Of a DNA stretch of 64,000 nt, positions 1 through 64,000 are shown piece by piece. Source of the DNA: Ralstonia pickettii (GTDB taxonomy: Bacteria > Pseudomonadota > Gammaproteobacteria > Burkholderiales > Burkholderiaceae). The stretch's first letter is position 1; each line of letters begins with the position of its first letter. The stretch spans positions 62,001 to 126,000 of the forward strand of contig NZ_JFZG01000011.1 in assembly GCF_000607165.1 (NCBI RefSeq), in the 5' to 3' direction. The notes beneath the pieces are model-generated. The model was not told the DNA's origin. It ran no database searches and saw only the letters and a program-made list of their open reading frames with translations. The position numbers and the translations under genes were made by a program.

Positions 1-108
1 CACGCTGGGGATGGGGCGCGTCCACCCCTGCGCGAACTTGAGCGAGATCGCCATGGCGATCTCCACTGCGCCGGCTGCCAGCAGCCAAAGCCAAGCGGTT
101 TGAAGCAT
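1..108 (-). CDS. SMR-family small multidrug efflux protein, N-terminal part (runs off left edge)
   Basis: Thirty-six codons are visible, starting MLQTAWLWLLAAG with a GGGAGG ribosome-binding site just upstream. They contain the first transmembrane helix and the conserved membrane glutamate in the context AGAVEIAMAISLKF, as in SugE/EmrE proteins, where that Glu binds drug and proton. Family members are about 105-110 residues with four helices, so roughly two thirds lies outside the window. It is divergent from the HxlR regulator at 349, which suggests local control. Whether it is SugE-like (guanidinium) or EmrE-like cannot be decided from this part. Confidence 0.8.
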   Translation of the reverse strand, partial: MLQTAWLWLLAAGAVEIAMAISLKFAQGWTRPIPSV

Positions 109-203
109 GGAGCCTCCCAGGGGAATGTCCGCTGCCCGGGCGGCAAGCGGATGCGTTGCGATGCACCCAGAGTAAGGATGGGGCGACGCGGCAACAAGTA
201 CGC

Positions 204-213
204 ACCTCGAGGT
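204..213. promoter_or_regulatory. palindrome in divergent promoter region, possible HxlR operator
   Basis: A perfect 10-bp palindrome, ACCTCGAGGT, lies between the divergent SMR and HxlR genes. HxlR-type regulators often bind dyads in the spacer to a divergent target gene. The site is short and sits in GC-rich DNA, so this is suggestive only. Confidence 0.3.
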
Positions 214-348
214 AACCACTAGGAACGGTGCGGGTATGGCGCGTGGGCCATCGTTCCTCGTTGCGCATGTGCTTCACCCCGGCCGCGTTGCGGGGCGGCA
301 CGATTGGCGGTACGGTCACGCGTATCCCAATCGTGTTCCGGAGGCCCC

Positions 349-750
349 ATGGCGGACAACATGGCCCCGTCCTCATCTCCATCGCCGGAAGGCCGCCCTG
401 AAGGCACCACTGGCGCTTGCCCTTCCACGCGCGCGCTGGAACTGGTGGCCGGCAAATGGGCGCTGCGCATCTTCCCGGCACTGGAAAACGGCCCCGTGCG
501 CAACAACGAAGTCCTGCGCCGCGTGGGCGACGGCATCTCGCAGAAAATGCTCACGCAAACACTGCGCGAGCTGGAAGCCAACGGCCTCATCCTGCGCACC
601 ATCTACGACAGCGTTCCGCCGCACGTCGAATACCGGCTCAGCCCGCTGGGCGAATCCCTCAACCGCACGCTCGTCGGCTTGGACGACTGGGTGCGCGCGC
701 ATTGGCCCGAAATGGAACGGATTCGAAAAAGCCAGGTCGATTCCGATTGA
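349..750 (+). CDS. HxlR-family winged-helix transcriptional regulator
   Basis: A 133-residue protein with the HxlR core: a cysteine in GACPSTRALELVAGKW (cysteine then conserved KW), the helix-turn-helix run ending GISQKMLTQTLRELEANGLI, and the wing with PPHVEYRLSPLG. HxlR proteins are dimeric DNA-binding regulators, often sensing electrophiles or oxidants through the N-terminal cysteine. The start at 349 is chosen because GGAGG lies about 5 bp upstream. An in-frame upstream codon at 304 adds only an unstructured extension. Its divergence from the SMR efflux gene makes that gene the likely target. Confidence 0.85.
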   Translation: MADNMAPSSSPSPEGRPEGTTGACPSTRALELVAGKWALRIFPALENGPVRNNEVLRRVGDGISQKMLTQTLRELEANGLILRTIYDSVPPHVEYRLSPLGESLNRTLVGLDDWVRAHWPEMERIRKSQVDSD

Positions 751-814
751 CATCTGCGCGATCTGCCGGACGTTGTGTGCAGATGCAGCATTTTTCCGAT
801 AGTATTCGGGGCCC

Positions 815-1342
815 ATGTTTGTGACGACTCTCTTCTCTGCCTTGCCGACGTTGTCTCGCGCCACTGCGCGGGGCGTGCTGTCGCGCGTGCGCGGCGTACG
901 TTGGATCGTCACGATCTGGTGCCTGTTGTTTACGGTCTCGGTGTTCTCGGCCACGCATTTCCCTGATGGCCAGGCTGCGGACGACGCGCTGGAAGCCATC
1001 GAAGCCGTGGTCGACGATATCCCGGGCGATGCACTGCCGGCAGCCAAATCCAACAAGGGTTTCGAGCGCGCCATCAAGGTCGCACTCGGCAAGGCGGTCA
1101 AGCAGCCTGGCCAGTGCTTCAGCGTTGAACATTGGGTTGCGCATGCATCCGATGCGCCGGACATGCCCACGAGCAGCGCCGCCGCCCCTGATCACCCCAG
1201 CGATGCGCCGGAACTCTGGCTGCCGCCGCCGCCCATGGCGTTGATGCCCGGCTTGCGTGTCGCGCGCGTCCGCGTCTCTCTTCCCCCGTTCCAGGCTGGC
1301 CCCACGCCGGCCCCCATGCTGCGTCCGCCCGCACGCGCCTGA
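815..1342 (+). CDS. hypothetical exported protein preceding the czc-type operon
   Basis: A 175-residue protein with a hydrophobic segment at about residues 29-47 (signal or anchor). A charged middle follows (ADDALEAIEAVVDDI), then a Pro/Ala-rich C-terminus. No family is recognised. By position it resembles CzcI-like small periplasmic proteins that sit ahead of czcCBA in Cupriavidus, but it lacks an obvious metal-binding pattern beyond scattered His, Met and Asp. The 113-bp gap to the next gene could hold a promoter. Confidence 0.6.
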   Translation: MFVTTLFSALPTLSRATARGVLSRVRGVRWIVTIWCLLFTVSVFSATHFPDGQAADDALEAIEAVVDDIPGDALPAAKSNKGFERAIKVALGKAVKQPGQCFSVEHWVAHASDAPDMPTSSAAAPDHPSDAPELWLPPPPMALMPGLRVARVRVSLPPFQAGPTPAPMLRPPARA

Positions 1343-1455
1343 TCTCCGGCATTCGCCGGAAACCATCCCTTTGAGTTGCTAGTGCTGCGCCAACTGGTCT
1401 GTTGACCGGCTGGACGTTCGCGCTTGCCTGTTCTTCTTTTTCAGGATGATTTCGG

Positions 1456-2802
1456 ATGTTGTCCAATCAGGATGCGGCCACCCCGCGCCCCGCAGCGGGT
1501 GCGCGCGCGTCGCGACGTGCTGTTCTTTCCGCTGTGCTGGCTGCAATTGCCGTCCACGCCAACGCCGCGCCCCCGGCACCTTCGCCACGTGGTGCCCAGA
1601 CCGGCACCGCACGGGCTGACGAGGCGCTCCCGCAGCCGCGCTACACCTTGCCGCAGTTGCTGGAGCTGGCCCGCGCCAACCACCCGGCGCTCGCCGCTTC
1701 GCAGGCCCAGGTGCAGGCTGCGCAGGCGGGCATCGCCACTGCGCGCGCTTGGCCCAACCCCGAGGTGGAAGCCATGGCCGGCCGCCAGCGTGCCCGCGTG
1801 CCGGGTGCGGCGGAAGGCCGCACGAATAGCGTGTCGATCACGCAAAAGCTCGATTTGCCGTGGCAGCGCGCCGCTCGCAAGCAAGCCGCCGATGCTGCGT
1901 ACGAAGCGTCGCAGGCGACCGCCCGATCCCAGGCGCGCGATGTGGAAGCCGATCTCAAGCTGCGTTTCTACGACGTGGTGCGCCGCGAGGCCGAACAACG
2001 CAATGCGCGCGAAGACGTGACGCTGGTCGAGCAGATTCGCCGTGGCGTGGCTGTGCGAGTGGAAACCGGCGAAGCCCCGCGCTATGAACTCATCCGTGGC
2101 GACGCAGAGCTGCTCAACGCGCAGCGCAACGAACAGGCCGCCGCACTGCGTGTGCAACAGGCGCTTGCAGAACTGCGCCGCGCCGTGGGTGCCGATCTGC
2201 CGTTGACGTTCGATGTCGATGCCGGAGCGGAGACGCCCTCTGTGGCGCATCTGCCGCCGCTGGCCGATCTGGTCAGTACGGTTCTCGCCACGCATCCGGA
2301 GTTGGAAGCCGACCGCGCCGCCGTGCGCGAGGCCGAGGCCCGCCTGGCGCACGAGCGCAGCCAGCGTTGGCCGTCGCTTGCGCTGCGCGGGTCGGTCGAT
2401 CGTCAGCCCGACCTGCAGGACAGCCGCGTGGGCCTGGTGATGTCGATTCCGCTCTTCGACCGACGTGAAGGCCCGGTGGGCGAAGCCGTGGCCGCCCGTG
2501 AACGTGCTCGCGCCATGTTGCGCGACCGCGAGTTGCGTGTGCGCCAGGCGGTGGAATCCGCCTATCGCCAATACGAGATTGCGGAGTCGCAAGTCAGCGC
2601 GCTCGAATCCGGCGTCATCAAGCAGGCTGAATCGGCGCTGCGCGTGGCCGAAGCCGCATACCGCCACGGCGAGCGCGGGATTCTCGACTACCTCGACGCC
2701 CAGCGCGTTTTCCGCCAGGCGCGTAACGACCTGATTGCCGCACGCGCCGACCTGCGCACCGCCGCCGTCGAACTCGACCGCCTGCGCCCGGAGGCCCAAT
2801 GA
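1456..2802 (+). CDS. CzcC-like outer membrane efflux protein (TolC family)
   Basis: A 448-residue protein: signal sequence (RRAVLSAVLAAIAVHANA), then two repeated TolC-type coiled-coil halves. The landmarks are TLPQLLELARANHPALAASQAQV in the first half and LADLVSTVLATHPELEADRAAV in the second. The C-terminal YRHGERGILDYLDAQR is typical of CzcC/CusC channels. It should form the trimeric outer membrane duct for the adaptor and pump encoded directly downstream. The next ORF overlaps its stop by 4 bp, which points to translational coupling. Substrate class is inferred from the pump, not from this protein. Confidence 0.9.
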   Translation: MLSNQDAATPRPAAGARASRRAVLSAVLAAIAVHANAAPPAPSPRGAQTGTARADEALPQPRYTLPQLLELARANHPALAASQAQVQAAQAGIATARAWPNPEVEAMAGRQRARVPGAAEGRTNSVSITQKLDLPWQRAARKQAADAAYEASQATARSQARDVEADLKLRFYDVVRREAEQRNAREDVTLVEQIRRGVAVRVETGEAPRYELIRGDAELLNAQRNEQAAALRVQQALAELRRAVGADLPLTFDVDAGAETPSVAHLPPLADLVSTVLATHPELEADRAAVREAEARLAHERSQRWPSLALRGSVDRQPDLQDSRVGLVMSIPLFDRREGPVGEAVAARERARAMLRDRELRVRQAVESAYRQYEIAESQVSALESGVIKQAESALRVAEAAYRHGERGILDYLDAQRVFRQARNDLIAARADLRTAAVELDRLRPEAQ

Positions 2803-4019
2803 CACGCCCGATCTGCCGCGTTGCCTCTCGAACTTACGAATCCAGCCTCACCATGAACGCACCTTCTTCCTTCTCTTCTTCGATCCGGCTGGCCGGCGTT
2901 GCCCTGGCGGCGATGCTGTTGCTGGGCGCCTGCGGCAAAGACGCCGGCAACGATCCCAAGGCCGCGCAACAGGCCACCGACCCGAATCTCGTGGTTGCGC
3001 AACCCACGCTGGTGCAGCGCCTGAAGGTGGTGCCGGTCGGCAAGCAGCCGATTGCGGAACGCCTGCGGGTGCCGGGGCAGATCGCATTTGACGAACAACG
3101 CGTTGCCCGCATCGGTGCCACCGTCACGGGCCGCGTGACGGAGCTGGTTGCCACGCCGGGCCAAAGCGTCAAGGCGGGCGACATCCTGGCGCAATTGCAC
3201 AGCACGGAGCTCGGTGCCGCGCAGCTCGCCTATCAGAAGGCCGCTGCGCAGCGCGACTTGCAGGCGCGTGCGTTGGAACGCGCCAAGCTGCTGCTGGCCG
3301 CCGACGTGATCGGCTCGGCTGAGCTGCAGAAGCGCCAGAGCGAACTGGCGATGGCCGATGCCGAAGTGCGCGCAGCCGTCGACCAATTGCGCGTGATGGG
3401 TGTGTCGCCTGGGACGCTGGCGAAAATGCGAACGGGCGGCATGTCGTCCATCTCGCCCGTGGTGGCCAGCATCAGCGGCACGGTGGTGGAGCGCAAGGTG
3501 ACGCGCGGCCAGGTGGTGCAGCCGGCCGATGAGCTGTTCACCGTGGCCGATCTGTCGCGCGTGTGGGTGGTGGGCGAAGTGCCTGAGAACGCTGCCGCTG
3601 GCGTGCGCGCGGGCCAGGCCGTGGAGATCGACACCGGTGCGGGCGAGCGCATTGTCGGCAAGCTGATCTGGGTGTCGGACATTGTTGACCCGCAAACGCG
3701 TACCGTCACGGTGCGCACTGAAGTCGACAACGCGGAGCGTGCGCTCAAGCCGTCGATGTTGGCCACGCTGATCATTCAGTCGCGCCCGGAAGAACGTGTG
3801 GTGGTGCCGACCTCCGCCGTGGTGCGTGAAGACAACCGCGACTACGTGTTCGTGCGCACCAGCGATACGAACTACCAGCTCACGCTGGTCAAGCTGGGCG
3901 ATGAATCGAACGGCGTGCGCCCGGTCGTCTCCGGCGTGCAAGCCGGCCAGCCCATCGTCGTTGAAGGGGGCTTCCATCTGAACAACGAGCGCAAGCGCGC
4001 CGAGATGGAGGGCGCATGA
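2799..4019 (+). CDS. CzcB-like periplasmic adaptor (membrane fusion) lipoprotein
   Basis: A 406-residue HlyD/CzcB adaptor. It has a lipobox LLLGAC followed by a barrel-sandwich/lipoyl half (RIGATVTGRVTELVATPGQSVKAGD), a helical hairpin, the second half (ISPVVASISGTVVERKVTRGQ) and the beta-barrel domain. It would bridge pump and channel. The ATG at 2799 has GGAGG 5 bp upstream and overlaps the upstream stop. An internal ATG at 2853 gives a more usual signal peptide but no good ribosome site. No CzcB-type N-terminal His-rich metal domain is present. The stop overlaps the pump start by 4 bp. Confidence 0.88.
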   Translation: MTRPICRVASRTYESSLTMNAPSSFSSSIRLAGVALAAMLLLGACGKDAGNDPKAAQQATDPNLVVAQPTLVQRLKVVPVGKQPIAERLRVPGQIAFDEQRVARIGATVTGRVTELVATPGQSVKAGDILAQLHSTELGAAQLAYQKAAAQRDLQARALERAKLLLAADVIGSAELQKRQSELAMADAEVRAAVDQLRVMGVSPGTLAKMRTGGMSSISPVVASISGTVVERKVTRGQVVQPADELFTVADLSRVWVVGEVPENAAAGVRAGQAVEIDTGAGERIVGKLIWVSDIVDPQTRTVTVRTEVDNAERALKPSMLATLIIQSRPEERVVVPTSAVVREDNRDYVFVRTSDTNYQLTLVKLGDESNGVRPVVSGVQAGQPIVVEGGFHLNNERKRAEMEGA

Positions 4020-7000
4020 TCGACGCATTGATTCGCGGCGCGCTCAAGCAGCGGCTCGTGGTGGCGGTGATCGCTGCCGTGCTGCTGTTCTTCGGGTTTG
4101 ACGCCGCACGCAAGCTCTCGCTTGACGCGTTTCCGGACGTGACCAACGTGCAGGTGCAGATCGCCACGGAAGCGCCGGGGCGCTCGCCGGAAGAAGTCGA
4201 GCGCTTTGTGACCGTGCCGGTGGAGATGGCCATGACCGGCCTGCCGGCGCTCACGGAGATGCGCTCGCTCAACAAGCCGGGCCTGTCGCTCATCACGCTC
4301 GTCTTCACCGATGAGACCGACGTGTACTTCGCACGCCAGCTTGTGATGGAGCGATTGATCGAGGTGCAGTCCCGCATGCCCGCAGACGTGACGCCGGTGC
4401 TCGGCCCCGTGTCTACGGGCCTGGGCGAGGTGTATCAATACACGCTCGACAAACCGGATGACGGCGACAAGGAGCTCTCGGTCGAGGAACTCACCCAGCG
4501 CCGTATCGCGCAGGACTGGGTGGTGCGTCCGCTGCTGCGTTCGATTCCGGGCGTGGCCGAGATCAACTCGCAGGGCGGCTATGAGAAGCAGTATCAGGTG
4601 CTCGTCAACCCGGAACGCCTGCGCCACCACAACGTGACGGTCAAGCAGGTGTTCGAGGCGCTGGCCGCCAACAACGCCAACTCCGGCGGTGGCGTGTTGC
4701 CGCACTTTGCCGAGCAGTACCTGATCCGCGGCGTGGGCCTGGTGCGTGACACCAACGACATCGGCGCCATCGTGCTCAAGGAGGTCAACGGCACGCCGCT
4801 GACGATTCGCGATGTGGCTGAGGTGAAGATTGGCACGGCGGTGCGCGCGGGGGCGGTAGTCAAGAACGGCGTGACGGAATCTGTTGGCGGCGTCGTGATG
4901 ATGATGCGCGGCGGCAACGCCAAGGAAGTCGTCGCCCGCATCCAGGATCGCGTCAAGGCGATCAACAACGACGGCATGCTGCCAGACGGCCTGAAGATCG
5001 TGCCGTACTACGAGCGCTCGGACTTGGTGGATTCGGCATTGCAGACCGTCATCAAGGTGCTGGCCGAGGGCGTGGTGCTGGTGGTGATCGTGCTGCTGCT
5101 GTTTCTGGGTGACATCCGTTCGTCGCTTATCGTGGTGGGCACGCTGATCCTCACACCGTTGCTGACGTTCATGGCGATGAACAAGCTCGGCATCTCGGCC
5201 AATTTGATGTCACTAGGCGGGTTGGCCATCGCCATCGGCTTGATGGTCGATGGCTCCGTGGTGGTCGTCGAGAACGCCTTTGCGCACCTGGCCAAGCCGC
5301 GCGACCCGAACGAGAGCCGCGCGCGCGTCATCCTGCATGCCGTGACGGAAGTGGCGACGCCCGTGATCTTTGGCGTGGGCATCATCATCCTGGTGTTCCT
5401 GCCGCTGATGACGCTGGAGGGCATGGAAGGCAAGATGTTTGCGCCGCTGGCCTTCACGATTGCCATTGCGCTGTTCTTCTCGCTGGTGCTGTCGCTGACG
5501 CTGACGCCGGTGCTGTCGTCGTATCTGCTCAAGCCCAAAGCGCACAAGCATGTGGAAGGCGAACACAGTGACGACCCACACGCCGAACACGACGCGCATG
5601 ACACGTGGCTGATTCGCAAGATGAAGAAGCCGTATCTGCGGTTGCTGGAGCTGAGCCTGAACAACGGACGTAAGACCGTCATCGTGGCGGTGGCGGTATT
5701 TCTCGCCACCGGCGCACTGATGCCGTTCCTGGGCACGGCGTTCATTCCCGAGATGAGGGAAGGCTCGGTGGTGCCTGGCATCAACCGTGCGCCGAACATC
5801 TCGCTGGAAGAGTCGATCCGCATGGAGATGGAAGCCATGCGCCTGGTGATGCAGGTGCCGGGCGTGAAGTCGGCGGTCTCGGGTGTGGGCCGTGGTGAAT
5901 CGCCGGCAGATCCGCAGGGCCAGAATGAATCGACGCCGATCGTGTCATTGAAACCTCGCGACGAATGGCCCAAGGGCTGGAATCAGGACGACATTGCCGA
6001 GGCGATGCGCAAGGCGCTGCAGGTGCTGCCCGGCGTGCAGATCGTCATGGCGCAGCCGATCTCCGACCGCGTGGATGAGATGGTGACCGGTGTGCGTTCG
6101 GATGTGGCCATCAAGGTGTTTGGCGACGACCTGAACACGCTGCGCGAAAAGGCCGAGGCGATTGCCAAGGTGGCGCAGGGCATCCAGGGCGCGCAGGACA
6201 TGCGTGTCGAGCGCATTACCGGCCAGCAGTACCTGCAGATCGCAATCGACCGCCAGGCCATCGCGCGTCACGGCCTGAACGCGGCCGACGTGCACAACGT
6301 GATCGAAACCGCCATCGGCGGCAAGGAAGCGACGGAGGTCTTCGAAGGCGAGCGCCGCTTCAGCGCGGTGGTGCGCCTGCCGGAAGCGTATCGCGGCAGC
6401 GTGGAGGCCATCCGCAACCTGATCGTGGCCGCACCCAACGGGGCACAAGTGCCGTTGGAAAGCATCGCCCGCATTGATGTGACCGACGGCCCCGCGCAGA
6501 TCAGCCGCGAACTGGGCAAGCGCCGCGTGGTGGTGGGCGTGAACGTACGTGACCGCGATCTGGGCGGCTTCGTGGCCGAGCTGCAGTCAGCCGTGGCGCA
6601 GAAGGTCAAGCTGCCCGAGGGTTACTACCTGGAGTGGGGCGGCCAGTTCCAGAACATGGAACGCGCCATGGGCCACTTGAAGGTGATCGTGCCGATTACG
6701 GTGGCCGCCATCTTCTTCCTGCTCTTCCTGCTGTTCAACTCCGTGCGTTACGCCACGCTGATCATCCTGGTGCTGCCGTTCGCTTCGGTGGGCGGGATCA
6801 TCGGGCTGTTCGTCACGGGTGAATACCTGTCCGTGCCGGCATCGGTCGGCTTCGTGGCGCTATGGGGCATCGCGGTGCTCAACGGCGTGGTGCTGGTCAG
6901 CACGATCCGCAGCTTGCGCGAGCAGGGCATGTCGGTGGAGGAATCCGTGCGGCTGGGCTCGCGCATGCGCTTCCGCCCCGTGATGATGACGGCCACGGTG

Positions 7001-7165
7001 GCCATGCTGGGTTTGATCCCGTTCCTGTTTGCCACGGGGCCGGGCTCGGAAGTGCAACGGCCGCTGGCCATCGTCGTGATCGGCGGTCTGCTGACCTGCA
7101 CGCTGCTCACGCTGGTGATGCTGCCCACGCTGTACAAAGGGTTTGATGAGGAGTCGAAGGCATGA
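4016..7165 (+). CDS. CzcA/CusA-type heavy-metal RND efflux pump
   Basis: A 1049-residue protein with the full RND architecture: 12 predicted membrane segments and two large periplasmic loops. The TM4 signature near residues 403-420 reads AIGLMVDGSVVVVEN. Heavy-metal RND subfamilies are sorted by this motif. The AIG-x3-DGS form differs from the DFG-x3-DGA of classical CzcA and the AIG-x3-DAA of CusA, so the ion is uncertain but is probably divalent. A His/Asp-rich cytoplasmic insertion (about residues 512-530: KAHKHVEGEHSDDPHAEHD) could bind metal. It is translationally coupled to the adaptor upstream and the PII-like gene downstream. Confidence 0.9.
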   Translation: MIDALIRGALKQRLVVAVIAAVLLFFGFDAARKLSLDAFPDVTNVQVQIATEAPGRSPEEVERFVTVPVEMAMTGLPALTEMRSLNKPGLSLITLVFTDETDVYFARQLVMERLIEVQSRMPADVTPVLGPVSTGLGEVYQYTLDKPDDGDKELSVEELTQRRIAQDWVVRPLLRSIPGVAEINSQGGYEKQYQVLVNPERLRHHNVTVKQVFEALAANNANSGGGVLPHFAEQYLIRGVGLVRDTNDIGAIVLKEVNGTPLTIRDVAEVKIGTAVRAGAVVKNGVTESVGGVVMMMRGGNAKEVVARIQDRVKAINNDGMLPDGLKIVPYYERSDLVDSALQTVIKVLAEGVVLVVIVLLLFLGDIRSSLIVVGTLILTPLLTFMAMNKLGISANLMSLGGLAIAIGLMVDGSVVVVENAFAHLAKPRDPNESRARVILHAVTEVATPVIFGVGIIILVFLPLMTLEGMEGKMFAPLAFTIAIALFFSLVLSLTLTPVLSSYLLKPKAHKHVEGEHSDDPHAEHDAHDTWLIRKMKKPYLRLLELSLNNGRKTVIVAVAVFLATGALMPFLGTAFIPEMREGSVVPGINRAPNISLEESIRMEMEAMRLVMQVPGVKSAVSGVGRGESPADPQGQNESTPIVSLKPRDEWPKGWNQDDIAEAMRKALQVLPGVQIVMAQPISDRVDEMVTGVRSDVAIKVFGDDLNTLREKAEAIAKVAQGIQGAQDMRVERITGQQYLQIAIDRQAIARHGLNAADVHNVIETAIGGKEATEVFEGERRFSAVVRLPEAYRGSVEAIRNLIVAAPNGAQVPLESIARIDVTDGPAQISRELGKRRVVVGVNVRDRDLGGFVAELQSAVAQKVKLPEGYYLEWGGQFQNMERAMGHLKVIVPITVAAIFFLLFLLFNSVRYATLIILVLPFASVGGIIGLFVTGEYLSVPASVGFVALWGIAVLNGVVLVSTIRSLREQGMSVEESVRLGSRMRFRPVMMTATVAMLGLIPFLFATGPGSEVQRPLAIVVIGGLLTCTLLTLVMLPTLYKGFDEESKA

Positions 7166-7485
7166 AGGAAATCCGCATCGTAGTGCGCCCGCAACTACTG
7201 GAACGCATGCATGAAGCGCTGCGCAGTTGCCCGGGTTTTCCGGGCATGACGGTGGGTGAGGTGAACGCCTATCCACCAGCGGCTTCCCAGGCCGGCGCGC
7301 ATTCCATCAAGGAGGACCTGACGGAGTTCGTGCCGCGCGTGCGCATCGAGATCGTTGCGTCGGATGCGCTGGCCAGCGTGCTGTTCGAGAGTGCCGTCAA
7401 GGTGCTGGAGCACGGCCAGACCGGCGACAGCGCCATCTGGATGACCGACGTGATGCAGGCCACTTTCCTGCATCGCACTGGTTGA
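7162..7485 (+). CDS. PII-like protein linked to the metal RND operon (PII-NG type)
   Basis: A 107-residue protein overlapping the pump stop by 4 bp. It aligns by eye with PII: a start like KEIRIVVRPQLLERMHEAL, then PGMTVGEVNAY (compare MTVxEV in GlnB), and a C-terminal half RVRIEIVAS...VLEHGQTGDSAIWM (compare the GxxGDGKIF region). The segment matching the T-loop is short and lacks the uridylylated tyrosine context. I recall a PII subgroup genetically linked to heavy-metal RND pumps (PII-NG). That link is established, but the ligand and target are not. It could sense nucleotide or metal and gate the pump. Confidence 0.75.
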   Translation: MKEIRIVVRPQLLERMHEALRSCPGFPGMTVGEVNAYPPAASQAGAHSIKEDLTEFVPRVRIEIVASDALASVLFESAVKVLEHGQTGDSAIWMTDVMQATFLHRTG

Positions 7486-7510
7486 GAATCGTGTAACGCG
7501 CGCATGAAAA

Positions 7511-7590
7511 ACGGCGGACCCTGTCCGCCGTAAATCAGGAGCCAACGTTGCAACGGGCTGCTTCCCAACACACACGGGAAGCGGCCCGTT
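7511..7590. terminator. paired hairpins between convergent genes
   Basis: There are two strong inverted repeats. The first is ACGGCGGAC-CCT-GTCCGCCGT (7511-7531). The second is a 15-bp stem with one T-G wobble around a 9-nt loop (7552-7566 with 7576-7590). They lie between the end of the czc-type operon (7485) and the end of the convergent aminopeptidase gene (7602). There is no long T-run, so they may act as a bidirectional terminator or as mRNA 3' end protection. Confidence 0.65.
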
Positions 7591-7601
7591 TGCTTTGGCG
7601 C

Positions 7602-9842
7602 TTACCGCTTGATGTCGGTCAGATGCTTCATGAGACCTTCGTAGCGGAACTTGTGGATCGGACGGTCCATCGACTGCATTTCCTGCAACTGCACCGCTTG
7701 CGGACGCAGCGATCCGGTCGGCGTCACAGCCTGGGCACGCAGCGTTGCAACAGCCGGCTGCATGTTCTGGATGCCGACGATCTGGTCATACAGCGCCTTG
7801 TCGATGATCTGCGCGTTGTACAGCTGCGTCGCATCGCCGGCGATGTTGGTCGTTGTCGCCTTGTTGGTGATGGTGCCGGCCTGCGCCAGCAGCGCGCTCC
7901 ACAGCGTCGGGCTGTAGTTGGTCACGTAGTAGTCCAGGCCCGTCGGGTTCGCCAGCACGGCCGAGCACGTCGGCAGGGTGACCTGTGCGGTCTGCTGGTC
8001 CAGCACCACCGTTTGCGTCTGCGCCAGCCCATCGCCGTAGGCGATCGTGAGCGGGATGTTCCATTGATAGCCGGAATAGACGTTCTTGTTCGGGAACGCC
8101 TTCTGCGTGATCGTCAGCACGTTCTGGTTGGTGGCCGGGTTGCACTGCGCGTCGATGCTGACCAGCGGCACGCCGGTCTGGCGCACAAAGCTGTCGCCCA
8201 CCTTGCCGACGGGCTTGCCGCTGGCGGCTTCCAGCTCCGCCCACAGGCGCGGCGGCGTGCCATTGCCGAACTTGTACTTGTTCAGGTAGCTCTGCAGCCC
8301 CTTGCGCATGGCATCCTTGCCGACGTAATTCTCGATCATCTGCAAGACATGGCCGCCCTTGTTGTAGGCAAAGCGGTCGAGGAAGTCCATCGAGCCGGCG
8401 TCGCTCAGGTTGTGCTGTACCGGTACGGCGGTCGGCTGCAGGTCCAAGGTGTAGACGCGCTGCTTGACGGCTGCATAGTCGGCCCAGGTGTTGCCCTGGA
8501 ACTCGGGATGCAGCGCGATCTTGGTGACGTTCTCGAACCAGTTGGCGAAAGATTCGTTCAACCAGATGTCGTCCCACCAGTCCAGCGTGACGAGGTCGCC
8601 AAACCATTGGTGCGCCAGTTCATGCGACACCACAACGAACGAGCGCGCCTTGCCCATCGAGTGGACGGTTGTCGGTGCGCCATCGGGCGGCACCAGCACC
8701 TGGTCGGCAAACTCGAAGATGGCGCCCCAGTTCTCCATGCCGCCAAAGCCGGCATTCTTGTTGTCGTAGCTGTCGTTGGCGACGATGGTGTCCATCTTGT
8801 CGAACGGCAGTGGGATCTGGAAGTAGTTGTAATAGTGGTTCAGCGCTTCCTTCGTGAACTGCATGCCGGCCACCGCCGAGTGTGCCTCGCCAGGCGGCAC
8901 CCACCAGCGCAGGCGCATGCTGCTGCCATCGAGCGGGTTGGTGAACTGGTCTTCCAGAATGTCGAACTTGCCGCCGCCGAAGAACAGGAGGTAAGCAGGC
9001 ATCGACGGCGTCTTGGCAAACGACACCTGCTGATAGCCATCCGGTAGTTTGGTCGCGCCGGTCTGCCTGCCGTTGGCCACGGCCTTCCAGTCGCCCGGAA
9101 TTTCGGCCGTCACCTCGAAGGTGTTGCGGAAGGCCGGCTCATCCCAGCTCGGGAACCACTCGCGCGCGAAGTTCGATTCGCCTTGCGTGACGATGGCGTC
9201 AGAGCTCTCGCCCGTTGCGGCCTGCAGGCCCAGCTTGAAGATGCCTTCAGCCTTGGTGAAGTTGATCGTGCCCGTCCATTCCATATGGAGCACGTAGTTG
9301 CCGGGCTTGATGTCTCCGGTCGGGTCGCGCAGATCGTAGAAGGCCCCTTGCGATTGCGGAATCGGCACCAGCACGCGCGATGCGCCGTTGCCCGAGGTGG
9401 GCGTGAGCGTCAGGCGCGAGGCGTCGAGCTTCAGGTCGCGCACGGCCAGCGTGACGGCGCCGGTCTGCTTGGTGACCTTGATCTCTACGTCGGCGCGGCC
9501 CGAGAAGCTGTTCAGGTCTGCGCTGGGGCGGAACCACAGCTTGTAGTTGACGGGCTTGATGTAGTCCGGCAGTTCCACCGGGGGCACCGACGCATCGACT
9601 GCCGGCGCCTGCGCATTGGTGTTGCCGGTATTGGTATTGCCCTGCTGCTGCGAGCCGTTTGCGTCCAGCTTGCCGCCGGCCGGGGTAAGCCCGTCATCTC
9701 CGCCGCCGCCGCACGCGGCCAGAATCAGCGCGGCCGCAGCCTGAGCCACAAGTGCCAGCTTGAACGAACGACGTGTCCGGGCGCTGTAGGCGCGTCCGGT
9801 GCGTGTCGTGGCCGTACGACGGTGGGTTGTCGAATCCCGCAT
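7602..9842 (-). CDS. M1-family zinc aminopeptidase, probable lipoprotein
   Basis: A 746-residue protein. The M1 motifs are FGGMENWG (substrate N-terminus recognition, GxMEN) and HELAHQWFGD with the third zinc ligand Glu 18 residues on in WLNESFANW. These fit cleavage of N-terminal residues from peptides with a catalytic Zn. The N-terminus is Arg-rich, then LVAQAAAALILAACGGGG, a lipobox that suggests export and lipid anchoring, unlike cytoplasmic PepN. The start at 9842 has AGGAGA upstream. An earlier in-frame start at 9887 lacks one. It is transcribed alone. Confidence 0.9.
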   Translation of the reverse strand: MRDSTTHRRTATTRTGRAYSARTRRSFKLALVAQAAAALILAACGGGGDDGLTPAGGKLDANGSQQQGNTNTGNTNAQAPAVDASVPPVELPDYIKPVNYKLWFRPSADLNSFSGRADVEIKVTKQTGAVTLAVRDLKLDASRLTLTPTSGNGASRVLVPIPQSQGAFYDLRDPTGDIKPGNYVLHMEWTGTINFTKAEGIFKLGLQAATGESSDAIVTQGESNFAREWFPSWDEPAFRNTFEVTAEIPGDWKAVANGRQTGATKLPDGYQQVSFAKTPSMPAYLLFFGGGKFDILEDQFTNPLDGSSMRLRWWVPPGEAHSAVAGMQFTKEALNHYYNYFQIPLPFDKMDTIVANDSYDNKNAGFGGMENWGAIFEFADQVLVPPDGAPTTVHSMGKARSFVVVSHELAHQWFGDLVTLDWWDDIWLNESFANWFENVTKIALHPEFQGNTWADYAAVKQRVYTLDLQPTAVPVQHNLSDAGSMDFLDRFAYNKGGHVLQMIENYVGKDAMRKGLQSYLNKYKFGNGTPPRLWAELEAASGKPVGKVGDSFVRQTGVPLVSIDAQCNPATNQNVLTITQKAFPNKNVYSGYQWNIPLTIAYGDGLAQTQTVVLDQQTAQVTLPTCSAVLANPTGLDYYVTNYSPTLWSALLAQAGTITNKATTTNIAGDATQLYNAQIIDKALYDQIVGIQNMQPAVATLRAQAVTPTGSLRPQAVQLQEMQSMDRPIHKFRYEGLMKHLTDIKR

Positions 9843-10408
9843 TGCATTTCTCCTGAGGTGGAAACGAATCGGCGGCCCAGGGCTCAAAAGAAAATGGGGG
9901 GCAGGCCGCAGAATCGGGACAAGGAATTACCCGCTTCTTGCGCGGTGCAAATCACAGCCCGCGCACGGGATGCACGGATTCTGGAGGAAACGGCCTGCGA
10001 ATCGAGACGAAGTTTTTTAAATCACGAGCAAGGGAAGACGCCGGAGAATTTGCAATTTTTGGCATGCGCATACGCAAAGCTGCGGCCACTTTCCGGGGTG
10101 CTTGGTGACATCTGCAAAGCGCGTTGAAAAAATGAAATGCGTTTCTCGCTTCGTGAAAATATCTTAAAAATTGAAGCGGCTATTTTTACAACGCCAGATA
10201 AAGCAAAACTAAATGCGGGGCGGGATTGGAAAATCCCGTCGGGGAACTTTCTCGGTATTCGGCAAGGTATTGCGCTGCAGCAGCTGAGTGACGATCGCCT
10301 GCCTGGGGGTAATCCTTCCGGATGAGGCTGGTGCTGTGCGCGGTGTTACACAAAGCCGTTACGCTTGCAAGGTTTGCGAAGTGTTTTCTGTTTTCCGTAG
10401 AGCAATTC
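9843..10408. other. 566-bp non-coding, locally AT-rich region with a hairpin
   Basis: No credible gene is visible between the divergent aminopeptidase and diguanylate cyclase genes. Parts (about 10000-10210) are clearly richer in A and T than the surroundings, with runs such as TTTTTTAAAT and AAAATATCTTAAAAATT. A perfect 7-bp stem CGGGATT-GGAA-AATCCCG lies at 10221-10238. The region must hold both promoters. It could also host a small RNA or be bound by an H-NS-like silencer, but no named element is recognised. Confidence 0.5.
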
Positions 10409-11881
10409 ATGCAATCCGCGTCCGATAGCGTCAGCAGCCCGGCGGCTGTGGGTGTCAACCTGATCGATTTCTTCGATGTCACCCCCACGTCATTGTGGCT
10501 GGAGGATTACAGCGACCTGCACCGCCTCTTTGCCCAATGGCGTGCCGCCGGCGTGACCGATCTGCAGCGCTTTCTGGAAGAGGACGCATCACGCGTGGCG
10601 GCGTGTTCCGCCTGCATCAAGGTGCTGCGCGTGAACCGGCGCACGTTGTCCATGTACGCCGCGCCGGATGCCGAAACCCTCACCGCGCGCCTGGCCGACG
10701 TACTGCGCGACGACATGCTCGAAGCCCACGTGGGCGAACTCGTTCAGCTCTGGTCTGGCGAGCCGTCGTTCGAGAGCCGCAGCGTCAACTACACGCTCGA
10801 TGGCCGCCGCCTCGATATCCTGCTCAAGGGCGTTGTCCTGCCCGATCACGACCAGCCGTGGGACCGCGTGCTGGTGGCCGTGGACGACATCACCGAACTC
10901 GAAGACGCCCGCCGCCGTGCCGCGGCCAGCCAGCTCTATGCGCGCGGCGTGTTCGAGCACGCGCCGGTGTCGCTGTGGGTGGAGAACTTCAGCACCATCA
11001 AGATGCTGCTGGACGAAGTGCGCATGCAGGGCATCACCGATTTCCGCACCTTTACCGACGTGCATCCCGAGTTTGTCGAGCGCTGCATGCAGGAGATCCA
11101 GGTGCTCGACGTCAACGGCTTCACGCTGGAGATGTTCAAGGCACGCAACCGCAACGACCTGCTTGCCCGTTTGCCGGAAATCTTTCGCGACGACATGCGC
11201 TCGCACTTTCGCGAGCAGTTGATCGACCTGTGGGAAGGCAGGCTCTTCCAGCAGCGCGAGGTGGTCAACTATGGGCTCGATGGCAACACGCTGAACATCC
11301 ACCTGCAGTTCTCTGTCTTCCCCGGGCGCGAGAAGGATTGGGACATGGTGCTGCTGGCGCTGACCGACATCACCGCGCGCAAGAAGGCTGAGTCGTACCT
11401 CGAATATCTCGGCAAGCACGACGTGCTGACCAAGCTGAAGAACCGCTCGTTCTACGTAGACGAGATCAACCGGCTGGAGCGCAAGGGCCCGTTTCCGGTC
11501 ACGGTCATCATGATCGACCTGAACGACTTGAAGCGCGTGAACGACCAGCTCGGCCACGCCGCAGGCGACGCGCTGCTGCGCCGCGCCGGCGAGGTGCTCA
11601 GCAAGGCCATCGACAAGCCCGCACACGCCGCGCGCATTGGCGGCGATGAGTTTGCCGTGCTACTGCCCGGCGCCGACGCCCAGGCCGGTGCTGCGCTCGT
11701 GGAGAGCCTGCGCAAGCTGGTCGAACTCAACAACCAGTTCTATCCGGGCGCGGTGCTCGGCTTTTCCATGGGCTGCGCCACCTGCCACGAAGGCGGGCGT
11801 CTGGAAGAAACGCTGCGCGAAGCCGATGTCGCCATGTACGAAGACAAGCGGATCCAGCACGAAGGCGGACGCCCGGCATAA
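10409..11881 (+). CDS. diguanylate cyclase with two tandem PAS-like domains
   Basis: A 490-residue cytoplasmic protein. Two similar sensor domains come first. One begins TPTSLWLEDYSDLHRLF and the other APVSLWVENFSTIKMLL, each ending in an 'xxDIT' segment, so they look like an internal duplication of one PAS unit. A GGDEF domain follows, with an intact ARIGGDEFAVLLPG near residue 410. The inhibitory I-site RxxD position reads DKPA, so product inhibition through that site is probably absent. No membrane segment is visible. The start at 10409 is preferred for protein fit. An in-frame start at 10322 would add 29 residues. Confidence 0.85.
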   Translation: MQSASDSVSSPAAVGVNLIDFFDVTPTSLWLEDYSDLHRLFAQWRAAGVTDLQRFLEEDASRVAACSACIKVLRVNRRTLSMYAAPDAETLTARLADVLRDDMLEAHVGELVQLWSGEPSFESRSVNYTLDGRRLDILLKGVVLPDHDQPWDRVLVAVDDITELEDARRRAAASQLYARGVFEHAPVSLWVENFSTIKMLLDEVRMQGITDFRTFTDVHPEFVERCMQEIQVLDVNGFTLEMFKARNRNDLLARLPEIFRDDMRSHFREQLIDLWEGRLFQQREVVNYGLDGNTLNIHLQFSVFPGREKDWDMVLLALTDITARKKAESYLEYLGKHDVLTKLKNRSFYVDEINRLERKGPFPVTVIMIDLNDLKRVNDQLGHAAGDALLRRAGEVLSKAIDKPAHAARIGGDEFAVLLPGADAQAGAALVESLRKLVELNNQFYPGAVLGFSMGCATCHEGGRLEETLREADVAMYEDKRIQHEGGRPA

Positions 11882-11978
11882 CCGCGGCGCTCTGCGCGCG
11901 CTGTGCACCGATCCTGGGGCCCGAACGAGCTGGCCCCGGTGCTGATGCACTGACAGACTGCGCTCACACTGCCTTTCT

Positions 11979-12821
11979 TCAGAAGTCAGTCGGTGCAAAA
12001 AACCGTTCGTGCAGTTCTCCCAGCCCCAGCGTGCTGATCACCTCGTTCAGCCGCTCGGTCGGGCGGCGGCGCGGCAGGTCTTTGTACTGCGCGATGATCA
12101 ACTCGTTCTTCATCGAGTGTTCCCACCCGACGAGTTCCGTCACGCTGACCTGATAGCCGTGCGCTTCAAGCTGCAGACAGCGCAGCACGTTGGTGACCTG
12201 GCTGCCGAATTCGCGCGTGTGCAGCGGGTGGCGCCAGATTTCCGTGAGCGCGTTGCCGAGCGACTTGCCCTTGTTCTTGCGCAGCACGCCGGCCACCTCC
12301 GCCTGGCAACACGGCACGAGCACGATGTATTGCGCGTGCTTTTCAAGCGCAAAGCGGATTGCATCGTCCGTGGCGGTATTGCACGCATGCAGTGCGGTCA
12401 CGATGTCGATGGTGGGCGGCAGCCTGTCAGACGTGATCGATTCCGCCACCGACAGGTTCAGGAACGACATCCCCTTGAAGCCCAGCCGCGCGGCAAGCTC
12501 GGTCGACTTGGCGACCAGCTCTTCGCGCGTTTCAATGCCGTAAATGTGCGAGGTGCCATCGCCCGGCTGCTCTTTGCAGAACAGGTCGTACAGGATGAAG
12601 CCGAGGTAAGACTTGCCCGCGCCGTGGTCGACCAGCGTGACGTGCCCCTTGGCTTGCTGCACGTCGGCCATCAGCGGCTCGATGAACTGGAACAGGTGAT
12701 AGACCTGCTTGAGCTTGCGGCGGCTGTCCTGGTTCATCTTGCCGTCGCGCGTCAGGATGTGCAGTTCCTTGAGCAGCTCGATCGACTGGTTGGGGCGGAT
12801 TTCGTGGGTCTTGTTGGACAT
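11979..12821 (-). CDS. class I SAM-dependent methyltransferase-like protein
   Basis: A 280-residue protein starting MSNKTHEIRPNQSIELLKEL. A Rossmann-type SAM site is visible (VTLVDHGAGKSYLGFILYDL, then an acidic strand end in IYGIETREEL), followed by IVTALHACNTATDDAIRFAL and a CC pair in VLVPCCQAEVAG. The LHACNTATD and PCC features occur in a methyltransferase family of unknown substrate that includes eukaryotic METTL25-like proteins. The in-frame region upstream of 12821 runs antisense to the flavoprotein gene and is not coding. The protein substrate or RNA target is unknown. Confidence 0.75.
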   Translation of the reverse strand: MSNKTHEIRPNQSIELLKELHILTRDGKMNQDSRRKLKQVYHLFQFIEPLMADVQQAKGHVTLVDHGAGKSYLGFILYDLFCKEQPGDGTSHIYGIETREELVAKSTELAARLGFKGMSFLNLSVAESITSDRLPPTIDIVTALHACNTATDDAIRFALEKHAQYIVLVPCCQAEVAGVLRKNKGKSLGNALTEIWRHPLHTREFGSQVTNVLRCLQLEAHGYQVSVTELVGWEHSMKNELIIAQYKDLPRRRPTERLNEVISTLGLGELHERFFAPTDF

Positions 12822-13037
12822 CGTCAGGACAGCCTGGGCGACATGCCGCACGGAATGGGATCGGTGCGGCGGCGCGGAGAAAAAGCGGAAAGAGGACGTC
12901 AGTTTACCGAAAAGCGGGGTGGGCGACGGCAAGCGCACCCTAAATGGGCGCCATGCGCGACCTCGTTTGCCCACGCTCAGACAGGATGTGACAATAGCGC
13001 CCCGCTTGTCTGCCCCGCATAAGCCATCCACCCCCGC

Positions 13038-14300
13038 ATGTCTGAAACACCCAACGCCCCCCTCGTTGCCGTCATCGGCGCCGGCCCCGCCGGGCTGATG
13101 GCCGCTGAAGTCCTGTCGCGCAACGGTGTGCGCGTGGAGGTGTTCGATGCCATGCCTTCGGCCGGACGCAAATTCCTGCTGGCGGGCATTGGCGGGATGA
13201 ACATCACGCATTCCGAGCCGATCGACGCGTTTCTCGGCCGCTATCGCACGCGGCGCGATGCGCTGGCGCCGCTTATTGACCGCTTCAGCCCGGATGCCCT
13301 GCGCGCCTGGATTCACGGGTTGGGCATCGACACGTTCGTCGGCAGTTCGGGCCGTGTGTTTCCGACCGAGATGAAGGCTGCGCCCTTGCTGCGCGCATGG
13401 CTGCACCGGCTGCGCGAGGCCGGCGTTCAGTTGCATATGCGGCATCGCTGGGTGGGGTGGGCAGAGCCATCGGACCACGCGCAGGTGCTGCGCTTTGAAA
13501 CCACCGATGTTGAACGCCTTGTGCAAGCCGATGCCGTGGTGCTTGCCATGGGCGGCAGCAGTTGGCCGCGCCTGGGCTCTGACGGCGCCTGGGTGCCTTT
13601 GTTGCAGGCGCGCAGCGTGCAGGTGCAGCCATTGCGGCCAGCCAACTGCGGGTTCGATGCCGATTGGAGCGCGTATTTCCAGGAGCGCTTTGCGGGGCAG
13701 CCGGTCAAGTCGGTCGCCATCGGCTTGCCGTCGGGCGATGGCGGCGCGCTGCAATTCCGCCAGGGCGAGTTCGTCGTCACGCAGACGGGCATTGAAGGCA
13801 GCCTCGTCTATGCGCTGTCAGCACCCATCCGCGATGTGCTGTCCGCAGAGGGCGGCGCGACGATCTGGCTTGACCTTGCGCCAGGCTGGAGCGCGCAACG
13901 TGTGAGCGATGAACTGATGCGCCCGCGCGGCGCGCGTTCGATGTCGAGCCATCTGCAAAGCAAGCTGAACATCACGGGCGTGAAGCTCGGGTTGCTGCGT
14001 GAGTGCCTGAGCAAGGAAGCATTTGCCGATCTTGCCCAGTTGGCCAAAGCCATCAAGGCGCTGCCGTTGCGGCTCACACGCACCCGGCCCATTGACGAGG
14101 CGATCAGCACTGCAGGCGGTGTCGCGTTTGAAGCGTTGGATGCGAAGCTGATGATCGAGCGTCTGCCGGGCGTGTTCTGCGCCGGCGAGATGCTCGATTG
14201 GGAAGCGCCGACGGGCGGCTATCTGCTGACGGCGTGTTTTGCGAGCGGCGCTGCCGCGGGGCAGGGCGCGCTCGACTATCTGGCGACGATGGCGCGCTGA
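13038..14300 (+). CDS. NAD(P)/FAD-dependent oxidoreductase of the HI0933/YhiN family
   Basis: A 420-residue flavoprotein. The N-terminal dinucleotide fold VAVIGAGPAGLMAAEVLSRN is followed by SAGRKFLLAGIGGMNITHSE, a hallmark of the HI0933-like family. The C-terminal FAD segment ends FCAGEMLDWEAPTGGYLL. The pattern matches the subgroup annotated as TIGR03862 flavoproteins. The reaction is not known for the family. It is divergent from the methyltransferase at 11979-12821 and convergent with the one at 14310. Confidence 0.88.
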   Translation: MSETPNAPLVAVIGAGPAGLMAAEVLSRNGVRVEVFDAMPSAGRKFLLAGIGGMNITHSEPIDAFLGRYRTRRDALAPLIDRFSPDALRAWIHGLGIDTFVGSSGRVFPTEMKAAPLLRAWLHRLREAGVQLHMRHRWVGWAEPSDHAQVLRFETTDVERLVQADAVVLAMGGSSWPRLGSDGAWVPLLQARSVQVQPLRPANCGFDADWSAYFQERFAGQPVKSVAIGLPSGDGGALQFRQGEFVVTQTGIEGSLVYALSAPIRDVLSAEGGATIWLDLAPGWSAQRVSDELMRPRGARSMSSHLQSKLNITGVKLGLLRECLSKEAFADLAQLAKAIKALPLRLTRTRPIDEAISTAGGVAFEALDAKLMIERLPGVFCAGEMLDWEAPTGGYLLTACFASGAAAGQGALDYLATMAR

Positions 14301-14309
14301 ATGACTGGC

Positions 14310-15464
14310 CTATTGGCGTGCCTTCAGGCGCCACAACGACGTCACCTCGGCAACGCGGGCGCGATAGAGTGGGTCGTTTTCATCGGTCGCCTTCGGGTGC
14401 TTCGGCTTGATGTCTTCACGGCCCACGACCTGAAGGCCGGCTGCGTCGATCATCGCCAGTAGCGCATCGCGCGTGCGCAGGCCCAGGTGCTCGGCAAAGT
14501 CCGACAGGATCAACCAACCTTCGCCGTTGGGCTCCAGGTGTGCGGCCAGCCCATTCAGGAAGCTGCGCAGCATGCGGCTGTCAGGGTCGTAAACGGCGCG
14601 CTCGATGGGCGAGCTGGGCCGTGCCGGCAGCCACGGTGGGTTGCACACGATCAGTGGCGCACGCCCTTCGGGAAACAGATCGGCTTCAACAATGTCGACG
14701 TGGGTTTGCAGCCCGAGGCGCGCCACGTTCTCACGGGCGCAGGCCAGGGCACGTGGGTCCTGATCCGTGCCGATGACGCGCTTCACGCCGCGTTTGGCCA
14801 GCACCGCCGCGAGCACGCCCGTGCCCGTGCCAATGTCGAACGCCAGCGCTTTTGAAGGCAACGGCGCCTTCGCCACCAGATCGATGTATTCGCCACGCAC
14901 CGGCGAGAACACGCCGTAGTGCGGGTGAATGCGCTCACCTCCGAGCGCGGGAATCTCGACACCTTTCTTGCGCCACTCATGCGCGCCGATCAGGCCCAGC
15001 AGCTCACGCAGCGAGACGACGGAGGCGGCGCTGCTCGTGCCGTAGGCCTCCGTGCAGGCTTCGCGCATGTCAGGCGCGCGGCGCAGCGGGATGCCGTAGT
15101 CCGCATCCAGAGGGATCAGCAGCATGCCGAGCGTGCGTGCGCGCTGCGATTGCGCCTGCCGGTGCAGGTTGAACGCATCGATGGCAGAGGTGGCTTCCTT
15201 GCGCGCCTTGCCGGGTTTGCGATCAGTGCGGCGGGACATGGCCTGCAGCAGTTGGCGCGCGTTCTGGAAATCGCCCTGCCAGAGCAGTGCGGTGCCTTCG
15301 CAGGCGAGGCGGTAAGCCGCATCGGCGGTGGTGCGATCGTCCGCAACGACCACGCGCTTGGGCGGCGGATTGCCGGCTTCGGAGCGCCAGAGGACAGTAT
15401 GGACGGCGTCGCTGCTGGCTTCAGGGCGGTCGTCGGTCCAGGTGAGGGTGGGGTGATCGGTCAC
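14310..15464 (-). CDS. class I methyltransferase with NPPW motif
   Basis: About 384 residues if the GTG at 15464 (VTDHPTLTWTDDRPE) is the start. The catalytic half has AFDIGTGTGVLAAVLAKRG for SAM binding, then VIGTDQDPRALA and IVCNPPWLPARP. The NPPW tetrad is used by N6-adenine and N5-glutamine methyltransferases (HemK/RsmC-like), so the target is probably a base or a glutamine. The N-terminal 180 residues resemble no domain I can name. An ATG at 15794 is in frame but would add 110 low-quality residues and cross the neighbour's promoter. Confidence 0.75.
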   Translation of the reverse strand: MTDHPTLTWTDDRPEASSDAVHTVLWRSEAGNPPPKRVVVADDRTTADAAYRLACEGTALLWQGDFQNARQLLQAMSRRTDRKPGKARKEATSAIDAFNLHRQAQSQRARTLGMLLIPLDADYGIPLRRAPDMREACTEAYGTSSAASVVSLRELLGLIGAHEWRKKGVEIPALGGERIHPHYGVFSPVRGEYIDLVAKAPLPSKALAFDIGTGTGVLAAVLAKRGVKRVIGTDQDPRALACARENVARLGLQTHVDIVEADLFPEGRAPLIVCNPPWLPARPSSPIERAVYDPDSRMLRSFLNGLAAHLEPNGEGWLILSDFAEHLGLRTRDALLAMIDAAGLQVVGREDIKPKHPKATDENDPLYRARVAEVTSLWRLKARQ

Positions 15465-15776
15465 GGGGGAAATGGCAGGAAAGCCAGGAGGGTGCGGTAG
15501 TGGGCGACACAATACCGCTGTCGGCCTGATCGCACAAATGCGGAGGGGCGACCCGGACGCCCTCCGCGGCAGCGCTGGAGTGACTCGGTTTCGGCGAAGC
15601 CCCCATGTCATTAAAGGCCCAATGCCCCGCTCTGCGCTGGAGGATGCGGCGCTATATCGCCGGCGAGCCGATTGATCGCCCTCATTCTTCTTCGGAAGTG
15701 ACGCTTTTGCCACCCAAAGACGACTGTCCGACGGGGCAGGCAGTGTAAACTCCAGCCTTTTTTCGGCACTCGTAGC
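15465..15776. other. 312-bp intergenic region, divergent promoters expected
   Basis: This lies between the minus-strand methyltransferase and the plus-strand DUF3348 cluster. No gene is credible. A run of pyrimidines and T (CCTTTTTT) sits about 20 bp before the DUF3348 start. The promoter of the stator-like cluster must lie here or further upstream. No operator or named regulatory element is recognised. Confidence 0.4.
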
Positions 15777-16511
15777 ATGGCGCACGCCCAGCAACGCAGG
15801 GCGCTCAGCGGCCCTGCGCTGATCCGCATTCTTGCTCGCCTGACGGACGTCGACGTTTCCGCATCCGCGCAGCCCCTCTCAGACCGGTTGAGCCAATGGC
15901 TCAGTTGGACGGATGCCATCACGCTTTCGTCGGCACTGAGCGCGGCACCGCCCGCCATTGCGTCCAGCACGCGGCCCGTCGGCCCGGACGCCGAGACCAT
16001 CGGTAGCCGTGTCCGCGCAGCGCTGACGAAGTCCATCGCGTCCAGTTGCGCGCCCGATGCCAGGACGGGCCCACGCGCGCCGATCCAGAGCCCCTCGGCG
16101 CCGCTGGTGGTCGACTATGCCGATTTTCGGCAGCGCTACGTGCTGATGCAGCAGACGATGGAGCTGGAGATCAGTGACCTGCGTGGCCGCCTGCGGCGCT
16201 TGCTGGCAGCCAGGACGCCCGACCTCGCGCGCCTCGCGGTATTGGACGCCAGCATGGAGCAGGCGCTCGCGGGCCGCGAACGTTCGTTGCTGGGGACCAT
16301 TCCGTCGATGCTGGGGCCGTACTTCGAGCGCTTGCGCACGGCCGAGCAGCAGCGGCAGGCCGAGTTGCCTGCAGAGGGCCAAGCCACCCAATCCACATCC
16401 CGCGCCTGGCTGGATGCGTTCCGCAAGGATATGCAGAGCGTGCTCCTGGCCGAGCTTGATGTTCGTTTTCAACCGGTCGACGGGTTGCTTGCAGCCCTTC
16501 GCCCCCGCTAA
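15777..16511 (+). CDS. DUF3348 family protein, first gene of stator-like cluster
   Basis: A 244-residue soluble protein. The N-terminal block RALSGPALIRILARLTDVDV is followed by a low-complexity linker. A helical C-terminal half (DFRQRYVLMQQTMELEISDLRGRLRRLL ... WLDAFRKDMQSVLLAEL) matches my memory of DUF3348, a family found next to DUF802 genes in Burkholderiales. Function is unknown. It is followed after 18 bp by the MotA-like DUF802 gene, so it is probably a cytoplasmic partner or assembly factor of that membrane complex. Confidence 0.78.
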   Translation: MAHAQQRRALSGPALIRILARLTDVDVSASAQPLSDRLSQWLSWTDAITLSSALSAAPPAIASSTRPVGPDAETIGSRVRAALTKSIASSCAPDARTGPRAPIQSPSAPLVVDYADFRQRYVLMQQTMELEISDLRGRLRRLLAARTPDLARLAVLDASMEQALAGRERSLLGTIPSMLGPYFERLRTAEQQRQAELPAEGQATQSTSRAWLDAFRKDMQSVLLAELDVRFQPVDGLLAALRPR

Positions 16512-16529
16512 GCGGGACAGACACCATTC

Positions 16530-18836
16530 ATGTCCAGACTTCACCTGAATCTCATCGTTTTCTTTGTCGGGCTGGCGGCCTTGGGGTGGATTGCCGGCGG
16601 TTACCTCGTTGGCGGAAATCTGCTGGCGCTGGCTGTCACGCTTGTGATTGGTGCCGCCTACGTGGCTGGCGCCCTGGAACTGCGCCGCTATCGACACGCC
16701 ACGGGCACGGTCACGCAGGCCGTGGCGGGGCTGTCCGAGCCACCGCCCAAGCTGTCTGCCTGGCTGGAACAGCTGCACCCGAGCCTGCGCAATGCCGTGC
16801 GCCTGCGCGTGGAAGGCGAACGCGTTGCACTGCCTGCGCCCGCGTTGACGCCGTATCTGGTGGGCCTGCTGGTGCTGCTCGGCATGCTGGGCACGCTGCT
16901 TGGCATGGTGGTGACGCTCAAGGGCACGGGCGCGGCGCTGGAGAGCGCGACGGATTTGCAGGCGATCCGCGCATCGCTTGCTGCCCCGATCAAGGGGTTG
17001 GGATTCTCGTTCGGTACCTCGATTGCCGGTGTGGCGACGTCCGCCATGCTGGGGTTGCTCTCGGCGCTGTGCCGGCGCGAGCGGCTGCAGGCAGTCCAGG
17101 CGCTCGACGCAAAGATCGCGACCACGTTGCGCATCTATTCGCACGCGCATCAGCGTGAAGAGATGTTCAAGCTTCTGCAGCGACAATCCGATGTGATGCC
17201 CGCGCTGGTTGACCGGCTGCAGGCGATGATGCTGTCGCTGGAACAGCAGGGCGCGGCCAGCAGCGAGCGGCAGATCGCTGCCCAGCAGGCATTTCTCGAT
17301 AAGACGGAAGCCGCCTACAGCCAGCTTGCTTCCTCGGTTGGCGAGTCCCTGAAGGACAGTGCCGCCGAAAGCGCACGCGTTGCCAGCGCCGCGCTGCAGC
17401 CTGTGGTGGAAACGACGATGGCTGGCCTCGCGCGTGAATCGGCCGCGCTGCAGGAGACGGTCACGCACGCGGTGCAGCGTCAGCTCGACGGCCTGTCGAC
17501 CCGCTTTGAAGCCACGGCCGAGACGGTTTCCGGCATCTGGAACAACGCCTTGTCGGCGCATCAACGCTCCAGCGAAGCGCTGGTTGGCCAGGTCGGCACC
17601 TCGCTCGACCGGTTTGCTGAAACATTCGAGCAGCGCTCTGCGCGGTTGCTCGATGGCGTTACCGACCGACTGGACGCCACGGCAGGCGGCTTGGCCGCTG
17701 CCTGGCGTGATGCGCTTGCCCGGCAAGAACACGCCCACACCGAACTGGCCGTCCAGAACCAGCGCGCGCTGGAGGCCGCTGCCGCCACGTTCGAGCAACA
17801 CGCCGTGTCGTTGCAGGATGCGTCGCGCCAGTCGCATGCCGCGCTGCAAGCCGCGCTGGAAGCACGAGACGCGCAACGTCTGGCTGTCTGGACCGAGGCG
17901 CTCAGCGCAACGGGCGAGAAGCTGAGCCAGGCGTGGGAGAAAGCGGGCGCCGATACGGCCAATCGTCAACAGGACATCTGCAATGCGCTGGCGCAGACCG
18001 CGCGCGATATCGCTTTGCAGCAAGAGGCGTCGCGCCAGTCGCATGCCACGCTGCAAGCCGCCCTGGAAGCGCGCGACGCGCAACGTTTGGCGGCCTGGAC
18101 CGATGCACTCGGCGCGATGGGCGCCAAGCTGAGCGAGGTGTGGGAAAAAACAGGCGCCGATACGGCAAGCCGTCAGCAACAGATTTGCGATGCACTGGCG
18201 CAAACCGCGCGCGACATCTCTGCGCAAACGCAGGCGCACGCCAACAACACGATCAGCGAGATTTCTCGCCTGGTACAGGCTGCATCGGAAGCGCCCAAGG
18301 CTGCGGCCGAAGTGGTGGCCGAGCTGCGCCAGAAGCTGTCCGACAGCATGGTGCGCGATACCGCGATGCTGGACGAGCGTGCGCGCCTGCTTGGCACGCT
18401 GGAAACATTGCTCGACGCTGTCAACCATGCATCGACCGAGCAGCGCACAGCGGTGGATGCGCTGGTGGCAACGTCCGCAGATCTGCTGGAGCGCGTGGGC
18501 GTGCGATTCACCGATCGGGTGGAAGCCGAGACCGGCAAGCTCGGCGCGGTGGCCGCGCAGGTGACCGGCAGCGCCGTCGAGGTGGCCAGCCTGGGCGAGG
18601 CGTTTGGTGTGGCCGTGCAGCTGTTTGGTGAGTCGAACGACAAGCTTGCGGCGCAACTGCAGCGCATTGAAGCGGCGCTCGACAAGTCGCTCACGCGCAG
18701 CGACGAACAGCTTGCCTACTACGTGGCGCAGGCGCGTGAGGTGATCGACCTGAGCATGCTGTCCCAAAAGCAGATTCTGGAAGACCTGCAACGGCTGGGT
18801 GACCAGCGCGCGCTGGCCGGGACCGAAGCGGCATGA
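16530..18836 (+). CDS. DUF802 membrane protein, MotA/ZorA-like stator subunit with long helical tail
   Basis: A 768-residue protein. Two N-terminal membrane helices (about 5-25 and 29-49) come first. After a cytoplasmic loop come two more helices (about 108-130, VGLLVLLGMLGTLLGMVVTL, and about 152-177, GLGFSFGTSIAGVATSAMLG). The GTLLGM and FGTSIAG patterns are those of TM3 and TM4 in MotA, TolQ, ExbB and ZorA. Nearly 600 residues of Ala/Gln/Glu-rich, mostly coiled-coil sequence follow, as in the cytoplasmic tail of ZorA. A 69-residue unit is tandemly duplicated within the tail. Its stop overlaps the MotB-like gene by 4 bp. It is known as DUF802, and the stator role is my inference. Confidence 0.8.
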   Translation: MSRLHLNLIVFFVGLAALGWIAGGYLVGGNLLALAVTLVIGAAYVAGALELRRYRHATGTVTQAVAGLSEPPPKLSAWLEQLHPSLRNAVRLRVEGERVALPAPALTPYLVGLLVLLGMLGTLLGMVVTLKGTGAALESATDLQAIRASLAAPIKGLGFSFGTSIAGVATSAMLGLLSALCRRERLQAVQALDAKIATTLRIYSHAHQREEMFKLLQRQSDVMPALVDRLQAMMLSLEQQGAASSERQIAAQQAFLDKTEAAYSQLASSVGESLKDSAAESARVASAALQPVVETTMAGLARESAALQETVTHAVQRQLDGLSTRFEATAETVSGIWNNALSAHQRSSEALVGQVGTSLDRFAETFEQRSARLLDGVTDRLDATAGGLAAAWRDALARQEHAHTELAVQNQRALEAAAATFEQHAVSLQDASRQSHAALQAALEARDAQRLAVWTEALSATGEKLSQAWEKAGADTANRQQDICNALAQTARDIALQQEASRQSHATLQAALEARDAQRLAAWTDALGAMGAKLSEVWEKTGADTASRQQQICDALAQTARDISAQTQAHANNTISEISRLVQAASEAPKAAAEVVAELRQKLSDSMVRDTAMLDERARLLGTLETLLDAVNHASTEQRTAVDALVATSADLLERVGVRFTDRVEAETGKLGAVAAQVTGSAVEVASLGEAFGVAVQLFGESNDKLAAQLQRIEAALDKSLTRSDEQLAYYVAQAREVIDLSMLSQKQILEDLQRLGDQRALAGTEAA
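17821..18234 (+). repeat. tandem 207-bp in-frame repeat in the tail of the DUF802 gene
   Basis: There are two consecutive 207-bp units (17821-18027 and 18028-18234), encoding about residues 431-499 and 500-568. Each begins with ASRQSHAxLQAALEARDAQR and ends with ICxALAQTARDI. The two copies are nearly identical over most of their length in protein and DNA. This looks like a relatively recent duplication that lengthens the coiled-coil tail by one whole unit. Confidence 0.85.
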
Positions 18837-19504
18837 GTGACGAGATTGACGGCAGCGTAGATGGCGCAGGTGGCATTGAGGCCACCGCACCGGTTTGGGC
18901 CGCGTTTGGTGACCTGATGTCGGTGTTGCTGGGCGCGTTTGTGCTGATTCTGGTGGGCGTGATCGGCGTGCAGCTGGAGCTGTCGTCCAAGCTGGAGAGC
19001 GAGGTCAAGCAGCGCGAGGCCGAGGCGCAGCGCCGCAAGACGCTGGAGCAGGCGCTTGCTGGCCCGCTGGCGGCCGGGCGCGTGACGCTCGTCAACGGGC
19101 GTATCGGCATCAATGGCAATGTGCTGTTCGCGATCAACTCCGATCAGCTGCAGCCCGAGGGCCGCACGCTGATGAAGAGCCTCGCGGGGCCGTTGGCGGC
19201 GTATCTCACGTCGCGTGAAGAGATCCTGATGGTGAGCGGGTTCTCCGACGATCAGCAGGTACGTGCCGGCAACCGCTTGTTCGCAGATAACTGGGAGCTG
19301 TCCGCCAAGCGCGCCTTGACCGTGACGCGCGCCCTGATTGACGAAGGCATTCCCGCCTCCAGCGTGTTTGCGGCAGCGTTTGGTTCGCAGCAGCCCGTGA
19401 GTTCCAATGCGGACGACGTTGGCCGTGCGAAGAACCGGCGTGTGGAGATCGCGCCGGTTCCAAGGCAGGCCGCTTCCAACGGTGGACGCCGTGAGCCGCA
19501 CTGA
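18833..19504 (+). CDS. MotB/ZorB-like OmpA-domain stator subunit
   Basis: A 223-residue protein with a short cytoplasmic N-terminus and a single membrane helix (about 21-45). The helix contains WAAFGDLMSVLLGAF, placing Asp27 where MotB and ZorB carry the ion-binding aspartate (compare YADLMTLLLxFF). A short helical linker follows, then an OmpA-type peptidoglycan-binding domain with NVLFAINSDQLQPEG, NWELSAKRALTV and GRAKNRRVEI. These are the residues expected to hold the cell wall. It is coupled to the DUF802 gene by a 4-bp overlap. Together they have the minimal parts of an ion-driven, wall-anchored 5:2-type stator. Confidence 0.85.
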   Translation: MSDEIDGSVDGAGGIEATAPVWAAFGDLMSVLLGAFVLILVGVIGVQLELSSKLESEVKQREAEAQRRKTLEQALAGPLAAGRVTLVNGRIGINGNVLFAINSDQLQPEGRTLMKSLAGPLAAYLTSREEILMVSGFSDDQQVRAGNRLFADNWELSAKRALTVTRALIDEGIPASSVFAAAFGSQQPVSSNADDVGRAKNRRVEIAPVPRQAASNGGRREPH

Positions 19505-20123
19505 TTTGTCCACGCAAGCCATGCTCGACAGTTGGCGCGCAAGCGGCGCGGACCGGCTGAACCGCGTGCGCTTTTGCTTCATCGAGGCGCTTCATCGGCG
19601 CACGTCCGGTCAAACCGGCGAGGCGCGGCGCATGCTCGAAGCGCGGTTGGGCGAACTCGTCGCGGCCTATGCGGGCGATGTCGATCGCGCGAAGGCGGCG
19701 TCCGTTTCGTCCGACTCAGATGCGCCTGCCGGCAGCGCGTTGGCCGAACTGCTGCGTGACATTGCCAGCCGTGAACGCATGGATGTCGGCGACGCTGCGA
19801 ATGGCGGTTCAGCGCGGCATCTGCACACATTGCCGGACCTGAAGATTCTCGAAGACGTGCGGGACACCTGGTCCCGCGTCAGCGCCGAAAAACAGTTGCG
19901 CGACGCCTTGGAGAAGGTGCCGGTGAATGCGGGTCCGCTGAATTCGAGCAGTCTTGTGCATCGGTCACTGCTATTGATGCGCGAGGTAGCACCCGATTAT
20001 CTGCGGCAGTTTTTGTCGTATGTCGATGCGCTTTCCTGGCTGGAACGCATGAGCGGGGACGGGGCCGCCGGTGGCCACGAGGGTGCCCGCAGCGGCGGAA
20101 AGGCGCGGGGTAAGGCGCGCTAG
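19491..20123 (+). CDS. DUF2894 family protein, last gene of stator-like cluster
   Basis: A 210-residue soluble protein from a GTG at 19491, overlapping the MotB-like stop by 14 bp. It shows WRASGADRLNRVRFCFIEALHRR near the start. A central helical part holds DVRDTWSRVSAEKQLRDALE, and VHRSLLLMREVAPDYLRQFLSYVDAL lies near the end. The tail is Gly/Lys/Arg-rich (GGKARGKAR). I recognise this as the DUF2894 family, found with DUF3348 and DUF802. No enzymatic motif is visible. The longer ORF from 19407 would overlap the upstream gene by 98 bp and is unlikely. Confidence 0.75.
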   Translation: MSRTDLSTQAMLDSWRASGADRLNRVRFCFIEALHRRTSGQTGEARRMLEARLGELVAAYAGDVDRAKAASVSSDSDAPAGSALAELLRDIASRERMDVGDAANGGSARHLHTLPDLKILEDVRDTWSRVSAEKQLRDALEKVPVNAGPLNSSSLVHRSLLLMREVAPDYLRQFLSYVDALSWLERMSGDGAAGGHEGARSGGKARGKAR

Positions 20124-20166
20124 GAATTCCAGTAGTCCATCAGTCGTATATGTGACATAGGTATCA

Positions 20167-20222
20167 CTGCTGGTTCTTTTGACCAGCAGGCACGCAAAAA
20201 AGGGAGCCAAGGCTCCCTTTTT
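20167..20222. terminator. two hairpins, the second a bidirectional intrinsic terminator
   Basis: CTGCTGGT and ACCAGCAG form an 8-bp stem (20167-20189). Just after it, A6-GGGAGCC-AA-GGCTCCC-T5 (20196-20222) is a symmetrical stem with U-runs on both strands. It ends the DUF2894 transcript on the plus strand and the HU-like gene on the minus strand. Confidence 0.85.
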
Positions 20223-20249
20223 CTTTGCGGCGGTTTCTTGCTGCGATTA

Positions 20250-20675
20250 TCAGCTGTTGACCGCTGCGTCCTTGACCTTTTTCAGCGCGCGGACCTTGAC
20301 GCGCACGGTTGCCGGTTTGGCTTCGAACCACTGGTCGACGCCGGTAAAGGGGTTCTTGCCGAAGCGGCGCTTGGTTGCCGGCACCTTGACCGACGTCACC
20401 TTGAACAGGCCCGGCAGCGTGAATTCGCCGGCGCCCTTCTTGTGCAGCGAAGCCACGATGGTGTTCTCCAGATGGAGCAGCACGGCCTTCACCGCCTTGG
20501 CGTCGACGGCAGCTTGTTCAGCCAGATGGCTCACCAGGCTCGCCTTGGTGAACGTGTCCTTCAAAGGCTTGAGGGTCGGCGTCGTTGCAGCAGGCTTCTT
20601 TGCCGGCGCGGCCTTTTTAGCCGGCGAGGCCTTCTTTGCAGCGGTCTTGGCAGCGGTCTTGGTTTTGGTGGCCAT
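20250..20675 (-). CDS. HU-family DNA-binding protein with lysine/alanine-rich N-terminal tail
   Basis: A 141-residue protein. The first 40 residues are a histone H1-like tail rich in AAKKA and PAKK repeats. An HU/IHF-like fold follows (FTKASLVSHLAEQAAVDAKAV ... FTLPGLFKVTSVKVPATKRRFG, then KNPFTGVDQWFEAKPATVRV). The arm motif is KNPFTG instead of the RNPxTG of classical HU. It should be a nucleoid architectural protein. Similar tailed HU proteins are common in Burkholderiaceae. The start at 20675 (MATKTKTA) is chosen over an upstream in-frame codon at 20708 that would add a non-conserved stretch. Confidence 0.88.
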   Translation of the reverse strand: MATKTKTAAKTAAKKASPAKKAAPAKKPAATTPTLKPLKDTFTKASLVSHLAEQAAVDAKAVKAVLLHLENTIVASLHKKGAGEFTLPGLFKVTSVKVPATKRRFGKNPFTGVDQWFEAKPATVRVKVRALKKVKDAAVNS

Positions 20676-20867
20676 AGTGAGAATAGATGGTTGGGTAAAG
20701 TTGACCATTCAATGGAAGCGACGCCTGTGCAGCGCGCTTCGAGCAAGCATAGCAAAGGTTCGGCACCGTGGAGGCGTTATCTACGCTGTTCGGGGGCCAG
20801 GGAACGCTTATTGCATACGGTTTGGTCGTTCATCAACCAACTGAAGCGTCCCAGGTTCAGCACAGAC

Positions 20868-22070
20868 ATGCCCCAACGAAAATCGTCGCGCAGCGTGGTG
20901 AGCCCCAAAAACCGCGCGCCCGTACTCGCCCGGCTGCGTCAATCCAAGATGACGCGTTCGACTCATGCGTACGTTCGCGGCAGCACCGTGAAGTTTTACG
21001 AGTGGCTGAGCGAGGTGCAGCCGCACACCTTCCCGGAGGGGCCCGTCATCTGGATTTGCGGCGATTGCCATGTCGGTAACCTCGGCCCCATTGGCGATGC
21101 CTCCGGCGCCACGCGCATACAAATCCGGGATCTGGACCAGACGGTGCTTGGTAATCCCGCGCACGACCTGATTCGGCTTGGCGTGTCGCTGGCGACGGCC
21201 GCTCGCGGGTCAGACCTCCCGGGCATCGTGACCGCACGAATGGTGGAAGCGCTGATGGCGGGCTATCTGCACGGCATCGATCCGGATGCGGCGCTGCACC
21301 TGCCGCCGCGCCCCGCCTCCGTGCGTACCGCCATGAAGGCGGCGACTGCGCGTACGTGGAAACAGTTGGCCCAGGAGCGGCTCGATGGCACGTCTCCGTC
21401 CATTCCTCTGGGGCGCCATTTTTGGCCGCTCTCTCGCGAAGAACGGCGCGAATTGAAACAACTCGTGAGCCAGCACGAGGTGCTTGCCTTGGTGGCGCGC
21501 CTTTACGAGATGCCCGGGGAAGCCTCGGTCAGCATCGTGGATGCGGCGTACTGGGTCAAAGGGTGCAGCTCGCTCGGGCAGCGGCGTTATGCCGCCTTGC
21601 TCGCGGTCGACCAGGATCGCGGGCCGCGGTATCGGCTGATCGACATCAAGGAGGCGGGGAAGGCTGCAGCGCCCAGTGCCTCAGCAGGCGAGATGCCCCG
21701 GATCAACGGCGAGCGCGTGGTCACAGGTGCGCGCCGTCTCTCTCCCGACCTGGGCGATCGCATGGCATGGGGGCGCATGCTGGGTAGCAGCTTTTTCATG
21801 CGCGAACTTCAACCGCAAGATCTGAAGCTGTCTGTCGACAAGCTGGAGCACAAGGACGCCACGGTATTGGCTGCTTATCTGGGCAATATCGTGGGCCTCG
21901 CACACGGCAGCCAGATGCCGCGAGATGTCGCCATGGCCTGGCACCGTGAGCTGAAGGCGCGTCACGGACGGTCCATCAATGCGCCGTTCTGGCTGTGGTC
22001 TTCGATTGTCGACTTGCTCGGGCTGCACGAGCGCCAGTATCTTGAGCACTGTCGCGCCTGGGCCAATTGA
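20868..22070 (+). CDS. DUF2252 family protein (kinase-like fold suspected)
   Basis: A 400-residue protein. The family signature is visible: FYEWLSEVQP near the start, then WICGDCHVGNLGPIGD and IRDLDQTVLGNPAHDLIRL. The GDCHVGN and RDLDQ pairs resemble the catalytic loop (HGDxHxGN) and metal-binding loop of aminoglycoside phosphotransferase-like kinases, so an ATP-dependent phosphotransfer is plausible but unproven. The start at 20868 (MPQRKSSRS) is where similarity begins. A much longer in-frame ORF from 20238 runs antisense through the HU gene and is not real. It stands alone. Confidence 0.8.
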   Translation: MPQRKSSRSVVSPKNRAPVLARLRQSKMTRSTHAYVRGSTVKFYEWLSEVQPHTFPEGPVIWICGDCHVGNLGPIGDASGATRIQIRDLDQTVLGNPAHDLIRLGVSLATAARGSDLPGIVTARMVEALMAGYLHGIDPDAALHLPPRPASVRTAMKAATARTWKQLAQERLDGTSPSIPLGRHFWPLSREERRELKQLVSQHEVLALVARLYEMPGEASVSIVDAAYWVKGCSSLGQRRYAALLAVDQDRGPRYRLIDIKEAGKAAAPSASAGEMPRINGERVVTGARRLSPDLGDRMAWGRMLGSSFFMRELQPQDLKLSVDKLEHKDATVLAAYLGNIVGLAHGSQMPRDVAMAWHRELKARHGRSINAPFWLWSSIVDLLGLHERQYLEHCRAWAN

Positions 22071-22258
22071 TCTGATCTGCTGCGCCGCACCCATCTGCGG
22101 GCACAAACGCTGCTATCGGCGCTTCCCAGACCTGGCGCGGCTGGCATACCGAAGGCGAGGCCATTCGCGACGGCATGGAACAGGCCCGCTTGCTGCTCAC
22201 GCATGAGCGGCCTTGAGTTTTGAGCCTGGGCGCTGGGCCTACAGCCAAATTGCGTCGT

Positions 22259-22918
22259 CTAGCTGGGCAGCGGCCAGACTCGGTTGTCAGCCACCCCATA
22301 GAGCGCTTCGCCCGGCGCAACGGGTGCGGTCCACAAGCCCGTGAACTCGCCGAAGGCGGGTAGCAGTGCGCCGGTTGACCCAAAGCGGAAGCACGGCAGC
22401 CGGAGCCGATCCTTTCCGCGCCCGCTGATGACAATGCCCGGGTGCACGTGGCCGGCGATGACGTAGCGATTGGCCACCACTTGCGGCTCATGGCATAGGG
22501 CGAAGGGGCCGATTGCCCACGGTTCTTCCACCACGTTGAAGCGCAGGTCCGCAGGCGGGTCGCCCGCATGGCGGTCGTGGTTGCCGCGGACCAGCGTGCA
22601 GGCTACGTCGGCGTGTCGTGTGCGCCAGGCGACGAGCGCGTCGATTGCTGCGTGCGCCTCGCGGGCGTGGAGCAGATCGCCCAGCCACGCGATATGTGAG
22701 ACTGGCAATCGCGCCAGCATGGCATCCAGCCGAGCGATCGCCTGGACGGTGCCTCCGGTGGGCACGGGCACGCCGCGCGCACGGAAGGTTGCCGCCTTGC
22801 CGAAGTGCGCATCGGCCACCATCAGCATGCGTTGCGCGGGCCACCACAGCGCGCGCTCGGGCAGGAGCCATACGGTCTCGCCCGCGCACTGGATGACGAG
22901 GTCTTGGGGAGCGGTCAT
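22259..22918 (-). CDS. pdeM: ligase-associated DNA damage response endonuclease PdeM
   Basis: A 219-residue metallophosphoesterase. The metal ligands are visible in order: [20 protein letters not shown] (DxH), [12 protein letters not shown] (GD), [10 protein letters not shown] (GNHD), and the late [12 protein letters not shown] (GHxH). This is the pattern of the PdeM branch of calcineurin-like nucleases, which travel with an LigD-unrelated ATP-dependent ligase. It is the last gene of the four-gene repair operon, and the helicase stop overlaps its start by 4 bp. Confidence 0.9.
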
Positions 22919-25530
22919 AGCAGTGGGAGCGGCTTCGATGTCTTGCGTGGCCTGCGGGTGCGGCGGCCGGATTTGCCCGCTGTGTCGGGCGATTCAGTCA
23001 AGCGCAACGCGGCCTGTACGTCTGCGTCAATCGCCGGCCGTGTTGCGGCATCCGGGTCGGACGGCTCGGGGCCTGCGGCACGCTCGGCTTCGGCCAGCAT
23101 GCGCGCGATCCGATCCGCCAGTTTCTCGGTCGAGAGCTGCTCGCGAAAACGCTCCACCATCAACGGAAAGCCGAACGGCGAAGGCCGGGTCAGTGCGCAC
23201 AGTTCAAGCCGCAAACCGCGCATGCGGATGAGGGCAGATTCAATGCGGTCGAGGTCCAGCTCCTGGCGCAGCACTTCGGTTTCCGCCTGCGAGAGCAGCA
23301 GGTTGCCCGGGTCGTGGCGCCGGAAGACTTCATAGAACAGGCCGGACGATGCCTGCAACTGGCGCGTGCTCTTGTGCGCGCCAGGGTAGCCCTGGAACAC
23401 CAGCCCCGATACGCGTGCGATCTCACGAAAACGGCGTTGCGCCAGTTCTCCGGCGTTGAGGCTGGCCAGCACATCCTGCATGAGCGTGTGGGTGGAAAAG
23501 AGTTCGCCGGTGGCCAGCAACGCGGGCCAGTCGATGGGCGTGGCCGACAGGAGTTCGAGGCCGTAGTCGTTGAACGCCAGGGAGAAAGTGGCTGGCGTGC
23601 GATTGGCGGCGCGCCAGCCCAGCAAGCTTGCCAGCCCCAGGTGCGCATGCCGCCCGGCAAACGGGTAGAGAAAGAGATGCCAGCCCTCGCGGGAGTGCAG
23701 AGTCTCGGCCACCAGCGTTGCCGTGGTGGGCAGCGCAGACCAGCGCGCCTGCAGTTCCAGCAGCGGGCGTGCGGCTTCCATTTCGGGGCTGTCGAAACGC
23801 GCATGTGCCGCCGCATCGAGCTGCGCGACCACCGCGTGCGCCAGCTCGGTGGAAAGCGGCATGCGACCACCGTTCCAGCGCGGCACGGCAGCGCGTTTGC
23901 CGGTGGCACGCCGCACATAGGCCGTCATGTCCTGCACGCGCACCAGTTCCAGCAGGCGGCCCGCAAACAGAAAGTTGTCGCCGGGGCGCAGCCGCGCAAT
24001 GAAACCCTCCTCGATCGACCCCAACGCACCGCCGCCGGAAGCACGCCACCAGCGCACCGTCATCGTTGCATCGCTGACGATGGTGCCGATGCTCATGCGG
24101 TGCCGCCGTGCGAGCCGTGCATCGGGCACGCGCCAGATGCCATGTTCATCCGGCATGACGCGGTGGTAGTCGGGATATGCGGTGAGCGAGTGGCCGCCCT
24201 GCCGCACGAAGTCGAGCGCCCATTGCCACTCGTCGTCGCGCAAATCTCGGTAAGCCCATGCGCGGCGCACTTCCTCCAACAGCGCGTCGGGCACGAAGCC
24301 GCCGCCCAGCGCCACCGTCACCAGATGCTGGACCAGCACATCGAGCGGCTTGTGCGGTGAGGTGCGGGCTTCCACCTGGCCCGACATGGCGGCTGCGCGT
24401 GCGGCTGCGCCTTCCACGAGTTCAAGGCTATGCGTGGGCACCACCGTCACGCGAGAGGGCCGGCCCGGCGCGTGGCCCGATCGCCCGGCACGCTGCAAGA
24501 GCCGCGCCACGCCCTTGGGCGAGCCAATCTGCAGTACGCGTTCCACTGGCAGAAAGTCGACGCCCAAATCCAGGCTTGACGTGCAGAACACCGCCTTGAG
24601 CATGCCTTGCTTGAGCCCGGTCTCCACCCAGTCACGCGTTGTGCGGTCCAGTGAGCCATGATGCAACGCGATCAACCCCGCCCATTCCGGTCGCGCAGTG
24701 ATGACGGCCTGGTACCACAGCTCCGCTTGCGAGCGCGTGTTGAGAAACACCAGCGCGGTGCGGGCACTTTCCAGCTCTTCCAGCACGTGGGGCAGCATCG
24801 CCATACCCAGGTGCCCGGCCCAAGGAAATCGGCCCACACCATCGGGCAGCAGCGTATCGATCTCCATGCGCTTGGGCAGGTGGCCTTGCACCAGCGTGCC
24901 GGCGGTGGGCGCCGCCGCATCGCCCAGTGCATCCATCGCTTCAGCCAGGTTGCCCAGCGTGGCGGAAAGTCCCCACACGACCAGCCCCGGTGACCACGTG
25001 CGCAGCCGCGCCAGCGCCAACTGCACCTGCACGCCGCGTTTGTTGCCCACCAGTTCGTGCCATTCATCGACGACGACCACGCGTACAGAGCCGAGGGCTT
25101 CACGCGCATCGGCGCGCGCGAGCAGCAACGACAGGCTCTCGGGCGTTGTCACCAGGGCGGTAGGCAAACGGCGCGATTGCGCGGCACGCTCGGCGCTGCC
25201 GGTGTCGCCGGTGCGCAGCCCGAGCGTCCAATGTGGCGCCAATGCCTGTGCGGCGTCGGTCAATGCGCGCGTGGTGTCGGCCGCCAGCGCGCGCATGGGC
25301 GTGAGCCACAGTACCGACAACGGCGGCGCGCCGCCGCGCCCGCGCACTTGCGCCAACCGTTGCAACGCACCGAGCCAGACGGCATAGGTTTTCCCCGCAC
25401 CCGTGGTGGCGTGCAGCAGGCCCGATTCGCCGCGCGCCATGGCCGACCACACGGCCCGCTGGAACGGCATCGGCGTCCAGTCGCGCGCGGCAAACCAGGC
25501 ATCAAGATCGGGCAGGGCAGGCTCGGTCAT
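22915..25530 (-). CDS. ligase-associated DNA damage response DEXH-box helicase (Lhr-like)
   Basis: An 871-residue superfamily 2 helicase. The motifs are Q-like [11 protein letters not shown], Walker [14 protein letters not shown], Walker [10 protein letters not shown] (DEWH), motif [12 protein letters not shown] and motif [12 protein letters not shown]. The Lhr-type core is followed by a long C-terminal region with Lhr-like winged-helix segments. It should unwind damaged or RNA-containing duplexes for the neighbouring nucleases. It overlaps the ligase gene upstream and pdeM downstream by 4 bp each. Confidence 0.92.
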
Positions 25531-27173
25531 GACGGCGGCAGCAGGCTTTCCAGCGTCTGCAGCGTATCGGCTTCGGCAATGGGTTTGTCGTGGCGCCAGC
25601 GCAGCATGCGCGGAAACCGTACCGCGATGCCGCTCTTGTGGCGCGCGCTGCGTGCAATGCCTTCAAAGCCGAGTTCGAACACCAGGGTGGGCGCTACGCT
25701 GCGCACGGGGCCGAAGCTCTCCACCGTGGTCTTGCGGATGAGCGCGTCGACTTGGCGGATCTCTGCGTCGCTCAGGCCGGAGTACGCCTTTGCAAAGGGC
25801 ACCAGCTTGCGCTCCGGCACGTCGGGCGGTGCATCCCATACGGCGAAGGTGTAGTCGGTATACAGGCTCGCGCGCCGGCCGTGGCCACGCTGCGCATAGA
25901 TGAGGACGGCATCCACCGAGAACGGATCGATCTTCCACTTCCACCACACGCCCACGTCTTTGGTGCGGCCCACGCCGTAGCGCGCATCGCGCCGCTTGAG
26001 CATCAGCCCTTCGACGCCCAGCGCGCGCGAGGCTTCGCGCTGGTGCGCAAGATGCTGCCAGTCGTCGCCTTGAAGCAACGGAGACAGCTCCAGCGCCGGA
26101 TGGATGCATGTGGCAATCACACGTTCGAGTTGCACGCGCCGCTCGCTTTGCGTGCGCTCGCGCAGGTCCTGCCCCCGCCATTCGAGCAGGTCATACGCCA
26201 GCAGCACGGCCGGCGCTTCCCGCAGCACTCGCGCGTTCAGCGTCTTGCGGCCGATGCGTTGCTGAAGCAGCGCAAACGGCTGCACGCGGCCGTCTTGCCA
26301 CACCACGATCTCGCCATCAAGCACGGTGCCGGAAGGCAATACCTCCGCCATGGCGGATAGTTCAGGGAAGCGATCGGTGATGAGTTCCTCGCCGCGCGAC
26401 CACAGCCATGCGCTGTCGGCGCGGCGTACGAGCTGCGCGCGGATGCCATCCCATTTCCATTCGATTTGCCATTCAGTGGGTGGGCCCAGCAGTGTGTCGA
26501 AGGCTTGCGCGTCGGCCTGCAGCGGATGCGCGAGGAAGAACGGATACGGGTGCCCGGTATCGAGTGCGTGGCCATCGACACTGGCATCGGCCAGCAGCGC
26601 GCGATAGCGCTCGGCGGTGGGCGCCTGGCCTATGTCGGTATAGCCCATCAGCCGTTGCGCGACGTGCTTGGGGTCGGTGCCGCCCACTTCGGCCAGCGCG
26701 CGCGTGACCAGCAGTTTTGACACCCCCACGCGAAACGCTCCCGTGATCAGCTTCATCAACGCCAGTCGCGCATGCAGCGGGAGGCCCCGGCACAGTTCCG
26801 CAAGGCGAGGCAGTACCAGCTCGGGGGGCTGACCACGCAATGGCAGCAAACGCGTTTCCATCCACTCGGCCAGGCTGGCGTCGTCTGCATGATCGGCATC
26901 GGGCAGGACGAGCGCGATGGTCTCGGCCAAGTCGCCTACGGCTTGGTAGCACTCGTCAAACAGCCAATCCGGCAAGCCGGACGTGGTCTGCGCAAAGCTG
27001 GCGAGCACGCGCACGGGCACCAACTGGCGGGGCTTGCCGCCGGCCAGGAAGTAGACCGCCCAGGCGGCGTCGGCATCGGGCGCGGTGCGAAGGTAGGCCA
27101 CCAGTGCGGCCAACTTGCCGTTGCTCGATGTGGTGGCGTCGAGCTGCGCGTACAGATCGGCAAAGGCTTTCAT
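25527..27173 (-). CDS. ATP-dependent DNA ligase of the ligase-associated repair operon
   Basis: A 548-residue ligase: an N-terminal DNA-binding helical domain, then nucleotidyltransferase motif [13 protein letters not shown] (the catalytic lysine in KWDGIR). Motif III/IIIa is near VLDGEIVVW, with motif IV near [13 protein letters not shown] and motif V near WWKWKIDPF. The OB-fold domain follows. It seals nicks using ATP, unlike the essential NAD-dependent LigA. It sits between the exonuclease and helicase genes with 4-bp overlaps on both sides. Confidence 0.93.
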
Positions 27174-28216
27174 GGCGCGGGCGTGTCTGCTGGTTCGCCT
27201 GCCTTGGCCGTATCGCCTTCTTCACCCTCGTCGCCGTACTCGGTGGCGAAGGCGCGTGCATCGAGGCCGCGCTCGCACAGCCAGCGCACCATCGGGGCCA
27301 CTTGCCCGTGCGTGACATAGACACGCGTGGCACCCGTGGCATCAATGGCCTGCAGCAAGCCGGGCCAGTCGGCATGATCTGACAGCACGATGCCGCGATC
27401 GACGCCGCGCCGCCGACGCGCCCCGCGAAGCTGCATCCAACCGCTGGCAAAGGCATCGGCATAGTCGCCAAAACGGCGCATCCACGGCGTGCGTTGGGCG
27501 GAGGGCGGCGCCAGCACCAGAGCGCGTCGCAATTCAGCGCGAGGCACGTCTGCCGCCAGTTGCGTGGGTGGTAGCGCCACGCCCGCGTGCCGATAGGCGG
27601 CGTCCAACTGCAGCATGGCGCCGTGCGAAACAATCGGCCCGATGCCGGTATCGAGCCCCGACAGAATGCGCTGGGCCTTGCCGAACGCATAGCAGAACAC
27701 GACGCTCGTGCGACCCGCTTCGGCATTGCCGCGCCACCATGCGTTGAGCTGCGCAAAAATCTCGGTCTGCGGCCGCCAGTGGTAGATCGGCAGTCCGAAT
27801 GTGGATTCGGTGATGAATGTGTTGCAGCGCACCGGCTCGAACGGCGTGCAGGTGCGATCCGCCTCGACCTTGTAGTCGCCAGACACCACCCATACGTCGC
27901 CGTCGTATTCCAGCCGCACCTGCGCGGACCCGAGTACATGCCCCGCCGGATGAAAGCTCAACCGGACGCCGTGATGGACGATGGATTCGCCGTACAGCAG
28001 CGTCTGGAGGGGGATGTCCTCACCCAGGCGCGTACGCAGCACACCCGCACCAGGGGCGGCAGCAAGGTAATGCCGGTGCCCGATGCGGGCGTGGTCACTG
28101 TGGGCGTGGGTGATGACGGCACGGTCAACCGGCCGCCAAGGGTCAATGTAGAAGTCGCCTACTGGGCAGTACAGGCCTTTGGGCGTTGTCACGATCAGTT
28201 CCGCTGCGCTGGTCAT
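27170..28216 (-). CDS. ligase-associated DNA damage response exonuclease (metallo-beta-lactamase fold)
   Basis: A 348-residue protein. The beta-lactamase-fold nuclease motif HAHSDHAR (HxHxDH) is preceded by FYIDPWRPVDRAVIT. Later metal or active-site elements include FHPAGHVLGSAQV, VVSGDYK and VLSDHADWP. This matches the SNM1/Artemis-like exonuclease of the LPD operon. The ATG at 28216 has a GAGAGCGAG-type ribosome site. It is the first gene of the operon. No LexA-type box could be recognised upstream by eye. Confidence 0.9.
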   Translation of the reverse strand: MTSAAELIVTTPKGLYCPVGDFYIDPWRPVDRAVITHAHSDHARIGHRHYLAAAPGAGVLRTRLGEDIPLQTLLYGESIVHHGVRLSFHPAGHVLGSAQVRLEYDGDVWVVSGDYKVEADRTCTPFEPVRCNTFITESTFGLPIYHWRPQTEIFAQLNAWWRGNAEAGRTSVVFCYAFGKAQRILSGLDTGIGPIVSHGAMLQLDAAYRHAGVALPPTQLAADVPRAELRRALVLAPPSAQRTPWMRRFGDYADAFASGWMQLRGARRRRGVDRGIVLSDHADWPGLLQAIDATGATRVYVTHGQVAPMVRWLCERGLDARAFATEYGDEGEEGDTAKAGEPADTPAP

Positions 28217-28241
28217 CACTCGCTCTCATTCGAGACCCTTA

Positions 28242-28610
28242 TCAGGTTTTGGCGACAACATTAACGCAATGGCTGCTTATGCGCAGGCGCGCCACGCATG
28301 TCGGCCGGGCCGCCGGGGCCTGCGCCGGCACTGGTGCCCGAAGGCCCAGTGATGCCCCAGCCCCGCCCGATCCTGGGGAAGGAGACGCGGCCTGCGGCGT
28401 GGAGGGATCAGGCGCGGAGGCCCGCACGGTGTCCGGATATCGCGACAAGGAATGTTTTACGGTCTTCGGTAGGGCCGCTGGAGCGACGTCTGGCGACGCC
28501 GGGCGGGGCTCAGTAGGCTGCGCAAGCGAAAGTCCGTTGCCGCCCGTCGATGCCAGGAAGAACAGCCAACCTGCTGCAGTTCGCTTTGTCACTCGTAATG
28601 CGTGATGCAT
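28242..28610 (-). CDS. possible small Pro/Ala-rich exported protein
   Basis: A 122-residue reading frame from ATG at 28610. A basic N-terminus, a short hydrophobic core (TAAGWLFFLASTGG) and a possible signal-peptidase site (LSLAQ) precede a low-complexity tail rich in Pro, Ala and Ser. There is no family and no clear ribosome site. The upstream extension to 28727 crosses the G-run. It could be a genuine small secreted protein or a chance GC-rich frame. Confidence 0.35.
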   Translation of the reverse strand: MHHALRVTKRTAAGWLFFLASTGGNGLSLAQPTEPRPASPDVAPAALPKTVKHSLSRYPDTVRASAPDPSTPQAASPSPGSGGAGASLGLRAPVPAQAPAARPTCVARLRISSHCVNVVAKT

Positions 28611-28910
28611 GCGTGGCCTCCGTTGCGCTCCCGTGGGCGGAAGCAGCCGGCATGCCAGGGTTCCTCGCCGGGGGGGGGGCGGAGCAGTTGGCTTCCAGGC
28701 AGCGGAGGCGGTTGGCCATTTCTTCAATGGTGGGAAAAAAGCACGATCGGGGGAGGGGCTTGGACCACAGGAAAACCCGCGAGCGTCATTTCTAAATGCT
28801 GCGCGGCAGATTTAGAGGTTGATCTGTATCAGCCAGTGAAGGCCCGCATCGGCTTACCGTGGAGTGCTATCAGAAAGAGCCATTCAATAGGCTGAAAACG
28901 GGGAAACGTC
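28611..28910. other. 300-bp region with no convincing gene; contains a G10 tract
   Basis: No gene is supported here. The stretch holds a run of ten G at 28670-28679 and an A6 run (28735-28740). Base composition falls towards the right, ahead of the paralogue pair. The promoter for the gene at 28911 is expected within it. Confidence 0.4.
28670..28679. repeat. homopolymeric G10 tract
   Basis: Ten consecutive G residues lie upstream of, and on the non-coding strand relative to, the small Pro-rich reading frame. Such runs are prone to slippage and can create phase variation, or may simply reflect sequencing uncertainty. Confidence 0.8.
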
Positions 28911-29363
28911 ATGCATGAACAACAACCAGACGAGGTGGTTGCCGCCGCGCTTTGGGAACTGGAGTCCTCAGTGTCCCGCGCATTGCCTAGAGGAGCGCTC
29001 GTCAATTCGGCTCGTGCCCCTTGCGGTGGCTATGACGTGGCAGCGAAGTGGGCGATGTCGACAGTCCGTGGCAATCGGCAGGAATGCACGGTAGCGGTGC
29101 ATTTCAGCTTGGACGAGGCTAAGGCGTACTGCCGATTGAATCACCCAAGACGGGAAGAGATTTGTCGGCGGGTGAGCGAATGGTTGAGCGTCCAGTTGGA
29201 ATTCCAGGGTGGAGAACAGTGCGCAGACACGGGCTACGACTTGGTACTCACCGCGCCAAACGCCTTCTTTCTCGATGAGAGAGACGCCATTCGCGTGGGG
29301 CGGGAAGACCGGGAACACGATTTTTCGCTCTATCGGGGCGCATCAGTGCCGCCATTGACGTGA
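28911..29363 (+). CDS. hypothetical protein, first of a tandem paralogue pair
   Basis: A 150-residue soluble protein of unknown function. Landmarks are ALWELESSVSRALPRGAL, then GGYDVAAKW with RGNRQECTVAVHFSLDEAKAY, and CADTGYDLVLTAPNAFF near the end. The same order of features occurs in the protein at 29521 (LPRRAV, GGIDAHAWW, RGDKQVNSFSFHLTEL, GFDICALVPGGIF). The two are therefore diverged copies, probably of a mixed alpha/beta domain. No catalytic motif or signal peptide is visible. An immunity or inhibitor-type role is possible but unsupported. Confidence 0.65.
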   Translation: MHEQQPDEVVAAALWELESSVSRALPRGALVNSARAPCGGYDVAAKWAMSTVRGNRQECTVAVHFSLDEAKAYCRLNHPRREEICRRVSEWLSVQLEFQGGEQCADTGYDLVLTAPNAFFLDERDAIRVGREDREHDFSLYRGASVPPLT

Positions 29364-29520
29364 GTGGAAGCTCTGTCCAACGGCTGTTGGGTTGTGCCCT
29401 TTCCTCCGGCTGGCTTTCTAAACACCGGTTCGTTGTGCGCCGTCAATGCATGGGGTTACGCAGAAGCTACCTTCGAATGGCGGCCCATCAATGTGGGCGC
29501 GGGGAAATGCGGGAGGTCTT

Positions 29521-29907
29521 ATGCGCGAGCGGATCAACGAAGCCGAAAGGACTTGTCTACGGGAACTCCAAGATGCGCTGACAGAGACGCTGCCTCGTCG
29601 GGCCGTCTTGCGGCTTGAAGGCGATGAATTAGGCGGAATAGATGCACACGCGTGGTGGATAGTGGAAGGCCCGCGAGGCGACAAGCAGGTCAATTCATTT
29701 TCATTCCACCTGACGGAGTTGATGCTGCAGGTCTACTTTCACCAGTCCGTTGACGCTCGTGCAAGTACGTGCCGACGATTGAAGGATTGGGCGAACTGGG
29801 CGCTCGAGGGCGCAGAAGAGACTGGCGACAACGAGATGGGCTTCGATATCTGCGCGCTTGTACCGGGAGGCATTTTCCGTCCAGCCGTCGATGCACAACG
29901 GCCATGA
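29521..29907 (+). CDS. hypothetical protein, second of a tandem paralogue pair
   Basis: A 128-residue protein from ATG at 29521, with GGGAGGT 6 bp upstream. It is related to the protein at 28911 along its length: LRELQDALTETLPRRAVL, GGIDAHAWWIVEGPRGDKQ, CRRLKDWANWALEG and MGFDICALVPGGIF. The longer reading frame from 29446 adds residues without similarity. A 157-bp spacer separates the pair, so each may have its own expression signal. Function is unknown. Confidence 0.7.
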   Translation: MRERINEAERTCLRELQDALTETLPRRAVLRLEGDELGGIDAHAWWIVEGPRGDKQVNSFSFHLTELMLQVYFHQSVDARASTCRRLKDWANWALEGAEETGDNEMGFDICALVPGGIFRPAVDAQRP

Positions 29908-30262
29908 CGGCTCGATCGCAAGTCAAGACCGGCTTTGCGTCGGTGTTCAGGGTCTACGCGTTTTATGACTACGTTACACAGCGCACTTTGCATGCTTCAA
30001 GACAAGCCCCACTTCAACGGACACGACCCGCAGCATAGTCGGCGCAATTCGCGACGTTGAGAACAGCTAGCGTCGGGGGCAGGTGCCGTGGTGTGGTTTG
30101 TCGCTTGCAAGTGTGGTCCCACTAACGGGAGCATCGTTTGCAAAAGGGGGCGCGGAATCGACGCATGGCGCATTTGTCGTCGCGCTCCCTTTTCGTGGAA
30201 AGCTTTTCGTGGAAAGCGTCGACCCGTATTACGCCGTAGGCGTAACTCGCCAGCAAACGATC
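29908..30262. other. 355-bp non-coding region with a tandem repeat and a hairpin
   Basis: No credible gene is seen. It contains two perfect tandem copies of TTTTCGTGGAAAGC (30190-30217), and a perfect stem TTACGCC-GTA-GGCGTAA (30229-30245) just beyond the end of the FNR-like gene. The stem could assist termination on the minus strand but has no T-run. Confidence 0.55.
30190..30217. repeat. 14-bp perfect tandem duplication
   Basis: TTTTCGTGGAAAGC is repeated twice with no spacer. It lies in non-coding DNA between the paralogue pair and the FNR-like gene. Function is unknown, and replication slippage is the simplest explanation. Confidence 0.85.
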
Positions 30263-30994
30263 TTAGAAAGCACGATTTTTCTGAACACGCGCCTGTGCAA
30301 CCGTCGCCAAGCCCTGTACGTCCAATATCTGAATTTCGCGATGATTGACTCGCAAAATGCCCTCGCGCGCGAGCGAACTGAAAATTCGGCTCACGGTCTC
30401 GAGCTGCATGGCTAGGTGCTCGGCAATCTCTTCCCGACTCATGCGCAGAACAATGTGCCGATCTGAAAAGCCCCGCTCTTTCAGCCGCTCCGAAAGATCG
30501 AGCAAGAACACGGCGACGCGCTCCTCCGAGCGCATGGAACCGAGGCAGAGCATCAGGCGTTGTTTGCGGCCGATGCGCGTGCTGAAGATCTGCGTAACCA
30601 GTTTTTGAATGGCACTTTCTTGCTGTGCTAGCTCGGCAAGGCGCTTCCACGATACGGCGCACACCTCCGAGTCTTCCAATGCGATTGCGGTTGAGGTTCG
30701 GGTATCCGATTCGAATCCGTCCGTGCCGAATATGTCGCCGCTCAGGTAGAAGGCGGCAATCATCTCGCGGCCTTCGGCTGTACCAAGCGTTAGCTTGAAC
30801 GTGCCGTATTTCACCGCGTAGATTTCATCCAAGGGATCGCCACAGCGGAAGATTGACTCGCCTCTCTTTACCCGGATTTTTCGCTGTGCGATGTCTTCTA
30901 CCAGCGCCGCCTCACGGGCGTTCAAACCGCGGGAAAGGCAAAGGTGACCGTTTCGACACGTGGTACAGCCTTGAGTGGGGGCGCTATCGGACAT
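30263..30994 (-). CDS. FNR-type Crp/Fnr transcriptional regulator with intact 4Fe-4S ligands
   Basis: A 243-residue protein. The N-terminal cysteines are spaced C-x2-C-x5-C (residues 10, 13, 19 in GCTTCRNGHLC), and a fourth lies near residue 111 in LEDSEVCAVSW. These match Cys20, 23, 29 and 122 of E. coli FNR, so an oxygen-labile 4Fe-4S cluster is expected. A cyclic-nucleotide-binding-type beta barrel follows. The helix-turn-helix is MSREEIAEHLAMQLETVSRI, with the E..SR recognition residues that read TTGAT half-sites. The ATG at 30994 is taken as start. It probably controls the divergent operon at 31499 through the box at 31387. Confidence 0.88.
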   Translation of the reverse strand: MSDSAPTQGCTTCRNGHLCLSRGLNAREAALVEDIAQRKIRVKRGESIFRCGDPLDEIYAVKYGTFKLTLGTAEGREMIAAFYLSGDIFGTDGFESDTRTSTAIALEDSEVCAVSWKRLAELAQQESAIQKLVTQIFSTRIGRKQRLMLCLGSMRSEERVAVFLLDLSERLKERGFSDRHIVLRMSREEIAEHLAMQLETVSRIFSSLAREGILRVNHREIQILDVQGLATVAQARVQKNRAF

Positions 30995-31498
30995 GGGACA
31001 TTGGGGGGAAGACAAAATAGTGTTATCGGCCGTCGCTCACAGAACTTCATGTTGCCAGGTCAAATATCGGATAAATGCCCTCACGCGTATGGTCATTTGC
31101 TGTTTCGGTGTGGCCGATCATTCGTAGCACCGAAATTCGTTGCACAGGTGTGCCGAGATATCGGGGGAGGGTTGATCCGCGTTAGTGTTTAAGCAGATGC
31201 GGCAGGTACTCGGGCGACTTTCTGTCCGCCATCCCTCGCCCGGCACCGGCTCCTCATCTCGATACCAGCCAAGCCTGCGATCGAGGAAATCATGCCAAGG
31301 CGCATGCTGTCCGACGGCAACCGACGTGCATGGCTACCCCCAGCCTGACACTCATCCAGGCCTAAGAAGCATTTGCCGTGGGGGGGTTGACGAGGGTCAA
31401 CCTCCGGAATTTCACAACGCCAATACTGAAAATGCGAGGTTGTTGCAATGGGCTGGCGGAATGCCAGCCAATCTGCCTTCCTAACGTTGGAGCGTGAA
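30995..31498. other. 504-bp divergent regulatory region
   Basis: No gene is seen. It carries the FNR-like box (31387-31400), its probable -10 element, and a stem GGCTGGC-GGAAT-GCCAGCC (31452-31470) in the 5' leader of the DUF2933 transcript. The stem could affect translation or mRNA stability. The left half has no recognised element besides the expected promoter of the FNR-like gene. Confidence 0.5.
31387..31400 (+). promoter_or_regulatory. FNR-like binding site in a class II promoter position
   Basis: TTGAC-GAGG-GTCAA is a perfect dyad, differing from the FNR consensus TTGAT-N4-ATCAA only at the inner base of each half. A possible -10 element AATACT (31422-31427) is centred about 31 bp downstream, the spacing expected for an FNR site at -41.5. 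It lies between the FNR-type gene and the DUF2933 operon. Confidence 0.65.
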
Positions 31499-31759
31499 AT
31501 GGACCACCGTGAGCACGAGCAGCAAGGCGAGCCGTATGGAACCATTTCCCGGTCCAAGCTGGTGTTGATTGGTTTTCTCTTGGTGATTGCGTACTTTCTG
31601 TGGACCGAACACCGGGCTCATGTCATCCAGTTCTTGCCGTTCCTTCTGCTCGCCTCGTGTCCCCTCATGCACTTGTTCATGCATGGTGGCCATGGACACG
31701 GTCATCACCACGGTAGGCAGCAAGAGCCGGAAGAAGTCGACACCAAAGGAGAGCGGTGA
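31499..31759 (+). CDS. DUF2933 family small membrane protein, His-rich C-terminus
   Basis: An 86-residue protein. One or two membrane helices carry [21 protein letters not shown] and [20 protein letters not shown], then a His-rich tail (GHGHGHHHG). The [10 protein letters not shown] motif and His tail are typical of DUF2933, a family found in heavy-metal islands next to copper ATPases. Metal binding at the membrane is plausible and not shown. It is the first gene of the operon downstream of the FNR-like box, and its stop overlaps the next start. Confidence 0.82.
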
Positions 31760-32418
31760 TGCAACACGATGCCTCTTTCGGTTACGGTCTGTGGTCGCTG
31801 GTGTTCATCAACTCGGCGGTCTTTATCATCTTTGCCTTCAGCTTTACGAAGCCCCAGACCAGCCGCGACTGGCGGTCGTTTGGTGCTTTCTCGGCGTTCA
31901 TCGTGGCGCTGTTCACCGAGATGTACGGCGTACCGTTGACCATCTACCTGCTCTTGCCGTGGCTCACTGCCAAGTTCCCCGGTGTCGATTTCCTCGCGCA
32001 TGACTCGGGACACTTGCTTGAGATGATGTTTGGCTGGCGAGCCAACCCGCATTTCGGGGTGTTCCATATCGTCAGCAACGTCCTGATTTTTGGCGGCTTC
32101 ATCATGCTCGCGTCGGCGTGGCGCGTTCTCTACACCGCGCAGTGCGCCCATCGTCTGGCGATGTCCGGCCTCTATGCCCGTATGCGACACCCTCAGTACG
32201 TTGCGTTTATGTTGATTATGTTTGGCTTCCTGCTCCAGTGGCCGACGATACTTACCGTGCTGATGTTCCCCATCCTGGTGTGGATGTACGTTCGATTGGC
32301 CAAGGAAGAAGAGAAGGAAGCCCTCGCTGAGTTCGGGCGTGAATACGAGGAATACCGAAGCAGAACACCTGCCTTCTTTCCTCATCTTGGCAGCCCACCG
32401 GGCGCCAAGGTTCACTAA
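31759..32418 (+). CDS. isoprenylcysteine carboxyl methyltransferase-like membrane protein
   Basis: A 219-residue integral membrane protein with about six helices. The C-terminal ICMT/PEMT signature is present: [20 protein letters not shown], then a double-Glu segment [27 protein letters not shown]. In the eukaryotic family this binds SAM and a lipid substrate. The bacterial substrate is unknown. Similar genes sit in metal-resistance islands with DUF2933 and DUF5676, suggesting envelope modification under metal stress. Its ATG shares one base with the DUF2933 stop codon. Confidence 0.82.
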
Positions 32419-32448
32419 CCGCTACTGCATCAACTGCGGGAGGTTGTG

Positions 32449-32718
32449 ATGAAACCAGTCAAAACAGGCGTGACCTTTGCCGTGACGGTCATGCTGTTCT
32501 ATGCCCTGTGCGCGCTCGTTTGGTTCGTACTCCCCGAGCCGTTTATGCGATTCATGAGCCAGTTGTTTCACGGCCTTGATTTCCATCGCCTCCAAGCCGA
32601 GCCAGCGACACTGGGTGGCACCATCTATGCCGACGTCATCCTCGGTATCTGGGCGTTCCTGGCAGCCATGTTCTTTTCGTGGCTATCCGATGCGTTCGGC
32701 TCCAAAAAGGAAGCCTGA
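32449..32718 (+). CDS. DUF5676 family small membrane protein
   Basis: An 89-residue protein with two membrane helices. It contains AVTVMLFYALCALVWFVLPE, then the conserved SQLFHGLDFHRLQ and a second helix ILGIWAFLAAMFFSWL. The LFHGLDF motif marks DUF5676. GGGAGG lies 6 bp ahead of the ATG. It is third in the operon, and its function is unknown beyond co-occurrence with copper resistance genes. Confidence 0.8.
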   Translation: MKPVKTGVTFAVTVMLFYALCALVWFVLPEPFMRFMSQLFHGLDFHRLQAEPATLGGTIYADVILGIWAFLAAMFFSWLSDAFGSKKEA

Positions 32719-32755
32719 CACCTTCGGTTACGGTGTGCGACACGGAACCTCCATC

Positions 32756-33559
32756 ATGCGAGCCAAAGAACGTTCGACAGGCAACGACGCCGATACCAGC
32801 GAACTGACCCACGACCAGTACGAACGGGAGCTCCATGTCCTGCAAATAGAGTTGGTCAAACTTCAGAAGCACTTCCTCTGCTGCAACGACAAGATACTGG
32901 TGGTTTTTGAAGGTAGAGATGCTGCAGGGAAAGACGGCACCATCAAACGTATCGTCGAGCATCTGAGCCCTCGCGAAACGCGCGTTGTCGCCTTGGGTAA
33001 GCCGTCCGACCGCGACCGGGGTTCCTGGTACTTCCAGCGTTATGTGGAGCAACTGCCAACCGCCGGCGAGTTCACGCTGTTCAACCGCAGTTGGTACAAC
33101 CGGGCGGGCGTTGAGCGTGTGATGGGATTCTGTACGGAAGCGGAATACGAGGAGTTCATGGAGTGCGTCTTCGACTTCGAGAAGATGCTAGTCCGCTCGG
33201 GAATCCGGCTCATCAAGTATTACCTCGACATCAGCAAGGCGGAACAAAAGCGGCGACTAGCGTCTCGCCGTAAGGACCCTTTGAAGCAGTGGAAGGTCAG
33301 CCCAATCGATGACCAAGCCGTCTCGCTTTGGGCTGACTACAGCAAGGCACGAAACGAGATGCTCGAACGAACTGGCGAGGTGGTTCCGTGGAGTGTCGTT
33401 CGGGCTGACGACAAGCGCGTTGCTCGCCTGAACGTTATCAAGGATATGCTGCACCGCCTCCACTATGCTGGCAAGGACGACAGCCTGGTCCAGCCCCAGG
33501 CCGATATCGTCTTCCCCTATGAATGGAAGCACCTGCAGAGCGGCTCCATCGCCAAATAG
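32756..33559 (+). CDS. PPK2-family polyphosphate kinase
   Basis: A 267-residue protein with the PPK2 motifs: Walker A VVFEGRDAAGKDGTIKR, then ALGKPSDRDRGSWYFQRY (Walker B region), FNRSWYNRAGVERVMGF and a lid segment with basic residues (KAEQKRRLASRRKDPLKQWK). These enzymes move phosphate between polyphosphate and nucleoside di- or monophosphates. The ATG at 32756 is 37 bp past the DUF5676 stop. The longer in-frame extension to 32576 overlaps that gene and is rejected. Its place in a metal operon suggests polyphosphate turnover linked to metal stress. Confidence 0.88.
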   Translation: MRAKERSTGNDADTSELTHDQYERELHVLQIELVKLQKHFLCCNDKILVVFEGRDAAGKDGTIKRIVEHLSPRETRVVALGKPSDRDRGSWYFQRYVEQLPTAGEFTLFNRSWYNRAGVERVMGFCTEAEYEEFMECVFDFEKMLVRSGIRLIKYYLDISKAEQKRRLASRRKDPLKQWKVSPIDDQAVSLWADYSKARNEMLERTGEVVPWSVVRADDKRVARLNVIKDMLHRLHYAGKDDSLVQPQADIVFPYEWKHLQSGSIAK

Positions 33560-33565
33560 CACGGG

Positions 33566-35971
33566 TCAGACTTCCGTGCGTCTTAAGCGCAGGGCGTTGG
33601 AGACGACGGATACTGAACTCAGGCTCATGGCAAGGGCGGCAATCATCGGCGACAGAAGCAGACCGGTCGCACTGTAGAGCACGCCTGCTGCCAGGGGCAC
33701 GCCCAACGCGTTGTAGATGAAGGCAAAACCGAGGTTCTGCTTCATGTTTGCGATGGTCGCTTCCGACAGCTGACGCGCTCTGGAAATGCCCCGCAAGTCG
33801 CCCTTCACCAACGTGACCTGAGCACTGTTCATTGCAACGTCAGTTCCGGTTCCCATGGCGATGCCAACATCGGCTTTGGCTAGCGCAGGGGCGTCATTGA
33901 TGCCGTCACCGGCCATGGCCACGACACGGCCTTCACTTTGGAATTTGCTGACCAGAGCGAGTTTGTCGGCGGGCTTGACCTCACCATGGAACTCGTCAAT
34001 GCCGAGTTTTGCCGCGACAGCCTTGGCAGTTACCACGCCGTCCCCGGTTGCCATCACGACACGGATGCCTTTTTCTTTGAGGCGCTCAAGCGCCTCCGCA
34101 GTGGTCGCCTTGATAGGGTCGGATACCGCCAAGAGGCCCGCCAGCGCCCCGTCAACCGCCAGGTACATGACGCTCGCGCCATGGGCGCGCAGTTCATCGC
34201 CAGCTTGGCTCATGGCAGTTGTTGATACGCCTTCGGTTTCCATCAGCACGGTGTTGCCTAGCGCAAGCTTCTTCCCGGCCACCGTGCCGCGTACTCCGAT
34301 GCCTGTGCTCGACTCGAAGTCCTCTGCCTTGTCGAGCGTCAGATTCTGCTGACGCGCCGCTTCTACAATCGTGGCGGCCAATGGATGCTCGCTGCCTTGG
34401 TCAAGGCTGGCAGCGAGCCGCAGCACCTCCAGGTCAGAAAAGCCGCTGATACCGACACTTCGTTCGAAAGCAGGTTTGCCTTCGGTAAGCGTTCCGGTCT
34501 TGTCGACAATGAGCGTATCGACCTTGCGCAAGTTCTCGATAGCTGCCGCATCGCGGAACAGCACGCCGGTCGTCGCCCCTTTGCCGCTGGCCACCATGAT
34601 GGACATAGGTGTCGCAAGACCAAGGGCGCAAGGGCAGGCAATGATGAGCACGGCGACGGCGTTGATGAGTCCGTATCCCCAGCTTGGCTGCGGCCCGAAG
34701 AGGCCCCAGGCGAAAAACGTCAGCACAGCAACGGCGACCACGGCAACCACGAAAACGCCAGCTACCTTGTCGGCCATCCGCTGCATCGGCGCTTTGGACC
34801 GCTGCGCCTGAGCGACCATCTGGACAATCTGGGACAGGACGGTTTGGGAGCCAACCTTCTCGGATTCGATGACCAAGCTGCCAGAGGCATTCATCGTCGC
34901 ACCAATGACGCGGTCGCCTACCCGTTTGGTGATGGGGATGGGCTCGCCTGTAATCATGGACTCGTCAAGCGAGCTGGTGCCTTCAATGATGACACCATCG
35001 ACGGGTACCTTTTCGCCAGGTCGCACGCGTAGGCGGTCCCCAACGTGCACGTGGCTCAGCGGAACGTCTTCCTCGCTGCCATCCGGGTTGATTCGGCGTG
35101 CTGTTTTCGGAGCCAAGCCGAGAAGGGATTTGATGGCCGCCGACGTTTGAGACCGTGCCCTCAATTCAAGTACCTGCCCGACGAGAGTCAGCGAAATGAT
35201 GACTGCGGCTGCTTCGAAATACACGCCGACGCGGCCGTGGACGGCGAACGTTTCTGGGAATACGCCGGGGGCAATGGTGGCAACGACACTATAGACATAC
35301 GCTGCACCAGTACCGAGACCGATGAGCGTCCACATATTCGGGCTGCGATGGATGAAGGACTGAGCGCAGCGCTCGAAGAACGGATACCCAGCCCACAGCA
35401 CAACCGGGGTCGCCAGAGCGAGTTCCACCCAGCTTTGAACAGAAGGCTCCATCCATCTGTACCGATGCCCGAACATGGCCAGGATGAAAACGACTGCCGT
35501 AAGTGGCAGGGTCCACCAAAAACGTCTTTGAAAATCGACGAGTTCGGGATTCTCTTCCTCGCTCAATTCCGGGATGACCGGCTCTAGCGTCATCCCGCAG
35601 ATGGGGCAGTTCCCTGGTCGGTCCTGCCGGATTTGCGGGTGCATCGGGCATGTGTAGATGGTCCCGTCCTCTGCGGGAGCAGGTGCAACGTCGGCAGACG
35701 CGGCCACATACCGCGGAGGGTCTGCAACGAACTTGCTTTCGCACTTTTCGCTGCAGAACCGATACGTCTTGCCTTGATGCGCAGCATGAAAGCGCGAGTC
35801 GGCGCTGACAGTCATCCCGCACACCGGGTCTTTCTCGGTCAGTCCGGCAGTGGACGCTTGGGGATTGTGGTGGTGGTGCTCAGATGAACCATGAACGACA
35901 TGCAAGCGACGATCAGGATGCATGTGGTCATGCCCTTGCTCTTCACCATGAAGATGACGCTGCTCTTCCAT
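33566..35971 (-). CDS. Cu+/Ag+-exporting P1B-type ATPase with YHS and metal-binding N-terminus
   Basis: An 801-residue protein. A His-rich leader precedes a YHS domain ([15 protein letters not shown] ... [10 protein letters not shown], about 46-85) and a heavy-metal-binding segment ([20 protein letters not shown], about 105-130) instead of HMA domains. The catalytic core has [14 protein letters not shown] near residue 446, DKTGTLT near 488, SEHPLA and [12 protein letters not shown]7 has YNALGVP and TM8 has MSLSSVSV, which together with CPC specify Cu(I)/Ag(I). It pumps these ions out of the cytoplasm. AAAGGAG precedes the ATG, and a CueR-type promoter lies upstream. Confidence 0.92.
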
Positions 35972-36102
35972 TGCGCGTACTCCTTTCGGTTCGGGCCGCC
36001 TATCTGAGTGGATTCAGCGCACGCGATGTGGCCTTTTACGCATGGTATCGGTGGTACTTTGCCGCTCCCAGCCAAACAGTCTCTTTCCTTGACCCAAAAC
36101 AC

Positions 36103-36133
36103 ATGATGAGCCTTCCCATGGCGGGAAGGTCAA
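36103..36133 (-). promoter_or_regulatory. CueR/MerR-type promoter of the copper ATPase gene
   Basis: On the minus strand a -35 element TTGACC (36133-36128) and a -10-like CATCAT (36108-36103) are separated by an over-long 19-bp spacer. The spacer carries the dyad CCTTCCC-N5-GGGAAGG (36129-36111). This copies the architecture of E. coli PcopA, where CueR twists the DNA when Cu(I) binds. No merR-family gene lies in this window. Confidence 0.8.
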
Positions 36134-36190
36134 TAACCTGTGGCGCCGGGCGCGGGCCGAAACCGCTGGGTTTCGTTCCCGCGAAAGAAC

Positions 36191-37135
36191 TCACTCGGTT
36201 CCAGGTAAGGCACTTGCAACAAGAACGGCTGCCACAAGGAGCACAGCCGCCAAGACAACGGCTTCAATGCGCAGCACGGATACGAATCGCCGGCCAACCC
36301 GCAACCCGTCAAATTCGCCTGGCTGTTTGAGCGATGCCAAGAGCACCGGCATCTCGAAAAAGCGATTGTGGCCACCGAGCGCCGCTGCGACGAGAACGAA
36401 TGCAAGCTTCAGGAGCAGCAGCTTTCCGTAGATTGCGCCCAGTAGATTCGCAGGCATGCCGACGCTTCGCCAACCGCTATAAGCACCGGTGAACACCAAC
36501 ACGACAAGCGCATAGGTGGCTGCGTTCGACAGTGTTTGAACATAGTCAGCGCCGTTGGGGCGCTCTGCTGGCGGCACCTCAAGTATCTGTGGCCCCGCGA
36601 CGCATGCGGCGACATAGACGAGGCCCACCCAGGTACTGATTGCCAGCAGGTGCATCCAATCTACCCAAACCGGCAAGCTGAACGCCCCAGCATCCACAGG
36701 GTGTCCGCCGTGGCTGCGTGCCAGCGCGGTTCCAGCAACCCCAACCCATAACGCAGCACGAAGCCCGGGCGATTGCGTCTCCCATGAAACGAACGACAGC
36801 GCCGCCACAACAAGCATCAGGACTGTTGCGACTGCCCACGCGTACCCGAACTCCGTTGAGCGCAGCATGGACAGTACGGCTGGCCACGCCTCAAGCAGGG
36901 AGGTTTCGGCCATCAGAGCGCAGTGAATCCAGAAATACAGAGCGCTGGCCGCCACGACAACAATGGCGGCAATCCGGAATGTTCTCCCCAGAATCTCTGT
37001 GACACCGGCCTGCCACGCTGACGGCTTGCGCTTGAGCCAGCTATCGCTGAGCAACGTACCAACCAGCACCGCAAAACCGAGGTTTTGCAGTGCCGTCAGT
37101 CCAAAGCGCGCTATGTTCAGGGCGCCTTCATTCAT
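36191..37135 (-). CDS. copD: CopD-family copper resistance membrane protein
   Basis: A 314-residue protein with about eight membrane helices. CopD features include WVDWMHLLAISTWVGLVYVA (conserved His in the WxHxLAxxxWxG pattern), a periplasmic ARSHGGHPVDAGAF and FTGAYSGWR. CopD works with periplasmic CopC in copper uptake or handling in copper-resistant bacteria. The ATG at 37135 overlaps the copC stop by one base (TAATG), so the pair is translationally coupled. The longer frame to 37198 runs into copC and is not used. Confidence 0.88.
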   Translation of the reverse strand: MNEGALNIARFGLTALQNLGFAVLVGTLLSDSWLKRKPSAWQAGVTEILGRTFRIAAIVVVAASALYFWIHCALMAETSLLEAWPAVLSMLRSTEFGYAWAVATVLMLVVAALSFVSWETQSPGLRAALWVGVAGTALARSHGGHPVDAGAFSLPVWVDWMHLLAISTWVGLVYVAACVAGPQILEVPPAERPNGADYVQTLSNAATYALVVLVFTGAYSGWRSVGMPANLLGAIYGKLLLLKLAFVLVAAALGGHNRFFEMPVLLASLKQPGEFDGLRVGRRFVSVLRIEAVVLAAVLLVAAVLVASALPGTE

Positions 37136-37503
37136 TACTTCACCGTGAAGCTGTATTGGCCCTTTGTTTTGTGCCCGTCGTGCGTCATGACGGCCCAATT
37201 GACCGAATACGTTCCAGCGGCGAGCCTCGGTACGGCCACGGTCAGCACCCGGGGATTGGTGCTGTCGACCTTGGCCTTCTCGGTGGTGACGGTTTTTCCT
37301 TTCGCGTCGGTCACGTGCGCCGTACTAAAAGCCGGCTCCAGTTCTTCGTTAAAGGACATGCGCAGCGGGCTGGTGAGCGTTGCCACGGTGCTGCCTGCAG
37401 CAGGTTCCGTACTTTCGAGTTTCCCATGGGCAAAGGCGATAGTGGGGGCGATAGCGATGGCTGCGGTCAGGCTCAACAGCGATTGTTTGAGTCGTGCGTT
37501 CAT
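37135..37503 (-). CDS. copC: CopC periplasmic copper-binding protein
   Basis: A 122-residue protein with a signal peptide ending IAFA and mature start HGKLESTEPAAGS. The N-terminal histidine and the late DGHKTKGQYSF supply the Cu(II) site of CopC. There is no Met-rich loop of the Pseudomonas type, so it is probably a Cu(II)-only CopC. It is coupled to copD downstream and separated by 67 bp from the CusF-like gene upstream. Confidence 0.92.
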   Translation of the reverse strand: MNARLKQSLLSLTAAIAIAPTIAFAHGKLESTEPAAGSTVATLTSPLRMSFNEELEPAFSTAHVTDAKGKTVTTEKAKVDSTNPRVLTVAVPRLAAGTYSVNWAVMTHDGHKTKGQYSFTVK

Positions 37504-37570
37504 GTTGATTATGTAATGGAGGGCCTAAGGGAAATGGGCCGACGCCACAAGCCGCGCCGACAGGTCATGC

Positions 37571-37903
37571 TTACTGGCTCTTCTGCATCTTGACGACGGT
37601 CAGCGCGCCATTGACCTGTTCGGCAACGAAATCAATCTTATCGCCGACGGATACCTGCTGAAGCATGGCAGGGTTCTTGACGCGGAAAACCATCGTCATG
37701 GCATCCATACCGAGGTTCTCCAGAGGACCGTGCTTGATGGTCAGCTTACCCGCCGAGGAGTCGACCTTTTTGATTTCGCCGTGTGACATCTTTTCACTGG
37801 CTGGCGCAGTCGCTGTGGCGGCTGTGGCGCCAGCTTCAGCGGCGAACACGGGTGTCGAGGCCAAGAGCGTGGCAGCAACAAGAATCGGGGTGGCTTTTTT
37901 CAT
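37571..37903 (-). CDS. CusF-like periplasmic copper-binding protein
   Basis: A 110-residue protein with a signal peptide (ILVAATLLASTPVFA). The CusF core is KVDSSAGKLTIKHGPLENLG, then MDAMTMVFRVKNPAML. The His in IKHGP and the Met pair in MTM are the expected Cu(I)/Ag(I) ligands. The tryptophan that caps the metal in E. coli CusF is not evident. It could hand ions to the CusCBA pump encoded divergently. The start at 37903 follows CCGGAG. An earlier frame to 37951 is ignored. Confidence 0.85.
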   Translation of the reverse strand: MKKATPILVAATLLASTPVFAAEAGATAATATAPASEKMSHGEIKKVDSSAGKLTIKHGPLENLGMDAMTMVFRVKNPAMLQQVSVGDKIDFVAEQVNGALTVVKMQKSQ

Positions 37904-37954
37904 GATGAGATAACTCCGGATTAAAGATCGTGAGGTGAACGGGCTGCACACCGC

Positions 37955-38104
37955 CTAGTTCAATCGCCGAGCAGGGCGCTGGCGCACGCGCGTGCCGCTG
38001 TGCGTTTGGGAGGCTTGCATGTCGCCCTGTTCTTTCATCGGTTGGGGGGGCGATATGGCAAGGACCGCCAAACTGGCAAGGGCCAGCAAGCGCATCGGAA
38101 ACAT
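37955..38104 (-). CDS. possible 49-residue exported peptide in the copper operon
   Basis: A short frame begins MFPMRLLALASLAVLAI and continues with a polar, Gln/Arg-rich tail containing Met and His. It has signal-peptide character and lies between the CusF-like and His/Cys-rich protein genes on the same strand, filling an otherwise empty 300 bp. A clear ribosome site is lacking, and no family is recognised. Confidence 0.35.
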   Translation of the reverse strand: MFPMRLLALASLAVLAISPPQPMKEQGDMQASQTHSGTRVRQRPARRLN

Positions 38105-38200
38105 GTGAAACCGTCGGTGGATGCCCGTGAAAGTGAGGCGCCAGCTACATTCTTCTGGCTAAGCGACTTACCCGCCCAGAAAATGGGCACACGTTGGGCG

Positions 38201-38620
38201 TCAAACGCGAAGGGCTGGCGGACGCTGAAGCCCGTCGGGGACGTGGCTGGAGAAGCCGACGTTCAGGCTAAAGGAGGCCCGAACCACCGAGTCGTCAAGG
38301 TGAATGGACAGAGGGAAGGAGAAAGGAACAACAGAGCACAGGGCGCACGCGGCACACCCAGAGCAAGCATGGCCAGCGTGCTTGGCAGATTTCCCGGAGG
38401 ATTCCGTTGGCGCGGCATGCGAATGTACCAAGCAATGGTCGTCGTCGTCGGCAGCTGCCATTACAACGGCGTCATTCGCATTGTGACTCTGAGTCGTCAC
38501 TTGAGTGGGGCCATGGCCGCCAAGGACTTCTTTTGCCATCATCGCGGCCGCACTAGCCCCTTGCAGCGGCACGGCCACAATCAAGAGCAGGAGAAGGAAG
38601 CGCGTAAGGAAACGAAGCAT
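38201..38620 (-). CDS. His/Cys-rich exported protein, CzcI/DUF2946-like
   Basis: A 139-residue protein with signal peptide FLLLLLIVAVPLQGASA. A metal-ligand-rich middle follows (DDDDHCLVHSHAAP ... HAGHACSGCAACALC), then the closing SSHVPDGLQRPPAL. A C-terminal 'P-D-x-x-x-R-P-P' and a His/Cys-rich body are typical of the small periplasmic proteins (CzcI or DUF2946 type) that accompany metal efflux operons. It may buffer copper or signal. Family assignment is by eye and uncertain. Confidence 0.6.
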   Translation of the reverse strand: MLRFLTRFLLLLLIVAVPLQGASAAAMMAKEVLGGHGPTQVTTQSHNANDAVVMAAADDDDHCLVHSHAAPTESSGKSAKHAGHACSGCAACALCSVVPFSFPLSIHLDDSVVRASFSLNVGFSSHVPDGLQRPPALRV

Positions 38621-38750
38621 TGAGCGGCGGCCGCAGCTGGACAGCTGGAGACGCCAGTTTAGCGAATGCGGTGCGCGCTTCCAAGAGAACCGAAAGCGCT
38701 GCCCGTGCCTCCTCCATCTGGAGGACGGCGACGCCCCGGTCCCGAGCGGA

Positions 38751-39257
38751 CTACTTCGTCATCATGCCGCCGCCCATACCCATACCGTTCCCCATCATTC
38801 CCTGGCCACCCATCATGCCTTGGCCGTCCATCATCGACTGCATCATCTCCTGCATCAGAGCCATGTTTTGGCCCATCATGCCCTGACACCCTTGCATCCG
38901 TGTAGTCGCGGCTTTGCCTCTGCCTTTGCCGTTTGATGGTTGCATCCTTCCGGCCATTCCCATGGACTTCTGCATCCCGGCCATGGCTTGCTGCATGACC
39001 TGAGCGCGCTCGGCCTGAAGTGCCTGGCGCTCCTCTGGGGTATTTGCCCGGGACATCCGTTCGCGGATTGCGCGCAAGTGGGCAATCTGGGCGTCTGCCT
39101 CAGGGTTGCCTTGAGGCGCTGCTGCCGGTGTTTCGGGAACCTCGGGAGCGTGATGGACGTTGTGAGCAGGGTCTTTAGCCGGTGTGGCGGAAAAAGCTAG
39201 CGGTGCCCAAGCCAAAGCGGTCGCCGCAATAAAAAGAGATACGCTGCATTTCTTCAT
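38751..39257 (-). CDS. Met-rich periplasmic protein, probable copper buffer
   Basis: A 168-residue protein: signal peptide (LFIAATALAWAPLAFSA), a Pro/His segment (DPAHNVHHAPEVP), a helical charged middle (RAIRERMSRANTPEERQ) and a C-terminus dominated by Met and Gly. Repeats such as GQGMMGGQGMMGNGMGMG hold over 20 Met in 60 residues. Thioether clusters of this kind bind Cu(I)/Ag(I). AAGGAG precedes the ATG at 39257. It heads the minus-strand copper operon and is divergent from cusCBA. The longer frame to 39461 crosses the divergent promoter. Confidence 0.75.
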   Translation of the reverse strand: MKKCSVSLFIAATALAWAPLAFSATPAKDPAHNVHHAPEVPETPAAAPQGNPEADAQIAHLRAIRERMSRANTPEERQALQAERAQVMQQAMAGMQKSMGMAGRMQPSNGKGRGKAATTRMQGCQGMMGQNMALMQEMMQSMMDGQGMMGGQGMMGNGMGMGGGMMTK

Positions 39258-39381
39258 GATGACCGAGCTCCTTCGTAATTTGGATGAGGCCGAGTGCCCT
39301 GTAGCGAATGTAGGCCAGCGCACCGATTTCAAATTGATGCTCGTCAACTGCCGTGCGAACGTGGAGAGTGAACCCTTGACC

Positions 39382-39412
39382 TTCACCTTCCCGTTGGGGA
39401 AAAGTACATCAT
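39382..39412 (+). promoter_or_regulatory. second CueR-type promoter, facing cusCBA
   Basis: TTCACC (39382-39387), a 19-bp spacer with the imperfect dyad CTTCCC-GTTG-GGGAAAAG, and CATCAT (39407-39412) reproduce the ATPase promoter at 36103-36133 element for element, including the same -10. A further TTGACC lies 6 bp upstream. It points at the small gene at 39525 and cusCBA. Dyad symmetry is weaker than in the first copy. Confidence 0.6.
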
Positions 39413-39524
39413 GAGAATGTCGCTGCTCGACGCGATCGCATGACACGGTGACGTCAGCCATCGCGTATCAACTTAAAACGACCGCTGCTAACGTTCCCGC
39501 CAAATCGACAGAGATAGCGTGCGC

Positions 39525-39920
39525 ATGCCCCTTCGCCGGCTGTGGATGACCGGCTTTCTCGTAGTTGCTTTCCTGACAGTCCAACTGGCAGCGGCAGCCT
39601 ACGCCTGCGCGGGAAATCTGTATTCGTTCAGCGCCATGGACGAGATGGCTGGCATGATGGAATCCTGTCCGGAGATGGTGGCGCAGGCGCACAAGAACAT
39701 CGGGGAGCACGACGGCCTGTGCCTTGAACATTGCAAGCTCAACGATAAGTCTGCTGACCATTTCTCCCCCCAAAGCCCAGCGTTTCTGCCGGTCCTGCTG
39801 GGTGTGATTGAACCCACCCCCGTTTCCACGTCTGCCTTCGCAGCATCCTTACGCGAAGGGTCCGTCGCGAGGGCGCCCCCACCGCCGCACGCCATCTTTC
39901 ACTGTTGTTATCGAACGTAG
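39525..39920 (+). CDS. small exported Cys/Met/His protein ahead of cusCBA
   Basis: A 131-residue protein with signal peptide (LVVAFLTVQLAAAAYA). The mature part has AMDEMAGMMESCPEMVAQAH and DGLCLEHCKLN, both possible Cu(I) ligands, and ends APPPPHAIFHCCYRT. Small secreted proteins with a Pro-rich end and a final aromatic/Cys motif often precede cus-type operons. No named function exists that I know. The upstream GTG at 39519 is an alternative start. It is likely co-transcribed with cusC. Confidence 0.65.
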   Translation: MPLRRLWMTGFLVVAFLTVQLAAAAYACAGNLYSFSAMDEMAGMMESCPEMVAQAHKNIGEHDGLCLEHCKLNDKSADHFSPQSPAFLPVLLGVIEPTPVSTSAFAASLREGSVARAPPPPHAIFHCCYRT

Positions 39921-39944
39921 CCTCCTGAGCGACGCTGTTTAGGT

Positions 39945-39966
39945 CTGTCTCTTTATATCGAGACAG
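39945..39966. promoter_or_regulatory. inverted repeat in the leader of cusC
   Basis: CTGTCTC-TTTATATC-GAGACAG is a perfect 7-bp dyad with an AT-rich 8-bp centre, located 24 bp before the cusC start. It could be an operator for a two-component regulator, a promoter-overlapping site (TATATC inside the loop) or an mRNA hairpin. Confidence 0.45.
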
Positions 39967-39989
39967 TCGTCGTTGCTCGCGGAGGTCCT

Positions 39990-41291
39990 ATGTGTTTTTC
40001 CCGTCGTCTATTGCGGGTGCTAATCATTGCGCCCGTCATTGGTTTGGCTGTGCCTGCTGTCGCGCAGGCGGAGCCAAACTTCCCACTCTCCCTGGAAGAA
40101 GCCGTTGCGCTTGCCACCGCTCGGTCCGCTAACGCGGAAACTTCGCGCGGCTCAGTGGAAGCCGCCTCGCAAATGGCGGTTGCTGCCGGTCAACTGCCAG
40201 ATCCCGTCCTCAAGTACGGCGTCAACAATGTTCCGCTGAGCGGTCCAGACCAGTACTCCGTCAGTCGGGACTTCATGACCATGCGGTCCATCAGCGTGAT
40301 GCAAGAGTTCACGCGGGCGGACAAACGCCGCAGACGCTCCGAACGTTTTGAAGCGGAAGCGGCTTCTGCTGAGGCGCAGCGGACTGTGGGTCTTGCCAGC
40401 GTTCAGCGGGGCGTCGCTTCTGCGTGGCTTGACCGTTGGTATGCCGAGCAGACCGACGCGCTGCTCAGTCACCACGGCAGTCCTTTTGAACTCGAATTAC
40501 AGGCGGCGACTGCGGCCTACAGGAGTGGGCGTGGCTCACGCGCCGATGTGCTTGCGGCGGAGATGGAGATTCAAAAGTTGCAAGACCGCCGGGATGAGAA
40601 CCAGGCCGCCATTGATGCTGCCAAAGCGAACCTCGAGCGGTGGATTGGACCAGCCGGCAATCGGCCTCTTTCAGAGCGCCCGCCCATCGTTGTTCCGCCT
40701 CGCATTCAACAGCTAGGCCAGGCCGACATGGACGCGGTGCCGGAGTTGCAGGCGGCTCAACGCGATGTGGCTCTCGCTGAGGCTGATGTGCGCGTTGCAA
40801 CCGAAGCCCGCAAGCCGGACGTCTCCGTTGAGTTGATGTACAGCCAGCGCGGTCCGGCTTACGCAAACATGGCCTCCATTAACGTCAGCTTCCCCTTGCC
40901 ATGGGACCGCGCGAACCGCCAAGACCGGGAAGTTGCTGCAAAGCTGGCTAGCGCGGAGGAAGCGCGAGCCAAGTCCGAGGTGATGGCGCGCACGACGCGG
41001 GCCGAGATTGCGGCCAAGCTGGCTGAATTGCAGCGCAATCTCGTGAGGCTGCAACGTTACGACGAAAAGATGCTTCCGTTGGCTAAAGCCCAGGTTGACG
41101 CTGCGCTGACGGCCTATCGAACGAACAGCGGGCCGTTGCTTGCCGTCGCTCAAGCAAACCACCGCGTGATTGATACGTCGGTGGAACGACTCACGCTTGA
41201 AGCCCGGACCGCGAAGCTCTGGTCCGAACTGGCCTACCTCATTCCGCTACCCACCGCGCAGTCCGGCATCGACGCGAAGGAATTCAAATGA
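39990..41291 (+). CDS. cusC: CusC-like outer membrane channel (TolC family)
   Basis: A 433-residue protein with signal peptide (VIGLAVPAVAQAEP). TolC-family halves include LSLEEAVALATARSANAETS and YGVNNVPLSGPDQYSVSRDFMTMRSISVMQEF, the latter characteristic of Cu/Ag-type channels. The second half has MDAVPELQAAQRDVALAEAD and MYSQRGPAYANMASINVSFPLPWDR. CGGAGG lies 5 bp before the start. It overlaps cusB by 4 bp and forms the outer membrane exit of the tripartite pump. Confidence 0.9.
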   Translation: MCFSRRLLRVLIIAPVIGLAVPAVAQAEPNFPLSLEEAVALATARSANAETSRGSVEAASQMAVAAGQLPDPVLKYGVNNVPLSGPDQYSVSRDFMTMRSISVMQEFTRADKRRRRSERFEAEAASAEAQRTVGLASVQRGVASAWLDRWYAEQTDALLSHHGSPFELELQAATAAYRSGRGSRADVLAAEMEIQKLQDRRDENQAAIDAAKANLERWIGPAGNRPLSERPPIVVPPRIQQLGQADMDAVPELQAAQRDVALAEADVRVATEARKPDVSVELMYSQRGPAYANMASINVSFPLPWDRANRQDREVAAKLASAEEARAKSEVMARTTRAEIAAKLAELQRNLVRLQRYDEKMLPLAKAQVDAALTAYRTNSGPLLAVAQANHRVIDTSVERLTLEARTAKLWSELAYLIPLPTAQSGIDAKEFK

Positions 41292-42820
41292 AAAAGCATG
41301 TTATCGGCGCTGCGGTAGCCGTGCTGCTCGCAGGGGGCGCACTGTACGGGGCATACCAAGTGGGTCTGAAGCACGGCACAAACTCCGCGCAGACCTCCGC
41401 AGCAAGTGCAAGCGTGAGCCTCAAGGCTGGCGATGTTGACCCTAAGACAGGTAAGAAGATTCTGTACTGGCACGACCCTATGGTGCCCGCACAGCGCTTC
41501 GACAAGCCAGGAAAGTCGCCCTTCATGGATATGCCCTTGGTTCCGGTCTATGAGGATGCTGGTGCAGGCTCGGCCGCAGTCAACGTCGACAGCCGCATCA
41601 CGCAGAACCTGGGTATCCGGACCGTCGAAGTGAAGTTGGGTAAATTGGATTCGGTGCTGGAAGCGCCCGGTAACGTTGCCATCAACGAACGCGGAATCGA
41701 GGTCATTCAAGCGCGTACGACGGGCTTTGTCGAACACGCTTATGCCAAGACTACGCTGGACCCTGTCAAGCGAGGCCAGCCCCTGGTGACCCTCTACGCT
41801 CCAGAGTGGGTCGCGGCTCAGGAGGAGTATTTGGCTGTCGCCAGAGCGGGTTCAGAGCTGCACGGCAACCTGCGTGACGCTGCGCTTGCCCGCATGCGGC
41901 AAGTCGGCATGACTGAAGGGCAAATTCGGCTCGCTGAAACCACGGGCAAGCTTCAGCCTCGGCTGAGCATCGCAAGCTCAGTCGACGGTGTCATTACCGA
42001 GGTCGGTGTCCGGGACGGCATGACAGTCACACCTGGCATGACGCTCTTCCGCGTGGCGGACCTTTCAACGGTATGGGTCGTGGCCGAAGTCCCGGAGAGT
42101 CAGGCTTCTGTCGCCAAACCAGGCCAGCCAATTACGGCCACGGCTTCGGCGTTTCCCGGTCAGGCCTTGGCAGGCAAAGTCGACGCCATCCTGCCGGACG
42201 TCAACCCCGCCACGCGCACCCTAAAAGTGCGAATCGAACTGCAAAACAAGAACCGGAAATTGGTGCCCGGGATGTTCGTCAATGTCCGCTTTGGCTCACA
42301 GGGCAGTGCTGACAAGCTGCTGGTTCCAACCGAGTCCCTCATTCGCACGGGTAGCCGCACGATTGTCATGGTCGACTCAGGCAATGGTGGTTTCAGTCCC
42401 GCCGAGGTCAAAACGGGTGCCGAGGCAAACGGGCAGACAGAGGTCACCGATGGCTTGAAGGCGGGCCAAAAGGTCGTCGCATCGGGTCAGTTCCTGCTTG
42501 ATTCCGAGGCAAGTCTGCGAGGCACCGCAACGCGCATGGAAAGCGCATCCGCCCCGGCTGCTGCAGTGGCCGCGCAAGAGCACGAGGGCGTTGGCCGCAT
42601 TGAAGCCGTGTCTTCGGACGGCATCACGATTTCCCATGGGCCGATTCCGACGCTGAACTGGCGCGCGATGACGATGGAATTCATGGCGCCGCCAACCGGG
42701 TTGCCTAAGGACCTGAGGGCCGGGCAGCAAATCCGGTTCCGCTTCCATTTGGATGAGGACGGCATGGCAGTTCTGTCTTCTGTTCAGCCTGCCTCCGCAC
42801 CGGGAGGGTCCAAACCGTGA
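41288..42820 (+). CDS. cusB: CusB-type adaptor with fused C-terminal CusF domain
   Basis: A 510-residue adaptor. A short N-terminal anchor is followed by a heavy-metal-binding segment near 57-85 ([19 protein letters not shown] with [11 protein letters not shown]). The lipoyl, hairpin and barrel domains follow ([40 protein letters not shown]). A CusF-like domain sits at about 434-505 ([31 protein letters not shown]). That domain has His, Trp and the Met pair that E. coli CusF uses for Cu(I)/Ag(I). It links pump and channel and could receive metal directly. Confidence 0.9.
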
Positions 42821-45800
42821 TTGCCCGACTCATTCTTGCGTCCATTCGCAATCGATTCCTGGTGTTGCTGGCGACAGTGATGCTCACTGGGTGGGGCTTG
42901 TGGGCGGTCCGTAGCACGCCGCTTGACGCACTGCCAGACTTGTCGGACGTGCAGGTCATCATCCGGACGCCGTTCCCTGGCCAAGCCCCGCAGATTGTGG
43001 AGAATCAGGTGACGTATCCCCTGACCACCACGATGCTGTCGGTACCGGGGGCCAAGACCGTTCGCGGCTACTCATTCTTCGGCGATTCGTTCGTTTATGT
43101 CTTGTTCGAGGACGGCACCGACCTCTACTGGGCGCGCTCGCGCGTGCTGGAGTATCTCAACCAGGTGCAGTCACGCCTGCCTGCCGGGGCCAAGCCCGCA
43201 TTGGGCCCGGACGCCACCGGTGTGGGCTGGGTCTACGAGTACGCGTTGGTCGACAAGACCGGCAGCCATGACCTGAGTCAGCTGCGTGCGCTGCAGGATT
43301 GGTTCCTGCGCTTCGAGCTGAAATCACTGCCCAACGTGGCCGAGGTCGCCTCCATTGGCGGGATGGTCAAGCAGTTCCAGGTCGTGCTGCAACCCGACCG
43401 GATGCGAGCCTACAACCTCTCGCAGGCCAAGGTTCTCGCTGCTCTCAAAGGTGCCAACCAGGAAACAGGCGGTTCGGTACTGGAGCTGGGTGAGGCCGAG
43501 TACATGGTGCGGGCCAGTGGCTACCTGAAGACCCTCGATGACTTCCGCCAGATACCCGTAGTGACAAGTGATGCCGGCATACCCGTGCGGCTCGGGGACG
43601 TCGCTACGGTGCAGCTGGGGCCGGAAATGCGTCGGGGCATCGCCGAACTCAACGGACAAGGCGAAGTAGCCGGTGGCGTCATCGTCCTGCGGTCCGGCAA
43701 GAACGCGTTGGAGACCATTGAGGCGGTCAAGGCCAAGTTGGCGACCCTGCAAAAGAGCTTGCCTGCCGGCGTGGAGATTGTGCCGACTTACGACAGGTCG
43801 TCGCTCATCAATCGAGCAGTCGACAACCTGACGCACAAGCTCATCGAGGAATTCATCGTTGTTGCCGTCGTCTGCCTTGCATTCCTGTTTCATCTGCGCT
43901 CGGCACTCGTCGCCATCGTTTCGTTGCCGCTTGGCGTGCTGTCCGCCTTCCTGGTGATGCGATACCAAGGGGTCAATGCCAACATCATGTCGCTTGGTGG
44001 GATTGCCATTGCGATTGGCGCCATGGTGGATGCTGCCGTCGTCATGATTGAGAACGCGCACAAGCATCTGGAGCGCTGGCATGAAGAGCATCCGGATCAA
44101 GGCCTCGACGGGGCGGAGCGCTGGAGAGTGATTGGAGAATCGGCCTCCGAGGTGGGGCCCGCCTTGTTCTTCTCACTGCTGATCATCACGCTTTCCTTCG
44201 TCCCGGTCTTCACCCTGGAAGCGCAGGAAGGGCGGCTGTTCTCGCCGCTGGCGTTTACCAAGACCTATTCGATGGCGGCGGCGGCAGGGCTGTCAGTGAC
44301 GTTGGTCCCGGTGCTCATGGGCTACCTTATTCGAGGAAAGATTCCGCACGAACAGTCCAACCCGCTCAGCCGTTGGCTGATTCGCGCGTATCAGCCGGTC
44401 CTTGCGCGCGTTCTTGCCTTTCCGAAGACAACGCTGGTGATTGCCGGTGTCTTGCTGGCGCTGACAGCGTGGCCGGCACTGAAAATTGGTGCGGAGTTCA
44501 TGCCTCCCATGGACGAGGGCGATTTGTTGTACATGCCGTCAGCACTACCGGGTCTGTCTGCCGGTAAGGCCGCTCAATTGCTCCAGCAGACCGACCGGCT
44601 TATCAAGACCGTACCGGAGGTCGCTTCGGTATTCGGCAAGGCTGGGCGCGCCGACACCGCGACGGACCCTGCACCGATGGAGATGTTCGAAACTACGATT
44701 CAGTTCAAGCCGCGAGACCAATGGCGGCCTGGCATGACCCCGGACAAGTTGGTGGAGGAGCTTGATCGCACGGTCAAGGTTCCAGGCCTGTCGAACATCT
44801 GGGTGCCGCCCATCCGCAACCGTATCGACATGCTGGCCACCGGCATCAAGAGCCCAGTTGGCATCAAGGTATCGGGCGCTGACCTCAAGGAGATTGACCA
44901 GCTCACGACCCGAATCGAAGAGGCGGTGAAGCAGGTTCCCGGCGTTACCTCGGCGCTTGCTGAGCGGCTGTCTGGTGGTCGATACATCGACGTCGATATC
45001 AATCGTGCAGCGGCCGGTCGCTATGGACTGAACATTGAGGATGTGCAGAGCATCGTGTCTTCGGCCATCGGCGGCGACAACGTCGGTGAGGTGGTCGACG
45101 GACTGGCACGTTTCCCCATCAACGTGCGCTATCCCCGTGATTACCGTGACTCGATTGAGCAGTTGCGAGCGCTACCCATCGTGACCGAGCGCGGGCAACA
45201 GATTCGACTGTCCGATGTTGCAGATATCCGAGTCGTCCAGGGGCCGCCGATGCTGCGCAGCGAGAACGCTCGCTTGTCCGGTTGGGTCTATGTCGATATC
45301 CGGGGGCGCGACTTGCGCTCGGCCGTGAAGGAGATGCAAGGCATTGTGGCCAAGGCTGTCCCGATGCCTCCCGGCTACTCCGTGAGCTGGTCTGGACAGT
45401 TCGAATACCTGGAGCGTGCCACCGCAAAGCTGAGCGTCGTGGTTCCATTCACGCTGCTCATCATCTTCGTTTTGCTCTACCTGGTCTTCCAGCGTTTCGA
45501 AGAGGCGCTGCTCATCATGGGCACGCTTCCACTGGCCCTGATTGGCGGCTTCTGGCTGCTATACCTGCTTAGATTCAACCTATCAGTTGCCGGCATCGTC
45601 GGCTTCCTTGCGCTCGCAGGTGTGGCGGCGGAGTTTGGCGTCATCATGCTTCTTTACCTGAAACAGGCATGGGCAGCGCGTGAGGCGAATGGTGCTGCGG
45701 ATGTGCAATCCCTTGTCGAAGCGATTGAGGAGGGGGCAGCGTTGCGGGTGCGGCCCAAGGCGATGACTGTCGCGGTCATCCTGGCCGGGCTGATTCCAAT

Positions 45801-45954
45801 CATGTGGTCTCACGGCACGGGTTCAGAGGTGATGCAGCGCATTGCTGCACCCATGCTCGGTGGCATGGTGACCGCCCCCTTGCTGTCGCTATTTGTCGTG
45901 CCGGCGGGCTACTTGTTGCTACGTAGGCGCCAACTCAAGAGTGGTTCTTCATAG
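42817..45954 (+). CDS. cusA: CusA/SilA-type Cu+/Ag+ RND efflux pump
   Basis: A 1045-residue RND protein starting at GTG 42817 with GGGAGG upstream and a 4-bp overlap with cusB. The TM4 signature near residues 395-412 is [15 protein letters not shown], the AIG-x3-DAA form of monovalent metal pumps. Methionines for metal relay are present in [15 protein letters not shown] and [16 protein letters not shown], corresponding to positions used by CusA. It exports Cu(I) and Ag(I) by proton antiport. It is the last gene of the operon. Confidence 0.93.
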
Positions 45955-46124
45955 CCGTCGCCTTCGTGACAACCAATCTTCGGGAAATAAGAAAGCGTGT
46001 CCCGAGAGAGGTGCTTGGCAGCGTTAGAGGCGTGATCACCTTGCATCAGGAAGCCCGAGAACGTATAGAGGCGGGCTGAAGGTCGCCGAGGAGCAAGCGC
46101 TCCAGATAAAGCCGGCCATTAACC

Positions 46125-46490
46125 ATGAATCACACCGCCGTACCGCAAGGCGATAGCAGTGCACCTCAGTGGCTCAAGATGGTCGTCACCCTGGTCTACC
46201 GGGTCTTGTGCGGGCTATTGATACTGGCTGGAATTGCCTTCGTTGCGATGCAACTTTTCCGCCTGCCTATTGAGCGGCAACCGATTCGGTTGCCGCAGTT
46301 TTTCGCACAGGGTTTCGGCGTAATGGCGATATCCGACGCATGGCGAATCTGGCTGCTGCGCTTGCCTGTCCCGCATCGCTTTTCGGCGCCCGTTCCATAT
46401 GGCTACCCCGGGTGGCGGCCCATTCTCCAGGCGCAACTTGTTTGCGGGTGCGTGCTTGTGGCGTTCGGTGTGGCGCTTTTCTTTCTTTGA
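46125..46490 (+). CDS. small membrane protein, copy A of a duplicated gene
   Basis: A 121-residue protein with three likely membrane helices. It begins MNHTAVPQGDSSAPQWLKMV and contains WRIWLLRLPVPHRFSAPVPY and GYPGWRPIL. It is highly similar to the protein at 59024-59389, with similarity also in the DNA 60 bp downstream of the stop. Function is unknown. It stands alone behind cusA with a 170-bp gap and is not obviously part of the copper operon. Confidence 0.65.
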   Translation: MNHTAVPQGDSSAPQWLKMVVTLVYRVLCGLLILAGIAFVAMQLFRLPIERQPIRLPQFFAQGFGVMAISDAWRIWLLRLPVPHRFSAPVPYGYPGWRPILQAQLVCGCVLVAFGVALFFL

Positions 46491-46547
46491 TCCGAATCTC
46501 TCCCAGGGCGGCGCCTTCAATGGCGTTAGGCCATTGCGTGCAGCCGT

Positions 46548-46979
46548 TCACAGCCGCTGATACACGACACCTTGAATCGTGGCCTGCTCTGGCTTGGGTT
46601 CTTCGTCAAAGCGCCTCTGCGCTTCTGCAATCGCTTGCGTGTTCTTGTCCGCCCAGGCGACCAGCGCCATCACTGGCTCCAAGAGCGTCCGACCCAGTTC
46701 CGTAAGTTCGTAGTCGACGCGCGGGGGGATGGTCGGAAACACCGTCCGCGTGACCAAGCCGTCGCGCTCCAGCCCACGTAGAGTCAGCGTCAGCATGCGC
46801 TGCGAGATCCCGTCGATCTCTCGCTTGAGCTCATTGAAGCGCCGAGATCCCCCCTGCAGCGTGGTGATGACGTACAGGCTCCACTTATCGGCAACGCGAT
46901 CAAGGATCTTCCGCGTCGCCTGGCAGTCGCGTTCGTTCGGCTTAGGAGAGCCAGGTAGATCGGTGTGACTCAGTGACAT
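46548..46979 (-). CDS. HxlR-family transcriptional regulator
   Basis: A 143-residue regulator with the sensing cysteine in NERDCQATRKILDRVADKW. The winged helix is RRFNELKREIDGISQRMLTLTLRGLERDGLV, and the wing contains PPRVDYELTELG. It is divergent from the azoreductase gene. The spacer has two good dyads, so it probably represses azoR and itself until a quinone, azo compound or other electrophile modifies the cysteine. Confidence 0.88.
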   Translation of the reverse strand: MSLSHTDLPGSPKPNERDCQATRKILDRVADKWSLYVITTLQGGSRRFNELKREIDGISQRMLTLTLRGLERDGLVTRTVFPTIPPRVDYELTELGRTLLEPVMALVAWADKNTQAIAEAQRRFDEEPKPEQATIQGVVYQRL

Positions 46980-47002
46980 ACATGTGCCTTCTTGTGGGGA
47001 TC

Positions 47003-47060
47003 AGTTAGGAACCATACGATCCTAACTATGCAAAGGTAATTAGGTTCATAAGGATTACCT
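47003..47060. promoter_or_regulatory. two dyad operators between hxlR-type gene and azoR
   Basis: AGTTAGGA-N9-TCCTAACT (47003-47027) is a perfect 8-bp inverted repeat, and AGGTAAT-N13-ATTACCT (47034-47060) a perfect 7-bp one. They sit side by side in the 110-bp divergent spacer, where HxlR proteins bind their own promoters. The related half-sites (TTAGG and GGTAA-type) suggest two dimers. Confidence 0.75.
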
Positions 47061-47089
47061 AGTTCTGATTTTAGCCCATAGGAGCTTGT

Positions 47090-47710
47090 ATGAGTCACAT
47101 CCTGTTGATCACGTCCAGCCCGCGCGGTGCCGACGGCCTGTCCACGCGCTTCGCCGCCGACCTGGCCCGGCAACTTGCCGACCAGCGCCCGGACAGCACC
47201 CTGACGGTTCGCGACTTGTCGGTCGATCCGCTTCCGCACATTGATGACGGCTACGTCGATGGTCGCGTGACGCCGCCTGAATCGCGCACCCCCGCGCAAA
47301 TCGAAGCCGTGAAGCTGGCCGAGGCACTGATCGCGGAGCTGGCAGCCGCAGACATCCTTGTCATTGGTTCGGCCATGATCAACTTCGGCCCGCCCACGCA
47401 GTTGAAGGCATGGTTCGACTACGTGACCTGGCCGGGCGTGACCTTCAAGTACGGCGGCGATGGCATCGAGGGTCTCGTGAGGGGCAAGAAGGTTTATCTG
47501 GTTACGGCCAGCGGCGGCGTCTTCTCCCAGGGTCCCTTCGCACCCATGGATTTCCAGAGCGGCTATCTGAAGCACTTGCTCGGCTTCCTCGGCATGACCG
47601 ACATCGAGCAACTGCGTATCGAAGGGACAGCTTATGGCCCCGAAGCGGCTGAGGCGGCAATCGCTACGGCGGGCAAAGCGCTGCAATCCTTGCTGGCCCA
47701 GCCTGCTTGA
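47090..47710 (+). CDS. azoR: FMN-dependent NADH-azoreductase
   Basis: A 206-residue flavodoxin-fold protein. FMN phosphate loop: [21 protein letters not shown]. Further landmarks are [19 protein letters not shown] and [20 protein letters not shown], all typical of AzoR. It reduces azo bonds and quinones using NADH and FMN as a dimer. AGGAG precedes the ATG. It is divergent from the HxlR gene, which probably controls it. Confidence 0.92.
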
Positions 47711-47876
47711 TCGTCCGCACCGATCTGGATTGGGCGCTGGTGAGGATTCCGACCCTTACGGATGGGCCAGCGGATAGCGACGTGGACGTAGATTGGAACG
47801 CGAACCAAGCGGCGGACACGACATTCCTTCGGGCCGCTCCCGGCATCGCAAACAGCAGACGAACGACGGAGGCACC

Positions 47877-48509
47877 ATGCTGAAAATCGACCTCTATACC
47901 GAGATCACGTGCCCCTGGTGCCTTGTCGGCCAGCATCGGCTCGACAAGGTTCTTGCAGAACGCTTCCCAGAGCTGAATGCGGACATTCATCATCATCCGG
48001 TGCTGCTTTTGCCGGACGCGCCGTCCTCTGGACTGTTTATTCCCGATCTGCTTCGCTCGCGCTACGGCGTCACCGACACCAGTGCCGCCTTCGCCAGACC
48101 CGAAGCCGCCGCTCGGGCCTCCGGGCTGAATCTGGACCTCAGATATCAGCTTTACGCCTATCCGACCCAGGCTGCTCATGCACTCATTCAAGCCGCAGCA
48201 GAACGCGGCACGCAGCATCGTCTCGCGGTAGCGATCACTGAGGCCTACTTCCTCAACGCAAAGAACATTGCCGATGTCGATGTGCTTGCAGACATCGCTA
48301 TCGGCCATGGGTTCGATCACGCAGAGGCTCGCGCCATCGCCTTGGACATGACGCAACACAAGCGGGTCGAGATGGAAGCAGCCAGGTCCGCCGCTGCGGG
48401 CGTTCGGTCGGTTCCTCACTTCGTTTTTGGTAATGGACCCGAAATCAATGGCGGCCGCACCGAAGACGAGATTGCTTCGTCCATCAAAGCGGCACTACGC
48501 GCCGGCTAG
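47877..48509 (+). CDS. FrnE-like DsbA-family thiol oxidoreductase
   Basis: A 210-residue protein from ATG 47877 with GGAGG upstream. The thioredoxin-fold start LKIDLYTEITCPWCLVGQHR contains the CPWC active site. The helical insertion and VRSVPHFVFGNG with the cis-Pro are typical of FrnE/2-hydroxychromene isomerase-like DsbA relatives. No signal peptide, so it acts in the cytoplasm. It follows azoR by 166 bp, and a joint role in electrophile or disulfide stress is plausible. Confidence 0.88.
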   Translation: MLKIDLYTEITCPWCLVGQHRLDKVLAERFPELNADIHHHPVLLLPDAPSSGLFIPDLLRSRYGVTDTSAAFARPEAAARASGLNLDLRYQLYAYPTQAAHALIQAAAERGTQHRLAVAITEAYFLNAKNIADVDVLADIAIGHGFDHAEARAIALDMTQHKRVEMEAARSAAAGVRSVPHFVFGNGPEINGGRTEDEIASSIKAALRAG

Positions 48510-48542
48510 AGCCCATTCCCCTTGATGCGGACTTTGCGACGC

Positions 48543-48667
48543 TACTTCTGCTCCCAGTAGGATCGCCAATCGGCCACGGTCACCCACAGTGCTGCTCTGA
48601 GTTCCGTGTCGGTTAATTCTGCCATTGCAGCTTTGCGAAACCGTGCCGCGCATGGCGTGGTCCTCGT
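48543..48667 (-). pseudogene. gene remnant related to the one at 60589-60803
   Basis: An open stretch without a start codon encodes the C-terminal block ELTDTELRAALWVTVADWRSYW and a stop. The same block (DLTDTQLRAALWVTVADWRAYW) is found at the end of the broken gene at 60589-60803. The upstream part is interrupted by a stop at 48668-48670. The parent family is unknown. Confidence 0.6.
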
Positions 48668-48739
48668 CTACAGCAATATCCCCGCCCGGATGGTTCGATA
48701 CGCTCGAAAGGTCCCGCTGCCCCTCAGCCTTTCAGCCCG

Positions 48740-49993
48740 TCAGCTAAACTTGCGCGCCGCATCGCGCGCCAGGCCAGAACCGATCCCGCCGAACAGGTCG
48801 CCTTCGACGCGCCGCGCCGACGGCAGCACTTGCGCCAGTTGCTCTCGCAGCAACGGCACTCCGCTGGAGCCGCCGGCGAAGAGAATGGTATCGACCGTTT
48901 CCGCTGCGACGCCCGCCGTCTTCAGCATCGCCTGCACCGTCGAGACCGTCTTGCCGACCAGCTTCCCAATCGACTGGTCGAAGTCCTCGCGCGTGACGGG
49001 CTGCTTCAACTCGGGCGCGATGCGGTGCAGGTCGATCTCCGCCACCGGGACGTCCGACAACGCGATCTTCGCGTCTTCCACCTGAATGGCCAGCCAGTGG
49101 CCGGCGCGCTCGCGGATCAGGCGGATTAGGCGGTCGAGTTTTTCGGTGTCGGCGACATCTCGGTAATTGTCCATCACCACCGCCCACGCCTTGCGCGTGT
49201 ACACGTGGTTGATGGTGTGCCAGCTCGCCAGGTCGAAATACTGGCCTGACGGCATCGCCTTGCCGTTGCGCAGCGTGCTGTTCAGGCCAAGTAGCGGCAT
49301 CACGTTGGCTAGGCTCAAGGCGCGGTCGAAGTCGGTGCCACCAATGTGAACGCCGCCGTTGGCGAGGATGTCCTCGCGGCGGTCAGGGCGTTTCGCGCGG
49401 TCGGGCGACAGGCGCACCAGCGAGAAGTCCGACGTACCGCCGCCAATGTCCGCCACCAGCACAAGTTCTTCACCGCTGATGCCGGCCTCGTAGTCGAACG
49501 CGGCGGCGATGGGCTCGTACTGGAAGGCGATCTCGTCGAAGCCGGCGTCGCGCGCGATTTCCGACAGCGTGTCTTCGGCGAGCTGGTCGGCCTTGGGATC
49601 TTCGTCGATGAAGAACACCGGGCGGCCCAGCACGGCGCGGCGGAATTCATGGCCGGCGGCGCGCTCGGCGCGCCTCTTGAGTTCGCCGATGAAATGCGCC
49701 AGCAGCTTGCGGAAGGGCATGGCCTGGCCCATGACCTCGGTGCTTTCGTCCATCATCGACGTGCCGAGCAGGCTCTTGAGCGAGCGCATCAGGCGCCCCT
49801 CGTGGCCGGCAAGATAGTCGGTCAGCGCGGCACGGCCGTAGCTGACCAGCGGGTCTTCGGCGTGAAAGAAGATGACGGAAGGCAGCGTAACCTTGCCGTC
49901 TTCGAGCGGCAGCAGGGTGGGTGCGTCCGATCTCAGCCAGCCGACGGTGGAGTTGGACGTGCCGAAATCGACGCCGCAAGCGTTTGACATCAT
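48740..49993 (-). CDS. Hsp70-family chaperone, YegD-like
   Basis: A 417-residue actin/Hsp70 ATPase. Phosphate-1 loop: GVDFGTSNSTVGWL. Phosphate-2: LVADIGGGTSDFSLVRL. Adenosine segment: TILFAGGSSGVPLLREQL. It lacks a substrate-binding domain of DnaK length, as does YegD. A signature ANGGVHIGGTDFDRAL is also present. It probably acts as a specialised ATP-dependent chaperone. Two adjacent Met codons (49993 and 49990) could start translation. No operon partners. Confidence 0.88.
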   Translation of the reverse strand: MMSNACGVDFGTSNSTVGWLRSDAPTLLPLEDGKVTLPSVIFFHAEDPLVSYGRAALTDYLAGHEGRLMRSLKSLLGTSMMDESTEVMGQAMPFRKLLAHFIGELKRRAERAAGHEFRRAVLGRPVFFIDEDPKADQLAEDTLSEIARDAGFDEIAFQYEPIAAAFDYEAGISGEELVLVADIGGGTSDFSLVRLSPDRAKRPDRREDILANGGVHIGGTDFDRALSLANVMPLLGLNSTLRNGKAMPSGQYFDLASWHTINHVYTRKAWAVVMDNYRDVADTEKLDRLIRLIRERAGHWLAIQVEDAKIALSDVPVAEIDLHRIAPELKQPVTREDFDQSIGKLVGKTVSTVQAMLKTAGVAAETVDTILFAGGSSGVPLLREQLAQVLPSARRVEGDLFGGIGSGLARDAARKFS

Positions 49994-50390
49994 AGGATTG
50001 TGGCTTCTCGAGTACAGCGGGAGGCATGCGCCTGCACGGGATATCAGGAGCGGGCGCCACCGGCGAAGGGGCGCTATTGTAATGGCTTTGTGCGACGGAT
50101 CCCCTCACAGCGCCCGCTGTTACGCGCCGTCATGCGTCAGCGGAACGATTCCATCAATACGTTGCATCGGCCGGTTGAATCCGCAGCCAATTACCGACAT
50201 TCACGAGAAGCAGCTCTCGGGAAGCAAAGTTACCTGGGGGTAGAGGTTTCTTCCCAGCCTGAAAGCAAATTCACGAGACATCTGTTGTCAACTCTTAACC
50301 GCTCGAAACGATGGCAGTCCTGCCTGGATGGGTGCGTAGCAGCAGTCTTGCAGCTCATCTAGTTAAGAGCGGGGCACTCACCGCGTTCCA
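49994..50390. other. 397-bp intergenic region without a recognised gene
   Basis: It lies between the start of the Hsp70 gene and the terminator of the porin gene. No coding frame resembles a protein. The GC content falls in the right half. The Hsp70 promoter is expected near 50000-50080. Nothing else is recognised. Confidence 0.4.
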
Positions 50391-50417
50391 AAAAAATGGC
50401 CGGCGAAAGCGCCGGCC
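50391..50417 (-). terminator. rho-independent terminator of the porin gene
   Basis: GGCCGGCG-AAAG-CGCCGGCC forms an 8-bp GC stem (50398-50417). Read on the minus strand it is followed by A and a run of at least six T (50396-50391). It lies 90 bp beyond the porin stop. Confidence 0.9.
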
Positions 50418-50506
50418 AAACGTCCTTGAACCCAGTGACAAGTCAAGGTCGATATGATCTATCGGCGACGCGCCCTAGACGCGTCGCCCTGCCTTATTGG
50501 GATGTA

Positions 50507-51571
50507 CTAGAAGCGGTGGCGCACGCCGACCATCGCGCCAGTCTGGTTCTGGCCCGGCATAGTGTTAGCCGTACCGGTCACGCCATAGGTTGCATTTCCC
50601 TTGTTGTTCACATAACCAATCAGCGCGTAGGCATCGGTGCGCTTGGACAGCGCGTAGTCCGCGTTCAGCACGAACATCCAGGAGCTGTTGCTGTCGGTAC
50701 GTGCGTTCGTGTAGTAGGCAGCGCCCGTCAGAGTGAAGGCAGGGGTAAATTTGTAGAGCGCGCCGAGCCAGTAAAGATTGTCGTGGCGTGCCGTGCCGGT
50801 CGTGACTTCATCGCGCAGCCAGCGGTAGCCGGCAAATACCTTGGCATCGCCCACCGCGTAAGAAGCGCCAATGGCAGCGCGTTTGGCATCGAGTCCCGAT
50901 GCGGCGATGGTGCTGCCCTGGTACTGGTCATAGGCGACCCCCACCGAAAGCGGCCCATTTGCGTAAGCGACGCCCGCACCATAGTTCTTGCCCACCTTGA
51001 ACCTGCCAGGGACTTCACCGCCAAGTCCGGAATTGCTGTCACGCCCGAAGCTATAGAAGCCCGTTGCAGTCAGCCCGCCGAACTTGCCTGTGTATTTGAC
51101 TGCGTTGTCGGCTCGGCCGTTGAATTGGTTGTCCACCGAATTCAGCGAGTAGTTTGGCCCAACGGCCATCGGGTCGTAAGCCGCGAACAGGTCGTAAAGT
51201 GCGTTTTGTTGACGCCCCATCGTGACGGCACCGAAATCGCCCTGCAAGCCGACGTAGGCCTGGCGACCAAACAACCGACCACCCTGCGCAGATTTGCCGG
51301 TGTCGATGTCGAAGCCGCTTTCCAATACGAAGATACCCTTCAGGTTATTCCCCAGATCTTCAACGCCACGGATTCCCCAGCGCGATCCGGACAGCCCCCC
51401 GGAGGTGAGCCCCGTGACGGAGCCATTCCCGTTGGCGCCGCCGTTCACGTGGCTTTGATAGCTGATGCCGGCGTCAACAATGCCATAGAGCGTGACATTC
51501 GAAGACTGCGCGAATGCGGCGGCAGGCAAGGTGCTGGCTGCCATCGTCACGGCGAGGAGAGTTTTTTTCAC
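50507..51571 (-). CDS. gram-negative general porin (OmpC/Omp32-like trimeric porin)
   Basis: A 354-residue betaproteobacterial porin. The signal peptide KKTLLAVTMAASTLPAAAFA is followed by QSSNVTLYGIVDAGISY, the canonical first strand, then SRWGIRGVEDLGNNLKGIFVLESGF and GRQAYVGLQGDFGAVTMGRQ. The protein ends with the phenylalanine of GVRHRF needed for outer membrane assembly. The GTG at 51571 with TGAGG upstream is preferred. An in-frame codon at 51598 adds nine residues. Single-gene transcript ending at the terminator at 50391. Confidence 0.9.
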   Translation of the reverse strand: MKKTLLAVTMAASTLPAAAFAQSSNVTLYGIVDAGISYQSHVNGGANGNGSVTGLTSGGLSGSRWGIRGVEDLGNNLKGIFVLESGFDIDTGKSAQGGRLFGRQAYVGLQGDFGAVTMGRQQNALYDLFAAYDPMAVGPNYSLNSVDNQFNGRADNAVKYTGKFGGLTATGFYSFGRDSNSGLGGEVPGRFKVGKNYGAGVAYANGPLSVGVAYDQYQGSTIAASGLDAKRAAIGASYAVGDAKVFAGYRWLRDEVTTGTARHDNLYWLGALYKFTPAFTLTGAAYYTNARTDSNSSWMFVLNADYALSKRTDAYALIGYVNNKGNATYGVTGTANTMPGQNQTGAMVGVRHRF

Positions 51572-51851
51572 TGTTAGCCTCAGTTGCTGTTTGAACAAAC
51601 GAATCTGCGTTGGAGCCTGTCGTGACCTGCTATTGAACGTGCCCCCTAACGCTGAGACGAGAGAATGCGTCAGTGATGTGACAGCAATAAGTAAACAATC
51701 AACGAGGATGTGGATTTAATGTTTCTAGTAATGAAACAATTGGCTCCGGTATTGCGCTACTCGAAAAGCAAACTACGACGGGCCCTACCTACAGCATCAA
51801 GCGCGGCACACGGCAAGCCGCATAGCTCTCGGCAGCCTTGAGCCCCACGGG
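51572..51851. other. AT-rich upstream region of the porin gene
   Basis: Around 280 bp, with an AT-rich stretch at about 51680-51750. The porin promoter is expected here. No gene is visible until the degenerate CHAD coding remnant. Confidence 0.4.
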
Positions 51852-52258
51852 CTGATAGCTTCTTTCAACGAGGCCATCGGGCAGGCTATTCAGGCGGAGA
51901 CAGAGAGCGGTGAGCCCCTAGGAGAACTCGCCCACGCAGCATTGCTGGCGCATCGAGACAGGTTGCCAAGGCCCTTCGCCGCGCGTCGAATGGTGGCTTG
52001 CAGGAATCGCATCAGACTCTCATCCAGATGAAACGCTTGCGTTACCTCCTTGAGTTCTTCGGGGAAGTGCTAAGCAAGGAGGACCGCAAGCGCATTCGAC
52101 GGCTTGAACAGCTTCAAGACGCGCTCGGAGAATTGAACGACGTGGTCGTCGGAGCAGCATACCTGGGGCAAGTCCCGGTTAGCCCGGAGTACGCGGCGGC
52201 TTACGACCTGTTCGTCCAGTGGCTGAGGGGTTGCGTTACTTATCCACAAAAGCTGTGA
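51852..52258 (+). pseudogene. broken CHAD-domain gene (polyphosphate-granule type)
   Basis: Two frames together read like a CHAD domain. The first, about 51852-51965, gives FNEAIGQAIQAETESGEPLG and LAHAALLAHRDRL. The second, from 51965, gives AKALRRASNGGLQESHQTLI, then KRLRYLLEFFGEVLS and LQDALGELNDVVVGAAYLG. The switch needs a one-base shift near 51963-51965, and the N-terminal half of a normal CHAD protein is missing. CHAD domains use basic His/Arg/Lys residues to bind polyphosphate granules. The gene appears dead. Confidence 0.75.
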
Positions 52259-52262
52259 ACAA
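52240..52262. promoter_or_regulatory. inverted pair of DnaA-box-like nonamers
   Basis: TTATCCACA (52240-52248) is an exact DnaA box. Facing it after 5 bp is TGTGAACAA (52254-52262), whose complement TTGTTCACA is close to one. With only two sites and no AT-rich unwinding region or replication gene, a regulatory or chance origin is more likely than a replication origin. Confidence 0.3.
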
Positions 52263-52333
52263 AGCACGCTTCGAGCTCTGTCAACCCGCGTTGGACTTGA
52301 ATCGGCTCGGTGTGCTCAAACTTTGTGCGCCAC

Positions 52334-52355
52334 GGAAACTGTATATACTGTTTCC
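52334..52355. promoter_or_regulatory. 22-bp near-perfect palindrome over the -10 of the H1-like gene
   Basis: GGAAAC and GTTTCC flank an AT-rich centre, matching in 20 of 22 positions. A TATACT -10-like element (52344-52349) lies inside it, 34 bp before the start codon. A repressor, perhaps the ribbon-helix-helix product itself, could bind here and block the promoter. The ACTGTATATA core also recalls LexA half-sites. Confidence 0.55.
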
Positions 52356-52382
52356 AAACGCGTCAGAAAGGAGGGGTAAAAA

Positions 52383-52832
52383 ATGGATCTTGAAATGGCA
52401 AAGCAAGCAGCAACTGATCAGACTGCGTCCACCAGCGCGACAACGAAGGCGCGCCGTACCAAATCCGTAGCGGGCGCAGATGCACGAGTGGTGAAGCCAA
52501 GCTCGACTAAGCGAGCGGCAGCGCCAGCCGCGCAGGAGAAGAACCAGAAGAGCGTGAAGCCGGCCAATGGTGCCGCAGGTTCGGCCGAGGCGGCGGCCTG
52601 CCAAAAGCCCAAAAAAACTAAGGTGGTCCGAGATAGCTTCACGATGCCGGAAGAGGACTATCGGAAGCTGGCCGAGCTCAAGGAACGGTGTCTCGCAGGC
52701 GGGCAGAAGGTCAAGAAGAGCGAACTGCTGCGCGCCGGACTCGCCTTGCTTGCATCGCTTCCGGCAAAACGCCTGCTGGCGGCAGTAGCCAGCGTCGAGT
52801 CGGTAAAGACCGGGCGGCCAGCAAAGGGTTGA
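52383..52832 (+). CDS. basic H1-like protein with C-terminal ribbon-helix-helix-type domain
   Basis: A 149-residue protein. The first 80 residues are a disordered Lys/Ala/Thr-rich tail. The C-terminal part, KKTKVVRDSFTMPEEDYRKL followed by ELKERCLAGGQKVKKSELLR and AGLALLASLPAKRL, resembles a ribbon-helix-helix: one strand (RDSFTMP) and two helices. It is probably a DNA-binding or nucleoid protein. GGAGGGG precedes the ATG, with a second Met at 52395. It lies just after the CHAD remnant. Similar proteins are common in Burkholderiaceae without known function. Confidence 0.7.
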   Translation: MDLEMAKQAATDQTASTSATTKARRTKSVAGADARVVKPSSTKRAAAPAAQEKNQKSVKPANGAAGSAEAAACQKPKKTKVVRDSFTMPEEDYRKLAELKERCLAGGQKVKKSELLRAGLALLASLPAKRLLAAVASVESVKTGRPAKG

Positions 52833-52878
52833 CGCGCCGCGCCCTCCCTTTGTTGGACAGGCCGGCAGAGCGGAGGGC

Positions 52879-52903
52879 AAAAAAACGCAGCCATCGGGCT
52901 GCG
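52879..52903 (-). terminator. hairpin with T-run on the minus strand
   Basis: CGCAGCC-ATCG-GGCTGCG (52886-52903) is preceded on the plus strand by seven A, giving a minus-strand terminator structure. The nearest minus-strand gene ends at 53481, so it may end read-through from there. On the plus strand it gives only the stem for the H1-like gene. Confidence 0.45.
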
Positions 52904-53076
52904 CGCGGCGAGAAGGCGGGGTGCGTCTCTCGTCGCGGCGCCAAGTTACACGCGCGTTATGACGGAAATTTTTCACAAACGTGATTTGTCACGAATGTGA
53001 TTTGAGCCTCCCCTCATTGCCATGCACTCGCTACCCACGGGACAATATCCGGACGGGGAAGCGTGGTGGGGGCAAT

Positions 53077-53349
53077 ATGCAGGCGTGGTCGATTCAAGAG
53101 TTTCGGGGCTGCTCGATACATGTGCTCGCGGTCCTTGGACGGGGGGCCGATTTTCGGTACGCGTACACGGGTTTTGTTTGCGGCCCGAAAGGCGACGACA
53201 TGTCGTACCCAAAGATGCAGCGGTTCCATCATATCTCTGCCGACTTTGATTCGATGGACGCCGCAATTTCCGCAGGCATGCGGGAAGGCCGGGCACTCGC
53301 TCTACGGTGGTTCTCGGCATCCGTTGAGGAGCGAGAGACACCCATCTGA
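53077..53349 (+). CDS. small hypothetical protein
   Basis: A 90-residue protein from ATG 53077 (MQAWSIQEFRGCSIHVLAVL) with GGGGG upstream. An alternating beta pattern (DFRYAYTGFVCGP) is followed by a helix (SMDAAISAGMREGRALALRWF). The size and fold pattern resemble small stress or DUF proteins of Burkholderiaceae in which a short beta sheet is followed by one helix. No name can be given. The longer frame from 52981 adds dissimilar sequence. Confidence 0.5.
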   Translation: MQAWSIQEFRGCSIHVLAVLGRGADFRYAYTGFVCGPKGDDMSYPKMQRFHHISADFDSMDAAISAGMREGRALALRWFSASVEERETPI

Positions 53350-53480
53350 CTACCCGGCCTATGCCCTCACCGACCGAGGGCGCTCGCCGAAGACATGTTG
53401 ACCATCACCATCTCGATTGCGACGGCACGTTGACCCTCCAACTGACCGGCGTTGGGGGTGAACGCACAACCCTCAAAACA

Positions 53481-54689
53481 TCAGTGCGCGGCTGTATAGA
53501 CGTCGCTGCCGAAGCCCTGCAAGCCGTTCATGCCGGCATAGCCAAGATGCGATAACCCGAACACGTCCTCGATGCTCTTGAGCAGCGCATAGTGGTTGTA
53601 GGGCGTGTTGCTGACCGTGCCCGGCTTGATGAAAGGCGAGAGCACCACAGCGCCGACGCGGCCACCGCCAGGACCAGTGAGGCCCGGTGCTACCGAATTC
53701 GGACCAGTGGGCTCACCGCAGCAGGCGGAGGTGTCACTCGTATCCGATTCGTCGAAAGTGATGATCAGTAAGCCATCGGACTGGAAGGCCGGCGAGTTGG
53801 TGATCTGCGGTACCCAGGTCTGCAGAAAGCGATTGACCGCCGGCAAGCCGCCCGCGCTCTTGCCGTCGGCGCAGGTTGGCTCGTCATGTCCATCGTTGCA
53901 AAGGTTCGGCACGATGAACGAGAACGCGGGCGTGGTCGCAATGCTATTCAGATCGGTGGCCAGAGAATCGAGCCGCACGACATGACTATCGCAGTACGAC
54001 TGGTGATCGATCACCGAGTGGAAATACATGAACGGGTTGTGGCGTGTTGCGTAGCCGTCAGTCGCGGTGGCGGTCTGGGTGCCGTCCTTGCCATTGAGCG
54101 CGGGGTGAGAGCAGGTTGGGCTGCCATCGCGCGTTAGATCGTTGCCCATGTCTTCCATGTAGCCGCGCCAAGCCAAGCCTTTGGCATCCAACTGGCTGGC
54201 AATCGTGCCGATGGCGGCAGGATAGACGCAACCGGTACCTGTTACCTGCCCATTGGCATCGGGGCTCATGGTGCCCAACCAGTCGGTGTAGTACTGACAG
54301 TCAGCCTGTGTTTGCGCGTTGGGTGCCTGCCCGCTGATCATGGTCAGGTAGTTGTCGTTGCTGTTGTGGCCGGTACCGTAGTACTGAGTCAATAATGCCC
54401 CTTGGCTTGTCAGCGTGTTGGCGAGATAAGGTGCCTGACTGCCGGAGCTGAAGGTTTGGGTGTAGCCCTTGTTCTCCAACACGATCACAAAAACGTGGCC
54501 GATCCGGCTTGCGGTGGGCGTCACTGGGGACTGCGCGGGTGGCGAGACTGGAGCTGCTGCCGACGACGCCCCGCCAGTTGGGGTGATTGCATCGCTTGCC
54601 CCGCCGCAGCCCGCCAGCAGGCATGCAAAGAAGGTTGCGGCGATGCCGCCGGTCAGCCAGTTCAATTTGGAAAGTCGCATGGTTGCCAT
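53481..54689 (-). CDS. phosphoesterase-family (acid phosphatase-like) lipoprotein
   Basis: A 402-residue protein. Signal and lipobox (ATFFACLLAGCGG) come first. The phosphoesterase (PF04185-like) core follows: IGHVFVIVLENKGYTQTF with the metal-binding VLEN, HNSNDNYLTMISGQ, FIVPNLCNDGHDE and LLIITFDESD. These match acid phosphatases and phospholipase C-like enzymes of the alkaline phosphatase superfamily. It probably hydrolyses phosphate esters in the periplasm or outside. It starts 3 bp after the upstream phosphoesterase gene stops. Confidence 0.85.
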   Translation of the reverse strand: MATMRLSKLNWLTGGIAATFFACLLAGCGGASDAITPTGGASSAAAPVSPPAQSPVTPTASRIGHVFVIVLENKGYTQTFSSGSQAPYLANTLTSQGALLTQYYGTGHNSNDNYLTMISGQAPNAQTQADCQYYTDWLGTMSPDANGQVTGTGCVYPAAIGTIASQLDAKGLAWRGYMEDMGNDLTRDGSPTCSHPALNGKDGTQTATATDGYATRHNPFMYFHSVIDHQSYCDSHVVRLDSLATDLNSIATTPAFSFIVPNLCNDGHDEPTCADGKSAGGLPAVNRFLQTWVPQITNSPAFQSDGLLIITFDESDTSDTSACCGEPTGPNSVAPGLTGPGGGRVGAVVLSPFIKPGTVSNTPYNHYALLKSIEDVFGLSHLGYAGMNGLQGFGSDVYTAAH

Positions 54690-54692
54690 GAT

Positions 54693-56117
54693 TCAAGGAA
54701 GAGGAAAGCCCAACGAGGTGGCGATCGTGCGAAGGGAACTGATGCCAGGAACCCCGCTGATTCCGGGGGCGCTGCCTGTGATGGAGCCCGGGCACACGCC
54801 TCCGAACGGACCTTGCGGAACCGAGTAAGCCGGTGCCGTTAAATTCGGCTGTGAGATGAAGTCGAGCGCGTAGGCGATCGAATTGGTGTCCGGCAGGCCT
54901 CCACGCGCACCGAGGGGATTGAGTCCGAAGCGCCAAGCCAGTAACTGGTGGATCGAACTCGGGTCAAGCGGCCAATGGCTGACATGCCCGCGCTTGACGC
55001 GTGGACCAATCAGCACCATCGGCACACGGAAGCCGAGGTAGCCATCGTTACCTAACTGCGTCTCGGCAGCAGAGACGGGGCGTTTGAATGGCGGCACGTG
55101 GTCGAAAAAGCCGCCCCATTCGTCGTACGTGATGATCAGCAGTGTCTTCTGCCATCCGGGGCCGTTACGCACGGCGTCATAGATCTGATTAAGAAACACC
55201 TGCCCGTTTCGGATATCTGAGTTCGGGTGATCATCGGCAGATATGCCTTGCGGGTTCTCCCCGGTAAAGCGCGGATCGACGTATGAGAATGCAGGTAGGG
55301 TGCCGGCTGCAGCGTCCGTCAAAAACGTCGCGAACGGTTTGGATGTGTTGAGATACTTCGCGCCGAACAGCGCCGTGAATGGCACGTCGCTGAAGTAATA
55401 GTTGGCGGACACACCCTTCTCGGCAAAGCGATCGAAGATGGTCGGCAGCGAGCAGGTTGCATTGGAGTTGTGCAGTCGATCGGTTTCGCCGCACATCAGG
55501 TAAAACCGGTTCGGATAGGTTTCCGCCAGAATTCCGCAGTGGTAGCTGTCACAGACTGTCCAATCCCGGGCGGCTGACCCAAAGAAAGATAGATCTTCGG
55601 CTTGGTAGTAACCGATGGGGAAGAGGTCGCCGGGCGTCTTGTTTGTGTCCGGCGTCAGCAACCATCCATCCATCTTCCCGCCGTCGAGTTGGATGCGTGC
55701 CCCTTCGTAGCTGTGATCCGGATCGGCGAAGCCACAACCCTGAAAACCATACTTGGGATCGGTCGCGAGGCGGAACGAGTTCTGCGGATTGCCAAACGCG
55801 TCGATGAACTGGAGCCCAGCCTGCTTTCCGTTGGCACCCGGCAGCCAGCCCAGATAGTGGTCGAACGATCGGTTTTCCATCACCACCAGCACGACGTGGT
55901 CGATGCCCGACTGCGCAGGACCGGGCAAGACCGGTGGCACCAACTGTGTTGGCACGGGCGCGCTCCCCGTAGATGAGGCGCCACCCGGATCCCCTGCGAG
56001 GCTGCCATCGCCGCCCCCGCCACATGCAGACAAGCCGGCACCGGCGAGCGTTGCAGCCGCCGCACCAAGCAATCGGCGGCGCGTCTGGAAACGCACCGTT
56101 GAAATCTTCTGAGTCAC
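54693..56117 (-). CDS. phospholipase C-type phosphoesterase with Tat-like lipoprotein signal
   Basis: A 474-residue protein from GTG 56117 with GGGAGAAG upstream. The signal FQTRRRLLGAAAATLAGAGL has an RR pair followed by a lipobox (LSACG), suggesting Tat export and lipid anchoring. Core motifs are IDHVVLVVMENRSFDHYLGW, the defining start of bacterial phospholipase C and acid phosphatase proteins, and LLIITYDEWGGFFDHVPPF. It is the first gene of a two-gene phosphoesterase operon. Lipid or phosphoester substrate is unresolved. An ORF start at 56153 is less likely. Confidence 0.87.
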   Translation of the reverse strand: MTQKISTVRFQTRRRLLGAAAATLAGAGLSACGGGGDGSLAGDPGGASSTGSAPVPTQLVPPVLPGPAQSGIDHVVLVVMENRSFDHYLGWLPGANGKQAGLQFIDAFGNPQNSFRLATDPKYGFQGCGFADPDHSYEGARIQLDGGKMDGWLLTPDTNKTPGDLFPIGYYQAEDLSFFGSAARDWTVCDSYHCGILAETYPNRFYLMCGETDRLHNSNATCSLPTIFDRFAEKGVSANYYFSDVPFTALFGAKYLNTSKPFATFLTDAAAGTLPAFSYVDPRFTGENPQGISADDHPNSDIRNGQVFLNQIYDAVRNGPGWQKTLLIITYDEWGGFFDHVPPFKRPVSAAETQLGNDGYLGFRVPMVLIGPRVKRGHVSHWPLDPSSIHQLLAWRFGLNPLGARGGLPDTNSIAYALDFISQPNLTAPAYSVPQGPFGGVCPGSITGSAPGISGVPGISSLRTIATSLGFPLP

Positions 56118-56335
56118 GCAACTTCTCCCGCTTATGTATCGCCCTGAAGGCATCCTTAGAACGCGCGGACAGTAGCAGTGGCGCTCGGTCCCTCATGTGA
56201 CAGGATCGCGGAGTAGAGTCGTGGCTCTTATTCAAACAGCCTGGATGCGGCGCGTGGCGCACACGTTGCCAAGGCCGCTGCCAGAGTAGGTGCGTGTATG
56301 CAACGCCTTGCGGATGGCAGCGAGGTTAAATATCT

Positions 56336-56367
56336 GGCAGCGGCAGCGGCAGCGGCAGCGGCAGCGG
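56336..56367. repeat. (GGCAGC)5 hexanucleotide repeat
   Basis: Five full copies of GGCAGC plus GG lie directly behind the stop of the diguanylate cyclase gene and in front of the phospholipase operon. It is non-coding. In-frame simple repeats of this kind are slippage-prone. Confidence 0.9.
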
Positions 56368-56409
56368 ATCGCATTTGGGAGCGAGCGCGTTTCCCGCTCG
56401 CCCATCATC

Positions 56410-57471
56410 TCAGCGGAAACGCTCGTCGGTGAACGCGGTCTGGTTCTTCCCAGAGGTCTTCGCGCGATACATCGCACTATCTGCGCGACGCAAGATGGCA
56501 GGAATGTCGAGGGGTTCGCCTCGTGCGTCAGTTGAAAACAGATAGATGCCGATGCTGGCCGACACAGAAACAGGATGCCCATCAACGGTTTGAATCGCAT
56601 TCAGTACCGATTGGACATCATCTGCAATGGCTTGCGCGTCTGTCTTGCGATAAAGGTCGCGCGCCAGAATCACAAACTCGTCGCCTCCCAGGCGGGAGAG
56701 CGTATCGCCGCGGCGCATGCGAGCTTGCAAGGCTTGGGCAAAGCGTTGCAGCAGCAAGTCTCCTACTCCGTGCCCATACGCGTCGTTGACCTGTTTGAAC
56801 CCGTCCAAATCAATGAGCAACAGAGCCGTTCGTTCCGCCTCGCCATCTTGACCACAAAGGACGCGCGCGATGGTCTTCTCAAGGCTTTTGCGATTGCTCA
56901 GACCCGTCAAAGGATCAGTAGCGGCTCGCTTCTCGAGCCTGTTGACCAACACTGACAAATATATGGAGGTTGCGGTAACGCCAAAGGCGATGCCCAGCCC
57001 GGCGGAAAAATTCTCCTGCCACCACGGTGCCCATCGCATGAGCGCGACAATGCCAGCAAGCGCGACAGTGCAGGAGAGTGCCAACATGCGCTTGCCATAG
57101 CGACACCCGGCGCCTACCAAAAACCAGAAGAAAGCCCAGAGCATGGGCAATGCTATCCGGCCTCCTGCGGCAAGAATCATGACGACCGAGGCTTGGTCCA
57201 TGACGGTGGTCGTGACTAACCGTGTGCGCGATGGGCCGGACAGTGCATTGACAGCTATATATGTACCGACGCTGAATACGACATAAAAAAGACATGTCAA
57301 TAGCGTTCGGTAGGCCTCAGGCGTTGGTTGGGTAAGCGCAACGACTGCATAGGCCAGGAGGGGTAGCGGGCCCAGGTAGATCCGCAACAGCGCTTGCTCA
57401 TATTCCGGCAGCCTTTCAACGGTGCTCAAACGCAGGGCTCCGCTAACCCCAAGTAAGTCTGCCAATCTCAT
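56410..57471 (-). CDS. membrane-bound diguanylate cyclase
   Basis: A 353-residue protein. Six predicted membrane helices make a sensor (about 35-185), starting with LPEYEQALLRIYLGPLPLLA, reminiscent of the membrane input domain of RpfC-type proteins. A GGDEF domain follows: ATDPLTGLSNRKSL, then DGFKQVNDAYGHGVGD and LSRLGGDEFVIL near residue 260. An RRGD lies five residues ahead of GGDEF, so the inhibitory I-site is present, unlike the cyclase at 10409. It makes c-di-GMP in response to an unknown membrane signal. The ATG at 57471 is chosen over a TTG at 57483. Confidence 0.88.
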   Translation of the reverse strand: MRLADLLGVSGALRLSTVERLPEYEQALLRIYLGPLPLLAYAVVALTQPTPEAYRTLLTCLFYVVFSVGTYIAVNALSGPSRTRLVTTTVMDQASVVMILAAGGRIALPMLWAFFWFLVGAGCRYGKRMLALSCTVALAGIVALMRWAPWWQENFSAGLGIAFGVTATSIYLSVLVNRLEKRAATDPLTGLSNRKSLEKTIARVLCGQDGEAERTALLLIDLDGFKQVNDAYGHGVGDLLLQRFAQALQARMRRGDTLSRLGGDEFVILARDLYRKTDAQAIADDVQSVLNAIQTVDGHPVSVSASIGIYLFSTDARGEPLDIPAILRRADSAMYRAKTSGKNQTAFTDERFR

Positions 57472-57846
57472 ATCAACTCGCAAGCCACAACCTTTCTGGT
57501 TTTAGTCGAGTGTAGTTGATGCACAAGCGCTGAAGTTCATCTGCCGACGTAGTTAGTTGGTGGGGTTGCGCACGCGTGCAGACGCGCGCTGTTTACCCGG
57601 GATCCAGTCGCGCGTGCGACTCATCTGAAGTGCGAGTTCGTCAGCGATTTCGTCTGATCGGGAGCGCGCCAAGGAGATGCGAGAAAGTGCTGACTATGTG
57701 CTCGAAGTGCCTTCCGACGATTCAAATCTCAGCCAACTCGAAGCGGCAAGTTCTGTCGTCGGGCACGCCGTCATTTGTCTCGAAACGGTCGGCGGCGACA
57801 GCAGGAGCAGTATCCCAGGCTCTCGTGGAAATAATTTCCGATCCGT

Positions 57847-58243
57847 TTGGGCGGTCACGCACGCTGCTTTGAAGGAGTACGAGGGACACTGCTCGCAATG
57901 CTTGCGGCGCCGCATGGTGTAGCGCTCAACCCGCAGGCGAGGAGCACCATGCTAGAACATCAAGACTGTGGAAATATCTGCTCTTGCAGTTCCAACCATC
58001 GCCATCGCGCAATGAGTGAAAGTCGGATACGGATGGGGCATCGAGACTGCGAACAGCGACACCTACCTCTGGCATTGGGGAAATAACCCGGGGTACCGAG
58101 CATTTGCCATGGTGTCGCTGTCGTCCCGGAACGGATTCGTCCTCTTTACCAATAGCGAACATGGAATGCCATTGGCCGCGCCGCTTGCGCACTCCACCAT
58201 TCCGGCAGAGCACGGGGTCTTTCGTTTTTCTATGCTGAGCTGA
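57847..58243 (+). pseudogene. remnant of a class C beta-lactamase-like serine hydrolase
   Basis: Pieces in two frames give the C-terminal part of a serine hydrolase. LLAMLAAPHGVALNPQARST is in one frame. TVEISALAVPTIAIAQ, a stop, then VKVGYGWGIE, YLWHWGNNPGYRAFAMVS and GFVLFTNSEHGM are in another. The last motifs (HWGxNPGYRAF, FTNS) are standard near the C-terminus of beta-lactamase-like proteins. At least one frameshift and one stop are present and the catalytic SxxK part is missing, so it is inactive. Confidence 0.75.
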
Positions 58244-58497
58244 GTCCCAACGCCGGGATAGAGCGAACGTCCTCTACCAGCCAAAAGGAGACGCCTGAAT
58301 GAGATGTCCGATTGGCAGAACGTCAGTAGTCTGCGTCGACAAGAATTACGAATTCCTCGTCTCGGTCTCTAGCGAGACGTCGTTTACAGGCGCCCACATT
58401 GAGCAGGCACCAACCCTCGTCGGTACTCTAGGTACTGGGAAATTGCACAACCACAAACGTTAACATCATGGATACCCGCTCAGAGTCCGGGGAAGTT

Positions 58498-58842
58498 ATG
58501 AGCGCTGCCTCTTGGCTTTGTGCTGTATCGATGTCGCCGGATTCGACCAAGCGGAAGGAAAGAGGCCGGCGCAAAGCAGATGCATGGGATTGGCAGACAG
58601 CGGTGGTCTTTGCCGGCCTTCACCCTGCTCGACGCGATGCCTTGGAGGCGCGCGCGTTGGGAGCCGGTTGGGAAGTGCGGAAGAGAATCACCAAGACCGT
58701 AACGTACGTGGTTGCCGGGCCGTTGGTGGGGCACAAGCAGCTTGCTCGGGCGGAGGAATTTGGGATTCCTGTAGTGGACGAAGATGGAGCGCTCGCGCTC
58801 ATGACGGGAGAGCTGCCGGGCGATCAGCTCAAGCGCCTTTAG
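58498..58842 (+). CDS. standalone BRCT-domain protein
   Basis: A 114-residue protein from ATG 58498 with GGGGAAG upstream. A basic linker leads into a BRCT domain: TAVVFAGLHPARRDALEARA, then GAGWEVRKRITKTVTYVVAG (the strand-Thr-hydrophobic pattern) and HKQLARAEEFGIPVVDEDGA. The same fold ends bacterial LigA and recognises DNA ends or phospho-peptides. A free BRCT protein of this size is uncommon in bacteria. It is followed after 5 bp by a small membrane protein. An upstream Met at 58468 is an alternative start. Confidence 0.78.
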   Translation: MSAASWLCAVSMSPDSTKRKERGRRKADAWDWQTAVVFAGLHPARRDALEARALGAGWEVRKRITKTVTYVVAGPLVGHKQLARAEEFGIPVVDEDGALALMTGELPGDQLKRL

Positions 58843-58847
58843 TGACT

Positions 58848-59027
58848 ATGGATGACAACCTCCGCATCGTTGAGTGGTACATCGCAGGCATGTTTGCCCT
58901 GGGAGGTATCGCGTTTCTTTTCTGGATCGGTATTTGGTACAGGCGCTTTCGTGCGTTCTTTGCGACGCGAGCGGCGGTGAGGGCGCCGCATGACAGCCTG
59001 GTGAAGATTGCCCCCGAACGAACATGA
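58848..59027 (+). CDS. 59-residue single-pass membrane protein
   Basis: The small gene begins MDDNLRIVEWYIAGMFALGG, continues AFLFWIGIWYRRFRAFF and ends in a short basic and polar tail. One membrane helix (about 10-32) with positive residues following implies the C-terminus is in the cytoplasm. Its stop overlaps the next start as ATGA, and it begins 5 bp after the BRCT stop, so the three genes look co-translated. No family known. Confidence 0.65.
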   Translation: MDDNLRIVEWYIAGMFALGGIAFLFWIGIWYRRFRAFFATRAAVRAPHDSLVKIAPERT

Positions 59028-59389
59028 CATGGACTCCCTCACCGCAAGGTGATAGCGGTGCACCGCAGTGGCTCAAGACGGCCGTCACGCTGGCCTACCG
59101 TGCCTCGTGCGTGCTATTGGCACTGGCTGCGCTGGCATTCCCCACGATGCAACTTTTCCACCTGCCCAATGAACTGGAGCCGCTTCGGTTGGCTAAGTTC
59201 TGCGTGCTGGTTTGCGGAGTCTTGTCGGTTTCACACGCATGGCGAATCTGGCTGTTGCGCTTGCCTGTCCCGATCCGCTTCTCGGCGCCCGTGCCGTATG
59301 GCTATCCGGGGTGGCGGCCCATTCTCCGATCGCAACTTGTTTCTGGGTGCGTGTTTTTGGCGTTTGGTGTGGCGCTTTTCTTCCTTTGA
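59024..59389 (+). CDS. small membrane protein, copy B of a duplicated gene
   Basis: A 121-residue protein, paralogue of the one at 46125. They share PQGDSxAPQWLK near the start, WRIWLLRLPVP and RFSAPVPYGYPGWRPIL in the middle, and GVALFFL at the end. Three membrane helices are predicted. It overlaps the 59-residue gene by 4 bp. DNA similarity with copy A continues for about 60 bp past the stop. Function unknown. Confidence 0.65.
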   Translation: MTWTPSPQGDSGAPQWLKTAVTLAYRASCVLLALAALAFPTMQLFHLPNELEPLRLAKFCVLVCGVLSVSHAWRIWLLRLPVPIRFSAPVPYGYPGWRPILRSQLVSGCVFLAFGVALFFL

Positions 59390-59520
59390 GCCGAATCTGT
59401 TACAGCGCGGCGCTGTCGATGGCGTTGTGCCATTGCGTGCACTGGAAGTCGACGCGACACTGACTTGCCTCCTCTCGTCGAAGACTCTACGCAGCAATGG
59501 CTCAGCGCACTAAAAGACCT

Positions 59521-60135
59521 CTATTCCTTAGACCGCTTGCGCAGATAGATTCCCATCTGCTCTTGGGTGACAGGCATGGTGCGCGAGAACGCTGAAGGGT
59601 CTTCGCAGACCTCTTTGTATGGGCTACTACCGGAATTGGTCTTAGGCCAGGCACACATCGAAGTGTCTGCCCCTCCCCAGCCCATCAGGGTCTCGAATAT
59701 GGTCACGCTGGCAACAGAGGGGCCGCCGAAGCAGTCATCGCCGAAGGTCACATCCTTCAGGATTTCCTCGCCATCCTTGGTGAGGTTCAATTTGATTGGC
59801 GGTTGCTCACCGCACATCCCGGGGGAATAAGGGGCTTGCTGTTTCGTTGTGAGACGATATATGGCGTCTCCCACTTTGCACTCGTAGTGGAGATCCGAGG
59901 GTACGTAAAAGCCATGTTGTCTCCAAATGGCCTTCCGCTCTTCCATGCGCTTGTCATCGTATTGAGCGTCGGACCAAGTGCTGCTGCCGTCGAGTCCAAC
60001 CCACTCGAAGCGGAAGAAGCGTGCATCCGGGTTGCAGGCAATTCTGACGAAGTCTTGTGTCCAGTCCGCCATTGCTGGTTTGGCAGACAGCGTGAGCAGG
60101 ATGGCCAGTAGGACAACGCGTGCGAACCGTGACAT
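59521..60135 (-). CDS. hypothetical exported protein
   Basis: A 204-residue protein from ATG 60135 with GAAGGAAA upstream. The signal peptide is VVLLAILLTLSAKPAMA. The mature part has paired cysteines (IACNPDARFFRFEW, LHYECKVGD, GMCGEQPP, DDCFGG, SMCAWP, EVCEDP) likely forming disulfides in the periplasm. No family recognised. It lies in a group of small secreted or acidic genes that resembles orphan immunity clusters. Confidence 0.6.
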   Translation of the reverse strand: MSRFARVVLLAILLTLSAKPAMADWTQDFVRIACNPDARFFRFEWVGLDGSSTWSDAQYDDKRMEERKAIWRQHGFYVPSDLHYECKVGDAIYRLTTKQQAPYSPGMCGEQPPIKLNLTKDGEEILKDVTFGDDCFGGPSVASVTIFETLMGWGGADTSMCAWPKTNSGSSPYKEVCEDPSAFSRTMPVTQEQMGIYLRKRSKE

Positions 60136-60188
60136 GGGTTTCCTTCGTTGGTAGACGCTGTTCGTGGTGTTTGATCCGTGCCCGCCGC

Positions 60189-60539
60189 TTACTTGTTCCA
60201 ACCTTCGATTGCAGCAAGAAGCATCGGCCGTGTGTACTTTTCAACCGTGTCCAGTTCTATCGGATCGCCCTCGTGGTGGAACTCCCCGTTGTCGAACGCA
60301 AGGTAGACATCCCATGCAAAGTCGCTGAGTTCCCAGTTCGAGAAAGGCAGGAACATGTTGGCAACACCGTCGCAAAAATAGAAGTCTTTGCGTCCCTCAA
60401 TGAAAGCTACGGCTAGCCAGTACGCCAGCTCGTCGAACAGTGCGCGCTTCGTTTGGACGCGACGCTCGCACAGCAAATCGATATCTGCTGAGGTCAGGCT
60501 TTCATCCGAAAGCCCTTGGGCGATTTCGTCTAGGGTCAT
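60189..60539 (-). CDS. hypothetical acidic protein, immunity-like
   Basis: A 116-residue acidic cytoplasmic protein: MTLDEIAQGLSDESLTSADI at the start, a helix with LFDELAYWLAVAFIEGRKDF, then DGVANMFLPF and AWDVYLAFDNGEFHHEGDPI. Small size, high acidity and placement among unrelated small genes resemble immunity proteins of polymorphic toxins, but no toxin gene is next to it. It starts upstream of the exported protein gene on the same strand. Confidence 0.55.
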   Translation of the reverse strand: MTLDEIAQGLSDESLTSADIDLLCERRVQTKRALFDELAYWLAVAFIEGRKDFYFCDGVANMFLPFSNWELSDFAWDVYLAFDNGEFHHEGDPIELDTVEKYTRPMLLAAIEGWNK

Positions 60540-60588
60540 ATCTCGCGCTTAAGAACACGTCGGGCATGTACACAACGGCCTGCCCGGG

Positions 60589-60803
60589 CTAGGCCGATTG
60601 CAGTTGCGCCCAATACGCCCGCCAGTCTGCCACTGTTACCCATAGCGCTGCGCGCAGCTGAGTGTCGGTAAGGTCGGCCAGCGTCTTTGCGCGGAACCGC
60701 GCCTCGCAGAGCGCAATTGTCGATGCTCGAAGTCAGCGGGCAAGCTAAATCCCGTTCGAGCTTGCAGGGCATCGAGGCGGTCATTCATTATGGTTCGCGT
60801 CAT
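60589..60803 (-). pseudogene. frameshifted small gene sharing a C-terminal block with 48543-48667
   Basis: A frame beginning MTRTIMNDRLDALQARTGFS, then LPADFEH, looks like the start of a small SUKH-like (SMI1/KNR4) or similar protein. A different frame carries the continuation EARFRAKTLADLTDTQLRAA and LWVTVADWRAYWAQLQ to a stop. A one-base shift around 60715-60735 would join them. The second block is the same as in the remnant at 48543-48667. Confidence 0.55.
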
Positions 60804-60853
60804 TGTGAAGTCGTTTGATGGCTGCTGCTGACCAAGAACGGACGATCGATGCC

Positions 60854-61195
60854 CTACGGCACTGGAGGCGCATCTTTGCATCCATGCAGATGCTGCTCTG
60901 TCCCCAAGTCAGCAATGCTCCGATCTAGCCGAGCAACCTCTCCGTCGGGAACCTTGCCGGGTGTGGAGACTGCATCTTCCAATTCTGCGCGCAAAACGTC
61001 TATCTGGCGTTTGAGGCCCGCACATTCGGGCGTGTCCGGCCGTTCCTTAAGCGGTGGCGTGATGCCTCGCTTGATTGCCTCTTCACAGGGCACGCCGACC
61101 AAAAAGGTTTCGCCGTTGTAGGTGCAGTGCCAGGCGACCGTCGCGAACGAGGGCGATGCCGTCAGGCAAGCAGCAACGATGAGCAGCGGGCGCAT
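60854..61195 (-). CDS. small hypothetical exported protein
   Basis: A 113-residue protein with a signal peptide (LLIVAACLTASPSFA) and mature part AWHCTYNGETFLVGVPCEEA. A helical charged segment (LKRQIDVLRAELEDAV) precedes a Cys-containing end (HLHGCKDAP). Probably periplasmic with one or two disulfides. Nothing identifies a function. Confidence 0.55.
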   Translation of the reverse strand: MRPLLIVAACLTASPSFATVAWHCTYNGETFLVGVPCEEAIKRGITPPLKERPDTPECAGLKRQIDVLRAELEDAVSTPGKVPDGEVARLDRSIADLGTEQHLHGCKDAPPVP

Positions 61196-61362
61196 GTAGG
61201 ACCTATGGAACGAGCATCAGATGTGCACTTCTATTGGCCTCTATACTACCTGCGAGCCGCATAGCGCCCACACACAAGAAGTGGCGGGTAGCGAGTCCTG
61301 CTAACAGCTACGTTCTTCACCAAAGGCTATCGGTCCATGCAAGCCGCCAGGGAATGGTCACG

Positions 61363-61755
61363 ATGAAACTGACGTTTTTTTGGTTTGAAGCACTCGGAAG
61401 GGTGGTTCCCCAGTGCCATTCGGAGCCAGTGAATGAAGAGGGCTTCAACTCTAGTCCTCTTGCAAACCTGCTGGTGGACGACGGCGGTCTTGGAATCGAT
61501 CACTCCGTCTCTTGGATTGCCGAAGGGATTGCCAGGATTGATCGCGTGGCAGACGGTGAACTACCGGAATCAGAATGGGGGCGCGAAACTTTGGCTGCGG
61601 ACCTGAAACCAAGCGGGGCAGTCATCTACTTTCAATACGACGAAGACGTCTTCGAGGTCGTTGACCTTCAGACGCTTCGTCGCGCGCTCGTTGCGTGGCG
61701 GGAGTTCATCCAAGCTCCGCCAGACATCAAGGTGCAGCGAGTGGTGGAAGTTTAA
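61363..61755 (+). CDS. hypothetical protein, immunity-like
   Basis: A 130-residue soluble acidic protein starting MKLTFFWFEALGRVVPQCHS. It continues with LLVDDGGLGIDHSVSWIAEG and WGRETLAADLKPSGAVIYFQ, and ends with YDEDVFEVVDLQTLRRALVA and WREFI. The closing helix pattern (L..AL.AW..F) recurs in small immunity-type proteins, which is why I label it so. The family is not certain. It is convergent with the exported protein at 61887. Confidence 0.55.
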   Translation: MKLTFFWFEALGRVVPQCHSEPVNEEGFNSSPLANLLVDDGGLGIDHSVSWIAEGIARIDRVADGELPESEWGRETLAADLKPSGAVIYFQYDEDVFEVVDLQTLRRALVAWREFIQAPPDIKVQRVVEV

Positions 61756-61886
61756 GTGCGGCCTTTGCGCGCCTTAAAGTACCCATAGCCGGTTGCGTAT
61801 GGGGACTCAAATATTGCGCGAGCGCACAACGTCACGCGCCTGGGGCAGGCAATCGACAGATGCCCGCGCCGCAGTCAGTGAGAACT

Positions 61887-62360
61887 CTAAAACGTGACGA
61901 AAATGACGGCGGGGTCGCCGCTGCCGAGGTAGGTGGGAGCAAGGCAGTTTTGCCCATCGCACGTGGCGGATTGCACCGGGCCCTGCACCTGCGTCTGCCA
62001 CTGGTCTCCTTTCCGCTGGCGCTCAAACTGGATCTTGCCACCCGAGCTCATCTCCCATACGACTACTTTCGGGAAGTTCTGGCAGCCCGACTCGTTCGAA
62101 TTGTTGTCATATATCTCGAAATCCCCTTGTTGGCCAGCTTTGACGAGGTATGTCGGCGGTCCTGAGTCATGCATACATTGGCTGAATTGCCGCGTGAGAG
62201 TGATATCTTTCCCGGTCATGTTCCCGAAATTTATTGTGTAACCTTCCCACTTCTCAGATGGTGACCGGACCCTTTTCGATTGTGCAGATAGGGGAAGGCT
62301 CGTTGAGCCAAGGGCGGCGCAGAGAGTGAGCACGGCAAACCTCAGTAGACGAAGTTTCAT
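61887..62360 (-). CDS. hypothetical exported protein
   Basis: A 157-residue protein from ATG 62360 with signal peptide (LRFAVLTLCAALGSTSLPLSA). The mature part is beta-rich: NFGNMTGKDITLTRQFSQCM, GDFEIYDNNSNESGCQNF and VVVWEMSSGGKIQFER. Four cysteines are placed for disulfides. The sandwich-like pattern recalls secreted inhibitors or immunity proteins, but no family is recognised. Confidence 0.55.
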   Translation of the reverse strand: MKLRLLRFAVLTLCAALGSTSLPLSAQSKRVRSPSEKWEGYTINFGNMTGKDITLTRQFSQCMHDSGPPTYLVKAGQQGDFEIYDNNSNESGCQNFPKVVVWEMSSGGKIQFERQRKGDQWQTQVQGPVQSATCDGQNCLAPTYLGSGDPAVIFVTF

Positions 62361-62556
62361 GGCTTCAAATTCCAGGTTTGTGTCCAATCGAAAATGCCCT
62401 GTGCGATCTCGTTCGGCACAGGACTAAAAACAGACGAGCTTGGCTAAGTCTAAGAACCCATTGATGCCGATTCTCATGAATTTTTCTTTGCTCTGATCTT
62501 CTCTGTCGTAACGAGGCCTACGCGTACCCACGCCGGTAACGCCGAAGCGGTCATCG

Positions 62557-63000
62557 CTATTTTTCGATCTTGTCTGGCTGAATCTCCAGCTCAAGCGCCG
62601 TAGTAAAGCCACCGTCATTCAGACTGTGAACGACACGGCCGACCGACCAGCCCGTCCCGTCAATCTGCGGCTTCCACCCGCTCACCTTCGCATGCAGCGA
62701 GGGGAACAGCTCGGCCCGCCCACGCGCCAGCGTTATGTTGAACGTGGCCACGCCGCGCTGAATCTTCTGCCACTCCGCCCGCGCCGCGCGCTCGGCGTTG
62801 GACCGTGAGACGTATGTGTGCCGTAGCACCTTCACGTTGTCCGGGTTCGGTTGGCCTGGACGGTCTCCTGCTTCTTCTTTTCCCCTTGGGAGCACGCTTC
62901 TCTTTCGTCGCCACGGCGTTGGAAGCGTCGATGACCACCTCGCCACGCACGCCGGCGCGCGTGTCCTGGTAGTGCGCTTTTACTCCGTTGAAGGCGAACA
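62557..63000 (-). pseudogene. remnant of a P2-like phage tail gene (late control protein D)
   Basis: The C-terminal part is clear: NPDNVKVLRHTYVSRSNAER, then KIQRGVATFNITLARGRAEL and FPSLHAKVSGWKPQIDGTGW, with SLNDGGFTTALELEI. An upstream piece, FNGVKAHYQDTRAGVRGEVV, lies in another frame, so at least one frameshift is present, and the N-terminal two thirds are gone. GpD is part of the tail baseplate hub in P2-like phages. This is what is left of a prophage. Confidence 0.8.
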
Positions 63001-63233
63001 ACGGAGAAGCCGTCATTACGGCCGCCGTGGCGGTGTTAGGGATTACCGCCGTACCAGCGTTCATTTCAACCGAGTTGGTGGCACAGGGCGCGCTGATACC
63101 GGTTCTTTCCGATTACCGCCTGGCGGCAGGCAGCCTGTATGCGATTTATCCTCCTGGGCGCCATTTATCGCACTGGGTGCGTGTACTCATCGACTTCCTG
63201 GTTGAGCGGTTCGCTCTTGCAAAGCCGACGTGA
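62985..63233 (+). pseudogene. 3' fragment of a LysR-family regulator gene
   Basis: The frame ends AVLGITAVPAFISTELVAQG, ALIPVLSDYRLAAGSLYAIY, PPGRHLSHWVRVLIDFLVER. These are the last 75 residues of LysR effector-binding domains (GIxxxPxF, L.PVL.DY, YPP.RHLS.. VR.FIDFL). The helix-turn-helix half is missing, and the open frame begins at the junction with the phage gene remnant, which runs on the other strand. Confidence 0.8.
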
Positions 63234-63511
63234 AGCGGGCTGAAAAGAAAAGTCGCCGTTTATGCGGCGTGGGTGCCTGCTCGATGATGGACGGGGGAGT
63301 CTCAAACATCTTGCACCCGCACGCACTCGGCAATGTCGGAGAGGCGCATATGAGCGAGATGATTGAGCAACGCAGTCTCTGCCGCCCCTTCTCTTCCTAT
63401 CGGAAGTGCGACAGGCTCCGTTGACCGGGCACGTTGACCGGGGGGGCTGTCCAATAAGGTGCGGCGTTCGCAAGAGGGCAGCGAAAGCCGTCTTCCGCTT
63501 CCCCAACTTGC

Positions 63512-63847
63512 CTATGGACGCTGCGGAAGATAGAGGGTAACAAGCACAGACGCACTTTCTATTGCCTCTAGCCAATGCGGTTCTTCCGGTGGAAGCAGCA
63601 GAAGATCTCCTGCGCGCATGGTGTGTGTGCCCGAGTTCATACCGAGCTTCAGCACGCCCTCGAGGCACTGCACCGTAATGTCTCCCGGCGCCTGATGGAC
63701 AGGAATACGGCCGCCTGTAGGCAGCACGAGTCGCATGACTTCAAGGTGCGTCGAGCGGATCAAGGCGACGGATTTTGCTTGCTGGAGTGCAGCGCCCAGT
63801 GGGCGGACGTCGATCAGCTCTCCGGGCGCGGCGTGTGGTGTTGCCAT
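63512..63847 (-). CDS. cupin-domain protein
   Basis: A 111-residue single-cupin protein with [20 protein letters not shown] (a reduced first cupin motif with one His, missing the second His of the usual HxH), [20 protein letters not shown] (second motif with PxxxPH) and a final strand LVTLYLP. AGGAGAGA precedes the ATG. It lies 30 bp behind the end of sdhB on the same strand and is probably co-transcribed. The role is unknown, perhaps metal or small-molecule binding. Confidence 0.82.
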
Positions 63848-63877
63848 GTTCTCTCCTGGTCGTTAAAGCTGCGTCGG

Positions 63878-64000
63878 TCAAATTGCCCTGCGGGCGAGCA
63901 TGTTTCGGATCTCGCTGATCGCCTTGGCTGGGTTCAGGCCCTTGGGGCACACGTTCGTACAGTTCATGATCGTTCGGCAGCGGAACAGGCGGTAGGGATC
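63878..64000 (-). CDS. sdhB: succinate dehydrogenase iron-sulfur subunit, C-terminal end (partial)
   Basis: Forty codons at the right edge read [20 protein letters not shown] and [18 protein letters not shown] before a stop. The [18 protein letters not shown] block carries cysteines for the 3Fe-4S and 4Fe-4S clusters of SdhB/FrdB. The rest of the gene, and presumably sdhA, lies beyond the window. Fumarate reductase is an alternative, but the ending is typical of betaproteobacterial SdhB. Confidence 0.85.

What the first reader, a model, noticed from the sequence alone, without database searches (positions are those of the whole stretch)
15777..20123. MotAB/ZorAB-like stator encoded in a DUF3348-DUF802-OmpA-DUF2894 operon
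DUF802 has the TM3/TM4 patterns of MotA/ExbB/ZorA (LGTLLGM, FGTSIAG) and a roughly 580-residue helical cytoplasmic tail. The next gene has one membrane helix with a MotB-position Asp (FGDLMSVLL) and a wall-binding OmpA domain. The pair looks like an ion-driven, peptidoglycan-anchored rotary stator, as in the anti-phage Zorya system. Here it has two uncharacterised partners (DUF3348, DUF2894) in place of the Zorya nuclease/helicase effectors. The genes are tightly spaced (18 bp, 4-bp overlap, 14-bp overlap). It may be a housekeeping envelope motor of Burkholderiales or a new defence or signalling module.
Basis: partly seen in the sequence, partly recalled or inferred. Interest (0 to 1): 0.85.

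Follow-up and report, generated by a model that had tools for sequence, protein, structure and literature searches.

The report
Zorya type III phage-defence motor operon
These four genes are a known anti-phage system, Zorya type III, built around an ion-driven membrane motor; what is left to explain is how it works without any recognisable DNA-cutting part and why nearly every species of some genera keeps one copy.

Summary
PADLOC-DB names the four genes ZorG3, ZorA3, ZorB3, ZorF3 (E = 3.5e-91, 0, 4.5e-115, 8.4e-74): Zorya type III, described in 2021 with protection of E. coli against phages (PMC8565338, passages). The stator reading holds: the ZorB Asp is kept in 121 of 121 homologues; the ZorA profile matches PDB chain 8vvn_C (1.1e-5). 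Added here: (1) the four-gene order held in 40 of 40 fetched unnamed loci and 75 of 75 named loci where all four were found, of 80. (2) Marker genes are near-universal in some genera (DUF3348 64/64, 83/86, 47/54; DUF2894 15/15 in Ralstonia, the window's genus), yet the operon changes place and conflicts with the rpoB tree. (3) DUF3348 and DUF2894 models are all-helical without an enzyme match; the DUF2894 model is poor. (4) The ZorA tail is 11-residue-periodic and lengthens by in-frame tandem duplication. (5) DUF2894 evolves several times faster than its neighbours. Housekeeping use is not excluded.

The parts
15777..16511 (+). DUF3348 gene (ZorG3 in PADLOC-DB; called ZorF in the 2021 paper), 244 aa, all-helical model
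   Evidence: PADLOC ZorG3 3.5e-91; Pfam PF11828 2.2e-85; AlphaFold2 model pLDDT 80, pTM 0.77
16530..18836 (+). zorA3 (DUF802), MotA/ExbB-type stator subunit with long cytoplasmic tail, 768 aa
   Evidence: PADLOC ZorA3 E = 0, 1312.6 bits; profile A5 matches PDB chain 8vvn_C 1.1e-5
16848..16922 (+). ZorA TM3 region with LGMLGTLLGM (residues 107-131)
   Evidence: L117 G118 G121 T122 G125 T129 invariant in 26 aligned ZorA; boundaries by eye
16992..17072 (+). ZorA TM4 region with GFSFGTSIAG (residues 155-181)
   Evidence: G156 F161 G162 T163 S164 G167 S171 invariant in 26 aligned ZorA; boundaries by eye
17493..17813 (+). two DUF802 repeats in the ZorA tail
   Evidence: PF05650 at C11:79493-79651 and 79658-79813, that is window 17493-17651 and 17658-17813
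17814..18344 (+). 69-residue tandem duplication in the ZorA tail (residues 429-605)
   Evidence: self-match at shift 69, 56% identity over 108 residues; shift 69 is also the best in the other nine ZorA of 768 aa, while L046 and L122 (699 aa) have 55 as their best shift
18833..19504 (+). zorB3, one N-terminal membrane helix with Asp27 and a C-terminal OmpA/MotB-type domain, 223 aa
   Evidence: PADLOC ZorB3 4.5e-115; NCBIfam NF006547 4.8e-116; Asp conserved 121 of 121
18911..18913 (+). codon of the presumed ion-site Asp27 of ZorB
   Evidence: invariant D27 in 16; aligns with the Asp of the MotB helix in 8ucs_A in a 0.4-bit stretch only
19124..19438 (+). OmpA (peptidoglycan-binding type) domain of ZorB, residues 98-202
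   Evidence: Pfam PF00691 4.6e-18; D139, D152, N153, R160, N201, R202, R203 invariant in 16
19491..20123 (+). DUF2894 gene (ZorF3 in PADLOC-DB; called ZorG in the 2021 paper), 210 aa from the GTG start
   Evidence: PADLOC ZorF3 8.4e-74; Pfam PF11445 9.7e-57; AlphaFold2 model pLDDT 71, pTM 0.40, helices only
19926..20045 (+). most conserved stretch of DUF2894 (residues 146-185, NAGPLNSSSLVHRSL...)
   Evidence: N146 G148 P149 L150 N151 L155 M163 P168 Y170 F174 Y177 L181 invariant in 71

Best explanation
This is a Zorya type III anti-phage operon. Shown here: family identity of all four products, the stator motifs, the conserved Asp, the OmpA-type domain, the long helix-periodic tail, and the gene order. 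Shown by others for another type III system: it lowers plaquing in E. coli. Inferred: ZorA and ZorB form a 5:2 ion-driven motor in the inner membrane. When a phage perturbs the envelope, the ZorB periplasmic domains grip the wall, ions flow past Asp27, and the ZorA ring and its tail turn. Inferred, and specific to type III: DUF3348 and DUF2894 are helical adaptors docked on the stator or tail that convert this motion into a block of the incoming genome without a nuclease of their own, by holding it at the entry site, recruiting a host enzyme, or gating the motor. DUF2894, the fastest evolving part, with a variable middle between two conserved ends, is my candidate for the part facing the phage or its DNA.
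For: PADLOC type III models hit all four genes. ZorB Asp 121 of 121. ZorA profile matches 8vvn_C at 1.1e-5; ZorB profile matches MotB 3khn_A at 6.7e-18 and 8vvn_B at 1.3e-6. Order G-A-B-F in 40 of 40 fetched unnamed loci and in 75 of 75 named loci where all four were found, of 80 fetched. Type III from Stenotrophomonas nitritireducens in E. coli BL21-AI reduced plaquing of at least one phage tested (PMC8565338 passages). Types I and II are 5:2 motors; ion flow, wall binding and the tail matter for function (PMC11890865 passages). The tail has 11/3 helical periodicity. No enzyme fold matched for the two partners; no neighbour family recurs in more than 28 of 116 loci.
Against: A CRISPRi screen in Burkholderia cenocepacia K56-2, where Zorya III is predicted, found no predicted defence gene affecting infection by one phage (PMC12584637 passages). 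Near-universality within genera and a solitary position among metabolic and transport genes are unusual for an accessory defence system. A single-sequence search of the PDB with the window's ZorA finds no stator chain at E <= 0.1; only the profile does. No stoichiometry, ion flow or binding was tested. The DUF2894 model is of low confidence, so a small catalytic fold could be missed.
Confidence: 0.62

Rival explanations
1. It is mainly a resident envelope motor (wall or envelope maintenance, stress sensing) kept by nearly all species of some genera; the phage protection seen on expression in E. coli is a by-product or second use.
For: Among good assemblies DUF3348 is in 64/64, 83/86 and 47/54 species of three genera and DUF2894 in 15/15 of the window's genus, nearly always at one place per genome; neighbours show metabolic, transport and regulatory domains and no excess of defence models; ZorB dN/dS 0.01-0.08; knock-down had no effect on one phage.
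Against: Flanks are shared by at most 19% in 6 of 10 within-genus pairs whereas motB flanks are shared by 59-100% in 9 of 9; Zor proteins reject the Ralstonia+g3 clade of rpoB (p 0.0003) and the gammaproteobacterial clade (p 1.7e-5); no match in 328 of 349 species sampled across the order; fast evolution of DUF2894 and, less so, DUF3348.
Confidence: 0.22
2. The motor itself is the weapon: on infection DUF3348/DUF2894 unlock ZorAB as an ion leak and the cell stops or dies (abortive infection).
For: No catalytic fold matched in the partners; a proton-channel abortive mechanism was proposed for Zorya, as told by Payne et al., who suggest the two partners regulate ZorAB.
Against: No depolarisation was seen in the Zorya cells tested, types I and II (PMC11890865 passage); nothing here tests type III.
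Confidence: 0.12
3. A new nutrient-uptake or secretion energiser of the ExbBD/TolQR kind, unrelated to defence.
For: MotA/ExbB-type membrane motifs.
Against: The OmpA-type domain on ZorB, the type III PADLOC matches, no gene family fixed beside it and published phage protection.
Confidence: 0.03

Closest known systems
Zorya type III (PADLOC ZorA3-ZorB3-ZorF3-ZorG3; Payne et al. 2021, PMC8565338)
   Same: All four protein families and their co-location; PADLOC models cover most of each protein.
   Different: Nothing that sets the window apart as a type; its ZorA tail has a 69-residue duplication and is 70 residues longer than the commonest 698-residue form.
Zorya types I and II (ZorAB with ZorCD or ZorE)
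   Same: ZorA with TM3/TM4 motifs and long tail; ZorB with membrane Asp and OmpA-type domain; weak profile matches to ZorA1/ZorA2 and ZorB1/ZorB2.
   Different: No ZorC, ZorD helicase or ZorE nickase among the four; two helical proteins instead. NCBIfam ZorA_1 and ZorA_2 cut-offs are not reached.
MotAB flagellar stator
   Same: MotB-type periplasmic domain (3khn_A 6.7e-18) and Asp position.
   Different: Pfam MotA_ExbB only E 0.3; tail of about 580 residues; partners not flagellar; a MotB over its cut-off is encoded elsewhere in 16 of 18 relatives tested.

Membership tests
Zorya type III | ZorA3-type MotA/ExbB subunit | tested here: met
   PADLOC PDLC00650 E = 0
Zorya type III | ZorB3-type MotB subunit | tested here: met
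   PADLOC PDLC00651 4.5e-115; Asp 121 of 121
Zorya type III | DUF3348 protein | tested here: met
   PADLOC 3.5e-91, Pfam 2.2e-85
Zorya type III | DUF2894 protein | tested here: met
   PADLOC 8.4e-74, Pfam 9.7e-57
Zorya type III | four genes together in one operon-like cluster | tested here: met
   gaps 18, -4, -14; same order in 40 of 40 fetched unnamed loci and in 75 of 75 named loci where all four were found, of 80
Zorya type III | protection against phage | not testable with these tools
   shown by others for a Stenotrophomonas system (passages), not for this one
Zorya (all types) | ZorA5:ZorB2 ion-driven motor | not testable with these tools
   no complex prediction is offered; published for types I and II (passages)
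Zorya type I or II | ZorC/ZorD or ZorE effector in the operon | tested here: not met
   no such match among the four proteins; no family recurs beside the operon in more than 28 of 116 loci
Zorya type I or II | ZorA_1 / ZorA_2 NCBIfam cut-off | tested here: not met
   20.6 of 190 and 27.2 of 100 bits
MotAB flagellar stator | MotA_ExbB Pfam cut-off | tested here: not met
   11.3 of 22.9 bits
Known enzyme fold in DUF3348 or DUF2894 | confident structural match | tested here: inconclusive

The most novel reading that the evidence does not exclude
Zorya type III is not an ordinary accessory defence system but a near-core, single-copy entry guard of several genera that acts without any nuclease: a wall-gripping motor whose helical adaptors (DUF3348, DUF2894) mechanically stall or hand over the incoming genome, with tail reach tuned by tandem duplication in steps of mostly 51 to 87 residues.
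Probability: 0.2. Interest if true: 0.8.

Novelty: already known. Interest (0 to 1): 0.36.

Why it matters
The type is known, but its mechanism is open as far as I could see: in the library searched, two papers name DUF3348/DUF2894 or ZorF/ZorG, and the passages I read report no activity for them, only a proposal that they regulate ZorAB. Most subscription papers are not in that library. A motor-driven defence with no visible nuclease, kept in nearly every species of some genera, would be either a new way of blocking phage genomes or a defence module doubling as envelope machinery. The published system in a laboratory E. coli strain makes both testable.

Full report
Observation. The four genes, their coordinates, spacings, TM3/TM4 motifs, membrane Asp, OmpA domain and long tail are present as described.

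Identity. PADLOC-DB matches the four proteins, in order, to ZorG3 (3.5e-91), ZorA3 (E = 0, 1312.6 bits), ZorB3 (4.5e-115) and ZorF3 (8.4e-74). This is Zorya type III. In the passages I read, Payne et al. 2021 report 6,401 such loci beside 7,742 of types I and II, and that a system from Stenotrophomonas nitritireducens protects E. coli BL21-AI against at least one phage tested (PMC8565338). The paper text calls DUF3348 ZorF and DUF2894 ZorG; PADLOC-DB has them the other way round. Sub-threshold NCBIfam hits to ZorA_2 (1.9e-6) and ZorA_1 (1.2e-4) agree.

Stator features. A ZorA profile (26 sequences, residues 1-330) has as its best PDB match 8vvn_C (1.1e-5; an entry with five copies of that chain); the next, a tail fibre at 0.002, matches only the helical tail part. 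The ZorB profile matches MotB 3khn_A (6.7e-18) and 8vvn_B (1.3e-6, two copies). I take 8vvn to be a solved ZorAB complex; I did not read its paper. The window's ZorA alone finds no stator chain. The ZorB Asp is kept in 121 of 121 sequences and the two ZorA motifs in 116 and 117 of 121, with four ZorA frames cut by contig ends. The 5:2 assembly was not testable here.

Gene order. Of 80 named loci, found through ZorB, all four genes were found in 75, in three of them with DUF3348 cut by a contig end, and the order held in 75 of 75; the other 5 are cut short by a contig end.

Host. The nearest named loci are Ralstonia sp. NFACC01 and SET104 (ZorB 96% and 92%), which also share flanking genes with the window, so the window is Ralstonia; species not determined. 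Other genus codes (g3, g12, g186 and so on) are unnamed.

Distribution. DUF3348 is in 98 of 150 species of the family, 11 of 25 genera; of the 20 misses listed (of 52), 17 have genomes of 2.6 Mb or less. It is in 21 of 349 species sampled across the order and 20 of 398 across the phylum (20 and 19 over the cut-off) and in 0 of 14 control genomes. Among assemblies at least 90% complete and at most 5% contaminated, DUF3348 is in 64 of 64 species of g12, 83 of 86 of g186 and 47 of 54 of g3 (64 of 65, 87 of 91 and 51 of 60 of all), and DUF2894 in 15 of 15 (15 of 16) of the window's genus. These are one-marker counts, not whole operons. Second matches in one genome are mostly pieces of the same frame. 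For contrast, the type I ZorA model reaches its cut-off in 0 of 150 family genomes; 37 of 150 have weaker matches, several of them the type III ZorA itself. Conservation of type III Zorya within R. solanacearum has been printed (PMC13064858, passages); Mariano et al. call the spread of the Zorya subtypes typical of anti-phage systems (PMC11890865, passages). My genus-level counts fit the first better than the second.

Inheritance. In a tree of the joined Zor proteins (40 of 41 genomes) the window's genus is one clade, but the Ralstonia+g3 clade that rpoB supports at 100 is rejected (AU p 0.0003), as is a clade of the four gammaproteobacterial rows outside the order (p 1.7e-5, one of them on a very long branch); g12 gives p 0.036, and g25, g10 and f4 are not rejected. 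The groups were tested after seeing the tree, with a quick method. Flanks: in 10 within-genus pairs, operon flanks of 6 kb are shared on both sides in only 1 (two close Ralstonia), mainly on one side in 3 more (g3, g8, G024/G137), and by 0-19% in the other 6; motB flanks are shared by 59-100% in 9 of 9 pairs. motB sits in a long flagellar cluster, so this control is generous. Within Ralstonia the window's flanking genes are kept on both sides in 7 of 9 fetched loci, upstream only in one (L049), and not at all in one (L046). In four Ralstonia relatives with few contigs (G024, G067, G121, G137) the operon lies on a contig of 1.4-2.0 Mb and rpoB on one of 3.4-3.8 Mb; in some other genera both lie on one contig. 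So it is held by nearly all, but has moved and been exchanged.

Surroundings. Among the 131 nearest genes of 33 loci the commonest domains are transport, TonB receptor, LysR and other regulatory ones, each in at most 5 (first 25 of 125 families shown), with no excess of defence models. There is no recurring fifth gene. No relative was found in IMG/VR, and no good match in phage records; among plasmid records good matches lie only in those of 366 kb or more.

Partners. AlphaFold2 models of DUF3348 (pLDDT 80, pTM 0.77) and DUF2894 (pLDDT 71, pTM 0.40) contain helices only. No Foldseek match in the PDB reaches E 0.001, and VIA-align scores are within the stated noise for helical models. DUF2894 has a confident N-terminal helical part (residues 1-70), a variable middle (61-120) and a highly conserved end (146-185). 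Against 9 Ralstonia relatives dN/dS is 0.22-0.44 for DUF2894, 0.08-0.24 for DUF3348, 0.06-0.15 for ZorA and 0.01-0.08 for ZorB; for four neighbours, against 7 or 8 of them, it is 0.00-0.12. This is fast or relaxed evolution; positive selection is not shown.

Tail. In 29 ZorA of 695-701 residues, tail hydrophobicity (residues 211-640) peaks at a period of 3.66-3.68 residues (score 20.8 against at most 1.85 in 50 shuffles), the 11/3 repeat of hendecad coiled coils; the last 100 residues of that stretch peak at 3.58 instead; the window peaks at 3.66. Of 117 ZorA, 29 have that base length, 85 are longer and 3 shorter; the 116 with the membrane motif in place run from 627 to 1229 residues. The excess is largely tandem duplication with units of mostly 51, 58, 69, 80 or 87 residues; the window carries a 69-residue one. 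ZorA length thus varies almost twofold, which argues against a strict ruler. One search with tail and coiled-coil terms listed no paper on this among the 10 shown of 171.

Mechanism. In the passages read, wall binding by ZorB, ion flow and the ZorA tail matter in types I and II, and no depolarisation was seen; the hypothesis for type I is that injection brings the wall within reach of ZorB, which starts the motor and recruits the effectors (PMC12904381). For type III the last step is unknown. I favour helical adaptors that stall or hand over the incoming genome (inferred). A CRISPRi screen in B. cenocepacia found no effect of any predicted defence gene on one phage, though the first one or two genes of Zorya III changed expression (PMC12584637, passages); this counts against, weakly.

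Verdict. A real, correctly described operon of a known type. Its value lies in the open mechanism and in the unusual pattern of near-universality with relocation.

Noticed in passing
window 15879-18890, minus strand: A 1003-aa open frame lies antisense to DUF3348 and ZorA; high G+C makes such frames common and I take it to be spurious.
   Followed up: no
L043 upstream and L044 downstream of the operon: Compared with other Ralstonia, L043 has about 1.3 kb extra before DUF3348 and L044 about 1.1 kb extra after DUF2894, the size of an insertion sequence.
   Followed up: no
window 22259-25530, minus strand: A 219-aa phosphoesterase-like and an 871-aa DEAD/DEXH-helicase-like frame next to each other (labels by eye), which recur near the operon in Ralstonia; from memory they look like ligase-associated repair genes, not part of Zorya.
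   Followed up: no
window 20853-22070, plus strand: A DUF2252 protein (Pfam 8.2e-71) downstream of the operon; a relative also lies near the operon in Dyella locus L178.
   Followed up: no
G043 C2:342382-344043, G113 C34:222748-224433, G041 C28:6444-8174, G066 C15:13457-15166: Other ZorA-like proteins, below the type I cut-off: in G043 and G113 on other contigs than the type III operon, in G041 and G066 in genomes without a DUF3348 match.
   Followed up: no
control genome Corynebacterium glutamicum: The DUF2894 model rings over its cut-off in this Gram-positive control genome, where I expect no Zorya III.
   Followed up: no
G290 C1:1473838-1474245 (L029): A weak DUF3348 match (5.4e-6) inside a 460-aa frame in family f10, perhaps a distant or fused form.
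   Followed up: no
PADLOC-DB against PMC8565338: The names ZorF and ZorG are swapped between the paper text and the database models.
   Followed up: yes
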